In this document: positions 1 to 64,000 of the stretch, piece by piece
How the letters are laid out: each line of letters opens with the position of its first letter
How positions within the stretch are numbered: the first letter of the stretch is position 1
NCBI GenBank assembly: GCA_039973685.1
Contig: JBDWKL010000018.1
Coordinates: 1-64,000, forward strand
Direction: 5' to 3'
Length of the DNA: 64,000 nt
DNA from: Hyphomicrobiales bacterium
Lineage (GTDB): Bacteria; Pseudomonadota; Alphaproteobacteria; Rhizobiales; JACESI01
Position numbers and translations under genes: made by a program
The notes under the pieces: model-generated
Seen by the model: the letters and a program-made list of their open reading frames with translations, nothing else
The model's database searches: none
What the model was told of the DNA's origin: nothing

Positions 1-278
1 AACTGGGCCTCGCCACCTTCGCCTTCGATGATATCGACTGGGACGACGAAGTGCGCCTCTTCTTGGAAGAGCGCAGCAGCTACTCGCCAGATGGCCTCAC
101 TGCCATGGAAGCTAATCTCCGTTTCGTTGGCCCTGAGACAATGGAAAGCCGCATCTTTGGCCGCCTTACCGCTTGGCAAAACTGGGTCTTCCAGCGCCCC
201 AACGCGGTTGGCGAAGAAGGTGCTTTGCAAAAATACGGCTCCGGCACACGTGCCAAATTTGATATGAACCGAGTATAG
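1..278 (+). CDS. boxC: BoxC, benzoyl-CoA-dihydrodiol lyase, C-terminal end (partial)
   Basis: This is the last 92 codons of an open reading frame that enters from the left edge (frame starting at base 3) and stops at 276-278. The reading continues upstream of every internal start, so the gene is truncated by the window. The tail, with motifs such as GPETMESRIFGRLTAWQNW and the FDMNRV end, resembles BoxC. BoxC is a crotonase-fold enzyme that hydrolytically opens the ring of 2,3-epoxybenzoyl-CoA and releases formate in aerobic benzoate degradation. The call is supported by boxB following after only 11 bases, with a GAGGGA ribosome-binding site between them. Catalytic residues lie outside the window. 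Confidence 0.9.
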   Translation, partial: LGLATFAFDDIDWDDEVRLFLEERSSYSPDGLTAMEANLRFVGPETMESRIFGRLTAWQNWVFQRPNAVGEEGALQKYGSGTRAKFDMNRV

Positions 279-289
279 AGGGAACGATC

Positions 290-1741
290 ATGCTTGATCT
301 CGTTAATGTAGATTACGATTCACTCATTCCAAACAACGTCAATCTTTCAAGCGACAAAAAAGTCTTGAAAGCGCTAGAGCGTTGGCATCCTGGTTATATT
401 GACTGGTGGAACAAGCTGATCCCTGACAACTTCCAAGAATCCATGGTCTATTTACGCACGGCTGTCAGCGTAGACCCGAAAGGATGGGCGAAGTTTGATT
501 ATGTGAAAATGCCAGAATATCGCTGGGGCGTTTTGCTAGCACCTGCTGGCGAAGATCGTAAAATTCCGTTTGGCGAAAGCTACGGCGAACCAGCTTGGCA
601 AGAAGTGCCCGGCGAATACCGCGCCATGCTTCAACGCCTCATCGTCATCCAAGGCGACACTGAACCAGGTTCTGTTGAGCAACAACGTTTCCTAGGCCTC
701 ACCGCGCCATCACTTTATGACATGCGCAATCTGTTTCAGGTGAATGTGGAAGAAGGCCGCCACCTTTGGGCAATGGTCTATTTGCTACAAAAATATTTCG
801 GCAAGCAAGGACGCGAAGAGGCGGATGATTTGTTGCTGCGTTCTTCTGGTTCAGAGGAAGCGCCGCGTATGCTTGGTGCCTTCAATGAAGAGACGCCCGA
901 TTGGCTCTCTTTCTTTATGTTCACCTACTTCACAGACCGCGATGGCAAGATGCAACTTGAAAGCCTCGCGCAATCAGGTTTCGACCCACTGTCACGCACC
1001 TGCCGCTTTATGCTGACAGAAGAAGCCCACCATATGTTTGTCGGTGAAACTGGCGTTGGCCGCGTGATACAAGCGACCTGTGAAGCGATGAAGAATGCGG
1101 GCATCACCGACCCTTATGACATCAACAAAATCCGTGACCTCAATGTGATTGATCTTCCAACCATCCAGAAAAAGCTGAACATGCACTATTCGCTGTCGCT
1201 TGATCTGTTCGGACAAGAAGTCTCAACCAATGCGGCCAATGCCTTTAATGCGGGCATCAAAGGGCGCTACCTTGAAAGCCGGATTGAGGATGACCACAAA
1301 CTCAACAATGACACCTACAAAGTGCGTACAGTTGAAGATGGTAAGATCGTCGAAAACGACGCTCCTGCACTCACCGCTATTAATATGAGATTGCGGGACG
1401 ATTATATTCGCGATGCATCTGGTGGCCTTCGTCGCTGGAATAAGCAGATGGCGAAGATGGGTATTGAGTTTGAACTCGCCCTGCCAGACGAAGCTTTCCA
1501 CCGCCAAATCGGCGTCTTTTCTGCCATTAAAGCAGGTCCAGATGGCTCCATCATTTCCAATGAAACCTGGAATGAGAATAAAGACAAATGGTTGCCGACC
1601 AAAGAAGATGGCGCGTTCATCCAATCACTGATGGTGCCATGTTATGAGCCGGGCAAATATGCCTCTTGGATTGCGCCGCCGCGGGTTGGCATCGACAATA
1701 AACCGGGCGATTTTGAATATGTGAAACTTCACATGGCTTAG
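290..1741 (+). CDS. boxB: BoxB, benzoyl-CoA 2,3-epoxidase oxygenase subunit
   Basis: BoxB is the diiron oxygenase that epoxidises benzoyl-CoA using O2 and electrons from the reductase BoxA. The 483-residue length is normal for the family. Two ExxH pairs are visible (E155-H158 and E245-H248), with E125 and D216. All six sit at a constant +5 offset from the iron ligands I recall for the Azoarcus evansii enzyme, so the diiron site looks complete. The gene is cytoplasmic and co-directional with boxC, 11 bases downstream. BoxA is not in the window and may lie upstream; a flavodoxin-like gene follows instead. Confidence 0.96.
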   Translation: MLDLVNVDYDSLIPNNVNLSSDKKVLKALERWHPGYIDWWNKLIPDNFQESMVYLRTAVSVDPKGWAKFDYVKMPEYRWGVLLAPAGEDRKIPFGESYGEPAWQEVPGEYRAMLQRLIVIQGDTEPGSVEQQRFLGLTAPSLYDMRNLFQVNVEEGRHLWAMVYLLQKYFGKQGREEADDLLLRSSGSEEAPRMLGAFNEETPDWLSFFMFTYFTDRDGKMQLESLAQSGFDPLSRTCRFMLTEEAHHMFVGETGVGRVIQATCEAMKNAGITDPYDINKIRDLNVIDLPTIQKKLNMHYSLSLDLFGQEVSTNAANAFNAGIKGRYLESRIEDDHKLNNDTYKVRTVEDGKIVENDAPALTAINMRLRDDYIRDASGGLRRWNKQMAKMGIEFELALPDEAFHRQIGVFSAIKAGPDGSIISNETWNENKDKWLPTKEDGAFIQSLMVPCYEPGKYASWIAPPRVGIDNKPGDFEYVKLHMA

Positions 1742-1780
1742 CGTTCTTTACGCATAAGAAGACAACAACAAAGGTACACT

Positions 1781-2239
1781 ATGAAGATCGAACTCCTATA
1801 CGCGACAGAAACAGGCAATGCAGAAATGCTGTGCGATGATTTCGAGGGGGAATTGGGCGAAGGTTACGAATGCACCATCCAAAATATGGGCGAAGTTGAC
1901 CCAACGAGCCTCGACCGCGAGTGCTTCTATATATTCGTTGCCTCCAGTTATGGCAGCGGCGACCTTCCCTCCACAGCGGTTTCTTTTTATGACCGTTTGG
2001 TGGAAGAAAAGCCCGATTTAAGCGGCGTGCAATTTGCGGTCTTCGGCCTTGGCGACATGGTGTTTGATGCGACCTTTAATCAAGGCTCAGAGCGGCTAAT
2101 GACTGCTCTTTTGGAAAACAAGGCCTCCATGATTGGCGAACGCGGCGTCTACGACACCTCAACAGGAGACCTGCCAGAAGATGCTGGTCTTCCTTGGTTG
2201 CAAACAATCATGCCTCAACTTTCTGCCATCGCAGCATAG
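1781..2239 (+). CDS. Flavodoxin/MioC-like FMN protein in the box cluster
   Basis: A 152-residue protein with the classic FMN phosphate-binding loop YATETGN near residues 7-13. SSYGSGDLPS (about 55-64) and FGLGDMVFD (about 88-96) are the other two flavin-contacting loops. This matches single-domain flavodoxin/MioC proteins and the flavodoxin domain of sulfite or P450 reductases; there is no FNR domain. The gene starts 39 bases after boxB behind an AAAGG site, and boxR follows. By position it could carry electrons to BoxB or within the box pathway, but that is inference. A housekeeping flavodoxin role cannot be excluded. Confidence 0.85.
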   Translation: MKIELLYATETGNAEMLCDDFEGELGEGYECTIQNMGEVDPTSLDRECFYIFVASSYGSGDLPSTAVSFYDRLVEEKPDLSGVQFAVFGLGDMVFDATFNQGSERLMTALLENKASMIGERGVYDTSTGDLPEDAGLPWLQTIMPQLSAIAA

Positions 2240-2284
2240 GTTTATTATGGTCGCGCCCAGCCTTCATGATCAGGAGAATATCGC

Positions 2285-3169
2285 TTGTTAGACATACCTG
2301 AACATATTCAACCAGAAATCAACACCAGTGAGTTCATCGCAAAAGTTGGTGAGCGGGTACGCCGAGCACGAAAAATGCATGGCATCTCCAGACGTATCTT
2401 GTCGGAACGTTCAGGCATTTCACAGCGCTACCTCGCCCAACTGGAACTTGGATCAGGCAACATCTCAATCGCCCTGTTGTTAAAGGTTGCCGTTGGTCTC
2501 GGCGAGCCGATTGAAAGTTTCATCGTCGATCATGAAAATGCCGATGATGCCCACCACGCGATCACTCTATTCAAAAAAGCAGATGACCAAACCAAGGCGC
2601 AGGTTCTCGCAATTCTCGATCCGGAAGCAGCGCGACAACATAGGCATAAACGGATTGCTCTCATTGGTCTTCGTGGCGCGGGCAAATCCACCCTTGGAGC
2701 CATTGCTGGCGAGCGCCTACAAACCCAGTTTATGGAATTAAACGACGAAATCGAGCGCTCCAATGGGATGTCCGTCAACGAGACGATCGAACTTTATGGG
2801 CAAGAAGGCTACCGACTTTTAGAACGCCAAGCGATTGAGAAAATCGCTACGACAAAGGAACAGATTATTCTGGCCGTCGCTGGTGGCATTGTGTCTGAGC
2901 CTGAAACCTTCAACTATCTGTTGCGCCACTATCACACGATCTGGATTAAAGCCGCACCCGAAGAACATATGGACCGCGTCCGTGCCCAAGGCGATGAACG
3001 CCCAATGGCAGGCAACCCAGAAGCCTTTCAGCAGCTTCGTCAAATTTTGACCAGCCGCGAAGCACATTATCAACGAGCAAGCACGGTTGTGGACACTACA
3101 CGGACCTCGCTTGAAATGAGCACGCAGGCTCTCTTAAGCATGATTGAAGCCAAGCAGTTCCTCGCCTAA
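2285..3169 (+). CDS. boxR: BoxR, XRE-family regulator fused to a shikimate kinase-like domain
   Basis: The regulator combines an XRE/Cro helix-turn-helix (about residues 18-75, including SGISQRYLAQLE) with a shikimate kinase-like domain whose P-loop GLRGAGKS is at 128-135. This two-domain plan is that of BoxR/BzdR, which repress benzoate genes and are released by benzoyl-CoA bound in the kinase-like pocket. The length of 294 residues is typical. The start is TTG with an AGGAGA site nine bases upstream; no better ATG exists. The stop codon shares one base with the ATG of the next gene, implying translational coupling. It probably controls the box genes around it. Confidence 0.93.
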   Translation: MLDIPEHIQPEINTSEFIAKVGERVRRARKMHGISRRILSERSGISQRYLAQLELGSGNISIALLLKVAVGLGEPIESFIVDHENADDAHHAITLFKKADDQTKAQVLAILDPEAARQHRHKRIALIGLRGAGKSTLGAIAGERLQTQFMELNDEIERSNGMSVNETIELYGQEGYRLLERQAIEKIATTKEQIILAVAGGIVSEPETFNYLLRHYHTIWIKAAPEEHMDRVRAQGDERPMAGNPEAFQQLRQILTSREAHYQRASTVVDTTRTSLEMSTQALLSMIEAKQFLA

Positions 3170-4227
3170 TGACACCCGCCTCAACATCAAACAAGCGTGC
3201 CCTTGTTGTCGGTGGGAATTCAATGGCGCTATCCCATGCCGCTTTGTTGGCCCACCATGGGTTTGAAGCCGTCTTGATGGAAGACGATGAAATCGACGCC
3301 GTACGTAGCCGCGATTTCTTGAAACGCTTTTATGAAGGGCAATCATCTTGGGCGACGGATAGCTCAAAGCCAACCCCCCTACCCTTTGAAAAACTTGATG
3401 GTCGTTTTGATGTCTTGATTGATACAAGTGACGCTGGTTTGGATCAGCGATGTCAAATATTAAGCACCGTTTCAAAGTGCCTAAATCCGGACGCATTGAT
3501 TGCCTATCAAACATCAACGCCAGATCTCTTGATCGTTGAAAAAATCACCGCGACGTTGCCAACCATCCATCAATTCCACATCTGCGGCCAACCTCATCTT
3601 GCAACCCTTGTTGAATGCGCAAAGTTTGCTGGCATGAACATCGACCCACTCTCGCGATTTTGGCAAACGCTCGGCAAGCAAGTCATCCTCACGAAACCAG
3701 GCGGCCCCTTTGTCGCGAGCAGGTTGTCAGCCACGCTTTATGGGGCACTGGATAGCCTGCTGCTTGAAGGGGCGCTGCCTTATGAGATTGATGAAGCACT
3801 CACCAAATTTGGATTTCAAATTGGCCCTTATGAAGCACAAGACCTTACTGGTCTGGATGGCCCTTTCTATGAACGTAAACAGGCGAACAAGACTCTCCTC
3901 ATTTCTGACCGTATGGTGCAAGAAGGGCGCTTGGGCAAGAAAGTTGGTGTGGGTTGGTATCGCTACCCCGGCGGCGGCGGCGCGGTGATTGATCCGTTGC
4001 TTGAAGATTTGATTGTTGAAGAAGCGCATTTTGCGAAAATTGAAAGGCGAGTAATTTCTGATCAAGAGATCGTTTCGCGCGTGGTTTCTTCACTCTCAGA
4101 GGAAGCCGCATTCATTTTGAAGAATGACATTGCGCCATCAGCCAGTGACCTCGATAAATTGTCGATGGAAGCGCTGCACTTTCCACATGATGGAATTTGC
4201 AGCTATGCTGACAAACATTGTTCTTGA
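3169..4227 (+). CDS. Divergent 3-hydroxyacyl-CoA dehydrogenase family protein
   Basis: This 352-residue protein has an N-terminal Rossmann fold and the all-helical HADH C-terminal region, recognisable from GGPFVASRL (about 175-183) and GRLGKKVGVGWYRY. The usual GxGxMG nucleotide loop reads GGNSMA (15-20), and the HFFNP catalytic motif is reduced to HICGQ with His137 kept. It may therefore be catalytically altered or have an unusual substrate. In a box operon the expected job is oxidation of 3-hydroxyadipyl-CoA to 3-oxoadipyl-CoA, feeding the beta-ketoadipate thiolase step. It is translationally coupled to boxR through a TAATG overlap. Confidence 0.8.
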   Translation: MTPASTSNKRALVVGGNSMALSHAALLAHHGFEAVLMEDDEIDAVRSRDFLKRFYEGQSSWATDSSKPTPLPFEKLDGRFDVLIDTSDAGLDQRCQILSTVSKCLNPDALIAYQTSTPDLLIVEKITATLPTIHQFHICGQPHLATLVECAKFAGMNIDPLSRFWQTLGKQVILTKPGGPFVASRLSATLYGALDSLLLEGALPYEIDEALTKFGFQIGPYEAQDLTGLDGPFYERKQANKTLLISDRMVQEGRLGKKVGVGWYRYPGGGGAVIDPLLEDLIVEEAHFAKIERRVISDQEIVSRVVSSLSEEAAFILKNDIAPSASDLDKLSMEALHFPHDGICSYADKHCS

Positions 4228-4241
4228 TTTCGGACCTCAAC

Positions 4242-5066
4242 ATGCCGCACTTTAAAGTCACTGATTTCACCGACGCCTACGCCAACGCCCCCAACATTCC
4301 AAACGGCGATGCATGGCCCGAAGCATGGGTTTCGCCCGCTGAAAATTTTCGCGCGACGTGGCCGAATGTCGAAACAGATATTTCTTACGGCGACCATGAA
4401 CGCGAGAGCTATGATTTGTTTTTACCTGAGGGAGAAAGCAAAGGCCTCTTCGTTTTCATCCATGGTGGCTTTTGGTTGAAGCTTGATAAGTCCTATTGGA
4501 CGCACCTTGCTAAAGGAGCGCTGGAGCGCGGCTATTGTGTTGCCATTCCATCTTATCCGCTTTGTCCTGAAGTGCGCGTTCAAGATATTTCCCAAAGTGC
4601 CGCCCGCGCTGTTACCCATGCAGCAAGCAAAGTCGCAGGCCCGATCATTCTTTCTGGCCATTCGGCTGGCGGGCACTTGGTAACGCGTTTGATAAGTGAA
4701 GGATCTGCACTCGACAAAGTCACGCTAGATCGCATTGCCCATGTTGTTTCGATCTCGGGTGTGCATGATTTACGGCCTCTGCTTAAGAGTGACCTTAACA
4801 AAGGAATTGGGTTGGACTTATCAGAAGCACAAAAGGAAAGCCCTGCCCTCCTCACTCCCCTTATCGACGCCCCTGTTACTTGTTGGGTGGGGGCCAATGA
4901 GCGGTCTGAATTTGTTCGGCAGAATACGTTGCTTGCCAATATCTGGCGCGGGCTTGGCATGGAAACGCAAGCAGTTGAAGAGCCCGATAGGCATCATTTC
5001 GATATAATTGATGGTTTGTGCGACGAACAGTCGCCCCTGGTCAACGCTATCTTTGAAACAAAATAG
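4242..5066 (+). CDS. Alpha/beta hydrolase (arylformamidase-like)
   Basis: A 274-residue alpha/beta hydrolase with the oxyanion motif HGGFW and the nucleophile elbow GHSAGGH, the combination found in kynurenine formamidase/carboxylesterase relatives. A late His in DRHHFD completes a plausible Ser-Asp-His triad. I place the start at the ATG at 4242; an in-frame TTG at 4218 would lie inside the preceding gene and has no better ribosome-binding site. It is the last gene of the box transcription unit. It could hydrolyse an ester, an amide or a stray CoA thioester; kynurenine formamidase activity is an alternative that the neighbourhood does not favour. Confidence 0.8.
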   Translation: MPHFKVTDFTDAYANAPNIPNGDAWPEAWVSPAENFRATWPNVETDISYGDHERESYDLFLPEGESKGLFVFIHGGFWLKLDKSYWTHLAKGALERGYCVAIPSYPLCPEVRVQDISQSAARAVTHAASKVAGPIILSGHSAGGHLVTRLISEGSALDKVTLDRIAHVVSISGVHDLRPLLKSDLNKGIGLDLSEAQKESPALLTPLIDAPVTCWVGANERSEFVRQNTLLANIWRGLGMETQAVEEPDRHHFDIIDGLCDEQSPLVNAIFETK

Positions 5067-5121
5067 CGCTCCCCTGACTGGCAGAGAAACGCTATTTAAA
5101 TCACATCTTGCAGGTAGCCGC

Positions 5122-6123
5122 TTAGAGGCTGAAACCTTCTTTTTCCGCAATCTGTTTTAAGCCGCCATCTAGTCTTGGTCCGACGACTTGAATGATGTTG
5201 GAGGCTAATAGACAACCCAGACGACCTGCATCTTTAAGCGCATAATTACGGCTGAGGCCAAACAAGAATCCGGCCGCGAACATATCGCCTGCGCCTGTTG
5301 TATCGACGACATTGCTTACAGGGAACGGATCACAAGCAACGGTTTCATCTTTAGTGACGACTACGGCACCCTGTTCACCTTTGGTGATAGCTGCAAGAGC
5401 GACTTCGGTGCTAAGTTTTTGCACACAAGCATCAAAATCATCTGACTGATAAAGCGACAACAACTCAGCGTCGTTTGCAAGCAGAATGTCCACAGTGCCA
5501 TTTTGAATGAGTTCACGGAATTCATCGCGGTAACGATCAACACAGAAGGCATCAGACAAGGTAAGGGCCACTTTGTTACCTGCTTTGTGTGCCACTTCAG
5601 CGGCAGCGCGCAATGCGTCTTTTGCCCGTGGTGGGTCCCAAAGATAGCCTTCGAAATAGATTACTTGCGATGCTTCTACGACATCTTTGTCCATATCTTC
5701 AGGGCCAATTTCAGTGCACGCACCAAGGAAGGTGTTCATTGTGCGCTCACCATCTGGCGTGATCACAATAATTGAACGCGCTGTCGGTTCTTGCTCGCTC
5801 AATGTTTCGGTTGGAAAATGCACACCACCATCCACCATGTCCGCACGGTATTGCTTGCCCATTTCATCGTCAGCTAATTTACCGAAAAATGCGGTTGATG
5901 CACCAAGTTCTGCTAGGCCTGCAATTGTGTTGCCTGCTGAACCACCAGAACGAACCTGCGCATCTTGAATATTGCCACTTAGATAAAGGGCGCGTTCTGC
6001 ATCAATTAGCATCATCGCCCCTTTGTCGAGATTATGAGTGGCAAGAAACCCCTCATCAACCTTCGCCAGAACATCAACAATTGCATTCCCAATACCCAGA
6101 ACGTCAAACTTTTTGTCAGTCAT
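5122..6123 (-). CDS. PfkB-family kinase, probable adenosine kinase
   Basis: A 333-residue ribokinase/PfkB protein. Visible signatures are the N-terminal GIGNAIVDVLA, the substrate-side GGSAGNT, and the C-terminal DTTGAGDMFAAGF with the anion-hole and catalytic Asp. The overall pattern matches alphaproteobacterial adenosine kinase-type enzymes, which phosphorylate adenosine to AMP. It could recycle adenosine released by S-adenosylhomocysteinase (gene at 55437-56840), though the genes are not linked. It is transcribed alone, convergent with the box operon across 55 bases in which I see no strong terminator. Sugar specificity cannot be ruled out from sequence alone. Confidence 0.85.
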   Translation of the reverse strand: MTDKKFDVLGIGNAIVDVLAKVDEGFLATHNLDKGAMMLIDAERALYLSGNIQDAQVRSGGSAGNTIAGLAELGASTAFFGKLADDEMGKQYRADMVDGGVHFPTETLSEQEPTARSIIVITPDGERTMNTFLGACTEIGPEDMDKDVVEASQVIYFEGYLWDPPRAKDALRAAAEVAHKAGNKVALTLSDAFCVDRYRDEFRELIQNGTVDILLANDAELLSLYQSDDFDACVQKLSTEVALAAITKGEQGAVVVTKDETVACDPFPVSNVVDTTGAGDMFAAGFLFGLSRNYALKDAGRLGCLLASNIIQVVGPRLDGGLKQIAEKEGFSL

Positions 6124-6235
6124 CTTTGATCCTCTTCATCATTGGCAACATCACAATTATCACGCTGCATGCTTGCACAAACACAAATAGAGACTTACTT
6201 CAAGCACGCAACATCAAAACAGGGAAAAGGCCTAC

Positions 6236-6913
6236 ATGTTTCACGCCGCAACGCTTGCATTTAATCAAATTTTTTCAAAACCGTTCAGATCGGTCTTTTG
6301 GAAGGCGCTCGGTCTTACCCTGCTTATGCTCGTACTTTTATGGGTTGGCGTGCAGGCAGCGCTCACCTTTTTTCTCGTCATTCCTTATCCGTGGCTGGAG
6401 ACCGCCATTGCGTGGGCAGCAGGGGCTGGGCTTCTGGTTGGACTTGGCTTTTTCATCGCACCTGTCACCTCCCTGTTTGCCGGTATCTTCTTGGATGAGA
6501 TCGCCGAGAAAGTAGAAGCGCGCCATTATCCGCAAGACGAACATGGGACAGCCATGCCTTTGCTCAAGTCGCTCGGCCTCACCATCCAATTTGTCGCGCT
6601 GGTTGTTGCGGTAAACTTGGTGGCACTCTTGTTAGTCTTCGTGTTTGGCCTTGGCCTTCCCGTTTTCTTTATCGCCAATGGCTACTTATTGGGCCGCGAA
6701 TATTTCGAGATGGTGGCCATGCGCTTTATGCCAACCAAAGACGCTAGAGACCTCCGCCGCAAGCATTCGACCACCGTGTTTCTATCGGGCCTTATTATCG
6801 CAGGTTTTCTAGCGGTCCCATTTTTGAACCTTTTAACCCCCCTGTTTGCTACAGCCTTTATGGTGCACATCTATAAGATGGTGTCAGGCTCAAAACGGCC
6901 AATAGGTGACTAG
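6236..6913 (+). CDS. EI24/CysZ-like inner-membrane protein
   Basis: A 225-residue membrane protein with about five or six hydrophobic segments and the EI24 (CysZ-like) domain pattern, including FFIANGYLLGREYFEMVAMR and a positively charged cytoplasmic loop. CysZ-type proteins are linked to sulfate uptake in enterobacteria, but the alphaproteobacterial relatives are mostly of unknown function. The ATG follows an AGGGAAAAGG site. It is divergent from the PfkB kinase (112-bp spacer) and ends at a strong bidirectional terminator. The substrate is unknown. Confidence 0.75.
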   Translation: MFHAATLAFNQIFSKPFRSVFWKALGLTLLMLVLLWVGVQAALTFFLVIPYPWLETAIAWAAGAGLLVGLGFFIAPVTSLFAGIFLDEIAEKVEARHYPQDEHGTAMPLLKSLGLTIQFVALVVAVNLVALLLVFVFGLGLPVFFIANGYLLGREYFEMVAMRFMPTKDARDLRRKHSTTVFLSGLIIAGFLAVPFLNLLTPLFATAFMVHIYKMVSGSKRPIGD

Positions 6914-6925
6914 ACCTGAACAAAC

Positions 6926-6956
6926 AAAAAGGCCGCGAGATAACTCGCGGCCTTTT
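6926..6956. terminator. Bidirectional intrinsic terminator
   Basis: A perfect hairpin with arms AAAAGGCCGCGAG and CTCGCGGCCTTTT around an ATAA loop, A-rich on the left and T-rich on the right. It sits between the convergent EI24-like gene and the cytochrome c gene and can end transcription from both. Confidence 0.93.
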
Positions 6957-6982
6957 GATTTTTTAACACAATTAGCTATCAG

Positions 6983-7483
6983 TTATTCAGCTGCCGCTGG
7001 ATTTCCATCAAGGCCAAATGTTTTCAAATAAGCAATCACATTAGCGCGTTGGTCTTCTTTCTTAAGGCGAAGCGCCATACGTGCTTTTGCTTTCTTATTA
7101 CCTGTCACTTTGATCAAGTAAGCTTTTGGATTGATGAGATACTCAAGAAGAGCCTCTTCTGTCCAAACCAGCCCTGAGGAACCCTCAGGCACATCAAGAT
7201 ACCCGTCACCATCCGCATCGTCACCCACTTCGCCGCGTGCTTCAATGATGCCTGTGCCGTATTTAAAGCCATCAGAAATACCAGCAGTACGACCAACAAT
7301 ACCGTTCAACTGGGGACCGTTTTTGTTTTTAGCATCTGGACCAACCACATGGCAGGCTTTGCAACGCTTAAAGATTTTTTCGCCAGCTACAGCATCAGCT
7401 GCGACAGCACCGCCTGTCATGCCAACAGCAAGACCAACACCAAATAAGGCACTAAGCCCAATTGTTTTGATAGAGATTGTCAT
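6983..7483 (-). CDS. Class I cytochrome c with an EF-hand-like insertion
   Basis: A 166-residue periplasmic cytochrome c. It has a signal peptide (about residues 1-29, ending AVAA), the haem motif CKACH at 41-45, and a likely axial Met136 in KARMALRL. The fold resembles cytochrome c2/c550. Between the haem domain and the distal helix lies an insertion whose residues 89-100 (DADGDGYLDVPE) satisfy the canonical EF-hand loop, with acidic residues at positions 1, 3, 5, 9 and 12 and Gly at 6. Calcium binding is therefore possible but unproven. It is a single gene, divergent from mtnK. Confidence 0.9.
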   Translation of the reverse strand: MTISIKTIGLSALFGVGLAVGMTGGAVAADAVAGEKIFKRCKACHVVGPDAKNKNGPQLNGIVGRTAGISDGFKYGTGIIEARGEVGDDADGDGYLDVPEGSSGLVWTEEALLEYLINPKAYLIKVTGNKKAKARMALRLKKEDQRANVIAYLKTFGLDGNPAAAE

Positions 7484-7537
7484 CGTGTGAATGTCTCCTC
7501 GAACATCAATATTCCATTCAAATCAAAAGTACTTTGC

Positions 7538-7553
7538 TTGGTTGCGCAACCAA
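7538..7553. promoter_or_regulatory. Perfect 16-bp palindrome, candidate operator
   Basis: TTGGTTGCGCAACCAA is a perfect dyad in the 196-bp divergent spacer between the cytochrome c gene (start 55 bases away) and mtnK (127 bases away). It looks like a binding site for a dimeric regulator. No regulator gene is adjacent. Confidence 0.5.
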
Positions 7554-7606
7554 CGTCAACCAACTAAAACGTGTTACTTAATTCAAACACGAAATATCAA
7601 ATTTAT

Positions 7607-7672
7607 TTGAACCCGCCTAGTTGAACTGAACGACATTCATAACCACTTATTTTGAACTTGAAACAATTGAAC
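7607..7672 (+). repeat. Four TTGAAC direct repeats upstream of mtnK
   Basis: TTGAAC starts at 7607, 7621, 7652 and 7667, giving spacings of 14, 31 and 15 bases, in the last 75 bases before the mtnK ATG. The near-regular phase suggests repeated binding of one factor, but AT-rich chance occurrence is possible. Confidence 0.4.
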
Positions 7673-7679
7673 GAATAAA

Positions 7680-8948
7680 ATGGCTTACCAAGCACCCGAG
7701 AATTACCACGCTTTGACAACGCAAACTGTGGCGGCCTATCTGGCACAAAACGAAAAAGTCAGCGTCTTGCTTGGCGGATCGGCTGAAAATTGGAGTGCTG
7801 AAGAAGTCGGTGACGGCAATCTCAACTTGGTTTTTATTGTCAAAAACGGTGATAAATCTGTCATTGCCAAACAAGCGTTACCCTATGTGCGTTTGGTTGG
7901 TGAAAGTTGGCCGCTGCCTCTTTCCCGTGCCTATTTCGAATATCAAGCGTTAAGCAGAGAAGCTGACGTTGCCCCACAACTGGTGCCTGAAATCATTCTC
8001 TATGACCATGAGATGGCACTGATTGTGATGGAACACCTCACGCCGCACATCATTTTGCGTAAAGGTTTTATCCAAGGTATTCGTTATCCACAGTTGGCTG
8101 AGCATGCGGGCCATTTTATGGCGACGACCTTGTTTGATTATTCAGACCTTGCTCTTGATGCTGAAACTAAAAAACTCAATGTCGCAATGTTTTCTGAAAA
8201 TCACGTCATGTGCGGGCTAACCGAACAAGTGATTTTCGATGACCCCTATTTTGAAGCAGAACTCAACCGACACACCAGCCCACAGCTTGATGATGTTGCG
8301 GCAGACATTCGCCAAGACGTTGGTTTAAAAATCGCCATTCAAGAACTCAAAACCTTATTCATGTCGAAGGCGCAAACCTTGCTTCATGGTGATCTGCACA
8401 CTGGCTCCATTATGGTGACCGAGGATGAGACACGGATAATTGATCCAGAATTTGCATTTTATGGCCCCATGGGTTTTGACATTGGCGCGCTTATGGCGAA
8501 TCTATTGCTTGCCTATTTCTCACAAGCTGGCCACGCAACGAAAGAGGCCGACCGTGACGATTATGGCGAATGGATTTTAGAAACACTTTTAAAAACATAT
8601 GCCGTCTTTGAAGAAACTTTCTCTCAAAAATGGCGAAACCAACGAACCGGGGCACTTTATCCCGAAACGCTACTTTCGCCTGACGACAATGTAGCAAATG
8701 AACAAGCATTAAGTCGCTACTTACGCGACGTGATAGAAGACAGCATTGGTTTTGCCGGTGCAAAAATAGTGCGGCGCATTTTAGGTATTGCCCATGTGGA
8801 AGACCTAGAAACAATTCAAGATGAAAATCTTCGCGCTGACTGTGAAAGAAAAGCACTCGCCCTAGGGCGTATAATGATCACAGACAGAAAGAATCTCTCT
8901 GACTTTAACGACGTAGTTCGTATGGCTAGAGCGATTAATCAAGGGTAA
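7680..8948 (+). CDS. mtnK: S-methyl-5-thioribose kinase
   Basis: MtnK phosphorylates 5-methylthioribose (and in some bacteria 5-deoxyribose) at the 1-position with ATP. The 422-residue protein has the MtnK pattern: [11 protein letters not shown] in the nucleotide loop (about 44-54), the catalytic HGDLHTGS (about 239-246), and the metal-binding [16 protein letters not shown]. The ATG is preceded by an A-rich leader with only a weak ribosome-binding site. mtnA follows after four bases, so the two are one operon. No MtnN nucleosidase, which would supply methylthioribose, is present in the window. Confidence 0.95.
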
Positions 8949-8952
8949 TTCC

Positions 8953-10038
8953 ATGAAAATCGATGGTATTCCACACCGTTCAATATGGGTGGATAAGCAG
9001 CGCAAGGTTATGATCATTGATCAAACCAAATTGCCTCACGAAGTGCGTAAGGTTGAACTTACCAACATGAACGACGCGGCTCGGGCAATCAAAGACATGC
9101 TCGTCCGCGGTGCGCCGCTAATTGGCGCGACAGCTGCCTATGGCATTGCTCTGGCCTTGCGCGAGGATTCGTCAAACGACAGCCTTGAACAAGCCTGCGA
9201 AACACTGGCTGCAACCAGACCAACAGCGATCAATCTACGTTGGGCGATTGACCGCATGTCGGACCATCTCAAGATGGTGCCCACTTCTGAACGAGCAGAT
9301 ATGGCCTTTCATTGCGCTGAACATATGTGCGATGAAGATGTTGAGATCAATCGTAAAATTGGCGAGCATGGCCTTAAAATCATCAAAGAAATCGCGGAAA
9401 AAAAGAACGGCCCAGTTAACATTCTAACCCATTGCAACGCCGGTTGGATTGCAACGGTTGATTGGGGAACGGCCACCTCTCCGATCTATCAAGCGCACGA
9501 CCTTGGTATTGATGTTCATGTCTGGGTTGATGAAACCCGCCCTCGCAATCAAGGGGCTCATTTAACGGCTTGGGAGCTGGGAAGCCATGGCGTGTCTCAT
9601 TCCCTGATTGTTGACAATGCAGGCGGCCACCTCATGCAACATGGTCTAGTTGACCTTTGCATCACCGGCACAGACCGCGTGACCTCGACGGGCGATGTCT
9701 GCAACAAAATCGGCACCTATTTGAAAGCGCTTGCAGCCCATGACAACAATATTCCATTTTATGTTGCCTTGCCTTCGCCGACCATTGATTGGAACACCAG
9801 AGACGGGGTGAAAGAGATCCCCATCGAACAACGATCAAGCCGTGAAGTCGCTTATGTGCAAGGCCTTTTAAATGGTAAGATCGAAGAAGTTCGCATCACG
9901 CCAGAGACAACACCGTGCAGCAATTATGCCTTTGATGTGACGCCGTCTAAATATGTGACGGGCCTGATTACTGAGCGCGGCATTTGCAAAGCAACAGAAG
10001 CAAGCTTGGCTGACCTCTTCCCTGATCTTAAGCCTTAG
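8953..10038 (+). CDS. mtnA: S-methyl-5-thioribose-1-phosphate isomerase
   Basis: MtnA converts methylthioribose-1-phosphate to methylthioribulose-1-phosphate (and can act on 5-deoxyribose-1-phosphate). It belongs to the eIF2B-alpha fold. Its 361 residues include [13 protein letters not shown] (about 51-63), the catalytic Cys in THCNAG (about 160) and the catalytic Asp in GTDR (about 240), both in the expected places. It is coupled to mtnK with a four-base gap. Its 3' end overlaps the convergent aldolase gene by 11 bases, leaving no room for a terminator between them. Confidence 0.96.
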
Positions 10039-10678
10039 GCGGCTGCATACCATAATTTACAAAAGCTGCATGAGCCTCGCTCATTTCAGCGTCACTGAGT
10101 AATACTGGATCACCCATCGTGCAGGCCAGTTGATATTGCTGGCAGATGTTTTCAATCTCGATACCTAACTTCAAAACTTGAGTTAAATCTTTCGAGAAAC
10201 ACGTCATGCCGTGATTGGCCAACAAGCAAGCCTTTGACGAGCCGAAGGCTTCAATCATGGCATTGGACAATTCTTGCGTGCCAAAAAGCTCATATTTGGC
10301 GCACTTAATCGTCGATGCGCCTGTGATAGCGATCATGTAATGAAACGCTGGAACATCACGGCGCAAACAAGAAATCGCCGTTGCATGCGGGGCATGACAA
10401 TGCAAAACCGCGCCTGCGTCTTCACGTGCACGGTAAAGATCAGCATGCATGCGCCATTCGCTTGATGGCTTCCATGCGCCATCGAACGAACCATCAATGT
10501 TCATTGAAACCACTTGATCGGGTGTCATGGTTTTATACGGAAGGCCAGACGGGGTAATGAGAAAACTATCATTGCCCGTGCGCACCGAAATATTTCCAGA
10601 CGTGCCGCTATTAATGCCAGATGCATTCATTGCAAGGCAGGTATCAATCAATTCTTGTCTTAGGCTAAAATCTGTCAT
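10028..10678 (-). CDS. Class II aldolase, probable Ald2 of the methylthioribose/5-deoxyribose shunt
   Basis: A 216-residue zinc class II aldolase of the fuculose-1-phosphate aldolase/adducin family. The phosphate-binding [10 protein letters not shown] is at about 23-32, the metal-binding HCHAPHA at about 93-99, and the third His in LANHGM. Located against mtnA, it most likely cleaves 5-methylthioribulose-1-phosphate (or 5-deoxyribulose-1-phosphate) to dihydroxyacetone phosphate and an aldehyde, as Ald2 does in the DHAP shunt. MtnB, which starts the classic route, is in the same superfamily and remains an alternative, but mtnC, mtnD and mtnE are absent nearby. Confidence 0.85.
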
Positions 10679-10859
10679 GGGGGCCTCCAGTAGAACCCTC
10701 CATACACAATCTAACCAATGCTGAAAACCGTATAATGAACCCCCAAAATCAGTTAAAACCCTTGCAGCGTGTCAAAAAACCTGTATTTGAGAGGTTAGGT
10801 GGAATCTCCCTGTTTTATTCACCACCACGTTAAATTCTAGCTGTAGATCGGATAGCTTT

Positions 10860-12470
10860 ATGCTTCGACCGACCCTTGCCGCCTTTGCAAGCAAATTGAC
10901 CATACCTGAACTTACCGGCGGCGAACCCGGTGACTTCACACCTTCACGCATCAAAACCGAATTGCTGTCTGGCCTAACGGTCGCATTGGCGTTGGTTCCT
11001 GAAGCTGTGGCGTTTGCTTTCGTCGCAGGCGTTCACCCGCTGGTTGGGCTTTATGCAGCCTTCATCGTTGGTTTGGTAACAGCGCTTATCGGCGGCCGAC
11101 CAGGCATGATTTCTGGTGCTACTGGCGCGCTTGCTGTGGTGATGGTGTCGTTGGTCGCAACGCACGGCGTTGAGTATCTGTTTGCAACGGTCGTTCTCAT
11201 GGGCATTTTGCAAATCGCGTTTGGCCTCTTCAAACTTGGAAAGTTCATTCGCCTCGTGCCGCATCCAGTTATGCTGGGTTTTGTGAACGGGCTTGCGATC
11301 GTAATTTTCATGGCTCAGCTAACCCAGTTTAAAGTACCCGGTGCCGATGGTGCCCTCGTGTGGATGACTGGCTGGCCGCTCGTTATGATGCTTGGTTTAG
11401 TTGCTCTCACCATGGTGATTATTTGGGGCTTACCAAAGTTCACCAATATCATTCCCGCCCCACTTGCAGGCATTGCCGTGGTTGCAGGTCTTGTGATTGC
11501 CTTCGGTCTTGATGTGCCACGGGTTGGCGACTTGGCTTCCATCAAAGGTGGCTTGCCGACCTTCCATATTCCAACGGTTCCAATCAACCTTGAAACCTTG
11601 CAAATCATTATTCCATACGCGCTTATTCTTGCCGCGATTGGATTGATCGAGAGCCTTTTGACGCTCAACCTTGTTGGCGAGATCACAGGTAAACGCGGCG
11701 GCGCGTCTCAAGAATGCGTCGCGCAAGGCATTGCAAATACAGTCACCGGCTTTTTTGGTGGTATGGGCGGTTGTGCCATGATTGGTCAGTCAATGATCAA
11801 TGTAAAATCAGGCGGCCGCACCCGCTTGTCTGGCGTGGTTGCAGCGCTCTTCCTGCTGGCCTTTATTCTGGTCGCATCCGGCCTTATTGAACAAATCCCA
11901 CTCGCAGCGCTAGTCGGCGTTATGTTCATGGTGGTGATCGGTACATTCGCATGGCAAAGCATCGGCATCCTGCGCCGTATTCCGCTGACAGATGCTTTGG
12001 TGATGATCTTGGTAACAGTTGTGACAGTTCTCACCGACTTGGCCATCGCAGTGATTGTCGGCGTTATTGTTTCAGCCCTTGCTTATGCTTGGAACAATGC
12101 AACCCGTATTCGCACGAAGGCAGAAACAAGAGCAGACGGTTGCAAAGTGTACCATGTAGAAGGTCCATTGTTCTTCGGCTCCACCCATGGTTTTACTGAA
12201 CTCTTCGCCCCAGAAACTGACCCAGACCTCGTGATCATTGATTTCATGGAATCGCGCGTGGTTGATCAATCTGCTCTTCAAGCGATTGAAGCTCTAGCGA
12301 CGAAATATGAAGAGCAAGGAAAGCAGCTTCAGCTTCGCCATTTGACCCGTGATTGTCACCGTTTGCTTAACCGTGCAGGACAATTGATAGTCGATGCTGA
12401 TGATGATCCTGATTATGAGCTTGCCGTTGACTACTCTATTAAAACCGGCAGCTTCGGTGGCGGACATTAG
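10860..12470 (+). CDS. SulP-family anion transporter with STAS domain
   Basis: A 536-residue SulP (SLC26-like) permease. The N-terminal membrane domain has about ten or more hydrophobic segments, starting with LLSGLTVALALVPEAVAFAF and including GATGALAVVM. The cytoplasmic STAS domain covers about residues 425-527. Such proteins carry sulfate, bicarbonate, dicarboxylates or chloride; the sequence does not tell which. It stands alone after a 181-bp spacer from the aldolase gene. A possible sigma-70 -35 TTGCAG lies near 10763, with low certainty. Confidence 0.9.
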   Translation: MLRPTLAAFASKLTIPELTGGEPGDFTPSRIKTELLSGLTVALALVPEAVAFAFVAGVHPLVGLYAAFIVGLVTALIGGRPGMISGATGALAVVMVSLVATHGVEYLFATVVLMGILQIAFGLFKLGKFIRLVPHPVMLGFVNGLAIVIFMAQLTQFKVPGADGALVWMTGWPLVMMLGLVALTMVIIWGLPKFTNIIPAPLAGIAVVAGLVIAFGLDVPRVGDLASIKGGLPTFHIPTVPINLETLQIIIPYALILAAIGLIESLLTLNLVGEITGKRGGASQECVAQGIANTVTGFFGGMGGCAMIGQSMINVKSGGRTRLSGVVAALFLLAFILVASGLIEQIPLAALVGVMFMVVIGTFAWQSIGILRRIPLTDALVMILVTVVTVLTDLAIAVIVGVIVSALAYAWNNATRIRTKAETRADGCKVYHVEGPLFFGSTHGFTELFAPETDPDLVIIDFMESRVVDQSALQAIEALATKYEEQGKQLQLRHLTRDCHRLLNRAGQLIVDADDDPDYELAVDYSIKTGSFGGGH

Positions 12471-12541
12471 ATCGCTTTAAATTACAGCCTTGTGTGATGG
12501 TTCATCCTCGCTAAACTACCCTTCCAAACGGAGGAGTGAGT

Positions 12542-13174
12542 TTGGCGGAGAACGGACCCGATCTTGATAAAGCATATTCGCTGAAAACACCTGATGATAA
12601 CATCGCCCTTTATGAAGATTGGGCCGATACTTATGATCAGGACTTCGCCCAGCGAATGGATTATCAATTGCCACGCCATGTGGCTGATTACTTCAAACAC
12701 CATAGATCGACGACTGGCTCTATTTTGGATGTGGGCGCAGGCACTGGTCTGCTTGCTGATTGTTTGAACAACCAACAAGACCTCATCATTGACGCCATGG
12801 ATATATCAGCGGCCATGCTGGATGTAGCCAGCCGTAAAGGTCTTTATCGCAATACGATAATCGCCGACTTAACAAAGCCACTTGCGATCAAGAGCGGTTC
12901 TTATGACGCTATTGTAAGTTCGGGTACATTCACCCATGGCCACGTTGGGCCTGATGCGCTGGATGAGCTTTTGCGTATCTGCAAAAAAGGTGCTCTCTTT
13001 GTGCTTTCCATAAACGCTGAACATTTTGTTTCTCACGGGTTTGCATCCAAGTTCGAGCAACTCAACAACGAGATCGACGATTTCGCTCTCCATACAGTTT
13101 CAATTTACGGCTCTTGTGAGGATAGCGGCCATCAAAGCGATGAAGGGCATATTGCTGTGTTTAAAAAGGCTTAG
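12542..13174 (+). CDS. Class I SAM-dependent methyltransferase
   Basis: A 210-residue methyltransferase with motif I LDVGAGTGLLAD, an acidic residue after beta-2 (MDIS), and motif IV YDAIVSSGTF, a UbiE/Methyltransf_11-type fold. The N terminus YEDWADTYDQDF is common in these enzymes. I use the TTG at 12542, which sits five bases after GGAGGAG; an in-frame GTG at 12536 overlaps that site and is less likely. It lies between two anion-transporter genes on the same strand. The substrate is not predictable. Confidence 0.8.
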   Translation: MAENGPDLDKAYSLKTPDDNIALYEDWADTYDQDFAQRMDYQLPRHVADYFKHHRSTTGSILDVGAGTGLLADCLNNQQDLIIDAMDISAAMLDVASRKGLYRNTIIADLTKPLAIKSGSYDAIVSSGTFTHGHVGPDALDELLRICKKGALFVLSINAEHFVSHGFASKFEQLNNEIDDFALHTVSIYGSCEDSGHQSDEGHIAVFKKA

Positions 13175-13227
13175 TGGCTTGCCTTTAGCCAAAACCGTAG
13201 TCCACAATAGACAAAACGGAGCGGCAC

Positions 13228-14997
13228 ATGACCACGGAACAAATTTTACTCTTTAGCTTGTTTGGCTTGCTCTTCGGATTTTTGGTCTGGGGTAAGATTA
13301 GATACGACCTCGTTGCCTTTGCCGCTCTCTTAATCGCGGTGCTAATGGGCTTCATCAATGCCAAGGAAGCATTTGCAGGCTTTGGTCATCCCGCGGTCGT
13401 CATCATAGCCTTAGTACTCATTGTCTCGCGTGGCTTAATGAACTCAGGTGCTGTCGAACTGATCGCCACCTATGTGGTCAAACCCGAACGCCCCCTATCC
13501 ACTCATATTTCGATCATGTCCGTTGCTGGTGCGCTTTTATCCGCTGTCATCAATAATGTGGCCGCCCTCGCCCTGTTAATGACCCTTGATATTGATGCAG
13601 CAAAAAAAGCAAAACGGGCGGTTTCGCTTAGCCTCATGCCGCTCTCATTCGGCACCATATTAGGCGGTATGATCACGCTTATTGGTACGCCGCCTAACAT
13701 CGTCATTGCCCAATATCGCCAAGACGCACTGGGCGAACCGTTTTCCATGTTTGATTTCACGCCGGTCGGCCTGACCATTGCAGCCGTTGGCATATTATAT
13801 GTGGCGCTGATTGGTTGGCGCTTACTGCCGAAACGAAACGACCGCGCCTCGCTTGAAGAAGATGCGGGCCTTTATGTCGCTGAAGCGCGCGTTGAAGAGG
13901 GATCAAAGTCAATCGACATGGCCCTCAACGAACTTTATCCACTCGCTAATGAGCACGATATTCGGATATTAGGCCTTGTAAGAAATGGCAAACGCCTGCG
14001 CGGCTTCTCCCGCAATGAAGTAACCCGCAAAGGTGATTTTTTGGTTTTACAAGGTGATCCAAAATCAATCGAAGCCTTTATGGGGGGGGCACAACTGACC
14101 TTCGCCGGCTCTGAGAAACATGAAGGCGGTTTGCGCGGAAAAAGCCTCACACTGATTGAGGCAATTGTTCCTGATACATCGCGCATTGCAGGGCGCACAT
14201 CAATGGACCTGCGCCTCTTGTATCGCCATGGGGTCACGCTTCTTGGTGTTTCAAGAGAAGGCAAACAGTTTCGCGACCGTGTTCGCAAATTGCCGATCAA
14301 GGCGGGTGATGTTTTGCTGCTGCTGGGTCCAAGTGAACGTATGGACACGGTGACAAATTGGCTCGGCGTATTGCCTTTGGCAGACCGAAAGACAGACGTC
14401 ATTCAACGCACGAAAGCCATTCTTGCCATCGCAGCCTTTGCCTTTGCCATCGCGCTTTCGGCCTTTGGCATTACGTCGCTTTCAGTGGCCCTCGGGCTTT
14501 GTGTTATTTTTTATGTTGCTGTGAATTTGGTGGGCGGTGAAGATTTTTACGCGCTGATTGAATGGAAGGTGATTGTGCTGCTTGCCTCGCTCATTCCATT
14601 GAGTGCCGCTCTTCAAGCATCAGGAGGCACACAACTCATTGCAGACCTCATTGTCAATCAAACCCAAGGCATGCCTAATTGGGTGATCTTGACGGTGTTG
14701 ATGGTCGTCACCATGACTTTGTCTGACTTCTTAAACAATGTCGCAACAGCCCTCATTGCAGCCCCTGTCGGTGTGCAGGTTGCTGAAAGTATTGGCGCGA
14801 ACCCTGATCCGTTCTTAATGGGCGTTGCGGTGGCTGCCTCTTGTGCCTTCTTGACTCCAATCGGGCACAAGAACAACACGATCATCATGGGACCGGGCAA
14901 TTACCACTTTGGTGATTATTGGCGCATGGGTTTGTTGCTCGAAGTGATTGTAATTGCTGTCGCCGTGCCAGCGATCATGTTCTTTTGGCCGCTTTGA
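13228..14997 (+). CDS. SLC13-family permease with two TrkA-C (RCK_C) domains
   Basis: A 589-residue transporter. The membrane halves (about 1-200 and 395-589) contain the SLC13/ArsB-type motif IGTPPNIVIAQY and a mirrored region near LTPIGHKNNTIIMGPGNY. Between them sit two soluble TrkA-C repeats (about 205-370), each with the GD-FLVLQGDP or GDVLLLLGP strand pattern. This design is common in bacterial sulfate/citrate-type sodium symporters. An AGCGGCAC leader with GGAG precedes the ATG. Sulfate or thiosulfate is possible given the SulP gene upstream, but that is only a neighbourhood argument. Confidence 0.87.
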   Translation: MTTEQILLFSLFGLLFGFLVWGKIRYDLVAFAALLIAVLMGFINAKEAFAGFGHPAVVIIALVLIVSRGLMNSGAVELIATYVVKPERPLSTHISIMSVAGALLSAVINNVAALALLMTLDIDAAKKAKRAVSLSLMPLSFGTILGGMITLIGTPPNIVIAQYRQDALGEPFSMFDFTPVGLTIAAVGILYVALIGWRLLPKRNDRASLEEDAGLYVAEARVEEGSKSIDMALNELYPLANEHDIRILGLVRNGKRLRGFSRNEVTRKGDFLVLQGDPKSIEAFMGGAQLTFAGSEKHEGGLRGKSLTLIEAIVPDTSRIAGRTSMDLRLLYRHGVTLLGVSREGKQFRDRVRKLPIKAGDVLLLLGPSERMDTVTNWLGVLPLADRKTDVIQRTKAILAIAAFAFAIALSAFGITSLSVALGLCVIFYVAVNLVGGEDFYALIEWKVIVLLASLIPLSAALQASGGTQLIADLIVNQTQGMPNWVILTVLMVVTMTLSDFLNNVATALIAAPVGVQVAESIGANPDPFLMGVAVAASCAFLTPIGHKNNTIIMGPGNYHFGDYWRMGLLLEVIVIAVAVPAIMFFWPL

Positions 14998-15008
14998 AAC
15001 GCTGCTAA

Positions 15009-15497
15009 TTAGCCAACCCACTCAGAAACCGTTTTACGATCAGTAACCAGCAAAAAACCAAATGGCAAAAATACGATCCAGCCAAAATAGAGGCTCCAAT
15101 AGCTGACTGGACTACCAGCAGGTAATTTCACATTTACCGTTGCCGCCAGCTCTCTAGCCTTTTCAACAGAAATACCCTTGAACGATTTTAAATGACTAAC
15201 ACGCCGTTTTCTCCCACCCTGGGCAGTCGTCCGTTTATACAAGCCGTATTGACCTTTTTTTGATCCCGCAAATGGGAGCCAAAAAAACGAATAACGCTCA
15301 TGATACCAAACGAGGCTAAAATAGGTTTTACCCTCTATTTCAGGCGGATTAGGATGCGCACGAAAATCGGCAACCGGCGTATATCCACGCCCTAATTGCA
15401 AGTAACTCGTATAGGCTGTTGTTTGTGCGGTTACAGGTAAAATCACCCACAAAAACACAACTAGCCCCAAAATATAAAATGAATACTCTTTTTTCAT
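15009..15497 (-). CDS. Hypothetical membrane-anchored protein
   Basis: I do not recognise this 162-residue protein. It has an N-terminal hydrophobic segment (about 7-24) that may be a signal peptide or anchor, a polar central region rich in Tyr, Phe and basic residues, and a second hydrophobic segment near the C terminus (about 132-152). The topology would place the middle in the periplasm. It is divergent from the TPM-domain gene (91 bp from its likely start) and nearly abuts the SLC13 gene at its 3' end. Confidence 0.6.
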   Translation of the reverse strand: MKKEYSFYILGLVVFLWVILPVTAQTTAYTSYLQLGRGYTPVADFRAHPNPPEIEGKTYFSLVWYHERYSFFWLPFAGSKKGQYGLYKRTTAQGGRKRRVSHLKSFKGISVEKARELAATVNVKLPAGSPVSYWSLYFGWIVFLPFGFLLVTDRKTVSEWVG

Positions 15498-15587
15498 GAT
15501 TAAATCCCCACCATGAAAATATTTTCACTAAAATTTATTTATTTTATTTTAATATACCCAAATAATTTTTTAAATTGGGCAATAAAC

Positions 15588-16541
15588 ATGAGACTGATAG
15601 CATTTCCGATCATTGCTTTGTTATTTTCGATTGTAATAACAACTATACCAGCCAAAGCTCTGCTTGTGCCGGAACGCCCTGCTATTGGTGAGTTTATCGC
15701 CGATACCGTCGATATGATTTCAATCGCGGATAAAATAGAAATTCAGCAAACCGCGCAACGACTTCAAGATGAGTATAAAATCCCGATAATCGTGGCCACG
15801 ATTGACAGCTTACTCACCTATACAGACGGCGAATATCTGGGCATCGAGAAATATTCCCGAGTATTATTTAAACATTGGGGCATTGGCCACAAAGCCCATA
15901 ACTACGGCGTTTTACTCCTAATTTCCGAAAATGACAAAGTTGCTCGCATCCAATTTGGTAGCGGCTGGGGTTTTCTTTATGACGACCACGCTCAAGCTAT
16001 TATGGATCAAACAATAATTCCTCATTTTAAAAAAGGGGCGTTTTCAGAAGGCATTAAACAAGGGGTTATCAGCCTTGATAAACTTGCCCGCACGGACTTG
16101 AAATTCCTTATCAGTCAGCAAAAAATCATACTCTCTGTACTTGTATTAATGCTTATTGCTGGCAGCTTGTTTTACCTCATGATCATCTCCATAGGCGAAC
16201 GCGAAAACCACACAACCAAAGTATGCGCAGGTGGTGTTGGTGGGCTTTCCTTAGGCTTGCTGGCCATCTACTGGTTTGGAGGCTTCAATCACATTGAATT
16301 CCTCATCACACTCGCAATCTATATTGCAATCAAACTTATCGGCATCGCCACCTACGGCTATGTTCACGCCCAAACGCATAGCGGCATTGAAACCCTTAGA
16401 GCCATAGGCCTGCTTCTTGTATTCGTTATAATCGTGCCCATTACTGTGATATTCACAATTCTCGCAGTCTATGGACAGCGTGGTGAATACGGCGGTGGTG
16501 ACGCTGACTATGGGGGCGGGGCAACAGGAAGCTGGGATTAA
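15588..16541 (+). CDS. TPM-domain membrane protein (YgcG/Psb32 family)
   Basis: A 317-residue protein with a signal peptide (about 1-26, ending AKA). A periplasmic TPM domain follows (about 35-165; landmarks LVPERPAIGEF, YGVLLLISENDKVARIQFG and GWGFLYDD). Then come several membrane segments and a Gly-rich tail ending GGGATGSWD, which is characteristic of the family. The start is taken at 15588 because this gives a clean signal peptide; the longer frame from 15513 lacks a ribosome-binding site. Family members have been linked to membrane-protein or photosystem repair and phosphatase activity; the role here is unknown. The region is AT-rich compared with its surroundings. Confidence 0.75.
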   Translation: MRLIAFPIIALLFSIVITTIPAKALLVPERPAIGEFIADTVDMISIADKIEIQQTAQRLQDEYKIPIIVATIDSLLTYTDGEYLGIEKYSRVLFKHWGIGHKAHNYGVLLLISENDKVARIQFGSGWGFLYDDHAQAIMDQTIIPHFKKGAFSEGIKQGVISLDKLARTDLKFLISQQKIILSVLVLMLIAGSLFYLMIISIGERENHTTKVCAGGVGGLSLGLLAIYWFGGFNHIEFLITLAIYIAIKLIGIATYGYVHAQTHSGIETLRAIGLLLVFVIIVPITVIFTILAVYGQRGEYGGGDADYGGGATGSWD

Positions 16542-16585
16542 CGCCTGCAATGTGTGGGCAAAATTGAAAGGGAGGCTCTATCTTG

Positions 16586-17944
16586 CTAAGCGCTTTCCTT
16601 CATACGCTTCATCAAATCGCGCATGAGCCATTTTTTAGGCGCATGATCCCATTGGCCATAGACACCTTCTAAGCGCCCGAGATAGGGGCGTGCTGCCTCT
16701 AGTACTTGGTGATGATCTGTCATTTCCGCAGACACCAACCCATGCGGCGGATTGTTTAAAAGCCAGACAAGGCCACCCAACACACCAGCAGCTACCTGCA
16801 AGCTCGTCGCATTGGTGAAAGGCACCATGGAACGTGCTTCATGCACATCTAGGGTTGATCCATACCAGTAAACTTCCTCGGTCCCTTCGCGCAAAACGAG
16901 GATGCCCAGTTCATCAATGCCGTCAGCAATTTCATCAATTAGAACGCGCGGTTTCTTCTTGCTATAATCTTGTTGAAGACGGCCATAAGCAAGGTCGCAA
17001 GGGCGATAAGCAAACAAAACTGTTGGTTGATAGCCAGTGCCATCAGGATCACTGAAGAGTTCAGCAATACTGAATGTTTCTTCATGGGGAATGAGGTGTG
17101 CTTCAAAACAACCATGCCCTGGGAGCCAGCTTGTTAAATGGCAATCTTTCGCCAAGGCCGGTTTTGCTGCAATCATGGAAACAGGATCACGACGTGAGAA
17201 CAAATCGTCGAACAGTTCTTCGTGGCTACCCCAAGCAAAATAAGGGGTCGATTCTGCTTCTTCTAAAAGCCCTTCGATTGACCATGTATTGAAGAAATCA
17301 CCCGCCCCTTCTTCAATCTTCGTGGTCTGCGTATCTCGCTCGGAAATATGCAAAGTTCGCACGCCAAGTTTTTGGGCAAGGTCTGCCCAATCAACCGCGT
17401 TGTGATCTCCATCAGGCCATAAACCATTAGCACGGGCCAAATCTTCAACCGCTTGTTTCGCAAAATGGTTGACGATGCCCGGATTGGCGCCATGGCTCAC
17501 TAAAGCCGTGGCGTTTTGAGGCAGATTAGGACGCATCCCAATCATCTTGTTCCATTGCTGTGAGTAGTCGCCCGCATCATTATTAAGCGCGCCATGCTCC
17601 CAGCGTTCATTGCTGGTATCGAGATAGTTGATCGCGTTATTGAGGCAATATGTCACCAAATCAATCGCGGACACACCGCCCGTTAAATTGAGCACCATGT
17701 CACCAGCACTCAATCGTTCAGTGAACACTTGTTCAAATGTATCTGGCGTTAAACGAATGTTTTCTTGGGCGATACCCAGCTCTTCAAGCGCATGGCCATA
17801 TATATGCGCTTCAGACAGAACAACGATTTTTTCTTTATCAATATCAATATGCCGCAGTAACATCGGCAAAAAAGTGGAGGCGATGGACCCTGCCCCAAGG
17901 ACAAGAAATTTTTTACCAGTAAATTTTGCTAAATAACCACCCAT
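16586..17944 (-). CDS. Homospermidine synthase-like dehydrogenase
   Basis: This 452-residue protein matches bacterial homospermidine synthase over most of its length: a Rossmann GAGSIAS (about 18-24), HISERDTQ, NTWSIEG with the family tryptophan, PHEETFSIAELF, and DGIDELGILV followed by VYWYGS. Homospermidine synthase joins two putrescines (or putrescine and spermidine) with NAD. The SVDTS-type segment near the first subdomain is replaced by LTGGVSAID, so the substrate may differ. It starts 17 bases after the amidinotransferase gene, indicating one operon and suggesting polyamine or guanidino-polyamine chemistry. Confidence 0.8.
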   Translation of the reverse strand: MGGYLAKFTGKKFLVLGAGSIASTFLPMLLRHIDIDKEKIVVLSEAHIYGHALEELGIAQENIRLTPDTFEQVFTERLSAGDMVLNLTGGVSAIDLVTYCLNNAINYLDTSNERWEHGALNNDAGDYSQQWNKMIGMRPNLPQNATALVSHGANPGIVNHFAKQAVEDLARANGLWPDGDHNAVDWADLAQKLGVRTLHISERDTQTTKIEEGAGDFFNTWSIEGLLEEAESTPYFAWGSHEELFDDLFSRRDPVSMIAAKPALAKDCHLTSWLPGHGCFEAHLIPHEETFSIAELFSDPDGTGYQPTVLFAYRPCDLAYGRLQQDYSKKKPRVLIDEIADGIDELGILVLREGTEEVYWYGSTLDVHEARSMVPFTNATSLQVAAGVLGGLVWLLNNPPHGLVSAEMTDHHQVLEAARPYLGRLEGVYGQWDHAPKKWLMRDLMKRMKESA

Positions 17945-17961
17945 CGCCCTGTTCTATAACG

Positions 17962-19068
17962 TTATTGTTTTGGAAGATAGTCCTCACATGTGCCTTCACG
18001 AAGAACATCCGCTGTACAACAATGCAAACCGCCGCCAAAGGCATATGCATCGCGCATATCAACGGGGATAACTTCCATACCAAGCTTATCAAGTTGGTCC
18101 ATCTGGTGCACTTCACTGGCTTCAACGCAAACCGTTTTAGGGTCAAGCACCAAGACATTCATGGAGAGCCAAGTGGAAGAATAACAAAGTGGCGGCGGTG
18201 TGTTGTGGGCTGGGCGCGCACTATCCACGATCTCCCATCCATTCTTCTCAAACAAAGCACGTTGATCATCCGGCAAACGGCGATCTGGATTGTTGATGAT
18301 GAGACCCGGCTTGATAGGCGTGAAGGTCGCATCAATGTGAATTGGGTAAGGATCACCTGGAAAATTCACCGCATGAACACGATGGTCTGGGAAGTGGCGT
18401 TGTAGCCAATCAATGCCTTTTAGGTTTGTCGTGAAGCCATGTTGAACAATCAAATCCTTGCCGAAACGCAAAACGTCGGCTGCATCAAAAAGCGGCTCTT
18501 CTTCTGTGGTGACGAAAAACTTCTCAGCGGTCCATTCCAGACGTTTTTCAACACCGATTTTCTCTGACAGATAATCAGGGCGATAGTCTTCGTCTGTTAG
18601 GCGTGGTTTTGGCGCAGACTCGTGGCGCATCTTTGGGTCTTCATCGTAATAACGCTGCAAAAGCGGGCGGTAACAAAGATACTCAAACCACCGACAACGA
18701 TAAGACATTGTCGCTTCCAACATCTCTTTACCAACAGTCAACAAAACATCACGGGGCGGCATACAACCGAACATGGTTTCGGTTTCCCAATCGGGTGTTG
18801 CTGAGCGTTGATTGAAATCAAGCGGTGTTGGGCGATCAACAATCACACCGCGCTTTTGAAGCATAGCGGCGAAATTATCGAGCAACTCATTGGCGCGGTC
18901 GACTGTTTCTTGCGGGCGCGGGCCAAACTGGCCACGCATGTCGCTGTCTTCAGGAACTTTAGCGTCTAAGGCTGGTTCTGGCGGCGGGATACAACATCCA
19001 TCTGCACGGCCAACAATAACGTGTTTGAGTGGATCCCACTCGTTCCAAGATTCAACGACAGTGCTCAT
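17962..19068 (-). CDS. Arginine amidinotransferase (GATM/StrB-like)
   Basis: A 368-residue amidinotransferase. The catalytic Cys350 lies in GGGLHCCTADV, with the triad partners in FDAADVLRFGKD (about 194-205) and H244 in HIDAT. These motifs closely follow vertebrate glycine amidinotransferase and bacterial inosamine-phosphate amidinotransferases, which move the amidino group of arginine to a primary amine and leave ornithine. The acceptor is unknown. Because the next gene is homospermidine synthase-like, a polyamine or amino acid acceptor is plausible; there are no aminocyclitol genes nearby to support a streptomycin-type acceptor. Confidence 0.85.
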   Translation of the reverse strand: MSTVVESWNEWDPLKHVIVGRADGCCIPPPEPALDAKVPEDSDMRGQFGPRPQETVDRANELLDNFAAMLQKRGVIVDRPTPLDFNQRSATPDWETETMFGCMPPRDVLLTVGKEMLEATMSYRCRWFEYLCYRPLLQRYYDEDPKMRHESAPKPRLTDEDYRPDYLSEKIGVEKRLEWTAEKFFVTTEEEPLFDAADVLRFGKDLIVQHGFTTNLKGIDWLQRHFPDHRVHAVNFPGDPYPIHIDATFTPIKPGLIINNPDRRLPDDQRALFEKNGWEIVDSARPAHNTPPPLCYSSTWLSMNVLVLDPKTVCVEASEVHQMDQLDKLGMEVIPVDMRDAYAFGGGLHCCTADVLREGTCEDYLPKQ

Positions 19069-19200
19069 TTAAATGCCCCTCCAAGACCATAATTTCGGAG
19101 GGACGTTAGGAGTGTAAAAACCGCCGGTCAAGCAGTAAATTAGCCTGATTGAATAAAACCGACGGCAAGACAAATTCGCCATCGGTTCAATGTCGACAGT

Positions 19201-19623
19201 CTATTTTCCAAAGGATAGGAACGTATCGTTTTTGCGCATTAGAAAATGAGCAAGTGACGCGCCAAACACTGTCACCGACGTAAGGAATAAAAGGTTAGGT
19301 TTGTCTGCAAAAGGGGCGAGAAATTTAGGGGCTGAAACAATCATTGATGAAAGGTTCATCAACATCACACCACCGACTGTGATGGTTTTAAACAGGCCAG
19401 CTAAATAGGCGAGAAGGAAGAGGACTTGTGCGATGCCTAGTATCAAAACAATCTGGGCGCCAACACTAACACCATAGAAATTTTGGAAAACACCCGGATT
19501 ATCACCTGCACCCGCGTAAGAACCGGGAGCAATAATTTTTAGTCCGGCCCAGACAATCATTAGGATGAAAATAGTCAAACGGAGGGAAAACAAGCCCAAT
19601 TCAGTAGAACGATCATTCGTCAT
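19201..19623 (-). CDS. DoxX-like/DUF417-like small membrane protein
   Basis: A 140-residue protein with four hydrophobic helices. The first, LRLTIFILMIVWAGLKII, precedes a short periplasmic-looking loop YAGAGDNPGVFQNFYGVS, and the arrangement resembles DoxX/DUF417 (YkgB-type) proteins. The start is set at the ATG at 19623 behind GAAAG; an upstream ATG at 19656 would add 11 residues without a ribosome-binding site. It is a single gene, divergent from the LysR regulator, with no clear function. Confidence 0.65.
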   Translation of the reverse strand: MTNDRSTELGLFSLRLTIFILMIVWAGLKIIAPGSYAGAGDNPGVFQNFYGVSVGAQIVLILGIAQVLFLLAYLAGLFKTITVGGVMLMNLSSMIVSAPKFLAPFADKPNLLFLTSVTVFGASLAHFLMRKNDTFLSFGK

Positions 19624-19854
19624 GGTAGTACTTTCTATTTCGGTTTGTAGCCACACCTCAAACTCATCATGAGTCAGGCAGCCCGCTTAAAAATCAGGGC
19701 GATTATAATAAATCAATTTTTGAGATCAACTTATCTGTTGCCGATTGCTGGAATAACCTTCCGCTTAAATCCGATCCCACTCAATACCAAAGCCAGTATT
19801 ATAAACTTTGCCCAATTAGATAAAAATGATTTATTACTATGTATATTGATCAAT

Positions 19855-19870
19855 CAATTTTATTGAATTG
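19855..19870. promoter_or_regulatory. Candidate LysR autoregulatory box
   Basis: CAATTTTATTGAATTG has inverted ends (CAATT and AATTG). It contains TTTTATTGAA, which recurs at 20778-20787 upstream of the cyclase gene. It lies 18 bases before the LysR start, next to the palindrome ATTGATCAAT at 19845-19854, a plausible place for autorepression. It could also be chance in an AT-rich spacer. Confidence 0.35.
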
Positions 19871-19887
19871 GATACAGGGAGCCCATC

Positions 19888-20772
19888 TTGAAGGTTCGAA
19901 ATCTTGATACATTTTATTGGATAGCAAATCTTGGCAGTTTTCGCGCAGCGTCGGAAAAACTCAATTTGACGCAACCCGCCATTTCTGCCCGCATACAGGT
20001 GCTTGAACAAGATATCGGCACGGAGTTATTCATACGCGAAACCCGCAATGCGGAGCTGACACCTGCCGGTCGTAAACTATTTAATTATGCCGAGCGGTTT
20101 ATGAACCTTGAGCAAGATATTTTAAGCGCCTTCATTCAAACAGCCAATATAGAACAGACCATACGAGTTGGCTCATCGGAGACAATTGTATCGACATGGC
20201 TGCCAGAATTTATGAGCACCTTTAGCCAGCAACGGGCGGGACTTTCCTTCGATCTTCGGGTGGATTCTACCGATAACTTAAGAAACGCGCTGGTTGCCCG
20301 CGAGATTGACCTTGCCTTTTTGATGGGCCCAGTGGCAGAGGTCAGCATTACCAATCATGAAGTCTGCGCCTATGATATGGTGTTTGCAGCAGAACCAAAC
20401 TTGGCGAAGAAACATAAGCGTTGGTCGCTTGAAAACATCGCCAATGAGCCTGTTCTAACGTTCTCAACCAACACCAAACCAAGTCGCCAAATCAAAGAGC
20501 TTTTAACAAGCGACAAACAACAACCCAAAATGACCACATCAACATCGCTTGGAGCCATCATAAGGTTGGCCGTATCAGGCATGGGAATTTGTGCCATTCC
20601 CCGCGCGGTAATCACAGATGAGCTGGACAATAATCAACTTGTGGAACTTGATACCCCAGAAAATTTGCCGCCTCTCACGTTCACCGCTTCTTATGTTTCA
20701 GGTTCACCGTTGAGCACTCTTTTAGCCGACATCACAGACGGAGCACTTGTGTTTTTAGAGAGCTATTCATAA
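19888..20772 (+). CDS. LysR-family transcriptional regulator
   Basis: A 294-residue LysR-type regulator. The winged HTH is at residues 1-60 (FRAASEKLNLTQPAISARIQ), followed by a linker helix and a periplasmic-binding-protein-like effector domain. The start is TTG with AGGGAG seven bases upstream, which fixes it. It is co-directional with the D-glutamate cyclase-family gene 85 bases downstream and probably controls that catabolic operon in response to its substrate. The effector is unknown. Confidence 0.9.
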   Translation: MKVRNLDTFYWIANLGSFRAASEKLNLTQPAISARIQVLEQDIGTELFIRETRNAELTPAGRKLFNYAERFMNLEQDILSAFIQTANIEQTIRVGSSETIVSTWLPEFMSTFSQQRAGLSFDLRVDSTDNLRNALVAREIDLAFLMGPVAEVSITNHEVCAYDMVFAAEPNLAKKHKRWSLENIANEPVLTFSTNTKPSRQIKELLTSDKQQPKMTTSTSLGAIIRLAVSGMGICAIPRAVITDELDNNQLVELDTPENLPPLTFTASYVSGSPLSTLLADITDGALVFLESYS

Positions 20773-20777
20773 AAATA

Positions 20778-20787
20778 TTTTATTGAA
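20778..20787 (+). promoter_or_regulatory. Second copy of the TTTTATTGAA element
   Basis: This repeats the element found before the LysR gene (19858-19867), here 71 bases upstream of the cyclase start. It is part of a longer TTGAAA-N27-TTTCAA inverted repeat (20783-20821). The position suits LysR activation of the operon. Confidence 0.35.
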
Positions 20788-20857
20788 ATTCACAAATTTA
20801 TTCGATTTGATTTTATTTCAAAACCATTGTTTCCTTTGTTTATAGGGAGACGTCTTG

Positions 20858-21676
20858 ATGGATTTGGCGATACAAACAAGCAATGGTTTGGAACTGCGTG
20901 CACTGGTTCGTGCTGGCGACTTTAATGGGCAAACGGCAGGCCAAGCGCCTGATCATTTGCAAGGTAATGTCGTGGTATTGCCCCAGCAATACGCATCTGA
21001 TTTTTTGCAATTTTGCCTGAATAATCCAAAGCCTTGCCCGCTTATTGGTCTTTCAAAACCGGGTGACGCGAGCATTCCAAGTCTTGGCTCCAACATTGAC
21101 ATTCGCTTTGATGTACCGCGTTACCGCGTTTATCGTGATGGGATACTGGATAGTGAGCTGAACACTATTGATGACCTTTGGAGCGATGATCTTGTAACTT
21201 TTGTCCTTGGCTGTTCCTTCACTTTTGAAGAAGCCCTCATTCGTGATGGCTTTGGCGTGCGCCATATTAGCGAAGGTCAAAATGTACCAATGTTCAAATG
21301 CGGAATTGAGACCGTTAAAAGTGGCATTTTCAATGGCCCTCTCGTGGTTACAATGCGCCCTTATAAGAAGGATCAAATTCCCGCAATTTTCGATCTTTGC
21401 GCTCAATATCCGCACGCACACGGCACGCCTATCTATTGGGGCGATCCTGACGCAATCGGAATTGCTGATTTACAAAAACCAGACTACGGCGATCCCGTCA
21501 CTGTCATGGATGATGAAGTGCCCGTCTTTTGGGCGTGTGGCGTAACACCGCAAGCAGCGATTGAAAAAGCCAAACCACATTTATCCATCACCCATGCACC
21601 GGGCCACATGCTGGTAACCGACATTGCGTCCAGCGAACGCATTTCGCCGATTACAGGCATGACATCATTTCAATAA
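20858..21676 (+). CDS. D-glutamate cyclase-family protein (DUF1445, YcsI-like)
   Basis: A 272-residue DUF1445 protein, recognisable from PLIGLSKPGD, NIDIRFDVPRYRVYRDG, FVLGCSFTFEEALI and the C-terminal FWACGVTPQAAIE with the APGHMLVTD end. Proteins of this family were called hydro-lyases; the mammalian relative DGLUCY converts D-glutamate to 5-oxo-D-proline. The start is the ATG at 20858, seven bases after AGGGAGA. The following TRAP transporter and 5-oxoprolinase-type gene fit a D-glutamate or pyroglutamate pathway, with this enzyme either making or opening the lactam. Confidence 0.82.
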   Translation: MDLAIQTSNGLELRALVRAGDFNGQTAGQAPDHLQGNVVVLPQQYASDFLQFCLNNPKPCPLIGLSKPGDASIPSLGSNIDIRFDVPRYRVYRDGILDSELNTIDDLWSDDLVTFVLGCSFTFEEALIRDGFGVRHISEGQNVPMFKCGIETVKSGIFNGPLVVTMRPYKKDQIPAIFDLCAQYPHAHGTPIYWGDPDAIGIADLQKPDYGDPVTVMDDEVPVFWACGVTPQAAIEKAKPHLSITHAPGHMLVTDIASSERISPITGMTSFQ

Positions 21677-21714
21677 ACGACACGTCAAAATACCATTTAA
21701 CAAGGGAGAAAAAA

Positions 21715-22764
21715 ATGAAATACGCGATGAAAACACTACTAGCAGCAACGGCGTTGGCCTTTGCAGCAACGAGCGTTGGGGCCGCTGATAAGCCTGCCAC
21801 CATCAAAGCCGTTGGCACATGGGGTAGCCTTACAAACTACCAAAAACATGAAGGCCCGTTTTGGAATGAGAAAATTTCCGAAGCAAGTGGCGGCTCCATC
21901 ATTGGCGACATCAAACCACAAACAGAACTTGGCCTTAAGGGCTTTGAAATTATGCGCCTTGTGAAAAACGGCGTGTTTGATTTTGCCTTTGGTTTGCCAG
22001 GCTATGTGGCTGCTGAAAACGCAATCTTTGAAGGTGGTGACCTATCCGCTGTAACGCAAGACATCGCAACACAGCGCAAAGTGGCTGACGCTTATTATCC
22101 AACCTTGGAAAAATCCTTCCAAGAAATCTACAACGCTAAGCTGATGATGCTCTACCCGTTCCCAAGTCAAACACTATGGTGCAACGCAGAAGTTGCAGGG
22201 CTTGCTGACCTTAAGGGTAAGAAAATCCGCGTTTACTCAACAACACTTGGCGACTTTGTTGAAGGCGTCGGTGGTACATCTGTAACCGTACCATTTGCCG
22301 AAGTTATCCCAGCGCTAGAAAAAGGCGTTGTTGATTGCGGCATCACGGGCACCATGTCTGCTTACAAAGCAAAATGGCACCAAGTTGCAACCCATGCTTA
22401 CACCTTACGCGTTGGTTGGGGTCTTGCCTTTGGTGCGATGAACTTGGACAAGTGGAACAAATTGTCTGACGCACAAAAAGCAACGTTAGAAACAGAAATT
22501 TCTGCTTTGAACGACCGCATGTGGGCAGAAACAGCGACAGAAGACGAAGTTGCAATTTCATGCATTACAGGCGGCAAATGTGACATTGGCGAACCAGGTG
22601 CAATGAAATTGGTTGAGCCAACAGCTGCTGATTTGGCAGTACGTGACAAAGTCGCCAACGACGTGATCCTTGCTCGTTGGGCAGAACGCTGTGGCGAAGA
22701 GTGCGCTGCAAACTGGAACAAAACTGTCGGCTCCATCCTTGGTCTTGAAGCGAAAGCCAAGTAA
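21715..22764 (+). CDS. TRAP transporter solute-binding protein (DctP family)
   Basis: A 349-residue periplasmic binding protein with a signal peptide (about 1-23, ending VGA). It shows the DctP-family core DLKGKKIRVYSTTLGDFV, with the Arg that usually clamps the ligand carboxylate, and FAEVIPALEKGVVDCGITG. It is preceded by AAGGGAGA. Four cysteines occur in the C-terminal half, including those in SCITGGKC and ERCGEEC, suggesting disulfides. It is followed by a hairpin terminator and then dctQ and dctM. A carboxylate such as glutamate or 5-oxoproline is the likely ligand from context. Confidence 0.92.
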   Translation: MKYAMKTLLAATALAFAATSVGAADKPATIKAVGTWGSLTNYQKHEGPFWNEKISEASGGSIIGDIKPQTELGLKGFEIMRLVKNGVFDFAFGLPGYVAAENAIFEGGDLSAVTQDIATQRKVADAYYPTLEKSFQEIYNAKLMMLYPFPSQTLWCNAEVAGLADLKGKKIRVYSTTLGDFVEGVGGTSVTVPFAEVIPALEKGVVDCGITGTMSAYKAKWHQVATHAYTLRVGWGLAFGAMNLDKWNKLSDAQKATLETEISALNDRMWAETATEDEVAISCITGGKCDIGEPGAMKLVEPTAADLAVRDKVANDVILARWAERCGEECAANWNKTVGSILGLEAKAK

Positions 22765-22782
22765 TCTCTTACCGACGAACTG

Positions 22783-22811
22783 GGTCGGCGGCATTGTCGC
22801 CGACCTTTTTT
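22783..22811 (+). terminator. Intra-operon hairpin terminator/attenuator after dctP
   Basis: GGTCGGCG and CGCCGACC pair perfectly around a seven-base loop and are followed by TTTTTT. It lies between dctP and dctQ and would give more binding protein than membrane subunits, through partial termination or 3'-end protection. Confidence 0.88.
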
Positions 22812-22850
22812 AAAAATCGCGCAATCCAATAAAAACCTCATGAGTACCCG

Positions 22851-23411
22851 ATGACCAAGCTCCTCAACCTGTCTGAAAAATTTAGCCATGTATTGGTTTG
22901 GATCGGTGGCGGCCTCATTATTTTGTCAGCCCTGCTGGTCACCCTCGAGGTCTTCTTACGCAAGGTTTTCAATGTCAGCATTGGCGGTGCAGACGAACTA
23001 TCTGGCTACGCCTTCGGCATCGCAACCACCTTTGGTCTGGCATACGCTCTTTTCCAGCGCGCTCACATTCGCGTTGATGCAGCCTACAATCTATTTCCAG
23101 CTTGGTTGAAATTAATCGCTGACTTTGTTGGCATCATTCTTCTTGCAAGCTTTGCTGGTGTTATCACCGTTATGTCTTGGCAGTTGGTGGCAGATACGCT
23201 GACACATAACTCCCACTCCATAACTCCGCTTAGAACACCACTAAAATACCCGCAAATCCCGTGGCTATTTGGCTGGATCTATTTCGTGTTCTGCTCTGTT
23301 TTATTGATCTTAACAGCGGTCATCGCGCTTATAAAACGTGACATCAAAGGAGCAGAAGCACTGATCGGGGCAAAAACGCTTGATGAGCAAGTGGAAGAGG
23401 AGACAATCTAA
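22851..23411 (+). CDS. TRAP transporter small permease (DctQ family)
   Basis: A 186-residue membrane protein with four transmembrane segments and the DctQ pattern: LVTLEVFLRKVFNVSIGGADELSGYAF, then a helix pair ending in the conserved IPWLFGWIYFVFCSVLL. It partners DctM. Its stop codon shares a base with the dctM start, so the two are translationally coupled. Confidence 0.92.
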   Translation: MTKLLNLSEKFSHVLVWIGGGLIILSALLVTLEVFLRKVFNVSIGGADELSGYAFGIATTFGLAYALFQRAHIRVDAAYNLFPAWLKLIADFVGIILLASFAGVITVMSWQLVADTLTHNSHSITPLRTPLKYPQIPWLFGWIYFVFCSVLLILTAVIALIKRDIKGAEALIGAKTLDEQVEEETI

Positions 23412-24694
23412 TGGTCACTAAACCACTTCTCATACTCGTCGCCCTCATTGCTTTCGCCGTACCAATTGCCGCCTCGCTTGGCTGGCTTGGTTTAACCCTG
23501 CAATTTTTAGATACACCCATGCCGCTTCACCGCGCCCTTGGCGATATGGTTTGGCAAACAGGCACGGACTTCCTGCTGGTTGCTATCCCAATGTTCGTAC
23601 TGCTCGGCGAGATCCTCCTTCGCGCAGGCATCACAGAGCGCATGTATGAAGGCATCGTGAAATGGCTTGGCTGGTTGCCAGGTGGCTTGATGCATTCCAA
23701 CATTGGTTCGTCAGCCTTGTTTGCGGCAACCTCTGGCTCTTCAGTTGCAACGGCTGCCACCATCGGCACCATCGCAATTCCACAAATTGAAAAACGCGGC
23801 TATAACGAGCAGCTTTTCCTTGGCACAATTGCAGCAGGCGGCACCCTTGGCATTCTCATTCCGCCCTCCATCAACCTTATTCTTTATGGTCTTCTAACGG
23901 ACACCTCAGTACCAGAGCTTTATCTAGCAGGCTTCATTCCGGGTTTCTTGCTGGCTCTTCTCTTTATGGTGACTGTGGTCATCCTATGCAAAATCAAAAC
24001 AGGCTGGGGCGGTGAAACGGTCAATGCTGACTGGGCAACACGCTTTGGAGCACTCCCTTCCCTCGTTCCGCCAATTGGCATCTTCTTAGTAGTCGTTGGC
24101 TCTATCTATGCAGGCATTGCAACACCGACAGAAGCTGCATCACTTGGCGTTGTTGCCGCGATGATCCTTGCAGCCTTCAATGGCAAACTGACGATCCCTA
24201 TGTTGCGAGCAGCGGTTGAGGGCACCATGCGTACGACCTCGATGATCATGTTGATTATCTTGGCCGCCGTGTTCTTAAATTTCGTGCTTTCAGTGATCGG
24301 GCTGACACAAGCACTGGCAGATTTTGTGACCGGCCTTGGGCTATCACCCTTTCAAACGCTGCTACTCATTGTCGCGCTGTTGATATTCCTCGGCTGCTTC
24401 ATGGAGACACTCTCCATGCTGCTCGTCACAGCGCCATTGATCACGCCCATCGTCGTTGCCCTTGGTTATGATCCGGTATGGTTTGGTGTCTTGTTGATGG
24501 TTCTTTTGGAAACTGCGCTGATCACCCCACCAATCGGCATCAACCTTTATGTTGTGCAGGCCGTGCGCGGAAAAGGTGAGATGCTGGATGTCATGAAGGG
24601 TGCCTTGCCTTTTGTCGGCACCATGTTCGCCATGATCGCACTGCTATTAGCGTTCCCACAAATCGCACTTTGGCTCCCCTCACTATTTTATTGA
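23411..24694 (+). CDS. TRAP transporter large permease (DctM family)
   Basis: A 427-residue, roughly 12-helix membrane protein of the DctM family. The motifs include IPMFVLLGEILLRAGITERMYEG, GSSVATAATIGTIAIPQ, GGTLGILIPPSINLILYG and ATPTEAASLG. It forms the sodium-driven transport core with DctQ. The length and motifs are complete. The next gene begins after 86 bases. Confidence 0.94.
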   Translation: MVTKPLLILVALIAFAVPIAASLGWLGLTLQFLDTPMPLHRALGDMVWQTGTDFLLVAIPMFVLLGEILLRAGITERMYEGIVKWLGWLPGGLMHSNIGSSALFAATSGSSVATAATIGTIAIPQIEKRGYNEQLFLGTIAAGGTLGILIPPSINLILYGLLTDTSVPELYLAGFIPGFLLALLFMVTVVILCKIKTGWGGETVNADWATRFGALPSLVPPIGIFLVVVGSIYAGIATPTEAASLGVVAAMILAAFNGKLTIPMLRAAVEGTMRTTSMIMLIILAAVFLNFVLSVIGLTQALADFVTGLGLSPFQTLLLIVALLIFLGCFMETLSMLLVTAPLITPIVVALGYDPVWFGVLLMVLLETALITPPIGINLYVVQAVRGKGEMLDVMKGALPFVGTMFAMIALLLAFPQIALWLPSLFY

Positions 24695-24780
24695 GTAAGT
24701 TGATCTAAGTCGTTTTGTATCTATAAGTTTTAAAATGAATACCGCCGCAACCTTGTCGGCGAATGAAGGAGTTATGTCCG

Positions 24781-27700
24781 ATGTGGCAATTTTGGGTAGA
24801 TCGTGGTGGCACATTCACAGATGTGGTGGCCAAAAGACCTGACGGGGAATTAATTACTCACAAGCTTCTTTCTGAGAACCCTGAGCAATATAAAGATGCA
24901 GCCGTGCAAGGTGTGCGCGATCTTATGGGTCTTTCCCAAGATGCCCCCTTGCCGCCGCACAGCATAAATGCCGTTAAAATGGGAACGACTGTTGCCACCA
25001 ATGCTCTGTTGGAACGCAAGGGCGATCCGACCCTCCTGCTCATCACGCAAGGCTTTGGCGATCTGTTGCGCATTGGCTACCAAAACCGACCAAAGCTCTT
25101 CGATCTAAACATCCAATTGCCAGAGCTTCTTTATACCGATGTGCAAGAAGTACCAGAACGATTGAATGCGGATGGCGAGGTTGTAACCGAGCTTGATCTC
25201 GATGTTGCGCGTCAACACCTGCAACGCGCCTATGATAAGGGCCTGCGCGGTGTTGCGATTGCCTTCATGCACTCTTACCTCAATCCAGATCATGAATTGC
25301 AGGTTGCAGATGTTGCAAAAGAAATCGGCTTCACGCAGATTTCGACAAGCCATGAAACATCCAAGCTGATCAAGCTCATCGGGCGCGGTGATACCACGGT
25401 GGTGGATGCCTATCTCTCGCCTATTCTACGTCGCTATATCGACCAAGTGGCAACCGCTTTGGATGTAAAAGGCGGTGCGTGTGAACGTATCTTCTTTATG
25501 CAATCAAATGGCGGGCTAACGGACGCAAATTTGTTCCAAGGAAAAGATAGCATTCTGTCTGGCCCAGCTGGTGGCGTTGTTGGCATGGTGAAGACAGCAG
25601 AACAAGCAGGTTTCGACAAGCTCATCGGTTTTGACATGGGCGGCACATCAACCGATGTTTGTCACTATGCAGGCGAATATGAACGCTCGTTTGAAACCGA
25701 GGTTGCAGGCGTTCGTATGCGCGCGCCAATGATGAATATTCATACCGTTGCTGCCGGAGGTGGGTCTGTCCTCACCTTCCAAGATGGCCGCTACCAAGTA
25801 GGCCCAGAAAGCGCTGGCGCAAATCCCGGCCCTGCATGCTACCGCCGTGGTGGACCGCTAACAGTGACCGATTGCAATGTGCTTTTGGGCAAATTAAACG
25901 CTGACTATTTCCCTGCCGTCTTTGGCCCTAATGCGGACGAAAAACTAGATACCGATGTTGTGCGTGAAAAGTTCGTGGCCATTGCACAAGAGGTGGCCGA
26001 TGCCACAGGCAATGCGCCCTTGTCTCCTGAAGAGACGGCTGAAGGTTTCTTGAAAATCGCCGTGGAAAATATGGCGAACGCGATTAAGAAAATCTCGGTC
26101 CAACGTGGCTATGACGTCACTCAATATACGCTCAATTGTTTTGGTGGTGCGGGTGGACAACACGCCTGTCTTATCGCTGACACGCTTGGCATGAAGAGTG
26201 TGTTCATTCATCCGTTCGCAGGCGTTCTATCTGCTTTTGGTATGGGCCTTGCCGATATTCGTGCGATAAAAGAAGAGCAATATGAGCAACCGCTTAATGC
26301 ACTAGACGGTGCCCGCGAGATGCTCTCCCGCCTTTCAAAAGCTGTCACTAAGGAAGTAACCGAGCAAGGTATTGGCGAAGACGGCATCAAGGTCATCACA
26401 CGCGCCCATTTGCGCTATCAAGGCTCCCACCAAACTCTTGAGGTGCCGTTTAGCGATACGGCGGCCATGTCGAAGAGTTTTGACGGTGCCCATAAAGCTC
26501 GCTTTGGTTTTTCATCACCAGACCGCGCTTTGATTTTTGACATGCTAAGTGCAGAAGCCGTTGGCCGTGCGGGCGATGTATCGGATGCTAATAATATCAC
26601 CCAGACCAAAGACGAGAGCGCACCAACAAATGTCCCTGTTCACCTTGAAGGGGCATTGCAAAACATTCCAATGATTGACCGCGAAACCCTCGCGGCAGGT
26701 GCCGTCGTCAAAGGTCCTGCTATCATCGTGGAACCAACCGGCACCAATATGATTGAACCAGGTTGGCAGGGCACGATTGATGCTCATGGCAATCTCATTC
26801 TCGAGCGCTTTATCGCAGCCAAGCGCATGACCGCAATGGGCACAGATGCTGACCCGATCATGCTTGAAGTGTTCAACAATCTCTTCATGTCGATTGCAGA
26901 ACAAATGGGCGCGACGCTTGCCAACACCGCTTATTCTGTAAACATCAAAGAACGCTTCGATTTCTCCTGCGCCCTATTTGATAGCACCGGCGGCTTGGTC
27001 GCCAATGCGCCGCATGTGCCAGTACACTTAGGCTCAATGGGTGAAAGCGTGCGCACCGTGGCGCGGCTTAATGAAGGGCAAATTAAACCGGGTGACAGCT
27101 TCATGCTGAACAACCCTTATAATGGCGGCACACACCTTCCAGATGTCACCGTGATTACCCCCGTCTTCGACAAACAAGGTGAGACGATCTTGTTTTACGT
27201 CGGCTCCCGCGGCCACCACGCAGACATTGGTGGACGCACGCCTGGCTCTGCGCCACCAGACAGCAAACATATCGAAGAAGAAGGCGTCGTGATCGACAAT
27301 TTCAGGCTGGTTGATGGCGGCACTTTGCGCGAGAGTGAGACGCGCGCCCTGCTTGCCTCTGGCAAATATCCATGCCGCAACATTGAAGAAAATATGGCCG
27401 ATTTAGAAGCTCAAATTGCGGCCAATTCAACGGGCATCCGTGAAGTGCACCGCATGATGGACACCTTCGGCCTTGATGTCGTTCTCGCTTATATGGGCCA
27501 CGTTCAAGCCAACGCGGAAGCATCTGTTCGCGAAGTGATTGGCCGCTTGAAAGATAGCTCTTTCACTTATCCGCTGGATGAAGGGCAAGAGATCAAAGTT
27601 AAGATCAGCGTTGACCAGCAGGCCCGCGAAGCGACCATCGACTTTACGGGAACCTCCAGCCAAGACGTAGGCAATTACAACGCGCCAAGTGCTGTTTGCA

Positions 27701-28374
27701 CAGCGGTGGTGCTTTATGTCTTCCGCTTGCTCACGGGCAAAGATATTCCTCTTAATGAAGGCTGCTTAAAACCCCTCAAAATCGTCGCCCCCGAAGGCTC
27801 CATGATTAACCCGCAATACCCTGCAGCCGTTATCGCAGGCAACACAGAGGTCAGCCAATCAATCTGCGATTGTCTGCTTGGGGCACTCGGCGTGATTGCG
27901 GGCTCACAAGGCACGATGAACAATTTCGTCTGGGGTAATGATCACTTCCAAAATTATGAGACCATATGCGGTGGCTCAGGTGCGGGCGAAGGGTTTGATG
28001 GCACAGATGCCATCCAAATTCATATGACCAACACGCGCATGACCGACCCTGAAGTGTTAGAAAAACGCTTTCCCGTGCGCGTTGAAGAGTTTTCAATCCG
28101 CAACGGTTCAGGTGGCGGCGGAAAATGGCACGGCGGCGAAGGGATTAAGCGACAGATCCGTTTCCTAGAACCCGTCATCGTCACCACCCTATGCTGCCAC
28201 CGCGTTACCCAACCTCACGGTGTTGCAGGTGGTGAAAAAGGTGCCATCGGCGAAAACCGTGTGCTGCGCATGAGCGGTGAACGGGTGGAGCTTAAAGGCA
28301 ACGATGAATGCGCGCTTGAAGCAGGTGACGTCTATGAAATGCTGACACCGGGCGGCGGCGGATTTGGAAAATAA
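24781..28374 (+). CDS. Fused hydantoinase A/B family protein, probable 5-oxoprolinase
   Basis: A 1197-residue fusion. The N-terminal hydantoinase A half (about 1-680) opens with [12 protein letters not shown], the ASKHA phosphate loop, and carries [11 protein letters not shown]. The hydantoinase B half (from about 683) includes [13 protein letters not shown] and GHHADIGG. This is the arrangement of ATP-dependent 5-oxoprolinase, which opens 5-oxoproline to glutamate; N-methylhydantoinase is the alternative. The start is the ATG at 24781, ten bases after AAGGAG; the ATG at 24763 lacks a site. It follows the TRAP genes co-directionally. Confidence 0.88.
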
Positions 28375-28489
28375 AGCTCATCAAAGACAATTGAGTGCAT
28401 TCTCAAATTTGTGAAGTAAAAAGACTTGTGCGGCGCAACATAAAGCCGCATGAGAACACAACCGTTCTTTCGCAAAAAATTGAGACACC

Positions 28490-29908
28490 GTGTCCCCGCA
28501 GCTTATTACCTTGATCGCTGTTACATCGATCATTTCTCTCGCCAGTTTCTACCTCAGCCCAAAAGCCCGCAGCATCGCCTCCTTCTTTAAAGGGCATAGT
28601 GATGGTAGCGAACTCTCCGCAAAAATTCCTGGCCTTTGGACACTCACCTTCTCGCAAGTTACCACTTGGATTTTCGCCCGCTCCATCATGAACGCGGTAA
28701 TTCTTGGGTACTTTTACGGCATCGGCGGCGCACTTGCTTATGCCGCTTACTACCTCTCATTCCTGACGGGTGCTTGGATTATTCGAAGCCTTCGTTTCCG
28801 TCACGGTTATGACAGTGTGCAAGCCTTTTTAAGCGATAGGTTCGGCGTTGCTGGCACCACAAGCTACAACTTCGTTGTGGGCGTTAGACTGGTGTCTGAA
28901 ATCTTCGCCAACTTGCTGGTCATCGGGCTGTTGTTTGGCGTCGACGGCAGCGCTGCTTACACAGCGTCCATCTTAATTGTCGGTGGTGTCGCTCTTGGTT
29001 ATTCAGTCATGGGCGGCCTCAATGCATCACTTAAAACTGACGTTTTTCAAATGGTCTTTTTCATTGCCGTTTTGGGTGTTTTATTGGGCTTCGTCTTCTC
29101 AACTGGTTCGCTTGATATGAGCGCCGTTTATGCCTCCACTCCTGATGTTGATAACCCAGGTTGGATTTTGCTCGCCGTCGCCTTCTTGCAGGTTTGGAGT
29201 TACCCGCTGCATGATCCCGTTATGATGGATCGCGGCTTTATCGCTGACCGTAAAACCACCTTGGCAAGTTTTTATCATGCTGGTTGGATTTCTGTTTTAT
29301 GCATCTTAGCCTTCGGCCTCATCGGCGTTTGGGCAGGGCTTGAAAAATTGGCTGATGAGAATTTCACATCTTCGCTTGGACGATTGATTGGCGAATGGCC
29401 GCTTGTCTTGTTCAACATCGCGCTTGTCATCTCCTGCATGTCCACATTGGATTCAACCTTTTCCAGCACAGCGAAATTGACAATCGTGAATATGGGGCTT
29501 GGCAAAGAGACCATTCAAAACGGGCGCATCGCCATGGTCGTCTTTTTAATCGGCGGATTGTTGATGGTGTTCTTCGGCTCGAAAGATTTGTTCTCAGCCG
29601 TGGCCGTTTCTGGCACCGCCTCGATGTTCTTAGCCCCTGTGATTTTCTTCTCCCTCTGGATGGGCCGCACAGACATTCCGGTTTGGAGCTACCTCGCTTC
29701 ATTCGCCAGCGCGATGATTGCAGCAACACTCTATTTTACAGAGTCATCAGGCTACACAGATATCATCAACCCAATGACCGGACTGGAGCACAAATACGCC
29801 AAGCTCTTACTTCTGTCAGCAGGGACAACGTTAGTTGGATGTGGTGCGTTTTTATTGGGAATGGCAACATCTTCTGCCACCGAAGAACAAACCACCCTCT
29901 CACCCTAA
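28490..29908 (+). CDS. Sodium:solute symporter (SSS family)
   Basis: A 472-residue membrane protein with about 13 hydrophobic segments. GLWTLTFSQVTTWIFARSIMNA and GYSVMGGLNASLKTDVFQ are typical of the SSS/LeuT-fold family. It starts with GTG behind a weak site, 115 bases after the 5-oxoprolinase gene, and ends one base before the convergent SDR gene. It may be a second importer for the same pathway; the substrate is not identifiable. Confidence 0.85.
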   Translation: MSPQLITLIAVTSIISLASFYLSPKARSIASFFKGHSDGSELSAKIPGLWTLTFSQVTTWIFARSIMNAVILGYFYGIGGALAYAAYYLSFLTGAWIIRSLRFRHGYDSVQAFLSDRFGVAGTTSYNFVVGVRLVSEIFANLLVIGLLFGVDGSAAYTASILIVGGVALGYSVMGGLNASLKTDVFQMVFFIAVLGVLLGFVFSTGSLDMSAVYASTPDVDNPGWILLAVAFLQVWSYPLHDPVMMDRGFIADRKTTLASFYHAGWISVLCILAFGLIGVWAGLEKLADENFTSSLGRLIGEWPLVLFNIALVISCMSTLDSTFSSTAKLTIVNMGLGKETIQNGRIAMVVFLIGGLLMVFFGSKDLFSAVAVSGTASMFLAPVIFFSLWMGRTDIPVWSYLASFASAMIAATLYFTESSGYTDIINPMTGLEHKYAKLLLLSAGTTLVGCGAFLLGMATSSATEEQTTLSP

Positions 29909-30700
29909 TCACCCCAATTTCTTAAATCCAAATGCCGCCGTAGCGAGCCTGCGTAATCTTGTTGGCAACAATCGTGCGGGTGCCGTGATTAAGACGAGAA
30001 CGAGTGGAAAAGCGGCGTAGGGCTTTAAGCGGTCGAAGGCGTGTTTGGTTTTGGCCGCTGCTTGTTCGGCTGTCATGGTGAAAGGCCGAAAACTGCGCGA
30101 GCGGGTTATCATGTCTGTTTTGATGTATCCTGGGCAGACCACGCTTACTTCGATATCGCGTTTTGCTAGGTGCTCTCCCATCGCCTCGCCGAAGGCTTTA
30201 ACGCCTGCTTTTGAGGCGCTATAGGCAGCAATGCCTCCAATGGGTTGAATGGCCGATAAAGAAGCGACAATACCGATTTGTCCACGGGTACCGTTTTCAA
30301 ATTTATCTTGGCCGCGCATGATCCGTTCTGCAGCAAAGGTCAGTGTCATCACTGCTTTCATGTTTGTATCGACCTGCTGATGAGCAATTTCAATCGACTT
30401 ATCTTCGCCCATCTCATCGTTGGTCATCATGATGCCCGCATTGGCGACAACCAGATTAATCGGACCATAAGCTGCAATTGATGCTAACCAGTTCTCAACC
30501 GCTGATACGTCGCATACATCAACAGTTTGCACATGAGCCTCAGCGCCTTTGTCACGACAAAGCGCAGCCACCTCTTCCAAGCGTTTCTCATTGCGAGCGG
30601 AGAGGAATAACTGTGTTCCTTCACCGGCATAGCTCAGAGCCAGCGCTTTGCCAAGACCTGCGCTGGCACCTGTAATGGCAATTATCTGTGTGTTTTTCAT
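29909..30700 (-). CDS. Short-chain dehydrogenase/reductase
   Basis: A 263-residue classical SDR: cofactor motif TGASAGLG (about 10-17), NAG at about 89-91, catalytic Ser in VASLSA and YSASK (about 160-164). The hydrophobic, basic C terminus suggests membrane association. The start is set at the ATG at 30700; an upstream in-frame extension would overlap the divergent gene and has no typical SDR sequence. It is divergent from the FAD oxidoreductase (128-bp spacer), so the two may be co-regulated. Substrate unknown. Confidence 0.85.
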   Translation of the reverse strand: MKNTQIIAITGASAGLGKALALSYAGEGTQLFLSARNEKRLEEVAALCRDKGAEAHVQTVDVCDVSAVENWLASIAAYGPINLVVANAGIMMTNDEMGEDKSIEIAHQQVDTNMKAVMTLTFAAERIMRGQDKFENGTRGQIGIVASLSAIQPIGGIAAYSASKAGVKAFGEAMGEHLAKRDIEVSVVCPGYIKTDMITRSRSFRPFTMTAEQAAAKTKHAFDRLKPYAAFPLVLVLITAPARLLPTRLRRLATAAFGFKKLG

Positions 30701-30828
30701 AATTACTCGATGCGGTATAAAACAATGATGCGGCACAGTTAGCATATTCAACGAACTGCGCCTATAAGGGTAGATGAATGCGCAGGGCGCTGGTTTACAA
30801 TCATCCATTGTTTGTGGGTTGTGGTTAT

Positions 30829-32142
30829 ATGAAAATTATCATTGCAGGCGCTGGAGCTTCAGGTTTGGCGGCCGCCACGTGGCTCACAAAACTTGGCCAT
30901 GAGGTTGAAGTTTTAGAAGCAACAGACCGTGCTGGTGGGCGTGCAAAAATTGCGAAACGTCCGCAGTCTGATGACCTGTTCGATGTGGGAACGCAGTACT
31001 TTCATTCCAACTATAAACGCGCCCGTTCTTTGTTGCGCGATTGTGGTTTGCACAAAGACCTACACATGATCAATGGACCGACCCGCTTTTTCGACAAAAG
31101 GAAAAAATCTGGCTCGTTTCTCGTCCACCACTGGTTTCCTTACATTGCGTCCGGCTCTATCTGGGACAATATACGGCTGATTTTTTCGGGTGGTTGGCAG
31201 ATGTTGCGCCATCCAATCAACCCTTATGCAGTCGGCAATTATGATTATATCGACGCAAAGTCTGCGAAGGAACTCGTCCCAAATGAATTTGAGTGGGAAT
31301 ATAATGCCCGCGCACTCATTTCTGTTGGTTCCTTAGTTGAACCAGATCAGATCGAGGAGAAGCAGTCCTATCTTCAGGTTTTACGGTTGATGCGTATTAT
31401 TGTCCCGACCAATTACCTATCGCTCAATCACGGTATGCCCGCGTTTCATGAAGCAATGGCAGCCAAGCTTACAGTGCACTACAACACGCCTATTTCATCA
31501 CTGATTATGAAGGGTGAGAAGGTTGGCGGTGTTGTAACGGCTAGTGGTGAAACCATCGAAGCAGATCACACAATTCTTGCCATGCCACCAAGTGCTACTT
31601 CCGCGATTATTCCAGATGACTGGGCTACAGAACAAGACTTCTTACAAAGTATTTCCCATCCGCCGATGATGGTCGTAACCCTGTTTTTAGATCGCGCTTT
31701 AGAGACAAAAGTCTGGTCTTATGTTTTCCGAGAAGAAGATGACAAATTGATAAGCTTTTGTGTCGATGGCGCAAAGCGAAACCCAAACATGGCCCCCACT
31801 GGCAAGGCAGCCCTTCAAGCGTGGATTTGCTATCCAGCTTGTGAAAAACTCACAGCCCTAAGCGATGATGAAATCACAGCCACCGTCGCCGCGGAGCTAC
31901 AAGAGCATTTTCCAGACATTCAAAATCAGATTGAACACAGCCACGTTCAACGCCATGCTCAATCTGTGCCGCAAGCAAAGCCAGGGCATAATGCAGCAGC
32001 CCGCTCTTTCTTAGAACTGGTTGATCAACGTGACGGTATCGAATTTTGCGGCGATTATTTTTCAGGCGGCTATCTAGAATGTGCACTTTGGAGTTCTGAA
32101 CGTGCGGTAACACGCATCACAGGCAAAAAAGGCTTCTACTAG
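30829..32142 (+). CDS. FAD-dependent oxidoreductase (amine oxidase/desaturase-like)
   Basis: A 437-residue flavoprotein with the dinucleotide motif GAGASGLAAATWL at the N terminus. Next comes the FAD-contacting LEATDRAGGRAK and a C-terminal GDYFSGGYLECALWSSERA, typical of the flavin amine oxidase/phytoene desaturase group. The start at 30829 puts the Rossmann motif at residues 5-17; an ATG at 30778 adds 17 unlikely residues. The stop overlaps the convergent capsule-type gene by four bases. The physiological substrate is unknown; lipid or isoprenoid oxidation is possible. Confidence 0.8.
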   Translation: MKIIIAGAGASGLAAATWLTKLGHEVEVLEATDRAGGRAKIAKRPQSDDLFDVGTQYFHSNYKRARSLLRDCGLHKDLHMINGPTRFFDKRKKSGSFLVHHWFPYIASGSIWDNIRLIFSGGWQMLRHPINPYAVGNYDYIDAKSAKELVPNEFEWEYNARALISVGSLVEPDQIEEKQSYLQVLRLMRIIVPTNYLSLNHGMPAFHEAMAAKLTVHYNTPISSLIMKGEKVGGVVTASGETIEADHTILAMPPSATSAIIPDDWATEQDFLQSISHPPMMVVTLFLDRALETKVWSYVFREEDDKLISFCVDGAKRNPNMAPTGKAALQAWICYPACEKLTALSDDEITATVAAELQEHFPDIQNQIEHSHVQRHAQSVPQAKPGHNAAARSFLELVDQRDGIEFCGDYFSGGYLECALWSSERAVTRITGKKGFY

Positions 32143-33440
32143 AACCACGGCACTTCCACACTTGCCTTGATCTTGTATCGCGGCGGCAGCAACTCGTAAG
32201 CATCGCTCCCATTCACCCCGCGGCCAAGAAGCTTGGCTGTAGCTGCTTCAATACCCTGCTCCATGGCTAGGTTGGAATAAAACCCGCCAGGAATTTGAAC
32301 CGTCGCTTTGATGGTTTTCAAAAATGCCGCAGACAATTCAGGGTCCGGTGGTTTTCGATTTGACCAAAAGTCATCAATAAAACCTTGGAAACTTAAACCC
32401 TCGACATCAAAAATCGCAGCACCAAGCGTTATAAACGGCACGCCTAAGGATAATGCTGAAGTTCCAACCGTACTATTGACCACAATCAAGCCGAGACTGT
32501 TTGCCAGTAGCAAGTCTAGATTGCCGCCATCGACAAACACCACTTTATCCTCAACACCGTTTTCCCGCGCTAAACGCGGCACAACACGGCTCCAATTGAC
32601 GACACCTGCATCAAGCGGATGTTGCTTTACCACGATGCGGGCATTTTCATCGGCATTCAGCTTGAACGACTGAAAGACAAGATCAAGCGCGCGCTCTTGA
32701 TCATCAAAAGGCGAATGCGATCTGATTTGATAGTCGGTATTCAATTGAAGAGCATAGACGAAATAAGGCTTCTCTTGAGCGTGCGCCACCACATCATCAA
32801 CGATATGATCTGCTTGCTTGTTCCTTCTCTTCTCACCAAAAAGTCTCATGATCCAGAAAAAGTATTCATGGATTGGATGATAGATAGAGTGGAACTTGTA
32901 AAACGGGTAAAGCCAGAAAAAAAACACCGTTGAGAGCTTATAACAAACATCCCAAAAGGCCATTCGTGCAAAATAGCGGTCGGGGTCAGCCGCTGGCACA
33001 TCAACTTCATCTACTTGATTGGCAATCGCCAAAATCTTTTTTGGATCGTTGGGAAAATGCGACAAGCTACTCATACCATAGCGCTCAATCGTCAACCAAT
33101 TTGGTCGCAAATATCCAAGCTCAATAACGGTAACTTCAACACCAAGCGCTCTCGCTTTTTCTATCGCAACACGGTGATGAGGCCGACAATCGCCCAGTAG
33201 AATAATATCCGTTACGTTTTTGTCTTTGAGAAACTCTTCAAGGTAATTTGGCCAGTTTTTTAAACGTCCACGAAAGTTACGCGCACCGCCAGAACGCCAA
33301 AACAACCAATCGCCAAATCCTAAATTGATGCGATGTGCATCATGACCTTCTGTGCGTAATCGTTCGGCCAGCCGTGAAAAAAACGGCGACATCGGTCCTT
33401 GCAGAAATAAAAAAGTGCGCTTGTTTTTGTTATCGGTCAA
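32139..33440 (-). CDS. Capsular polysaccharide biosynthesis/export protein (KpsS/LipB-like)
   Basis: A 433-residue protein resembling KpsS/LipB-type capsule proteins: an N-terminal FLFLQGPMSPFFSRLAERL, a GD-CRPHH segment (DCRPHH), and a later VVKQHPLDAG followed by VNSTVGTSALSLGVPFITLG, where KpsS glycosyltransferases bind the nucleotide sugar. KpsS and KpsC add Kdo linkers to phosphatidylglycerol for capsule export. No kpsC, kpsE or kpsM is present in the window, so the role is isolated. It is divergent from the LTA-synthase-like gene (133-bp spacer). Confidence 0.8.
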   Translation of the reverse strand: MTDNKNKRTFLFLQGPMSPFFSRLAERLRTEGHDAHRINLGFGDWLFWRSGGARNFRGRLKNWPNYLEEFLKDKNVTDIILLGDCRPHHRVAIEKARALGVEVTVIELGYLRPNWLTIERYGMSSLSHFPNDPKKILAIANQVDEVDVPAADPDRYFARMAFWDVCYKLSTVFFFWLYPFYKFHSIYHPIHEYFFWIMRLFGEKRRNKQADHIVDDVVAHAQEKPYFVYALQLNTDYQIRSHSPFDDQERALDLVFQSFKLNADENARIVVKQHPLDAGVVNWSRVVPRLARENGVEDKVVFVDGGNLDLLLANSLGLIVVNSTVGTSALSLGVPFITLGAAIFDVEGLSFQGFIDDFWSNRKPPDPELSAAFLKTIKATVQIPGGFYSNLAMEQGIEAATAKLLGRGVNGSDAYELLPPRYKIKASVEVPWF

Positions 33441-33573
33441 CGGATCGCCGGAACTTCCGGTCTCCTCATCTGTTCAACTGTTTTATGCCGCTGATATGAT
33501 TTGTCGGTCTTTAAAATCACGTATCTATTTATTTTGCCCTTGCCGATATCCACTAACCGTTTTAGATGGAACA

Positions 33574-35067
33574 ATGCAACTGCTTTTATTACTTGTCCTT
33601 ACCGTTGTCTGCGCGACATTAATCGAGCGGTTCCATTCACCCAAAGGCCCATGGCTTGCCGCCAGCCTGCCCGCTTACCTTATGCGGCTCACGATATTTG
33701 TCGGCTTATTCTTCATCGATTTTGCTCTGACATGGCGCGGTATACATGCGTTTGTTTTCACCCAAGCTGTCGTACTGCTGGCCAACCGAGTATCGCTGGG
33801 GAAAACCAGTGTTTTGCAAGAGCCGCTGGTGTTCAGCGATTGTATTTTATACATCGATGTATTCCGCTATCCGGAATTGTTTCACATTACGCCCAAGCTA
33901 GCCAAGCTCATCTTATTGGGATTTGTGTCTGCTGGTTTCGTGATTATTTTTACGACCACCTTTGAAACACCGCTTGCAGGCCATGATGTTTCGCACTGGA
34001 GAGCCATCGCTTTTGGCATGATCGCAACCATTTTAGCAGCCCCATTCATCCCGCTGACACAGCCATTGATGAAGGGTTGGGTTAGTCGCTTTATCATAAG
34101 ACCAGACATCCAAGAAGATTGTCGCAAATATGGGCTTTTAACCGTATTTGTGGGCTATTTTATCCATTGGTTAGCCGCGGATAGATCCGCGCTCGTTCAA
34201 GCTAAAAAAGAACACTCAAAAACCCCAACTGCACCAATTTATGATCAAATAATCATCATCCAATCTGAAGCTTTTTGCGACTTAAGACGGTTTGGTGCAA
34301 AGAATGTGTCGTTGCCAAACCTTGATCGGTTGAAAAGCGAGACATTGCAGTATGGGCTTTTTGAAAGCGCATTTTCTGGGGGATACACACAGCGAACTGA
34401 ATTTGCTGTTCTAACGGGATTAAGTGTCGAGGATATCGGATTCGATCGATATTACCCTTATTTTAAAACCACAGATTTTAGCTCTCTGTCACTTCCCCAA
34501 AGCTTAGTCGACAATGGCTACCGCACCACTTTTATCCATCCATTTATGGAGAAGTTTTTCGGACGTAAGAAGGCCATGCCAGCTATGGGCTTTGAAAAGC
34601 TAATGATGAAAGGTGACCTATCTGAGCTTGCAACATACGGTCCACACACATCCGATCACGCGTTGGGTGAGTACCTTATTTCAACCTCGAAAAAAGCACT
34701 CGATGCAAATGACAAAAAAGACTTCTTTTTCATAACAACAATGGAAAATCACGCCCCGTGGTATGAAGGCCGCCTTCCAGATTTTCCTGAGTTGGGCGCT
34801 GTGGATGTCTATTGCAAGCATATTGAAAACGCAGATGCTATGCTGGGGCAAGTTGTTGACTATTTAGACGCGCAAGAAGGTCGCTTCTTGTTACTCTTTT
34901 ACGGCGACCATTTGCCACTATTAATGGATTTCGCCAATCCGTTCCCAAGCGGAGAGACCGATTACCTCTTGCTTGAGCTTGGAACGCAAAAATCGAAAGC
35001 AACGAGCGTTCAAAAAGATATTGCAGCGTGGGATGTTCAAGCGTTGATCAAAGGTTTGAACCAATAG
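33574..35067 (+). CDS. LTA synthase-type sulfatase-fold phosphotransferase
   Basis: A 497-residue protein. Several N-terminal transmembrane helices (about 1-190) are followed by an extracytoplasmic sulfatase/alkaline phosphatase-fold domain with QSEAF (metal site), a Thr nucleophile candidate in GGYTQRTEF, and FYGDHLP (metal site). This is the plan of lipoteichoic acid synthase, OpgB and related phosphoglycerol or phosphoethanolamine transferases. The ATG at 33574 is chosen over an upstream in-frame start inside the divergent gene because hydrophobic sequence begins there. A role in decorating a surface glycan is likely. Confidence 0.8.
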   Translation: MQLLLLLVLTVVCATLIERFHSPKGPWLAASLPAYLMRLTIFVGLFFIDFALTWRGIHAFVFTQAVVLLANRVSLGKTSVLQEPLVFSDCILYIDVFRYPELFHITPKLAKLILLGFVSAGFVIIFTTTFETPLAGHDVSHWRAIAFGMIATILAAPFIPLTQPLMKGWVSRFIIRPDIQEDCRKYGLLTVFVGYFIHWLAADRSALVQAKKEHSKTPTAPIYDQIIIIQSEAFCDLRRFGAKNVSLPNLDRLKSETLQYGLFESAFSGGYTQRTEFAVLTGLSVEDIGFDRYYPYFKTTDFSSLSLPQSLVDNGYRTTFIHPFMEKFFGRKKAMPAMGFEKLMMKGDLSELATYGPHTSDHALGEYLISTSKKALDANDKKDFFFITTMENHAPWYEGRLPDFPELGAVDVYCKHIENADAMLGQVVDYLDAQEGRFLLLFYGDHLPLLMDFANPFPSGETDYLLLELGTQKSKATSVQKDIAAWDVQALIKGLNQ

Positions 35068-35089
35068 CAATGGCGCGAAAGCAATCGTT

Positions 35090-35488
35090 CTAAGACTTCT
35101 CGCCGCTCCAACGTTCGCCAGCGGTTCGTCCGTATTTTTGAAAGTCTCCAACAGCTTCATACCACTTGCCATCAAATGAACTAAAGTCGTCTGAAAATGT
35201 TACGTTAAAATCGCCTGATCCAAACCTATCATGCCAAATACAATAAAGGTTCAAGTTCGTAAGCTGGCAATTTGTCAATTCACCCGTTTCAATTCCGCCG
35301 TCATATTTGAATTTATATACACCGCTGATTTCTCTGGCGTTAGAAAGAGAAAAAATAGTAGTCCCAGCAGTTTCCCGACCTGATGTAATAACACCATTAT
35401 ATGTGCCGACAATATTTTCAGATGCGGCAACTGACAATGTTCCCCATGCGAGAAACCAGAATGGTACGGTAAAAAATAGCTTTAACAA
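35090..35488 (-). CDS. Hypothetical secreted protein
   Basis: A 132-residue protein with a signal peptide (about 1-22, ending AAS) and a beta-rich mature part with two cysteines (about 73 and 82, in NCQLTNLNLYC) that could form a disulfide. I do not recognise a family. It is convergent with the LTA-synthase-like gene and upstream of cobO on the same strand, without obvious functional link to either. Confidence 0.6.
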   Translation of the reverse strand: MLKLFFTVPFWFLAWGTLSVAASENIVGTYNGVITSGRETAGTTIFSLSNAREISGVYKFKYDGGIETGELTNCQLTNLNLYCIWHDRFGSGDFNVTFSDDFSSFDGKWYEAVGDFQKYGRTAGERWSGEKS

Positions 35489-35584
35489 TTTTCAAATCCT
35501 CCAGCTTGTTTGGGTATCTATCCAAAGGTAATCGCAACCCCGGTTAGGCCACATCGAATAATAGCCACTCCAACAAAAGAAGTT

Positions 35585-36202
35585 TTAAAACTCAACACCT
35601 GCCTGTGCTTTCACGCCGCTTCTAAATGGGTGTTTGATCAGTTCCATTTCAGTCACCAAATCAGCCACTTCAATTATTTCATCCTTGGCGTTACGGCCTG
35701 TGATGATGACGTGTTTGTCTTCTGGTTTATTTTTCAAAACCTCAACCACTTCTTCCACCGGCAGATAATCGTAGCGCAGCACGATGTTCAGCTCATCACA
35801 GAGCACCATTTTGATGTCTGGATTGGCGATCATTAGCTTTGCTTCTTCCCATGCAGCGCGCGCAGAATCGATGTCGCGTTGGCGATCTTGCGTTTCCCAT
35901 GTGAAGCCTTCGCCCATGGCTTTGATGGTAATTTGGTCAGGGAACTTCTCAAGCACATCGCGCTCGCCCGTTTCCCATGCGCCTTTGACGAACTGGACCA
36001 CACCGACGTTAAACCCATGACCGAGAGAGCGGAATACCATGCCGAAAGCTGCCGTGGATTTTCCCTTGCCCTTGCCGGTATGCACGATCACAAGGCCGCG
36101 CTCTTCCGTTTTGGTCGCTAGGATTTTGTCGCGAGCGGCTTTCTTCTTGGCCATTTTTTCTGAATGGCGTGCATTGATTTCTTCTTCGGTCTTTTCGGTC
36201 AT
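35585..36202 (-). CDS. cobO: Cob(I)yrinic acid a,c-diamide adenosyltransferase
   Basis: CobO (CobA/BtuR type) transfers the adenosyl group from ATP to cobalt. The 205-residue protein has the P-loop HTGKGKGKSTAAFG (about 37-50), GMVFRSLGHG and VLCDELN. The start at 36202 forms an ATGA overlap with the cobN stop, so the two are translationally coupled; an in-frame ATG at 36253 would lie well inside cobN. Confidence 0.95.
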   Translation of the reverse strand: MTEKTEEEINARHSEKMAKKKAARDKILATKTEERGLVIVHTGKGKGKSTAAFGMVFRSLGHGFNVGVVQFVKGAWETGERDVLEKFPDQITIKAMGEGFTWETQDRQRDIDSARAAWEEAKLMIANPDIKMVLCDELNIVLRYDYLPVEEVVEVLKNKPEDKHVIITGRNAKDEIIEVADLVTEMELIKHPFRSGVKAQAGVEF

Positions 36203-39200
36203 GTCGATATCTCCTCCAACAAACCATAGGCGGAATTTAGCTTCGGCGTCCATAGGCCGCGATCAATTGCTTCCTTGAGACGCTCTGAAATTTCGGTGAG
36301 GGCAGGCGCGTTATTTTCCTCGATAAAGGCACGCACTTCTTCATCAGCGATATAAGCATCAAAAGCCATATCAAAATGATGGTCTTTCACAGCCCCCGTG
36401 GTGGCTGCAAAAGCAAACATATAATCAACTGTGGCAGCGATCTCAAAAGCACCCTTATAGCCATGCCGCATAACGCCCTTAATCCATTTTGGATTAGCAA
36501 CACGCGAACGCATGACACGGCCAATTTCTTCTTCTAACGAGCGAATAACAGGGCGCTCAGGGCGGGAATGGTCGTTGTGATAAACCTTTGGCCGCTTGCC
36601 AGAAGTGGTTTCCACAGCTGCTGTCATGCCGCCTTCAAACTGATAATAATCATCGCTATCTAAAAGATCGTGCTCGCGGTTGTCTTGGTTATGGATCACC
36701 GCTTCAATGCTTGAAAGACGCGCTTTAAAATCATCATGCTTGGCCTCGCCCTTAAGCTTCGCGCCGTAAGCATAACCGCCCCATTCCATATAGGCATTGG
36801 CAAGATCGGTTTGATCATCCCAGATTTTCTCGTCAATCAAGGCCTGCAGCCCCGCGCCATAGGCACCGGGTTTTGACCCGAAAATGCGAATTGGGTTTTC
36901 GCTCTTTGTAAGCGGGTTTTCTGCTTCTTCTTCATCCAAGGCAGCGACGGCTTGAACGGCAGAATCAAACAAAGCAATTTGCGCTGGAAAGGCATCACGG
37001 AAAAAGCCAGATATGCGCAAGGTGACATCCACGCGTGGTCGGCCAAGTTTTGCAAGGGGGGTAATCTCAAATCCTGTCACGCGCCAACTTGCAGGGTCCC
37101 ATTTTGGCTTCACCCCAATCAGGGCTAAAGCCTGCGCAATGTCATCACCGCCTGTGCGCATATTGGATGTGCCCCAGACTGACAAACCAAAGCTCTTAGG
37201 CCATGCGCCATTGTCTTGGAAATAGCGCTGAATGAGCAAAGAGGCTGACTTCTCACCAAGCGCCCAAGCTGCAGGCGTTGGCAAGGTTCGGTTATCAATT
37301 GAAAAGAAATTGCGCCCTGTCGGAAGCACATCCAACCGCCCACGTGTTGGGGCACCAGAAGGGCCAGCGGGAACGAATTGACCGTTCAAACCTTTGACGA
37401 GATTACCAAGTTCATTAGGCCCGCAAGATTGGAGTTTCGGGCGAATGGTGCTTTCCAATGCTTCAAGGACAGTTGTTGAAGAAAACGGCTCATCCTCAGA
37501 GCCTGATTGTTGGATCAAGTCTGACAACGTGGAATGCGACGTTACAAGCTTTTGCGCCAAGAGTTCCAAGCGCTCGACCGTGTCACCAACACTGCGCCAT
37601 GGGCTAGCATCCAACTCAGCCAAGACAGATGGTTTTTCACCGTCCCATTGGTTTGAAAAATCACAATCCAACGGATCAAAATCAAAACCCAAATCACCAG
37701 CCAAAGCGCGGATCAGGGATTGATCACCGCCCTCACCCAAACGGCGCGGCACCCGAGTGAGTGCGACTAATAAATCGCGTTCCTGCTCACCCTCAGGCGA
37801 GAGACCCAGCACATGCAAACCATCGCGGATTTGCGCCTCTTTCAGATCGCACAGGTAGGCATCTAGTTTTTGGAGTGCGTCATCTTCTCCATCGTCATCT
37901 GAGATGCCAGCATCAAGGTCGAGTTTTTCAGCCCGCACCAAATCAAGAATGTGTTTGCGCAACAGCGTCAGGCGGCGCGGATCAAGGCCGCTGGCGAGAT
38001 AATATTCATCCACCAAAGCCTCAAGGTCTTTAAGCGGGCCATAAGTCTCTGCGCGGGTGAGCGGCGGGGTGAGATGGTCGATGATGACAGCAGAAGAACG
38101 ACGCTTTGCCTGTGTGCCCTCACCCGGGTCATTGACGATGAACGGATAGAGATTTGGCAACGGACCAAGGACCGCCTCGGGGTAACATTCCTCAGACAAG
38201 GCCAACGCTTTACCCGGAAGCCATTCTTGATTGCCGTGCTTACCATTATGAATTGCTGCATGAATGCCGAACCGCTCACGCAACCAAATATAAAACGCGA
38301 AATAGCCATGAGGCGGTACGAGATCTGGTGAATGGTAGGTTTCTTTCGGGTCGATATTATAGCCACGGGCAGGCTGAATGCCGACGGCGATATTACCATG
38401 CATTTGCAGTGCAAGTTGAAATGCGCCGCCTTTTACAAAAGGGTCTTTGGATGGCTCGCCCCAGCGCTCCAGAACTTCATCGCGCAATTTTTGCGGGAGC
38501 GTTGCAAAGGCTGTTTCATAGTCTGCAACGGACAATTGCGCGGTACTGATCCCGCGTGTTTCTGCGTTGGTAGTGCCGTCTAAAAGCTGGTGCACCAAGG
38601 TCGTGCCGTCAGCTGGAATACCCTCAACCTGATAACCTTCGCCATCCAACGCTTTTAAAATCTCAATCGTGCTTTGTGGCGTGTCATAGCCGACGCCGTT
38701 GCCAATGCGTCCATCGCGGTTTGGGTAATTGGCTAGGATGATCGCAACCTTGCGCTCACTATTCTCAGCGTTGCGAAGCTTTACCCAGTGCTTGGCTAGT
38801 TTTGAGACATAGGCAATGCGGTCTTGCTGCGGCTCATAGGTGACAATATTGGTTTGTGTTCGCTCATCAAATTGGGCGGCAGACTTAAACGAAACCGCGC
38901 GGCTCATGATGCGGCCATCAAGTTCTGGCAGCACCACATGCATAGCTAAATCACGGGCGGAGAGGCCTTGAATATCATCTTCCCACGCTTGCTTAGAGCT
39001 TGAAGAAAGCACCACTTGCAGTACAGGACAATCCGCTTCTTCAAACGGATTGAGGCTTTCGCTTCCATCATAACTTGAGACGGCAAAGCCCGTTGTATTG
39101 AGGATCACCGAAGGTTCTGCCTCGCGCACCACTTCATCAAGTAGCGCCATGGCGAGCGGGTCTTTTAAGCTTGGCACGAAGATCGGCAGCGCGTTGATGT

Positions 39201-39882
39201 CTTCATTCCATAGCCCGTGGATCAACGCATCAATCGGTGCTGCATTACCGCCTTCTAAAAGCGCGCGGTAGAACACGACCACGGCGACCGGTGCATTCGG
39301 TATCCATGTGGCTTCCAAATCAATCAGCGAGGGTTGCGCGATACCGGGCCAGTAATAACCTGCTTTCAACAGCGCTTTGGGCGGGTTTGCTTCTGGCCGT
39401 TCGGGGTCGAGCATATGCGCGATATAGCCGATAAAGCCCGATGCATTGGCTGGACCACCCTCAATCAAATAGCCCCAAAGCGCATGAAAATCTTCTTCGT
39501 TCACCGTTGAGAGGCTGGTGAGTTCGTCATCCAGTTTATTATCACCAGGCAAGAGTGCGAGTTGAATATTGTTGGCTTTAGCAAAAGCTGTCAGCTCATC
39601 CACCAGATAAGACCAATAAGCACGACCACCTAAAAGACGGGCGACAATCAGCTTCGCTTTGCCGCAGGTTTTTTCAAGATATACATCCACGGACATTGGA
39701 TGTTTAAGCTGCATCAAATTGGCAAGCCGTAATGAATAAGGCGTGTTCGCACCTGCTTTTGAAAGAGCGACTATTTCCGTATCAGCCGCACTCAGAAAAA
39801 TCACATCGGCAGGCGATTGACCAAGGTCGATGGCTTCATCACCATCGCTAATCTCGCCTGCTTGTGCTGCCAATAAATGCAT
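36199..39882 (-). CDS. cobN: Cobaltochelatase large subunit CobN
   Basis: CobN, 1227 residues, is the substrate-binding subunit of the aerobic ATP-dependent cobalt chelatase that inserts Co2+ into hydrogenobyrinic acid a,c-diamide with CobS and CobT. Family landmarks include NYPNRDGRIGNGVGYDTP, the HGNLEWLPGK-type motif (here NGKHGNQEWLPGKALALS) and ETTSGKRPKVYHNDHSRPERP near the C terminus. The length is normal. It follows cobW after 48 bases. CobS and CobT are not in the window, as is usual in alphaproteobacteria, where they lie elsewhere. Confidence 0.96.
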   Translation of the reverse strand: MHLLAAQAGEISDGDEAIDLGQSPADVIFLSAADTEIVALSKAGANTPYSLRLANLMQLKHPMSVDVYLEKTCGKAKLIVARLLGGRAYWSYLVDELTAFAKANNIQLALLPGDNKLDDELTSLSTVNEEDFHALWGYLIEGGPANASGFIGYIAHMLDPERPEANPPKALLKAGYYWPGIAQPSLIDLEATWIPNAPVAVVVFYRALLEGGNAAPIDALIHGLWNEDINALPIFVPSLKDPLAMALLDEVVREAEPSVILNTTGFAVSSYDGSESLNPFEEADCPVLQVVLSSSSKQAWEDDIQGLSARDLAMHVVLPELDGRIMSRAVSFKSAAQFDERTQTNIVTYEPQQDRIAYVSKLAKHWVKLRNAENSERKVAIILANYPNRDGRIGNGVGYDTPQSTIEILKALDGEGYQVEGIPADGTTLVHQLLDGTTNAETRGISTAQLSVADYETAFATLPQKLRDEVLERWGEPSKDPFVKGGAFQLALQMHGNIAVGIQPARGYNIDPKETYHSPDLVPPHGYFAFYIWLRERFGIHAAIHNGKHGNQEWLPGKALALSEECYPEAVLGPLPNLYPFIVNDPGEGTQAKRRSSAVIIDHLTPPLTRAETYGPLKDLEALVDEYYLASGLDPRRLTLLRKHILDLVRAEKLDLDAGISDDDGEDDALQKLDAYLCDLKEAQIRDGLHVLGLSPEGEQERDLLVALTRVPRRLGEGGDQSLIRALAGDLGFDFDPLDCDFSNQWDGEKPSVLAELDASPWRSVGDTVERLELLAQKLVTSHSTLSDLIQQSGSEDEPFSSTTVLEALESTIRPKLQSCGPNELGNLVKGLNGQFVPAGPSGAPTRGRLDVLPTGRNFFSIDNRTLPTPAAWALGEKSASLLIQRYFQDNGAWPKSFGLSVWGTSNMRTGGDDIAQALALIGVKPKWDPASWRVTGFEITPLAKLGRPRVDVTLRISGFFRDAFPAQIALFDSAVQAVAALDEEEAENPLTKSENPIRIFGSKPGAYGAGLQALIDEKIWDDQTDLANAYMEWGGYAYGAKLKGEAKHDDFKARLSSIEAVIHNQDNREHDLLDSDDYYQFEGGMTAAVETTSGKRPKVYHNDHSRPERPVIRSLEEEIGRVMRSRVANPKWIKGVMRHGYKGAFEIAATVDYMFAFAATTGAVKDHHFDMAFDAYIADEEVRAFIEENNAPALTEISERLKEAIDRGLWTPKLNSAYGLLEEIST

Positions 39883-39930
39883 ATGTCTCTATTTTCAACC
39901 TGCTGAATTGGCTTTGAATGTCTTTTAGAT

Positions 39931-40968
39931 TTACGCAGAAAGCGCTGAACGGATCGCCGCTTCGTCCATGCCTTTTTCACTGATGACAACAAGGGATGTT
40001 GCCTGTTTTTCACCCGCATTCCAAGGGCGATCAAAATGAGCATTCACGCGTGGGCCAACGGCTTGCACCACGAGGCGGGCTGCGACACCTTCCAACGAGA
40101 CGAAGCCTTTTAGGCGCAAAATATCGTGGTCTTGCATCACCTTAGTGAATTGCTCAACAGCTGCTTCTTTATCTGCAAATGTCCCTGTTTCAACCACGAA
40201 GCTTTCGAAATCATCATGGTCGTGATCTTCGTGCCCGTGGTCCGCTTCATGGTGCGAGAGGCGGTTTGCCATGTCGTCTTCCGCCTTACTATCAAGACCT
40301 AACAACATGCCACCATCAATGGCCCCTTCGTGGGTCGCAATAAAAGAAACACCTGGGCGCACTTCTTTACGAAGGTCTGCTTCGACTTTAGAAAGCGTAT
40401 CGCCATCAACCAAATCAGATTTATTGAGAAGCACCATGTCAGCGCAAACGAGTTGATCTTCAAAAAGCTCATGCAATGGGCTTTCATGATCAAGATTTTC
40501 ATCGGCAGCACGTTGCGCTTCAACCGCTTTTTCATTGGCAGCAAAACGGCCTTCTGAAACAGCCGGTGTATCCACAATGGTGATGACGCCATCAACAGAA
40601 ACGCGCTCTTTAATCGTTGGCCAAGAAAAGGCTTTAACCAGCGGCTGAGGCAGGGCCAGACCCGATGTTTCAATGACGATGTGATCTGGCGGTGTTTCAC
40701 GGTCTAGAAGCTTCGACATGGTGGGTAGAAAGTCATCTGCCACGGTGCAACAAATACAACCATTTGCCAGCTCAACGATGTCATCTTCGGAGCAAACCTC
40801 GTCGCCGCATCCTTTTAGCACTTCACCATCCACGCCAACGTCACCAAATTCATTGATGATAAGCGCGATCTTTTTGCCATTTGCTTGTTCTAAAAGCTGG
40901 CGAATGATGGTCGTTTTTCCCGCACCGAGGAAGCCTGTGAAAACAGTTGCTGGGATTTTGTTGTGCAT
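39931..40968 (-). CDS. cobW: CobW-family GTPase metallochaperone
   Basis: A 345-residue G3E GTPase: Walker A GFLGAGKTT at 12-20, the metal-binding CICC at 71-74, NKSD at 182-185, a His/Asp-rich stretch (239-251) that could bind metal, and a CobW C-terminal domain. CobW is thought to deliver cobalt to the CobN chelatase, in line with cobN being next in the operon. I searched the 97-bp upstream spacer for a cobalamin riboswitch and saw none. Confidence 0.94.
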   Translation of the reverse strand: MHNKIPATVFTGFLGAGKTTIIRQLLEQANGKKIALIINEFGDVGVDGEVLKGCGDEVCSEDDIVELANGCICCTVADDFLPTMSKLLDRETPPDHIVIETSGLALPQPLVKAFSWPTIKERVSVDGVITIVDTPAVSEGRFAANEKAVEAQRAADENLDHESPLHELFEDQLVCADMVLLNKSDLVDGDTLSKVEADLRKEVRPGVSFIATHEGAIDGGMLLGLDSKAEDDMANRLSHHEADHGHEDHDHDDFESFVVETGTFADKEAAVEQFTKVMQDHDILRLKGFVSLEGVAARLVVQAVGPRVNAHFDRPWNAGEKQATSLVVISEKGMDEAAIRSALSA

Positions 40969-41065
40969 GGTCGATGCTCCGTTTAATTCGTGCTCATGAC
41001 ATAAACGAACGAATGGCGCTGTCTAGCGCTTTGTTCCCGTCATTGTTGATTGGCGGTGAATTTGG

Positions 41066-42361
41066 CTAGTTATAAAGATCGTCGCGTGTCTGTGGCATCA
41101 CATTTTTGTTGCGTTTGCGACGTGTTGCAACGGTTTGGTTGATTTGCACTGCACCGCGTTCAAAGGCGAGCGCGCATCCAGCCATGTATAAAAACCAAAG
41201 CCGCGCTTTCGGCTCACCAATTTCTGTAATCGCTTCATCGAACCGATCCCACAACCGCGTTGCCCATATCCGGCACGTACGCCCGTAATGTTCGCGCAGG
41301 TTTTCCACGTCGTGAACTTCAAAACCATGTGCTTCCAAATTTGAGAGCGACATACCGATATGATCAAGTTCTCCACCGGGGAAGATGTATTTAACCAGCG
41401 CCTTATGCTCTTTGCTCTTTTTGTTAAAGCGCTTGCCCTTTTTATTTCGCCGCGTAATCGCGTGATGCAGATAAACTCCACCCGGTTCTAACAGCCGCGC
41501 AACCGTTGAAAAATAAGTTTCATAGTTTTCAATGCCAACATGCTCAAACATGCCGATGGATGAAATCTTATCAAAGCGCTGATCAAGCTCGGTGTATGAC
41601 TTTATCTCAATGGTAATCTTGTCACTCAAGCCTTCTTCCTCAATTCGCTTTCTGGCAAGTTCGGTCTGCTCTTGCGACAAGGAAACACCATGCCCCGTGG
41701 CGCCATAATGCTTGGCGGCATGAATAAGCATCGCACCCCAACCGCACCCAATATCAAGCAAACGGTCGCCAGGCTTTAGGCGGAGTTTTTTACAAATATG
41801 GTCCAGCTTATCAAACTGCGCCTGTTCAAGCGTGTTGTTCCAATCTTTGAAATAGGCGCATGTGTACAACATCGCATCATCAAGGAAGAGCTTATAAAAA
41901 CCGTTGGAAACATCATAATGATGCTGGATCGCGCTTTTGCTGGAGCCACCCACATGAGCGTTGTCACCAGAAAGGTTGCTAGCTGCGGCTTCGTAATTGC
42001 GATCACCCAGCAATAAGGAAGGCAGGTCTTTAGCAAGAGCCCATTTTGGCAAGGTCTTGAGTTTCGCTTTCAAGCCCGATGGCTTGTTCATGGCAGCGAC
42101 ATCAAAAATGGTGCCGTTTATCAAATCAACTTGCTTGGAAGCCCAAAGTTCAACCAAACTATCAATAGAGGGATGACGGGCAACAGTGCGCACCGCTTGG
42201 GGGGACGCCACATGCACATGCAAAGTCTTTTGAGCATCAAAATCATCGGCCCCACCCAGCACATCGCCATTCCATAGCGAGACGGGAATTGGCAATTCAA
42301 GGTGCTCAACAACAGTACGCACAAAGCGCAATGTCTTTTGATCGGAAGCGTTAGATGCCAT
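41066..42361 (-). CDS. cfa: Cyclopropane-fatty-acyl-phospholipid synthase
   Basis: CFA synthase methylates the double bond of unsaturated membrane phospholipids with SAM. The 431-residue protein has an N-terminal lipid-binding domain and a methyltransferase domain: HYDVSNGFYKLFLDDAMLYTCAYF, LLDIGCGWGAMLIHAA, SIGMFEHVG and YIFPGGELDHIG. All are family-standard. It is transcribed away from the 500-bp gap (42362-42861) that contains the short-ORF element. Confidence 0.93.
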   Translation of the reverse strand: MASNASDQKTLRFVRTVVEHLELPIPVSLWNGDVLGGADDFDAQKTLHVHVASPQAVRTVARHPSIDSLVELWASKQVDLINGTIFDVAAMNKPSGLKAKLKTLPKWALAKDLPSLLLGDRNYEAAASNLSGDNAHVGGSSKSAIQHHYDVSNGFYKLFLDDAMLYTCAYFKDWNNTLEQAQFDKLDHICKKLRLKPGDRLLDIGCGWGAMLIHAAKHYGATGHGVSLSQEQTELARKRIEEEGLSDKITIEIKSYTELDQRFDKISSIGMFEHVGIENYETYFSTVARLLEPGGVYLHHAITRRNKKGKRFNKKSKEHKALVKYIFPGGELDHIGMSLSNLEAHGFEVHDVENLREHYGRTCRIWATRLWDRFDEAITEIGEPKARLWFLYMAGCALAFERGAVQINQTVATRRKRNKNVMPQTRDDLYN

Positions 42362-42525
42362 TAATTGAAACTTTCAGTGCTCATCATTGTTCATCCAAGC
42401 CCATCGACCATCGGTTCGATTGCTTTATTGGAATGCGTCTTTGTTATAGAGGCCATGCAATTTGAGGCAAATAAATTTTGAGTTGAATAGAGATTGCTCT
42501 CATCACGCCAAAACACACCTCCCTC

Positions 42526-42553
42526 TTGCCAATCTACAAAGAATCTCTACTCT
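42526..42553 (+). promoter_or_regulatory. Possible sigma-70 promoter for the short-ORF transcript
   Basis: TTGCCA, 16 bases, TACTCT. The -10 is imperfect. It is placed 24 bases before the extended Shine-Dalgarno of the 25-codon ORF. Confidence 0.35.
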
Positions 42554-42576
42554 CATGAATATCTGAAACAAACGAG

Positions 42577-42589
42577 AGGAGGTGATCCA
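42577..42589 (+). promoter_or_regulatory. Extended Shine-Dalgarno sequence
   Basis: AGGAGGTGATCCA is complementary to 13 consecutive bases at the 3' end of bacterial 16S rRNA (end GGATCACCTCCT). The AGGAGG core is seven bases from the ATG at 42590. Such a long match is far beyond what normal genes in this window have. Confidence 0.8.
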
Positions 42590-42667
42590 ATGTCAGTCAC
42601 GTATTTGAGGCACAATGTGCAAAGCCATATGGGTATGATGATGGAGCAGCCTTCATTATCTGCATGA
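42590..42667 (+). CDS. 25-codon ORF, candidate leader peptide
   Basis: The ORF follows an exceptionally strong ribosome-binding site and encodes 25 residues, beginning MSVTYLRHNV, with a Met-rich middle (HMGMMMEQ at about 13-20, three ATG codons in a row) and a TGA stop. It is followed by hairpins and an intrinsic terminator 79 bases later, a layout like an attenuation leader. It resembles no protein I know. It could be a leader peptide, a small functional protein or part of a dual-function RNA. Confidence 0.5.
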   Translation: MSVTYLRHNVQSHMGMMMEQPSLSA

Positions 42668-42777
42668 CTTTTGGGTCTGCATAGCCATTGGCACGGGCGA
42701 AAGCCCAAAGCGCATTGGGGCAACGTTCCACGCCTCTTGCGGACGGGGGTCACTTACAGGTGGCCCCTTTTCTTTTG
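42668..42777 (+). ncRNA. Structured 3' part of the short transcript
   Basis: After the ORF stop, CTTTTGGG (42668-42675) can pair with CCCAAAG (42704-42710). Alternatively GGGC-GAAA-GCCC (42695-42706) forms a GNRA-capped hairpin. The two are mutually exclusive, and an intrinsic terminator follows. This is the pattern of an attenuator or of a small RNA with a Rho-independent end; no named RNA family is recognised. Confidence 0.4.
42746..42777 (+). terminator. Intrinsic terminator of the short transcript
   Basis: GGGGTCAC (42746-42753) pairs with GTGGCCCC (42760-42767) through one G-U pair around TTACAG, followed by TTTTCTTTT. It is oriented to stop plus-strand transcription 84 bases before the 83-residue gene. 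Confidence 0.85.
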
Positions 42778-42861
42778 CCTAATGGTTTCATCGTGGGATA
42801 AACTCTATCAACCGCACTTCAAATATTGAATTTTTTCGCTTTTTAGATAAGGCTTTGCGAC

Positions 42862-43113
42862 ATGACAGATACCACCGCGCTTAAATATAGCCTGACGCAC
42901 CCTATCGTTTGCGCCAAATGTTCAGAAGATGTGCTGCAAGGCCGCTCTAATGGCTTGTCGATGCGTGAATATGCAGCCGTTGATATAGGATTTACCAGCA
43001 TTGGCGTGCAGGTTTGGTGCAGACGCCATAACATCAACGTGGTGCATATTGATTTCCAAGGAAATCGACTACCCGCAGATTTCCGCTGTCTCGAAATGCC
43101 TGAGACGCAATAA
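42862..43113 (+). CDS. Hypothetical 83-residue protein with a possible zinc site
   Basis: I do not recognise a family. The protein contains CAKC at 17-20 and CRRH at 53-56, a CxxC plus CxxH arrangement that could hold one zinc ion, plus Cys76 and His62. The ATG is nine bases after AAGG. It lies downstream of the short-ORF/terminator element, so it may be controlled by read-through, and ends at the terminator shared with trxA. Confidence 0.65.
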   Translation: MTDTTALKYSLTHPIVCAKCSEDVLQGRSNGLSMREYAAVDIGFTSIGVQVWCRRHNINVVHIDFQGNRLPADFRCLEMPETQ

Positions 43114-43151
43114 ACATTTCAAATTCAAAATTTTCAAAGCCAAAACAAAGA

Positions 43152-43178
43152 AAAGCCGGAGCAAGCTCCGGCTTTCTT
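43152..43178. terminator. Bidirectional terminator between the 83-residue gene and trxA
   Basis: AAAGCCGGAGC and GCTCCGGCTTT form a perfect hairpin with a very short loop, A-rich on the left and T-rich on the right. It serves both convergent genes. Confidence 0.9.
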
Positions 43179-43200
43179 GTCTTCGTCATTTGGTTTTGAA

Positions 43201-43518
43201 TTAAACGCTTGCGCCAATCCATTTAGCCAAATCGCTTTTAGGGGCTGCACCAACTTTTGTGTCTACCGGCGCGCCATCTTTAAACATGATCATTGTTGGA
43301 ATTGAACGCACACCATATTTGATGGCTGTTTCATTGTTCTCATCAATATTCACTTTAACGATTTTCACGTTGCTCATCTCATCTGAGATTTCTTCAAGTG
43401 ATGGGCCGATCATTTTGCAAGGTCCGCACCATTCCGCCCAAAAGTCTACGACAACGGGTGTATCTGAATTGATGACTTCTTGCTCAAAAGATGCGTCTGT
43501 CACGGCTGTTGTTGGCAT
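43201..43518 (-). CDS. trxA: Thioredoxin
   Basis: A 105-residue thioredoxin with the redox motif WCGPCK (Cys31 and Cys34), DFWAEW before it, and the cis-proline segment SIPTMIMF. It reduces disulfides of cytoplasmic proteins such as ribonucleotide reductase. It lies 177 bases downstream of addA on the same strand, and the spacer has a sigma-32-like promoter. The linkage with addAB is common in Hyphomicrobiales. Confidence 0.96.
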
Positions 43519-43633
43519 ATTTCTGTCCCTTTTGTTAAAACCTGCTCTTTGCGGCTTTCCTTGAATGCTTTCTACAATGATTCCATATCCTTGCCCATAA
43601 GCAAGTAGGATTCGATTGTTAATTCGTTATAAG

Positions 43634-43661
43634 AAATAGGAATTTCGCGCCGATTTGCAAG
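43634..43661 (-). promoter_or_regulatory. Sigma-32-like promoter upstream of trxA
   Basis: Read on the minus strand: CTTG, 17 bases, CCTATTT. This matches the alphaproteobacterial heat-shock pattern CTTG-N17/18-CYTATNT. It would give a leader of about 110 bases and let trxA respond to heat independently of the addBA operon. Confidence 0.5.
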
Positions 43662-43695
43662 GTTTTGATATTCCATTTAGCTCACGTTAGCGTGT

Positions 43696-46600
43696 TCATA
43701 ACCCTTTGAGAGCGTTTTCTAGACAGCCAAATTCAAGTGTTTCGAGCTGCGGCTTAGATGTCCACAGAATAGAAGCCATTATCTCTTTATCAGGATAAAT
43801 TGACATTAGAAGCTTGGCGTAAAGCGCAAGTTGGCGCTCAATTTGTTTGCGCTCCGCGCCATCAGTTACAATTTTGCGGTGGGTTTTGAAATCAACGATA
43901 TGCACGCTCTCATCACTGACAACCAAACGGTCAATTTGACCGCGCACCATGACACTGCTTGCCTCTAAATCAACGCGACCTGCAACCGTGACCTCGGCTT
44001 TCGCCTTCTCATCAAACAGCCCTGCCATATCAGGATGCGACAATACAGAAAGCACTTCAGCTTGCATGATGGCGCGACTTTCAGCGCTTGCTTGGGGCAA
44101 TATCTCACTTAAATAGCGTGCGGCAATGTTTGGCTGCTCAGCAGGTGAATGGGTTGGCAATCGTTCTAACAATCGGTGCATAAGCGTGCCGCGCTCAGCG
44201 GGCGGAATATCGGCCAACATATCAGCACCCGCGTCACTCTCTTGTGCGGCATAGTCAATGTTTTCGGATAGTTCATCAGCACCAAGCGCTTTTGATGGCG
44301 AGAGATAATTGAGTCCCGTCGACGCCTCGGGCGCTGTCTCGCTCAACCAATGGGGTGGGCGATAAGGGTCAACCAGTTGTTCCTTGTGCTCTTTAGCAGG
44401 CAATGCAGGCGCCGAACTCATTTGCCAACGCCAACGGTCAACCTCGCCGTCTTCGCCCATAACCTTCTGACAGTTTTCATCATTAGATAGCGCATTGAAA
44501 ATCGTCGCATACCAACCATCTTTGTTGGTCGCCCCTTTTTTATCTGCTGTACTCACCACATAAAGCCGATCGCGGGCGCGGGTCATGGCAACATAAAGCA
44601 GGCGGTAATATTCAGCCATTGATGATTGCTTATCACGGCTAAGGCTTGCAGCTTGCGCTTCAGTCTGGTGCTCTTTGCCACGCTTCCAAATAAACGGTGC
44701 ACCGTCCTTATCATCCAGCCCCAAAATATCAGGTTGGTGGACCGCATGATAAGGCGCGCCGCCATCGACAAGGAAAACAATCGGCGCCTCAAGACCCTTT
44801 GCACCGTGCACCGTCATCACACGAACTTCGTCGCGGCTTGATTCCATATCGCGTTTAATTTCAACCGACCCATCGCGGAACCAAGACACGAAGCCTTGCA
44901 AGGTCGGCACTTCGCTTTGCTCATAAGTTTGCACTTGCAACAAGAAGGCATCGAGCACTTCATCCGTTTCAGCACCAAGTGATGTCAAAAACGCGCGACG
45001 GCCCAAATCACGGGATAGGATGTTCAAGAAGAAATCAAACGGCGGCACAAAGTCGGCTTCTCGCCGCCAGCGATCTAGCACCTGATGGGCTTTCACATAA
45101 GGCGCGTCACCGTGTTGAGCACGCAGATAAAGCTCACTCCACAATGTGCCTCGACGGTCATGGGACAGATCAAACAGCTCGTCCTCTGATAGACCAATCA
45201 ACGGTGATTTTAAAACACCTGCGAGCGCTAAATCATCCTCTGAGAGAAGGACAAAATCAGCAAGCGCCATTAAATCCAAAATGGCGATATTATCGAGAAG
45301 CTTCAATCGATCAGAACCTGCAACGGGCACGCCTTGCGATTTTAAGGCTCGGTTTATCGCCTCAACCTGCGGTCCGCGTTTTCTGGTGAGGATCAAAACA
45401 TCGCCTGCAGTGATAATCTCACCTGTGCCTTCAAGACGCACATCGCCAGCTGTGAGGGTTTTGATCTCGGTCGCGATTTTCTTGGCCAGCGCCACCTTTT
45501 CGCTATCCTCACCCAACCGATCAAGCGGCTTCCACCAATCGTCATCGTGCTCCAGTTTTGGCGGTTGGGTGAATGCTTTCCAAACCTCAACTGAGCCAGG
45601 TTGATTTAGTCGCGCAGCGCTGTGGTCGACGTAATCGCTTGTCAATTGCTCCGAAATATTTTGATTCGCAAACACCAAATCAACGGCACCCAAAACATCT
45701 GCTGTCGAACGGAACGAGAGCGAGAGCGGCACTTTTTCAAAAGGCTTTTGAGCTGCACTTGAAAGCTGGATAAAATGTTCACGCATGTCAGAGAATTTCT
45801 CAGGGGACGCGCCTTGGAACGAATAGATCGACTGTTTTTCATCGCCCACCGCAAACATGGTGCGGTCAACAAGACGGGCGCTTTCTCCGGTGAAAAACTC
45901 GCTAGCAAGATGGCTCACCACATCCCACTGGCGTGGGCTTGTATCTTGCGCCTCATCGACCAGAATATGATCAAGCCCCTGATCAAGTTTGAAATGCACC
46001 CATGCTGCCGCATCTGGCTTTTCAAGCAGCTGGGCCGCCTTCTCGATCAAATCATCAAAGTCCATCATGCCCGTATCGGCTTTACGACGCTGATAATCTG
46101 CACTCACTGTTGAGCCTAAGATCAACAAAGCCCGCGTTGCATCCAATGTGGCAAGCGCTTTTTGCTTATCTAGTAATCCAGACAAGCGCTCTTGTTCTTG
46201 TGCTACCCGTTCTTCAAGATCAGGAAACAGACTAACGATGTCTTTTGACGCGATACTTGATATTTTTCTCGCTTCTTCTTTCTGAGTAAAGAAGAAAGAG
46301 AGCATGGCTTGAACACGCACATTGGACGGATTGGGTTGCAAAGCGTCAGTTAGGATCTCTCCCATTTTCTTGAACTTCACAGAGCTCTGTAACAGCTCTT
46401 GGCGAACGCTTTCCAGATAGACGTCATCCATATGAGGCGAGGCAAGCATCTGCTCTTTGAGGCCTGCTGCTGTATCATTACTGGAGATACCAAAGTGCTT
46501 TGCCAACTCCTGCAACGCCCCATCAATACCGCCTGTATTTTCAAGCCATTGATCAAGCTTTTTATAACTGTGCAGATAAGCTGAGAGCGCTTGTTGATAG

Positions 46601-47181
46601 CCCGTATCAGACGCGTTTGCGATAGCGTCAGACAAGGCGTTTGCAATCGGGCTTGTTGGATGATCTGCCGCCTCCAGCAAAACGGAACGCTGCGCCTCGT
46701 TGATCAAGTGTTCTTTGCCAACATCATCCAGAACTTCAAAATGCCCTGCGACATTTGCTTCCACCGGAAACTGGTGTAGCAAGCGTTCGCAAAACGCATG
46801 GATGGTTTGAATTTTCAGCCCGCCTGGTGTTTCGAGCGCTTTGGCGAAAAGCTGACGTGCGGTGTTACGCGCCAAATCGTTTGGCGGCTTTCCCGTTAGC
46901 TCACCAATTTCTTTAGACAAGGCTTCATCACTCAGCGTTGCCCAATTTGCAAGCTCATCAAACACCCGCGCTGACATTTCAGCCGCCGCCGCTTTGGTGA
47001 AAGTGAGGCAGAGGATTTTCGATGGGTCAGCACCTGCCAATAACAAGCGGATAACCCGCCGCGCCAAAACATAGGTCTTGCCCGAGCCAGCATTGGCTGC
47101 AACCCATGCGGACAAGGCAGGGTTTGATGCGGTCGCTTGCAAGCTCTTAGTGCGCTCATCAACGGCGAAATCAGCACTCAT
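43696..47181 (-). CDS. addA: AddA, helicase-nuclease subunit for double-strand break repair
   Basis: AddA, 1161 residues, is a UvrD-type 3'-5' helicase fused to a RecB-like nuclease. The Walker A region is ANAGSGKTYVLARR (about 29-42). LVDEAQDTSPRQW is Walker B (motif II). The C-terminal nuclease carries GQIDRLVVSDE with IVDFKTHRK. With AddB it processes DNA ends for RecA loading, as RecBCD does elsewhere. Its start overlaps the addB stop by an ATGA-type overlap (47178-47181). Confidence 0.95.
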   Translation of the reverse strand: MSADFAVDERTKSLQATASNPALSAWVAANAGSGKTYVLARRVIRLLLAGADPSKILCLTFTKAAAAEMSARVFDELANWATLSDEALSKEIGELTGKPPNDLARNTARQLFAKALETPGGLKIQTIHAFCERLLHQFPVEANVAGHFEVLDDVGKEHLINEAQRSVLLEAADHPTSPIANALSDAIANASDTGYQQALSAYLHSYKKLDQWLENTGGIDGALQELAKHFGISSNDTAAGLKEQMLASPHMDDVYLESVRQELLQSSVKFKKMGEILTDALQPNPSNVRVQAMLSFFFTQKEEARKISSIASKDIVSLFPDLEERVAQEQERLSGLLDKQKALATLDATRALLILGSTVSADYQRRKADTGMMDFDDLIEKAAQLLEKPDAAAWVHFKLDQGLDHILVDEAQDTSPRQWDVVSHLASEFFTGESARLVDRTMFAVGDEKQSIYSFQGASPEKFSDMREHFIQLSSAAQKPFEKVPLSLSFRSTADVLGAVDLVFANQNISEQLTSDYVDHSAARLNQPGSVEVWKAFTQPPKLEHDDDWWKPLDRLGEDSEKVALAKKIATEIKTLTAGDVRLEGTGEIITAGDVLILTRKRGPQVEAINRALKSQGVPVAGSDRLKLLDNIAILDLMALADFVLLSEDDLALAGVLKSPLIGLSEDELFDLSHDRRGTLWSELYLRAQHGDAPYVKAHQVLDRWRREADFVPPFDFFLNILSRDLGRRAFLTSLGAETDEVLDAFLLQVQTYEQSEVPTLQGFVSWFRDGSVEIKRDMESSRDEVRVMTVHGAKGLEAPIVFLVDGGAPYHAVHQPDILGLDDKDGAPFIWKRGKEHQTEAQAASLSRDKQSSMAEYYRLLYVAMTRARDRLYVVSTADKKGATNKDGWYATIFNALSNDENCQKVMGEDGEVDRWRWQMSSAPALPAKEHKEQLVDPYRPPHWLSETAPEASTGLNYLSPSKALGADELSENIDYAAQESDAGADMLADIPPAERGTLMHRLLERLPTHSPAEQPNIAARYLSEILPQASAESRAIMQAEVLSVLSHPDMAGLFDEKAKAEVTVAGRVDLEASSVMVRGQIDRLVVSDESVHIVDFKTHRKIVTDGAERKQIERQLALYAKLLMSIYPDKEIMASILWTSKPQLETLEFGCLENALKGL

Positions 47182-50100
47182 TCGCCCTCCTCCTGATCAG
47201 CCACCAACCATTCTTTTACACGGGCCAAATGGTCATAAGGGCCGACATAACGGAAATCAAAATCAGGACGCGGGCGCGACATATAGCCTTGGTTTGGATC
47301 GCGGTATTGTTTGATGAGACCAAGCAATTGCTTTTCTGCCATATCGCCAAGATCATCTGGTGTGTCTGGCACCTCATCCTTTTTCACCGATTGAATAGCG
47401 CTTTGCAGATGCGCTTGGTCTTCACGACCATCAAGCTTCACCCACCCAAGTTCTGAAACAGGCATATCTTGCGCCAAGCTCTGCGGCTCAAACGCGCCGC
47501 GATGATGCATTAAAACTTCCAACGGCAATTGCGAGGCGAGGCCTGATTTCACCTGCTTGGCACTTGGTGGGTTGCCGGTTTTAAAATCAATGATGGAAAG
47601 CGACCCGTCTGACAAGACATCAAGCCGATCAACCGTTCCGCTTAAGACAAAATCTTGGCCATCAACAGGAATTGGTAAGCGGGCATAAACCTCAGAATGA
47701 CGTTTGGTTGGTTGCGGTTCGCGGTTTTCTTCCCATGCAAGATAAGCGTGCACGATGCGTTCAAAGCGTGGCCACCATAGAGCGCGCTGATCTGGAAAGT
47801 CTGCCATTTCTTCCATGAAAAGTTCACGGCCAATTTCAAGGAAGCGCTGCAATGCTTCTTCGGAAACAACGCCGTCCCATTTTTGATTGAACCGATCCAG
47901 CGCTTCGTGGATGATGGTGCCGCGTTCGGCAAAGCCAGGCATATGACCGAGTGGATCAATCGACTTTAATTGCAAAATACGGTCGGCATAAATCGCGTAA
48001 GGGTCACGCACCCAAACTTCAATTCTGGTGACCGAAAGCGATGTCGGTCGCGTTTCAACAGGTGGTTTTGGATTCGGACGCTCAACGTTCGGTGGCGATA
48101 CTGAAAGCGGCTTATCTAAGCTTGAGGCATGGTTGAGATAAGCGCGCCCGCGTTGTTCTAATGACTTTGCGTGATCTTGCCCGATCAACGCCAAGAGGCG
48201 CTGCAACCAACGCGACATCACCGTTGGCGTTCCACCGCGTTTTGCAGCCCGCGTTAGCATAACACGCGGCGCGCCAAGACCTTGGCAGACATCGTGAGCG
48301 GCCAAACCAATACGTCGCTCTGGAGCTTCCAGCGCCATCTCCGCCCGCATACTGCGTGACATGAAGGCGTCTGTATCTGCTTGCTTCGGCCACGATCCTT
48401 CGTCGAGGGCTGCCAAAATAATAAACTCAGGATTTAAGAGCCGTGCTTCCAAAGCGCCCAGAATTAGAATGCGCGGATCTTCCGCCCCCCGTTCACGCAC
48501 GGTGCCATTGCCCAGCAGCGCACGATAAAGCTTTGGATATTCATGAGGCATGACCACGAAATCATCGCCATCTGGTAGCTGGGTCGTCTCAAACAAGTTT
48601 GCGATTTCTTTTCGTGCGGGCTGCGGTTTTGCGCCCTCACCTTCAATCAAAGACAGCGCTGCTTGATGCGCTTTTGAAAGGGTACTCACTGGCACAGTAT
48701 CGCCCGCTGAAAACAGCGCTTCGAGAGGTTCGAATATCCCACGAAGTCGTGCGACGAGCACTTCCGCCGCATCCCAATCTTCTATGCTATAGCCTTTAAT
48801 CGCAGGATGAAGCCGACTAATCGCCCGTTTCGCTTCTTCTCTATCAACAGGTTCACTGCCTGTTACATCAGGTTCTTTGCCTGTCCCGCGCATAACTTCA
48901 TTGCGCATATTATCGAGACGATTTGAAAGCCCTCTCATACCGCCAGCAATTCTAGGACCGCGCAAAATAGCAAGGTCTAACACACGCGCTGCGCGACGCA
49001 CTTCTAAAGGTTCAAGACCGAAAGTTGCGAGCGGATGCTTTAAGAGGGCTAGTAATTTTACCGGCTCAAATTGGCTGGATACTGTTTCGATGGTGAGTTG
49101 AGAAAGAATAGCGAGCGCTGTTTTGGGCAGCGGACGACCAGCGGAATCGTCTACCTTCAACCCCCAGCGTTGTAACTCCAGCGCCACACGACGGGCAAGC
49201 GCACGGTCTGGTGTTACTAAGGCGGCATAACCTTCAGTCGTTCCCACAAATTCGCGTAAGGCGGCAGCAATTGCCAGCGCTTCATCAGAATCGCTTTTCG
49301 CGTTGACAAAAGTAATGCCTTCAAAAGCGCGGGCGACCTGCTCGTCATTGAATTGAGCACGCAAATGCGGCCAATGATTTGTCACAGGGGCAGGCAACAT
49401 GGCGTGAGAGACTAGGGTTGAACGGTTCTGTGCAGCTTGGTTGCGCGTGCCTAATTCTTCCACTTCACTTGGAAGAATTTTCACATAGTCCGTCAGCAAT
49501 TGCTTCAAACCATATTGTGGATGGCCACTGATGGCTTGATCACGTTTATCAGTGCCGCCAATCGCCTCATAGAAAGCATCATCAAGGCTTTTATCAAAGC
49601 CCGGTAAAACAAGGCGACCATTGGGAAGTTTTGCAACGGCCGCCAGAAAACGTGCCGTTGATGGCAGGGTACCCGTTGAACCAGCGGCAATGACTGGCCC
49701 GTTGGTTGTTGCAAGCCTTGCTTGCTCCTGCCCAATCAATAAATCTCGTCTTGCAGCGGGGTCAATCAACCCTCGTTCTTTCAACAGGGCGGGCCAAAGC
49801 TCGGTGACGATTTTTAAAAACTCGACGCTCAGCTCCCAAAAGGCCGCCAAATCTTTGGCCTCTACCAAGCTACCAAGTTTGTCCCATGAGATCTCTTCCG
49901 TAATGGCACGGTCCAGCAAATCGCCAAGGTCGGCCGCAAGCCACGCCGCATCAGCGGACGAGGCAGGCACGAGCAGAGGCTGGTCGCCTGAACGCACGGC
50001 ACTGTCTTGTTTACTCATCGCTTGGCCCCAACTCATAACAAGGCGGGTGAGCACCAATTGTCTGGTTATTGGGGAGATGGCAGGTAGAACAGATTGGTCA

Positions 50101-50396
50101 GGTTCAGCAAACTGGTTCACATCAAAATAGATGTCATCCTCATCAACAGAACCAAGCGCTTTAATAGCTGGCAAAATCAATGTTGGTGTAGATGCCGCTT
50201 CCAAAAAGGCATCTTCTAACAAGCGGACAGAACGCTGGGTTGGCAGATATATCGTGATTGTTGAAAGCGCCAGCGGATCTGCACTATCAAAATTTGGCGG
50301 CAACAAACTACCGTCTAAAATGGCATTAGCCAGCGTTTTTAAAAAGGGAACGTCAGGCGGAATTGTGTAAACATTGGCTCGCTGAAAACCGTCCAC
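47178..50396 (-). CDS. addB: AddB, nuclease subunit of the AddAB complex
   Basis: AddB, 1072 residues, is an inactivated helicase fold with a C-terminal nuclease domain: SLSVTRIEVWVRDPYAIYADRILQL, then SGTVDRLDVLSDGSLSIIDFKTG. It is the alphaproteobacterial type that lacks the Cys-rich iron-sulfur pattern typical of Bacillus, as far as I can see. The start is GTG with GAGGA five bases upstream, eight bases after the nucleotidyltransferase stop, so it is in the same operon. Confidence 0.93.
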   Translation of the reverse strand: MDGFQRANVYTIPPDVPFLKTLANAILDGSLLPPNFDSADPLALSTITIYLPTQRSVRLLEDAFLEAASTPTLILPAIKALGSVDEDDIYFDVNQFAEPDQSVLPAISPITRQLVLTRLVMSWGQAMSKQDSAVRSGDQPLLVPASSADAAWLAADLGDLLDRAITEEISWDKLGSLVEAKDLAAFWELSVEFLKIVTELWPALLKERGLIDPAARRDLLIGQEQARLATTNGPVIAAGSTGTLPSTARFLAAVAKLPNGRLVLPGFDKSLDDAFYEAIGGTDKRDQAISGHPQYGLKQLLTDYVKILPSEVEELGTRNQAAQNRSTLVSHAMLPAPVTNHWPHLRAQFNDEQVARAFEGITFVNAKSDSDEALAIAAALREFVGTTEGYAALVTPDRALARRVALELQRWGLKVDDSAGRPLPKTALAILSQLTIETVSSQFEPVKLLALLKHPLATFGLEPLEVRRAARVLDLAILRGPRIAGGMRGLSNRLDNMRNEVMRGTGKEPDVTGSEPVDREEAKRAISRLHPAIKGYSIEDWDAAEVLVARLRGIFEPLEALFSAGDTVPVSTLSKAHQAALSLIEGEGAKPQPARKEIANLFETTQLPDGDDFVVMPHEYPKLYRALLGNGTVRERGAEDPRILILGALEARLLNPEFIILAALDEGSWPKQADTDAFMSRSMRAEMALEAPERRIGLAAHDVCQGLGAPRVMLTRAAKRGGTPTVMSRWLQRLLALIGQDHAKSLEQRGRAYLNHASSLDKPLSVSPPNVERPNPKPPVETRPTSLSVTRIEVWVRDPYAIYADRILQLKSIDPLGHMPGFAERGTIIHEALDRFNQKWDGVVSEEALQRFLEIGRELFMEEMADFPDQRALWWPRFERIVHAYLAWEENREPQPTKRHSEVYARLPIPVDGQDFVLSGTVDRLDVLSDGSLSIIDFKTGNPPSAKQVKSGLASQLPLEVLMHHRGAFEPQSLAQDMPVSELGWVKLDGREDQAHLQSAIQSVKKDEVPDTPDDLGDMAEKQLLGLIKQYRDPNQGYMSRPRPDFDFRYVGPYDHLARVKEWLVADQEEGE

Positions 50397-50404
50397 TTCT
50401 ATCC

Positions 50405-51133
50405 TCAGCTTCTAGCAGAGCGAATGGCACGCTCGGCCTCGTCAATTGCCTCAGGCGTTCCAACATGCAGCCAAGTGCCATCCATTTGAACACCGAACAA
50501 ACGGTCAGCCTCAATGGCTTGATCAAACAGAACATTGAGCGAAAACTTTCCGTCAGGTGCATTTTTAAACAGGCGCGGATGGAAGATCGCAGCACTCGCA
50601 TAAGCATAGGGTGCGACGATGTTCTCACGGCGGCGCGCTAAATGCCCTTCACTATCCATTGTAAAATCACCGGCGCCACTAAAGCCGACAGCGCTGACCG
50701 TCGGTGACAACAGCAAAAGCGCGTCCATCTTATCGTCATCCCATGCATCAGCAAGAATGGTGAAATTAGGTCTTAGACCTTCTATCCAAATAGAATCCGC
50801 ATTGAGATAGAAAAACGCTTCATCGCCTAAATGAGGCAAACCCTTGACCGTTCCACCGCCTGTTTCAAGCAATTCGTCACGCTCGTCAGAAATGATAATT
50901 TCAGGCTCGCTACGGCGCAAGACATGGGCTTCCAATAAATCCGCAATGTAATGAACGTTGACGACAGCCAGCTCTGTGCCTGCCAAAGCGAGGGCATCTA
51001 AACCGTGATCAATCAGGGACTTGCCGCAAACTTCAATCAATGGCTTTGGTGTGGTCGCCGTTAGTGGGCGCATGCGCTTGCCAAGGCCTGCCGCCGCTAC
51101 AAATGCCTTTGTTGGATGTTGTTTACCGCTCAT
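50405..51133 (-). CDS. murU: Nucleotidyltransferase, probable MurU
   Basis: A 242-residue sugar-1-phosphate nucleotidyltransferase with AAGLGKRMRPLT (about 13-24) and the metal site LNADSIW. Because the next upstream gene ends in an AmgK-type sugar kinase domain, the pair fits the AmgK-MurU route that turns recovered N-acetylmuramic acid into UDP-MurNAc. The start is ambiguous: the ATG at 51133 is used, but a TTG at 51139 sits better relative to AAGGGA. Mannose-1-phosphate guanylyltransferase is the main alternative. Confidence 0.75.
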   Translation of the reverse strand: MSGKQHPTKAFVAAAGLGKRMRPLTATTPKPLIEVCGKSLIDHGLDALALAGTELAVVNVHYIADLLEAHVLRRSEPEIIISDERDELLETGGGTVKGLPHLGDEAFFYLNADSIWIEGLRPNFTILADAWDDDKMDALLLLSPTVSAVGFSGAGDFTMDSEGHLARRRENIVAPYAYASAAIFHPRLFKNAPDGKFSLNVLFDQAIEADRLFGVQMDGTWLHVGTPEAIDEAERAIRSARS

Positions 51134-51180
51134 CGCCAATCATATCCCTTGCACGCCGCCCAAGCGACTCACTACAATGA

Positions 51181-52686
51181 TTATAGCCCGAGATTATCTG
51201 CATACCAGCGTTTTAGGTCAACAAGTGCTGGATGTTTTAAAGCGCGGCGAAGATAGTCTTTGGTTCGTGGCATGTGGTTCATGTAATGCGGCTTGCCATC
51301 GCGATATTTTAGGCGCGGCCAAAGCCCCAATAAACGCGTGCCGCGCTCTGCTGCAATAATGGCGTAATCGCGCTCAAAAGCATCTTTATCAAATGGTTTT
51401 TCTTGCGCGGTTCTTGTCTCAATGTAGCGCGCTTTCAGCATCAACTCCATGTCCTGCGGCACCGTATAACGCGCATCCTGACAAAGTGACGCGACATCAT
51501 AAGCCGAAGGACCAATGAGCGCATCTTGATAATCAATCAGGCCGATCTGTTCTAATCCGGTTTGATCTTCACGCCACATGAGATTGGGCGAGTGATAATC
51601 ACGCAGAAACCAGCTTTTTTCTCCCGTTGAAACAAGTTCAAACAGGCTTTGCCATATGGCCAAATATTCAGCCCAAGCCTTTTCACTAAAGGTGGTTTCA
51701 GCCACTTTTGGGGCATACCAATCAGCAAGCAATGAAATCTCAATATCGAAAACACTCTGATCAAAAGTGGGAAGACTATACTTACTTCCATCTGGAAGAG
51801 AGACGGCGGAAGGCCACTCTTGACCGTGCATTTTTGCTAGAATATCGACGGCCACCTGATAACGCTCTGGGTGCGGCGCCTCATTGGCGATCACTGTCTC
51901 CTGCCCGAAATCTTGCATCAACAAGAAGCCTTGCTTCAAGTCAAAAGCGTACATTTCAGGTGCTGGCAGATCAGCTGACCGCAGCGCCTCACCAATTGCG
52001 AGGAATGGTCTGACATCTTCAGCCAAGTGGGCAAGTTCGCTATAGCGCTTCCCATCTTTGACAATAGGGCCATCTTCAATGGCAGGGCTATCCATCAAAA
52101 CGGCCTCAGTGCCATTTGTATGCGTTATAAGCTCATAAGCCCTTGGAGAAGCATCACCCTGTAAGAAGCGACGCTTTGCATTTTCCCACTTATTGTCATT
52201 GAGAAATGTTCTGACTGAAAGCGTTCGGTGCAATCGCTTTTGCCAGCGCTCTGGACCAAAAAACTCTAAGAGACGCCCGCCATCCTTCTCTGTAATTTCA
52301 ATGCGCAAACCATCACTTGGCATCTCTTGCAAGGCACGCTCTGGCCATTCTACCAGCACAATGGCAGCGTCCAAACTTTCAGCAAAACCTATCTCTTCAA
52401 GCTCTTCTGGGTCAGACAACCGATAAAGGTCGTAGTGGGTGAGCGGCGTGCGGCCTTTGTCATAGATATTCGCCAACGTGAATGTCGGGCTTGGCACTTC
52501 TGCTTCATCATCACCCAAAAACGAGCGGATAATGGCGCGGGCAATGGTGGTCTTTCCCATACCCAGCGTACCATCTAAAAGCACGCAATCATTAGGCCGA
52601 AGCACGGGCGAAAAGTCTTCACCGAAGCGCAAACTTGCGGCTTCATTTTCAAGAAATAGGGAATAAAAGGGGCTGTTATGCGCCAC
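51181..52686 (-). CDS. TsaE fused to AmgK-like phosphotransferase
   Basis: A 501-residue fusion. The N-terminal TsaE ATPase (about 1-150) has Walker A GTLGMGKTTIARA and SPTFTLANIY; TsaE supports threonylcarbamoyl-A37 tRNA modification. The C-terminal domain (about 165-501) is an aminoglycoside phosphotransferase fold with FLRDYHSPNLMW and the metal-binding GLIDYQDALIGP, like AmgK (anomeric MurNAc/GlcNAc kinase). Start is GTG sharing one base with the histidine kinase stop. The fusion is common in Hyphomicrobiales; why these functions are joined is not known to me. Confidence 0.88.
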   Translation of the reverse strand: MAHNSPFYSLFLENEAASLRFGEDFSPVLRPNDCVLLDGTLGMGKTTIARAIIRSFLGDDEAEVPSPTFTLANIYDKGRTPLTHYDLYRLSDPEELEEIGFAESLDAAIVLVEWPERALQEMPSDGLRIEITEKDGGRLLEFFGPERWQKRLHRTLSVRTFLNDNKWENAKRRFLQGDASPRAYELITHTNGTEAVLMDSPAIEDGPIVKDGKRYSELAHLAEDVRPFLAIGEALRSADLPAPEMYAFDLKQGFLLMQDFGQETVIANEAPHPERYQVAVDILAKMHGQEWPSAVSLPDGSKYSLPTFDQSVFDIEISLLADWYAPKVAETTFSEKAWAEYLAIWQSLFELVSTGEKSWFLRDYHSPNLMWREDQTGLEQIGLIDYQDALIGPSAYDVASLCQDARYTVPQDMELMLKARYIETRTAQEKPFDKDAFERDYAIIAAERGTRLLGLWPRLKYRDGKPHYMNHMPRTKDYLRRALKHPALVDLKRWYADNLGL

Positions 52687-55214
52687 TATTCTGCAGCCGC
52701 CTTATCAGCATCAACTGGCGGTGTGGCTGGCATTGTGCACGTTACAATCGTTCCCTGCCCTTCAGTGCTATCCACGTTAACTTCACCTTGGTGAAGTTCA
52801 ACAAGCTGCTTCACAATGGAAAGACCAAGACCGGCACCGCCGCGAACTTGGCCATTTGCGCGGCTTTCAAACCGGCTGAAGATTTGGTCAATAAAGGCAT
52901 CTGGAATGCCAGCACCCCAGTCCTGCACTTCAAACACGATGTTTTCTTCTGTCTGGCGAACATTCAGCGCCACTTTTCCACCATCGTCTGAAAACTTGAT
53001 GGCGTTAGAAATTAGGTTGAACAAAATCTGGATGATCCGACGTTCGTCACCAACAAACTCGCCGATCTCTTTAGAAACTTCCATTTCTAATTCAATCTCA
53101 CGTTCACGCAGACGATCTTGCAGACCTTCAGTAGCGTTTTCAATCGCATCGCGAACTGAAATTGTTCCTAAATCAAGCTCCAGCACACCAGCATCTGCCG
53201 TTGCTAGATCGAGAATGTCATTGATAATGGCAAGCAGCGAGGACGATGAAGAAAGAATATAATCAGTATATTCTTTTTGCTTTTCCGTCAGTGGACCAAT
53301 ATCAGCATCAGCCAACAACTGCGTAAAGCCGATAATGTTTGTCAGCGGTGAGCGTAATTCGTAACTCACGTGCTGAACAAAATCATTTTTCAGCGTGTCG
53401 GCCTCTTTCAACCATTCGTTCTTTTCAGTCAACGCGCGTTCAAAATTGACACTGTCTGTCGTGTCAATGAAGGTCACCATCGTACGCCCATCAATTAGGG
53501 CATTGGTTGAATATTGAATGACCGATCCATCAGGCCGTTCCATTGTACCGGAGGCTTCGTCGCGGTTCTCGCTGACACCAACAACAGCCATTTTAAGCTG
53601 ATGCCAATCGTCCTTACAGCCTTGTGTCTCGACGCAGAAATCCGCGATCTGATTGACGTGAGGCATTTCGCCTCGCATCTCATCATCCATTTTCCACAAA
53701 TCGCCAAACGAGCGATTTGAAAGCGTTAATCTGCCATCGCTTGAGAACACCGCCACGCCGTCATTCAAACGGTTCAGCGTTTCATCTTGGAGACGAGACA
53801 AGACAATGACGCGACTTTCGAGATTTAGCTTTGCGGTCAGATTTTCATAAATCCACGTAACACCGCCCGTTGAACGAGGACTAGAAACAACGCGCAACGT
53901 TTGTCCATCTGGCAGGTGCCAAGTAAATTCTTTCATCTCAGCGCTAAGATGAGTTTTTAAAAGATTGCTTTTCCATTCTCTGAAGTTTGCTTCCACTGGC
54001 AATTTTTCCAGTGAGCGCAACTTATCAATCACCTCAGAATCTGTTGGCCCGCTTGAAAGGAAAGATTCCGACAGGTCGAACAACTCACTATAGGCTTTAT
54101 TATGGAATGTTAGCTTATGATTTTTATCGAAGATCACAACAGCCGTTGCTAAATCATCGAAGGTCTTTTCATGGCTTTCAATGGTGCGGCTGAGGGCTGC
54201 CTGTGCTTTTTGAGCCTCACTCACATCGGTTGCAATACCTGCACTACCATTGCTTGTTGGAACAGACACCACATCAAAAGTTCGGCGAGCGCCTTTAGAA
54301 ATCGCGTTTACCCGCTCCTTGAAAAGAGCGTCTTCGCTGTGACATGCTGCAATAGCTGTCCGCGCTTCACTCTCAAACAAGTAGGCTTGCTCATCTTCCG
54401 AACCACTTGTTTCTATGGCGCTTCGATAGGCTTTGTTGGCCCAATGCAGCACTCGGCCGTCTTCACCGTTTTGCATCAACCATGCCGGTTGTTCAATTTC
54501 TTCGAGCAAGGCCTGATAATTTTCAACATTAGCAGAACTCTGCTTAAGCTGACGGCGCAATTCCATCATGACTTGCTGGTCACCGGACAAATCGCGGAAA
54601 CGAACAAAAATCCGTCCGCCCACAGTACGCCCAAAAGCATCAAGGTAATTGCCAGATCTCGTACTAACGGCCAATTGGAAGGCGGTACCGTTCTCTCGCA
54701 AATCCTCGATATGGCGCTCTAGGCCAGCAGCCGATGCGGGAGCCAACCATTTGCCGAACGCCATGAAGGTTGCAACATCTTCTGGGGCATCAGAGCCTTC
54801 TGGCAGATTGCCGATCACAGTCGCATTTGATTTTGGTGTTGCCCAAACGATGAGGCGTTGATCATCTGCTTGGATGAGGCTCTCAAACCGCTCTGAGTTT
54901 GCCCGCAAATCAGCCAACTCTTCGGCCATGGCGTCGCGATCTTTTACCGCTTCATTGCGTGAACGCAAAAAGACGAAAGTGCTGACGATGGCGAAAGCAA
55001 GCGTCGCAAGAAAGGCTGCATAAGAAAATACTTGTGTTGTTCGAAGGTCAGCGCCGACCGCTTGGAAAAGCTCATTGGCAGATGCTGACTGGGTGAACAA
55101 TAAAGGTGAGAAAAGCGATGTAGACGATATGGCAAAGGTCTTCATACGCTTCAGGCACAATCCAGCAAAGCTCGACGCTTTGTTCTTGAACTGTTGTTTG
55201 AAGCGGGTGTGCAT
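52686..55214 (-). CDS. Membrane-bound PAS histidine kinase, DivL-like
   Basis: An 842-residue kinase. It has an N-terminal membrane segment (about 64-84), multiple PAS-type domains between about 230 and 590, a HisKA domain with His615 in DFVQHVSYELRSPL, and a complete HATPase: N box NAIKFSDDGG, G1 DWGAGIP, G2 GGAGLGLSIV. The layout and the VSYELRSPLT helix resemble DivL, which in Caulobacter has Tyr in place of the His. The start is taken at the ATG at 55214 with AGGGA seven bases upstream. No receiver domain is present. It is the first gene of the tsaE-murU-addBA run. Confidence 0.8.
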   Translation of the reverse strand: MHTRFKQQFKNKASSFAGLCLKRMKTFAISSTSLFSPLLFTQSASANELFQAVGADLRTTQVFSYAAFLATLAFAIVSTFVFLRSRNEAVKDRDAMAEELADLRANSERFESLIQADDQRLIVWATPKSNATVIGNLPEGSDAPEDVATFMAFGKWLAPASAAGLERHIEDLRENGTAFQLAVSTRSGNYLDAFGRTVGGRIFVRFRDLSGDQQVMMELRRQLKQSSANVENYQALLEEIEQPAWLMQNGEDGRVLHWANKAYRSAIETSGSEDEQAYLFESEARTAIAACHSEDALFKERVNAISKGARRTFDVVSVPTSNGSAGIATDVSEAQKAQAALSRTIESHEKTFDDLATAVVIFDKNHKLTFHNKAYSELFDLSESFLSSGPTDSEVIDKLRSLEKLPVEANFREWKSNLLKTHLSAEMKEFTWHLPDGQTLRVVSSPRSTGGVTWIYENLTAKLNLESRVIVLSRLQDETLNRLNDGVAVFSSDGRLTLSNRSFGDLWKMDDEMRGEMPHVNQIADFCVETQGCKDDWHQLKMAVVGVSENRDEASGTMERPDGSVIQYSTNALIDGRTMVTFIDTTDSVNFERALTEKNEWLKEADTLKNDFVQHVSYELRSPLTNIIGFTQLLADADIGPLTEKQKEYTDYILSSSSSLLAIINDILDLATADAGVLELDLGTISVRDAIENATEGLQDRLREREIELEMEVSKEIGEFVGDERRIIQILFNLISNAIKFSDDGGKVALNVRQTEENIVFEVQDWGAGIPDAFIDQIFSRFESRANGQVRGGAGLGLSIVKQLVELHQGEVNVDSTEGQGTIVTCTMPATPPVDADKAAAE

Positions 55215-55301
55215 ATTTTTTCCCTGGCCAAAGAATCCGCAATCGTGCTGACGAGCCACCCGTTACAAAAGCTCTACAACCTACAATATTGAACCTAAAT
55301 C

Positions 55302-55317
55302 TTACCGAATCGTTACC
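55302..55317. promoter_or_regulatory. Candidate cell-cycle regulator box upstream of the kinase
   Basis: TTACCGAATCGTTACC is a direct repeat of TTACC separated by six bases, with the GANTC methylation site GAATC (55307-55311) inside. It is weakly like CtrA half-sites (TTAACC), 88 bases upstream of the kinase start. Confidence 0.3.
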
Positions 55318-55346
55318 AAGATACTGTTTGAATGCGCTCAAACAAA

Positions 55347-55368
55347 AGCTCTTTTTTGAAAAAGAGCT
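55347..55368. other. Hairpin between the kinase promoter and the ahcY terminator
   Basis: AGCTCTTTTT and AAAAAGAGCT form a ten-base-pair stem with a two-base loop. It lies directly behind the ahcY terminator and may act as a second termination signal. Confidence 0.6.
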
Positions 55369-55406
55369 GAAAAATAAAAATCCGCGCGAGATAAATCTCG
55401 CGCGGA
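55369..55406 (-). terminator. Intrinsic terminator of ahcY
   Basis: On the minus strand, TCCGCGCGAGAT pairs with ATCTCGCGCGGA over a two-base spacer, followed by TTTTTATTTTT. It lies 30 bases after the ahcY stop and separates it from the kinase gene. Confidence 0.93.
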
Positions 55407-55436
55407 TACAACATCTAGTATGCAGTTAAGATGCAA

Positions 55437-56840
55437 CTAATACTTGTAGTGCTCTGGCTTGTATGGGCCTTGTGGAGAAATGCCAAGATAGTCTGATTGC
55501 TCTTTTGAGAGCGTTGTCAATTTTACACCAAGTTTTTCAAGGTGCAGTTCAGCAACCTTCTCATCAAGGTGTTTTGGCAGGATATAAACGTCGTTTTCGT
55601 ATTTTTTCTCTGCCGCATTCGAATCAGCCCAAAGCTCCATTTGAGCAAGAACTTGGTTCGTGAATGACGCAGACATCACGAATGACGGGTGGCCTGTTGC
55701 ATTGCCAAGGTTCACCAAACGACCTTCTGAAAGAAGGATCATACGGTTGCCATCTGGTTTCTCGATCAAATCAACCTGTGGCTTAACATTTGTCCATTTG
55801 AAGTTTTTCAAACCAGCAACTTGGATCTCATTATCAAAGTGACCGATGTTACAAACGATCGCCATGTCTTTCATAGCGCGCATGTGGTCAACGGTGATGA
55901 CGTCTTTGTTGCCTGTTGCTGAAACGAAAACATCAGCGTTTGGCGCTTCGTCTTCCATTGTTACAACTTCATAGCCATCCATTGCCGCTTGAAGCGCACA
56001 GATCGGATCGATCTCAGTTACTTTAACGCGGGCACCAGCACCAAGAAGTGATTGTGCAGAACCTTTACCAACATCACCGTAGCCACAAACGATTGCAACT
56101 TTACCGGCCATCATTGTGTCTGTACCGCGACGGATCGCGTCAACCAATGATTCACGGCAGCCATAACGGTTATCAAATTTTGATTTCGTTACACTGTCGT
56201 TCACGTTGATTGCAGGGAAAGGAAGCTCACCCTTTTTCACCAAATCATAAAGACGAAGAACACCTGTTGTTGTTTCTTCAGAAACACCGCGCAAGCTTGC
56301 TTTTACTTTTGAATAGAATGTCGGGTCTTGTGCCTGACGCTTCTTGATTGTCGCGAAGAAGGCTTCTTCTTCTTCGTTCTCTGGGTTTTCAAGAATGCTT
56401 GGATCTGTTTCAGATTTTGAACCGTTGAGGATCAGCATTGTTGCGTCGCCACCATCGTCCAAGATCATGTTTGCATAACCGCCATCTGGCCATTCCCAAA
56501 TACGGTCTGAAAACGCCCAATATTCTTCAAGTGTTTCGCCTTTGAAAGCAAAAACCGGAATGCCTTTAGCAGCAATTGCAGCAGCAGCGTGGTCTTGTGT
56601 TGAGAAAATGTTGCAAGACACCCAACGCACTTCTGCGCCAAGTTCAACCAATGTTTCAATCAACACAGCCGTTTGAATAGTCATGTGAAGTGAACCCGCA
56701 ATGCGCGCGCCCTTCAACGGTTTGCTTTTGCCAAACTCTTCACGCAGAGCCATCAAGCCCGGCATTTCTGTTTCAGCAATATCCAATTCTGTGCGGCCAA
56801 AGTCAGCAAGCCCAATGTCTTTTACGTAATAGTCAGCCAT
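55437..56840 (-). CDS. ahcY: S-adenosylhomocysteinase
   Basis: AhcY hydrolyses S-adenosylhomocysteine to homocysteine and adenosine, relieving product inhibition of methyltransferases. The protein has 467 residues. Landmarks are [16 protein letters not shown] and the NAD-binding [13 protein letters not shown], with the C-terminal DHY/KYY-like end YKPEHYKY. The start at 56840 (MADYYVKD) is the standard one; a longer in-frame extension to 56927 is not conserved in pattern. It ends at a strong terminator. Confidence 0.96.
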
Positions 56841-57015
56841 TATCGGTGTCCCATAAGCATCATTTTTAAAGAAGAAAGAAACGACAGAAAACCTGCCGTT
56901 CCGACGTATTTGGCGCGTGCATAGCACGGCTTGGGTTAATGAAGCAAGAACACATAAGGAAATCTTTATATGAAGCTACAGCCGACTCACAAATTCACCT
57001 GCTTGAACACGCAAT

Positions 57016-58617
57016 TTAGCCTGAAAAATCAATCAAACCTTGCTCTTCAAGCATGGCTTTAATCCGCTTCTTTTCGATTTTTCCATATCCCGATTTTGGC
57101 ATCTCACCCCAGATATAAATCGATTTTGGCTGCTTGTAGCGGGCAACCTTATCCATGAGCCAAAGCTTGAACTCTGCTTCATCAAAGGCTGCTCCTTCAT
57201 GCAGCGTGATGACAGCAACGCCAACCTCGCCCCAATCAGCATCTGGTACGCCGACGATCGCTGCCTCATCAATGGCTGGATGCTCTAATATTTTCTCTTC
57301 TGCCTCACGTGGATACACATTGGAGCCACCAGAAATATACATATCTGAACGCCGTCCTGTAATGTAGACATACCCCCGATCATCCACATGACCGAGATCA
57401 CCTGTCATGAACCAACCATCAAGAAACACTTCGCGGTTTGCCTCATCGTTTTGGTAATAGCCTGCAAAAACGCCCAAACCACCGATGCAGATATTGCCCG
57501 TGCTATTGGCTGCTAACTGCCCTCCCTTATCATCCAAGATTGCAACATCAATGCCCGTGCGCGGATAACCACATGAACCAACAGGCATTTTCTCATCATC
57601 GAGGCTGTGATCATCAACAGGTAACACCGTAATACACCCTGTCACTTCACCCAGACCAAAATACTGGACGATGACATTACCGAGCTTTGAAAGCGCATGT
57701 TTTTGATCTGCGCGATACATGGGCGCACCGGCGTAAATGACATGACGTAGGGATGAGAGATCAAAACGGTCCACCGCCTCATGCTCCGTCAACCGCTTCA
57801 CGATTGTTGGCACCGTGAACATATTGGTGACTTTGTGCTTTTCAACCAGCGACCAAACTTCTGTCGGATCAAGCCCGCTGCCTTGTGTCAAAACTGTTGG
57901 CACCGCACGAGCAAGCTGCGGGAAGAAATGTGCGCCTGCCCCATGCGATAAGGGCGCCACGGCCATCGACACATCACCCTTACCAAGCCCCGGCATTAAG
58001 TCCGCGACATGATTGACGGTTACAAAGGACATTTGCCCGTGGGTGAGCGTTGCAATTTTCGGTTTTCCCGTGGTGCCTGAGGTGAAGAAAAACCAGCACG
58101 GATCGTCGTATTCCACATCAACATCTTGAAACGGTTGATCAAGATGAAGCGCGACCGCCTTATCAAAGGCATCAGCGCCATCGCCCACAATCACCAAACG
58201 ATCTTTGCAGCTAGACGCTGTTTGTTGCACCACATCCATATGCTGTGGGTAGGCTGCATGGCCGATGATGGCTCTGGTTTCCGTTCGAAGCGCCATATCA
58301 GCAATATCATCAGGCGAGAGACGGAAATTGGTTGGCACCATCACACAACCCGCCTTCAAGATCGCGACCATGCTTTCAAGATATTCAGGGCAATTAGGAG
58401 AATGGATCATAACGCGGTCACCGCGCACCAAGCCAAGCGCTTGTAATTGCGAGGCAATTGCATTTGCGCGGGCGTTAAATTCTGCCCAGCTTCGCACCTC
58501 ATCACCCCAAATAATGGCGGCATCATTGGCAACACGCTTTGCTGCCTGCGTTGCGAAACTTCCAAGGTTTAAAACGCGGTTTGATGCGCGCTTGATTGAT
58601 AATCGCGGTTCTGCCAA
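57016..58617 (-). CDS. AMP-dependent acyl-CoA synthetase
   Basis: A 533-residue ANL-superfamily ligase. The phosphate loop is FFFTSGTTGKPK (about 177-188). YFGLGEVTG is the A5 region, and GWFMTGDLGHVDDRGYVYITGR is the A7/A8 hinge. The catalytic Lys is in KSGYGKIEKK near the C terminus. It activates a carboxylic acid through an acyl-AMP; fatty, aryl or feruloyl acids are possible. The start is TTG with GGGGGAGA upstream. It may be benzoate-related but is far from the box cluster. Confidence 0.87.
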   Translation of the reverse strand: MAEPRLSIKRASNRVLNLGSFATQAAKRVANDAAIIWGDEVRSWAEFNARANAIASQLQALGLVRGDRVMIHSPNCPEYLESMVAILKAGCVMVPTNFRLSPDDIADMALRTETRAIIGHAAYPQHMDVVQQTASSCKDRLVIVGDGADAFDKAVALHLDQPFQDVDVEYDDPCWFFFTSGTTGKPKIATLTHGQMSFVTVNHVADLMPGLGKGDVSMAVAPLSHGAGAHFFPQLARAVPTVLTQGSGLDPTEVWSLVEKHKVTNMFTVPTIVKRLTEHEAVDRFDLSSLRHVIYAGAPMYRADQKHALSKLGNVIVQYFGLGEVTGCITVLPVDDHSLDDEKMPVGSCGYPRTGIDVAILDDKGGQLAANSTGNICIGGLGVFAGYYQNDEANREVFLDGWFMTGDLGHVDDRGYVYITGRRSDMYISGGSNVYPREAEEKILEHPAIDEAAIVGVPDADWGEVGVAVITLHEGAAFDEAEFKLWLMDKVARYKQPKSIYIWGEMPKSGYGKIEKKRIKAMLEEQGLIDFSG

Positions 58618-58686
58618 ATTCTCCCCCTAGGCTTTATCCAAACCATTCATATTGAATAGAATTAGCCGCCAAATGGAAAGACTGAA

Positions 58687-59418
58687 ATGCGAATTATCGT
58701 CGTAAGCATCCTCTTGAAACTCGCCCTCATAATAACGGCTCATGCTGGTGATTTTGCTTATGAACAGGTGATCGGATTTTCAAAAGATGGCCGCTATTTC
58801 GGATTTGAAGAATATGGCGTTCAAGACGGCTCCGGTTTCCCCTATTCCAACCTCTACATTATCGACCTTGAAACAGACACTTTTGCGCCTTCAACGCCTG
58901 TGCGTCTGCTGAAAAAGAGTGAAAATGCCTCGCTTGCCTCTGTCCGCTGGGAAGTGAAAAGCAAAGCAAAAAGTATTTTGAGAAAATATAAGCTGAACCA
59001 TCCGGCTGTGGTGGCCTATGCACGCGGTCTTGGAGATTTCGCTGATAGTAGCGAAGGGCTATCTGCCCCCATCACATCGCGCGTGGTTTTGCCGAGTAAT
59101 ACCGACCCAACCGAAGGTAAAGGCAATTATTTCGATCTGATTTTGAAACACATTCCAGTGCCCAGTGCTGGCAAGTGTCCAATTGATACAATTGGCTTCC
59201 AAATGGAGAAAATTGATCCAAACGGCAAACGTCGTTTTGTGCACCGTGATGAGAAAATCTTTCTGTCACGCGGCTGCCCGCTGAAATACCGTTTGTCGCG
59301 AATTTACCTGCCCGCCAACCGTTCTGGCGATTTTGCTGCAGCCCTCATCAGCGTTTTCCAACTTGGTTTTGAAGGCCCAGACCGCCGCTTCGTGGTTTTC
59401 CCAGTATCTTTGCGATAA
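58687..59418 (+). CDS. DUF2259 secreted protein
   Basis: A 243-residue protein with a signal peptide (about 1-21, ending THA-type) and the DUF2259 pattern: DFAYEQVIGFSKDGRYFGFEEYGVQDGSGFPY then YIIDLETD. The function of this family is unknown. It contains two cysteines in the mature part (KCPIDT and GCPLKY). Its stop lies only 11 bases before the sigma-32 promoter of hsp20, so the two genes have separate controls. Confidence 0.75.
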   Translation: MRIIVVSILLKLALIITAHAGDFAYEQVIGFSKDGRYFGFEEYGVQDGSGFPYSNLYIIDLETDTFAPSTPVRLLKKSENASLASVRWEVKSKAKSILRKYKLNHPAVVAYARGLGDFADSSEGLSAPITSRVVLPSNTDPTEGKGNYFDLILKHIPVPSAGKCPIDTIGFQMEKIDPNGKRRFVHRDEKIFLSRGCPLKYRLSRIYLPANRSGDFAAALISVFQLGFEGPDRRFVVFPVSLR

Positions 59419-59428
59419 ACCAATCGCC

Positions 59429-59457
59429 CTTGAAACCGCGCTCAAATCTACCCATAT
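59429..59457 (+). promoter_or_regulatory. Sigma-32 (RpoH) promoter of hsp20
   Basis: CTTGAAA, 15 bases, CCCATAT. This is essentially the Escherichia coli RpoH consensus and lies 77 bases upstream of the hsp20 ATG. Confidence 0.8.
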
Positions 59458-59469
59458 TTTAAAAGAACA

Positions 59470-59527
59470 GAGACGCCCAATTGGGGTCTCACCTTATGCT
59501 GCTTGTGTGACAAGGGCATTGAAAGGA
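59470..59527 (+). promoter_or_regulatory. Structured hsp20 leader, candidate ROSE-like RNA thermometer
   Basis: Two hairpins fill the leader. The first is GAGAC-G-CCC-AATT-GGG-GTCTC (59470-59490). The second has arms ATGC-TG-CTTGT and ACAAG-G-GCAT around GTG (59496-59519), and its base is extended by CCTT (59492-59495) pairing with AAGG (59523-59526), part of the hsp20 ribosome-binding site. That would hide the site at low temperature, the principle of ROSE elements found before hsp20 genes in rhizobia. Confidence 0.6.
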
Positions 59528-59533
59528 CCGATT

Positions 59534-59974
59534 ATGACACGCAATGCGCCACCGCGCGGGCCGTATTTCTCAAATCCATTGCTTCTCGGGTTTGATGAAA
59601 TTGAGCGCTTGTTAGACCAAGTTTCCAAAGGTGGAAATGAGGGCTACCCCCCTTATAATATTGAACAAATTGCCAATGACGAAGGCGTCATCAAACTTCG
59701 CATCACATTGGCTGTTGCAGGCTTCAATGATGATGATTTGGATATTACCGTTGAAGACAAGCAACTGGTGATAAAGGGCAAACAGACTGATGACCCAACC
59801 CGCACGTACCTTCACAGAGGCATCGCGGCGAGGCAGTTTGTGCGCACCTTCGTGCTTGCAGATGGCATGGAAGTAGGGGCTGCAAATTTGGCCAGCGGTT
59901 TACTTTCTGTAGACCTAACCCGCACACAACCTGAGCGTCTTATAAAAAAGATTAAGATTTTACAGGCAGACTAA
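59534..59974 (+). CDS. Small heat-shock protein, Hsp20 family
   Basis: A 146-residue IbpA-type alpha-crystallin chaperone that holds unfolding proteins. The crystallin domain (about 40-130) contains IKLRITLAVAGFNDDDLDITVEDKQLVIKGK and the AxxxxGLL-like ASGLLSVDL near the end. The ATG at 59534 follows GAAAGGA; the longer in-frame extension overlaps the preceding gene and has no crystallin features. Heat control is indicated by the promoter and the leader structure. The DUF1150 gene follows 94 bases later, a frequent pairing. Confidence 0.93.
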   Translation: MTRNAPPRGPYFSNPLLLGFDEIERLLDQVSKGGNEGYPPYNIEQIANDEGVIKLRITLAVAGFNDDDLDITVEDKQLVIKGKQTDDPTRTYLHRGIAARQFVRTFVLADGMEVGAANLASGLLSVDLTRTQPERLIKKIKILQAD

Positions 59975-60068
59975 GGTCAGGATCGAGAAAAAAGCTGAAG
60001 CCATTAACTCAGAATCTGATAGAATTGATTCGTGTGGCGTTAGCGCTCTGACCAAAAGGAAGGTAAAC

Positions 60069-60335
60069 ATGACCGACTTTATTGGAACCAAAACCCAAGA
60101 CGCCTTTACGAAGGAAGACCTTCGTCATTTTGGTGAGGAGGCTTTTGCCTATATTCGTGAACTTTCACCAGAAGATTTCGAAGTCTTATATCCTGGCATG
60201 CTGGACGGCGAAGTCCCTTACACGCTCTATGCCTTGTTGGGCGCAGACGGCGAACCATTGATGATTTCGGATGATCGCTCAATCGCTGAAGCGAATGCCG
60301 ATGAATATGATTTGGAAATGGTGAGCCTGCATTAA
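60069..60335 (+). CDS. DUF1150 family protein
   Basis: An 88-residue acidic cytoplasmic protein matching DUF1150: EDLRHFGEEAFAYIRELSPEDF then YALLGADGEPLMISDDR. The function is unknown; it is regularly found behind hsp20 in Hyphomicrobiales. A strong AAGGAAGGT site precedes the ATG. It converges with ptsN. Confidence 0.85.
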   Translation: MTDFIGTKTQDAFTKEDLRHFGEEAFAYIRELSPEDFEVLYPGMLDGEVPYTLYALLGADGEPLMISDDRSIAEANADEYDLEMVSLH

Positions 60336-60368
60336 GCCCGTCCAAAAGCATTTATTCGACAACGCCTG

Positions 60369-60833
60369 TTAAGCCGCTTCTTGATTAGGCGGTGTAAGAA
60401 GCACGGAATAAAGTGCTTCAGGGTCCGCTGTCGCCCGAATTTTATTGACCATATCACCATCACGTAAAACGCGAGCAATTTTAGCAAGCGCCTTGAGATG
60501 ATCTGCGCCCGCACCTTCTGGTGCTAGCAACAAGAAAATGATGTCGACCGGTTGGTCATCCATAGCATCAAAGCTAATTGGACGCTCCAACCGCGCCATA
60601 ACACCATAAATCTTATCAAGGCTTGGCAATTTGCCGTGTGGTATCGCAATGCCTGAGCCAACGCCTGTGGAACCAAGACGCTCTCTTTGCAACAAAGTTT
60701 CAAAGATTTCGCGCTCGTTTAACCCAGTGATTTCGGCTGCTTTTTCCGAAATACACTGAATAGCCTGCTTCTTGCTCGACACTTTAAGTGTCGGCAAAAT
60801 AGCATTCTCATTGAGCAACTCAGATAAGTCCAT
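60369..60833 (-). CDS. ptsN: Nitrogen-regulatory PTS IIA protein
   Basis: A 154-residue EIIA-Ntr protein with the phospho-acceptor His66 in GIAIPHGKL. It is the end of the PTS-Ntr phosphorelay (PtsP-NPr) that tunes potassium transport and nitrogen or carbon responses. It is the last gene of the rpoN-hpf-ptsN series, 76 bases after hpf. An in-frame stop precedes the expected start. Confidence 0.94.
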   Translation of the reverse strand: MDLSELLNENAILPTLKVSSKKQAIQCISEKAAEITGLNEREIFETLLQRERLGSTGVGSGIAIPHGKLPSLDKIYGVMARLERPISFDAMDDQPVDIIFLLLAPEGAGADHLKALAKIARVLRDGDMVNKIRATADPEALYSVLLTPPNQEAA

Positions 60834-60909
60834 TGTGCCACCTTCAATAAGACCATAAAGGAGCCATCGCGAAATTAATTACGACAGTTACAGGTCTACT
60901 AATTCTTGT

Positions 60910-61479
60910 CTAACTTTGTGATGGGTCAATCCAACCGATGTTTCCATCGGGGCGCTTATGCAGCACATTGATTTCCCCGCTATCAGGATTTCGAAATACA
61001 TACACATCTTGATTGCCTAAGTCCATTGCCATTACTGCAGTGCTGACAGTCATTGTGAGAATAGCCGTCTCATTTTCTGCAATAATCGCTGGTGCAGCAT
61101 TGTCATCATCGATATTTGCTTCATCATCTGTGGGACCTGCCAGAATATAAGCTGGTGCAAGTTGGCTTTTTTGGTTTGCTGCAGCCCGGTGATCTTTGAG
61201 TTTTCTCTTATAGCGCCTTAGACGTTTTTCAATCCGTTCGGCTGCTTTGTCGAAAGCTGGGTGTGCATCTTGGGCGGAACCAGTGGCAACAAGATCAATG
61301 CCTGTATCAAGATGAACTTTACACTCAACCTTGAACATAGACCCTTCTTTTTCAACGATTACATGGCCTGTATACCCGCCATCAAAATACTTACTTACTG
61401 CTGCATCGATCTGGTCTGTAATGTTAGTTCGGAGTGCTTCACCAACATCTAAATTTTTTCCGGATACACGTAAGCTCAT
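60910..61479 (-). CDS. hpf: Ribosome hibernation-promoting factor, long type
   Basis: A 189-residue long HPF with an N-terminal S30AE/YfiA domain (about 1-105: LRVSGKNLDVGEALRTNITDQID, AAERIEKRLRRYKRKLKDH). A linker leads to a C-terminal dimerisation domain (about 130-189) ending RPDGNIGWIDPSQS. Long HPF forms 100S ribosome dimers in stationary phase. It sits 189 bases downstream of rpoN, with its own spacer. Confidence 0.93.
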   Translation of the reverse strand: MSLRVSGKNLDVGEALRTNITDQIDAAVSKYFDGGYTGHVIVEKEGSMFKVECKVHLDTGIDLVATGSAQDAHPAFDKAAERIEKRLRRYKRKLKDHRAAANQKSQLAPAYILAGPTDDEANIDDDNAAPAIIAENETAILTMTVSTAVMAMDLGNQDVYVFRNPDSGEINVLHKRPDGNIGWIDPSQS

Positions 61480-61668
61480 ATTATCATTCCTTTTTTGCTA
61501 TTGGCGCCCAACTAGCAAAGCAGCAAGAACGGCGCTTCGAACTTTAGTCTAACCTCTTCAAACAAGGTCGTCAGCACTTTTAGGAAAAAAATCGAAATTG
61601 ATTGAATTATTGTCTAACAAACTGTTGATCAAGCAAGATGCCCACAATTTTTTACTAGTGAAAAAATG

Positions 61669-63222
61669 CTATTTTGTAGCAAGAAGCGCTTTTTTCTCAC
61701 GGCGGCGCTGTACCGAAGATGGAATGCGCATGGCTTCGCGATATTTTGCAACAGTGCGTCTGGCAATATCGACACCACCGTCTTTCAGCATTTTTACAAG
61801 CGTATCGTCTGAGAGAATTTTCTTCACGTCCTCTGCATCAATAAGTGTCCGTATTTTGTGACGAACAGCCTCGGCTGAATGCGATTCCCCGCCTTCTGAG
61901 GATGCAATCGCGGCTGTGAAGAAATATTTTAGTTCAAAAATACCACGCGGCGTTACGATAAATTTATTGGAGGTTACGCGGCTAACAGTCGATTCGTGCA
62001 TTTCAATCGCGTCAGCCACGGTTTTAAGATTGAGCGGACGGAGATATTCGACTCCTCTCGTCAAAAACGCATCTTGTTGACGAACAATCTCGGTTGCCAC
62101 CTTCAAAATTGTTTTTGCCCGCTGATCGAGGCTTTTAACCAACCAATTGGCCGTTTGCAGACAATCTGTAAGATAGGCTTTTTCTGTCTCATTATTGGCT
62201 GTTTTAACAACGGTTGCATAATAGGTTTGATCAACCAAAACCCGAGGCAAAGCTTCAACGTTAAGCTCAATCGCCCAGCTTCCATCAGGACGTGCTTGAA
62301 CGGTTACATCAGGGATAATCGCTTGGGCCAGAACATCTTCAAATGCCTCACCCGGTTTCGGGTCCAAGGCCTTGATCTCTTTCACCATGTCAAACAGATC
62401 ATCCTGATCGACACCGCAAAGTTCTTTAAGTGCTGCAAAGTCACGTTTAGCTAAAAGTTCGAGATTGTCGAGCAAAGCTGCAATTGCAGGGTCATAGCGG
62501 TTTTTGTCTTTGAGCTGAAGGGCTAAGCACTCTGTCAAATTGCGCGCGCATATCCCTGGCGGATCAAGAGTTTGAAGCGCTTCTAGCGTCTCTTCAACAA
62601 GACTATTTGCAGCACCGAGGCTTTCAGCAATCTCTTCTAAATCACCACGCATGTAGCCAGCTTGATCAATGCTATCAATGAGCGTTCGCGCAATCAGCAT
62701 TTGAGCTGGATCGGTAATAATATGGCCCAGTTGAGACATCAAATGATCAACTAAGTTCACCTCTTCAGCAACAAAAGCCTCAAGGTTATAATCATCGTCG
62801 CCGCCTGAACGCACGGTCGAATTGATTTGATGTGTATCGCGGCCCGTAACAGTCGAAGCTTCTATACCAGCGCTACCGGAATCTTCAGGAAAGACGTTTT
62901 CTGCGTCGGTATCAAAACTTGCTGCAATTTCTTGCGGATTAGTTTCTAGCGCCCCGTCAATCCATTCATTTTCATTGGATAAGGCCGCACTATCGCCTGT
63001 TTCGGCTCTGACTTCTGTTGCGTTGTCAGTGTTATTTTCTGAGCGCGTTCCATCACTGAACTCATCTTCGCGATGAAGCAATGGATTTTGCTCAAGCTCA
63101 CCTTCAACATAAGAAGCCAAGTCAAGACTAGACAGCTGAAGCAATTTGATTGCCTGCATAAGCTGTGGCGTCATCACAAGGGATTGTGACTGCCTAAATT
63201 CTAATCTTGGGGCGAGTGCCAT
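61669..63222 (-). CDS. rpoN: RNA polymerase sigma-54 factor
   Basis: A 517-residue sigma-54. Region I is Gln/Leu-rich (LEFRQSQSLVMTPQLMQAIKLLQLSSLDL). Region II is acidic. Region III contains the core-binding part and an HTH, and the RpoN box reads ARRTVAKYREA near the C terminus. Sigma-54 needs enhancer-binding ATPases for nitrogen and other regulons. It follows lptB (117 bp apart), as in most proteobacteria. Confidence 0.96.
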   Translation of the reverse strand: MALAPRLEFRQSQSLVMTPQLMQAIKLLQLSSLDLASYVEGELEQNPLLHREDEFSDGTRSENNTDNATEVRAETGDSAALSNENEWIDGALETNPQEIAASFDTDAENVFPEDSGSAGIEASTVTGRDTHQINSTVRSGGDDDYNLEAFVAEEVNLVDHLMSQLGHIITDPAQMLIARTLIDSIDQAGYMRGDLEEIAESLGAANSLVEETLEALQTLDPPGICARNLTECLALQLKDKNRYDPAIAALLDNLELLAKRDFAALKELCGVDQDDLFDMVKEIKALDPKPGEAFEDVLAQAIIPDVTVQARPDGSWAIELNVEALPRVLVDQTYYATVVKTANNETEKAYLTDCLQTANWLVKSLDQRAKTILKVATEIVRQQDAFLTRGVEYLRPLNLKTVADAIEMHESTVSRVTSNKFIVTPRGIFELKYFFTAAIASSEGGESHSAEAVRHKIRTLIDAEDVKKILSDDTLVKMLKDGGVDIARRTVAKYREAMRIPSSVQRRREKKALLATK

Positions 63223-63339
63223 CGTGTACTCGTGCCTTTTGGATCAACTATATTCGCTATCAAACCAAAACTGGTCCGACTCTTGCTTAACCCTTAAAGC
63301 ATAAATCCGATTAAAGTGTAAATGGAGAGAAAAACTCTG

Positions 63340-64000
63340 TTAGAGAGTGAACTGATCACCAAGATAGAGACGACGCACATCAGGATTTGCAATAATCGTT
63401 TCAGGCGTTCCTTGGGTCAAAACTTGCCCAGAGTGGATAATATACGCACGATCAATCACGCCTAAAGTCTCACGGACATTGTGATCGGTAATCAAAACGC
63501 CGATACCACGACGGGTCAAATGCTTGACCAGCACCTGAATATCACCAACCGCGATTGGATCAATACCAGCAAAAGGTTCATCCAACAGCACAAAATTAGG
63601 TCTGCTTGCAAGCGTGCGGGCGATCTCGCAACGACGACGTTCACCACCCGATAGGGCGATTGACGGTGATTTGCGCAAATGCTCGATACCAAACTCGTGC
63701 AGAAGATTTTCGAGATCTTCTTTGCGGCGCTTTTTATCAGGTTCAACAACTTCCAATACGGCTTTGATGTTGTTTTCAACGCTCAAACCACGAAAAATCG
63801 ACGCTTCTTGCGGCAAATATCCAATACCGAGGCGCGCACGGCGATACATTGGCAGGGGAGAAATATCATGGCGATCAAGGTAGATTTGCCCTTCATCAGC
63901 ACGCACCAACCCAGTGATCATGTAAAATGTCGTGGTTTTACCTGCACCATTTGGCCCTAAAAGACCAACAGCTTCACCGCGCCCAATCGCGAGACTGGCA
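63340..64000 (-). CDS. lptB: LptB, LPS-export ABC ATPase (5' part outside the window)
   Basis: The gene runs off the right edge. The visible part includes the Walker A GPNGAGKTT (bases 63934-63960), the ABC signature LSGGERRR, Walker B FVLLDEPFAGIDPIAV and the H-loop ITDHNVRE. It ends RRLYLGDQFTL, the typical LptB C terminus. With LptFG, LptC and LptA it drives lipopolysaccharide transport to the outer membrane. The open frame continues to base 64000. Confidence 0.95.
   Translation of the reverse strand, partial: ASLAIGRGEAVGLLGPNGAGKTTTFYMITGLVRADEGQIYLDRHDISPLPMYRRARLGIGYLPQEASIFRGLSVENNIKAVLEVVEPDKKRRKEDLENLLHEFGIEHLRKSPSIALSGGERRRCEIARTLASRPNFVLLDEPFAGIDPIAVGDIQVLVKHLTRRGIGVLITDHNVRETLGVIDRAYIIHSGQVLTQGTPETIIANPDVRRLYLGDQFTL

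Follow-up and report, generated by a model that had tools for sequence, protein, structure and literature searches.

A putative relative of the small RNA CC2171 that combines an extended Shine-Dalgarno sequence with a short reading frame apparently kept for its frame and length

Why should an open reading frame (ORF) of 25 codons carry an unusually strong ribosome-binding site and lie in front of a transcription terminator? This arrangement is found in the window, the whole 64,000-nucleotide stretch of Hyphomicrobiales DNA analyzed here (contig JBDWKL010000018.1). A first-pass annotation took it for a translational attenuator or a dual-function small RNA in front of a small CxxC gene, and knew of no named element that matches.

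We found that the main parts of the layout are as annotated; those of the element lie on the forward strand. AGGAGGTGATCC is present at 42577-42588 with zero mismatches and, because it is followed by an A (42589), the match to the 16S 3' tail covers 13 bases (AGGAGGTGATCCA, 42577-42589, directly before the ATG). The tail used here and in all Shine-Dalgarno (SD) pairing comparisons is what we take to be the alphaproteobacterial sequence. Pattern searches and SD:16S energies define an extended SD, the complement of this tail (GAGAGGAGGTGATCCA, 42574-42589). Upstream are an A-rich 5' tail (AACAAAC, 42567-42573) and a tentative, weak promoter (42526-42556; TTGCCA at 42526-42531, TCTCAT at 42551-42556, spacer 19) with a poor -10/-35 match. 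The ORF (MSVTYLRHNVQSHMGMMMEQPSLSA, 42590-42667) starts with ATG (42590-42592), ends after 25 codons with TGA (42665-42667), and has three consecutive in-frame ATG codons (codons 16-18). A strong intrinsic terminator, recognized in the sequence and by RNAalifold (42746-42776; stem 42746-42753/42760-42767, T-rich tail 42768-42776), precedes the CxxC ORF (83 aa, 42862-43113).

The 208-nt stretch from 42570 to 42777 has a predicted folding energy of -84.9 kcal/mol (z -4.67), below all 200 dinucleotide shuffles. The predicted fold contains the terminator and two helices, P1 and P2. P1, also recovered in a duplex test, joins codons 2-8 to bases just 5' of the terminator. Its 5' strand (42596-42611) consists of GTC (42596-42598), CGTA (42600-42603), and GAGGC (42607-42611), and its 3' strand (42732-42744) of GCCTC (42732-42736), TGCG (42738-42741), and GAC (42742-42744). 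P2, for which there is also covariation in type-B members, is a hairpin near the ORF end (42637-42660; 42637-42646 with 42651-42660, loop CAGC). It holds GGAGCAGCCTTC, which resembles the 16S tail. Bases 42573-42581 (part of the SD) are predicted to pair with the T-rich 3' end. The hairpins had been described as mutually exclusive; this was only partly right, because P2 nests inside P1 and both are present in one fold. The pairing that would cross P1 is that of the SD with the ORF end.

We found that the element occurs in many Alphaproteobacteria but by no means in all of them. The pattern GGAGGTGATCCNRTGTC occurred once in the genome of the window. Of the 297 genomes of the order, 135 had the pattern and none had the reversed control; unrelated matches among the 135 were in genomes G238 and G006 and at loci L025, L047, and L119. 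With a longer pattern and three mismatches allowed, 146 of the 297 genomes had a match (G015 unrelated) and 151 had none. A strict pattern, AAGGAGGTGATCCNRTG, was found in 46 of 289 genomes of a class panel and not found in 243. In a phylum panel (n = 299), matches were present in 46 of 86 Alphaproteobacteria and in 1 of 213 others (G630, pattern match only). There is normally one copy per genome. Named records, among the matches listed, are Sphingomonas, Bosea, Ancylobacter, Methylobacterium, Roseomonas and relatives, Rhodobacteraceae, and Oricola; no match was found in G002, of the same genus as the window. A 3-mismatch search of 39 genomes without a match gave seven places: six read as members, and the seventh, L292, belongs to a long ORF. 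When 32 match-less genomes were searched with a 13-mer, there were five places in 3 genomes (pattern matches only). The remaining match-less lineages either lack the element or carry a more strongly diverged one.

Family members were collected by requiring AGGAGGTGATCCN(A/G)TG. We kept 252 rows and dropped six: four near contig ends, and L139 and L191, with ORFs of 57 and 56 codons. The AGGAGGTGATCCN(A/G)TG columns are invariant by this choice of rows, because the search required the pattern. Columns outside the search pattern were also conserved (n = 252): G at -16 in 243 rows, and A at -15, -14, and -23 in 245, 246, and 241 rows, respectively. Codon 2 was TCN in 248/252 rows, CAACAA was the commonest form of the 5' tail, and a terminator was detected by script in 243/252. 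The best -10 ended 35-38 nt 5' of the start codon in 81 of 162 non-redundant members; the mean -10 score was barely higher than in shuffled sequence (7.32 vs. 6.99). Wilcoxon and binomial values in this analysis count related rows or genera as independent.

The SD of the element is far stronger than that of ordinary ORFs. Pairing of the window SD with the assumed 16S tail was calculated at -30.0 kcal/mol. Among ORFs of at least 150 codons, each taken with its best start, the median was -8.7 and the best -14.5 kcal/mol in the window (47 ORFs), and the best in the named loci was -18.4 kcal/mol (672 ORFs). The 252 family rows, which were chosen by exact SD pattern, had a median of -29.9 and a weakest value of -25.2 kcal/mol. 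We also analyzed 37 genomes with a changed 15-base complement, judged against the same assumed tail. Between -15 and -2 there are 35 distinct genus-level changes, and 29 of them retain a G-U pair; pairing is retained by 29 of 31 transitions, when half would be expected. Four further genus-level changes, at -16, break pairing. In one family (f6; L048-L053 and L056) the base at position -16 of the complement is C, T, or A. At 18 places fetched alongside this analysis, all ORFs had 24-31 codons. These results argue that the SD is constrained to keep its pairing with the assumed 16S tail, and the element should bind the 30S subunit far more strongly than ordinary mRNA does. In modeled full-length RNA the SD was not clearly open; the paired fraction of the SD core was 0.665, compared to 0.737 in shuffled sequence.

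We found that the frame of the ORF is kept and its peptide is not. For 156 of the 162 non-redundant members (156/164 at best if the dropped L139 and L191 are added), the own-frame stop lies within codons 18-31; the corresponding counts for frames +1 and +2 are 24 and 23. Stops before codon 18 were found in 1 member in the own frame and in 85 and 75 in the other frames. In L314 and L315 (1-601) one base is inserted right after the GTG, and the ORFs still end after 25 and 24 codons. The ratio dN/dS in 64 disjoint pairs was 0.96 from codon 6 to the end (shifted-frame controls, 0.79 and 0.94) and 0.91 from codon 2 to the end. Substitutions in these pairs were spread over the codon positions as 192/174/161, a flat pattern that may be partly structural, because codons 6-8 lie in P1. 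Compensated frameshifts were found in 204 pairs over 107 rows, many of them related and some with ambiguous gap placement. For example, L023 and L020, of one genus, are 76% identical ungapped and 84% gapped. L315 and L306, also of one genus, are 43% identical ungapped and 78% gapped; in both pairs the middles differ and the end frame is the same. Purifying selection on the peptide was not found, by either dN/dS or compensated frameshifts. The comparisons indicate selection on frame and length and none on the peptide. The selection on the ORF could have a cause other than the one proposed below.

Several results support selection on RNA structure in the family. For P1, real duplexes scored -15.07 and duplexes with swapped partners -11.05, the real one being better in 118 of 131 rows; in a fixed register it was better in 63 of 78. 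Both tests excluded rows in which the terminator was missing or lay too near the stop. The window itself scored 6 in the fixed register vs. a swapped mean of 7.03, because its P1 helix has another register. In the type-B alignment (42 rows), where P1 was tested as a named structure, all five pairs of P1 and all five pairs of P2 have two-sided changes. Of the P1/P2 cells, 91.4% were paired (slid controls, at most 57.5%), and on four of five measures 0/500 shuffles scored as high (1/500 on the fifth). The three rows of the window's genus had no pairing in the type-B columns; compensatory changes in P1 were seen across the family and not inside this genus. RNAalifold run on alignment A1 predicted P2 and the terminator and not P1. 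Near the end of the ORF, local hairpins outscored their shuffled counterparts in 58 of 82 M-start rows and in 66 of 93 V-start rows.

The ORF end might also cover the SD. A motif like the 16S tail (GGA-N2-7-CCYYC) was found there in 67 of 162 members vs. 10.8 expected (phases 8/30/29). Predicted pairing between SD and ORF end was 0.450 vs. 0.302 shuffled in nascent RNA (higher in 96/162) and 0.139 vs. 0.106 in full-length RNA, judged by composition controls only, with a mononucleotide shuffle in the duplex test. Because the motif in type B is also the covarying hairpin P2, an anti-SD role for it is only possible, and covering of the SD by the ORF end is likewise put forward as a possibility.

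We found no downstream gene common to 154 loci (stop-to-stop segments of at least 70 codons, crude ORF calling). The next ORF is on the opposite strand in 86 loci and on the same strand in 68. The largest downstream-gene cluster comprises 10 loci, and its four shown members are from Bosea or Methylobacterium. Conserved synteny was sought and rejected; there is none beyond close relatives. The reading as an attenuator of the CxxC gene is unsupported, because the element ends in a terminator of its own, the loci share no downstream gene, and 86/154 next ORFs are on the opposite strand. A local cis effect is possible, because the CxxC gene follows the element in all three members of the genus that have it (the window, L002, and L003). 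Its protein is 91% identical in L002 and L003. The 83-aa ORF had no Pfam match, and appears to be a conserved small protein of the genus with no function assigned by the Pfam search. In L002 and L003 the element is flanked by cobW and the CxxC gene, and no match to cfa was found in their 3-kb loci.

Conserved sensor codons of a cis attenuator were not found. Where the window has MGMMM, its two siblings have VNLMV and VVATM, and the window's ATGATGATG run lies in the 5' arm of P2. Sensing of methionine was rejected on these grounds.

Some loci have other features nearby. The Rfam 'ffh sRNA' (RF01793, 57.1 bits) lies at L040:639-690, ~670 nt from the element, and an FMN riboswitch (102.8 bits) at L057:756-910, close behind it. 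In L083, L085, L094, L105, L121, L142, and L145 the DNA behind the element resembles what we take to be the start of YaiI/DUF188 (DADxCPVK).

The element appears to be a divergent relative of a named RNA, the Rfam small RNA CC2171 (RF01867); the annotation had known of none. The window matched the model end to end with 27.1 bits (E 7.2e-4, 541-base search), below the gathering score of 75 bits. That score was passed by 5 of 20 sources, all with a VSHC ORF, and by none of L002-L011. The 5' block of CC2171, CAACAA-GAAAGGAGGUGAUCCA-RUGUC, is also present in the window, with GAGAGG in place of GAAAGG. The CC2171 consensus starts cAAcaAucGAAAGGAGGUGAUCCAGUGUC, and its CAUuGuC pairs with GaCaAUG before the terminator hairpin. 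A helix between the early ORF and the pre-terminator region is found in both, with other letters and another register. CC2171, from Caulobacter, is typed by Rfam as an sRNA gene; here the element bears an ORF. CC2171 is listed for M. huakuii (PMC5596092), where columns that appear to come from sequencing give 215 nt, and is named in a table of revised structures (PMC11701678). Neither ORF nor function is mentioned in the available portions of these two papers. For Caulobacter, a 2014 ribosome-profiling paper states that two RNAs predicted to be noncoding are translated (PMC4117421). A literature text search with sequence forms of the SD-start block matched only a wasp paper.

Based on these results we suggest, with about even confidence, that the element is a stand-alone, normally single-copy small RNA related to CC2171 whose state is set by ribosome loading. 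From its 5' tail, 16S complement, short ORF, and terminator, it looks like a separate transcript. A 5' tail of ~28 nt, a length inferred from the promoter position, would present an A-rich stretch and the whole complement of the 16S 3' tail. The 30S subunit would bind this tail, and a ribosome would translate ~25 codons and terminate. While on codons 2-8 it would keep P1 from pairing with the pre-terminator bases, and near the stop it would melt P2. If initiation failed, P1 and P2 would close, the 16S-like ORF end would cover the SD, or both. In the cell, we infer, translation would compete with P1. Start, frame, and stop would be kept because the passage of the ribosome and its stopping place matter, the peptide being irrelevant. 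Candidate outputs are the stability of the RNA, a partner RNA, or 30S occupancy itself. More tentatively, and less likely than not, the RNA might sense the supply of initiating ribosomes: whole-tail pairing would hold the 30S subunit, translation would be of fixed length and without meaning, and failed loading would switch the fold (P1, P2, and covering of the SD). In this way the RNA would report or buffer the capacity for translation.

Two other explanations are live rivals. The element could be an sRNA that acts in trans by base pairing, where translation serves only to shield the RNA, nascent or finished, from Rho or RNases and nothing is sensed. This would account for both the lower and the upper bound on ORF length without selection on the peptide, and P1, beside the terminator, could merely stabilize the RNA. 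However, it leaves unexplained a 16S complement far beyond that of ordinary ORFs and a helix beginning immediately after the start codon, and we consider it fairly unlikely. Alternatively, the SD-start tail, which P1 would close from codon 2 on, could be a decoy that traps 30S subunits without initiation and so lowers initiation or stores subunits. The pairing energies (-25.2 kcal/mol or lower in 252/252 rows, median -29.9, in rows chosen by exact SD pattern), the 29/31 SD transitions that retain pairing, and the start of P1 at codon 2 in many members are as a decoy would have them. But a decoy needs no ORF with its stop held at codons 18-31, and this reading is of low probability.

Both a Met-sensing cis attenuator and a functional peptide are unlikely. 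A leader attenuating the CxxC gene, possibly through the Met codons, would fit the terminator before that gene and the gene, 91% identical, that comes after the element in L002 and L003 as in the window. We give it little credence: the downstream gene is common only to close relatives, the Met run is lost in the siblings, and in L002 the match to the gene starts ~345 nt past the terminator, with a 97-codon open segment between. A small-protein gene with a working peptide, suggested by the strong SD and the narrow ORF length, is highly improbable. Peptides are alike in some groups (MSHGSAVGSVQFVRETRR in Sphingomonas) and dN/dS is well below 1 in a few small ones (VSY23, 0.32, and VSR18, 0.59; 2 pairs each), but overall it is ~1, it reaches 3.39 in the Sphingomonas-type group MSH18 (8 pairs), and frameshifts are compensated; a peptide gene was rejected on dN/dS and the frameshifts. 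What stands of the first-pass annotation, on comparative grounds, is a probable functional RNA with a frame-selected short ORF and switch-like pairing; attenuation of the CxxC gene is unsupported, and the functional peptide that a dual-function RNA would have is contradicted.

An open frame held across many orders of one class, without peptide selection or a linked gene, is unusual, and offers a clear test of translation as a signal rather than for its product. A little-studied Rfam family becomes a defined architecture, and SD strength and ORF length alone are no proof of a small protein.

Related arrangements are known. In repY-repZ and similar plasmid leader ORFs, translation and its stopping place control RNA structure, as we propose here; those ORFs open a downstream gene, whereas the element has no conserved one. 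The rnTrpL/peTrpL system of S. meliloti, in the part of the report available, is likewise a small RNA of an alphaproteobacterium in which a short ORF is translated, but it originates from the trp attenuator, is leaderless, and has a peptide called functional (PMC10117765). The element, unlike it, has a very strong SD and neither a linked operon nor apparent selection on the peptide. For the S. meliloti duf1127-1 uORF, the accessible text states that the RNA and not the peptide matters and predicts pairing between the RBS and early codons, both as in the element; in contrast to the element, the uORF acts in cis on a downstream gene, probably through Rho, without an intrinsic terminator (PMC12218461). 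In S. aureus, according to the part of the source available, cryo-EM revealed an SD-anti-SD helix lengthened towards the start codon, as expected here; such extended SDs are estimated there at ~30% of initiation sites, whereas here the extended SD marks one element (PMC13009471).
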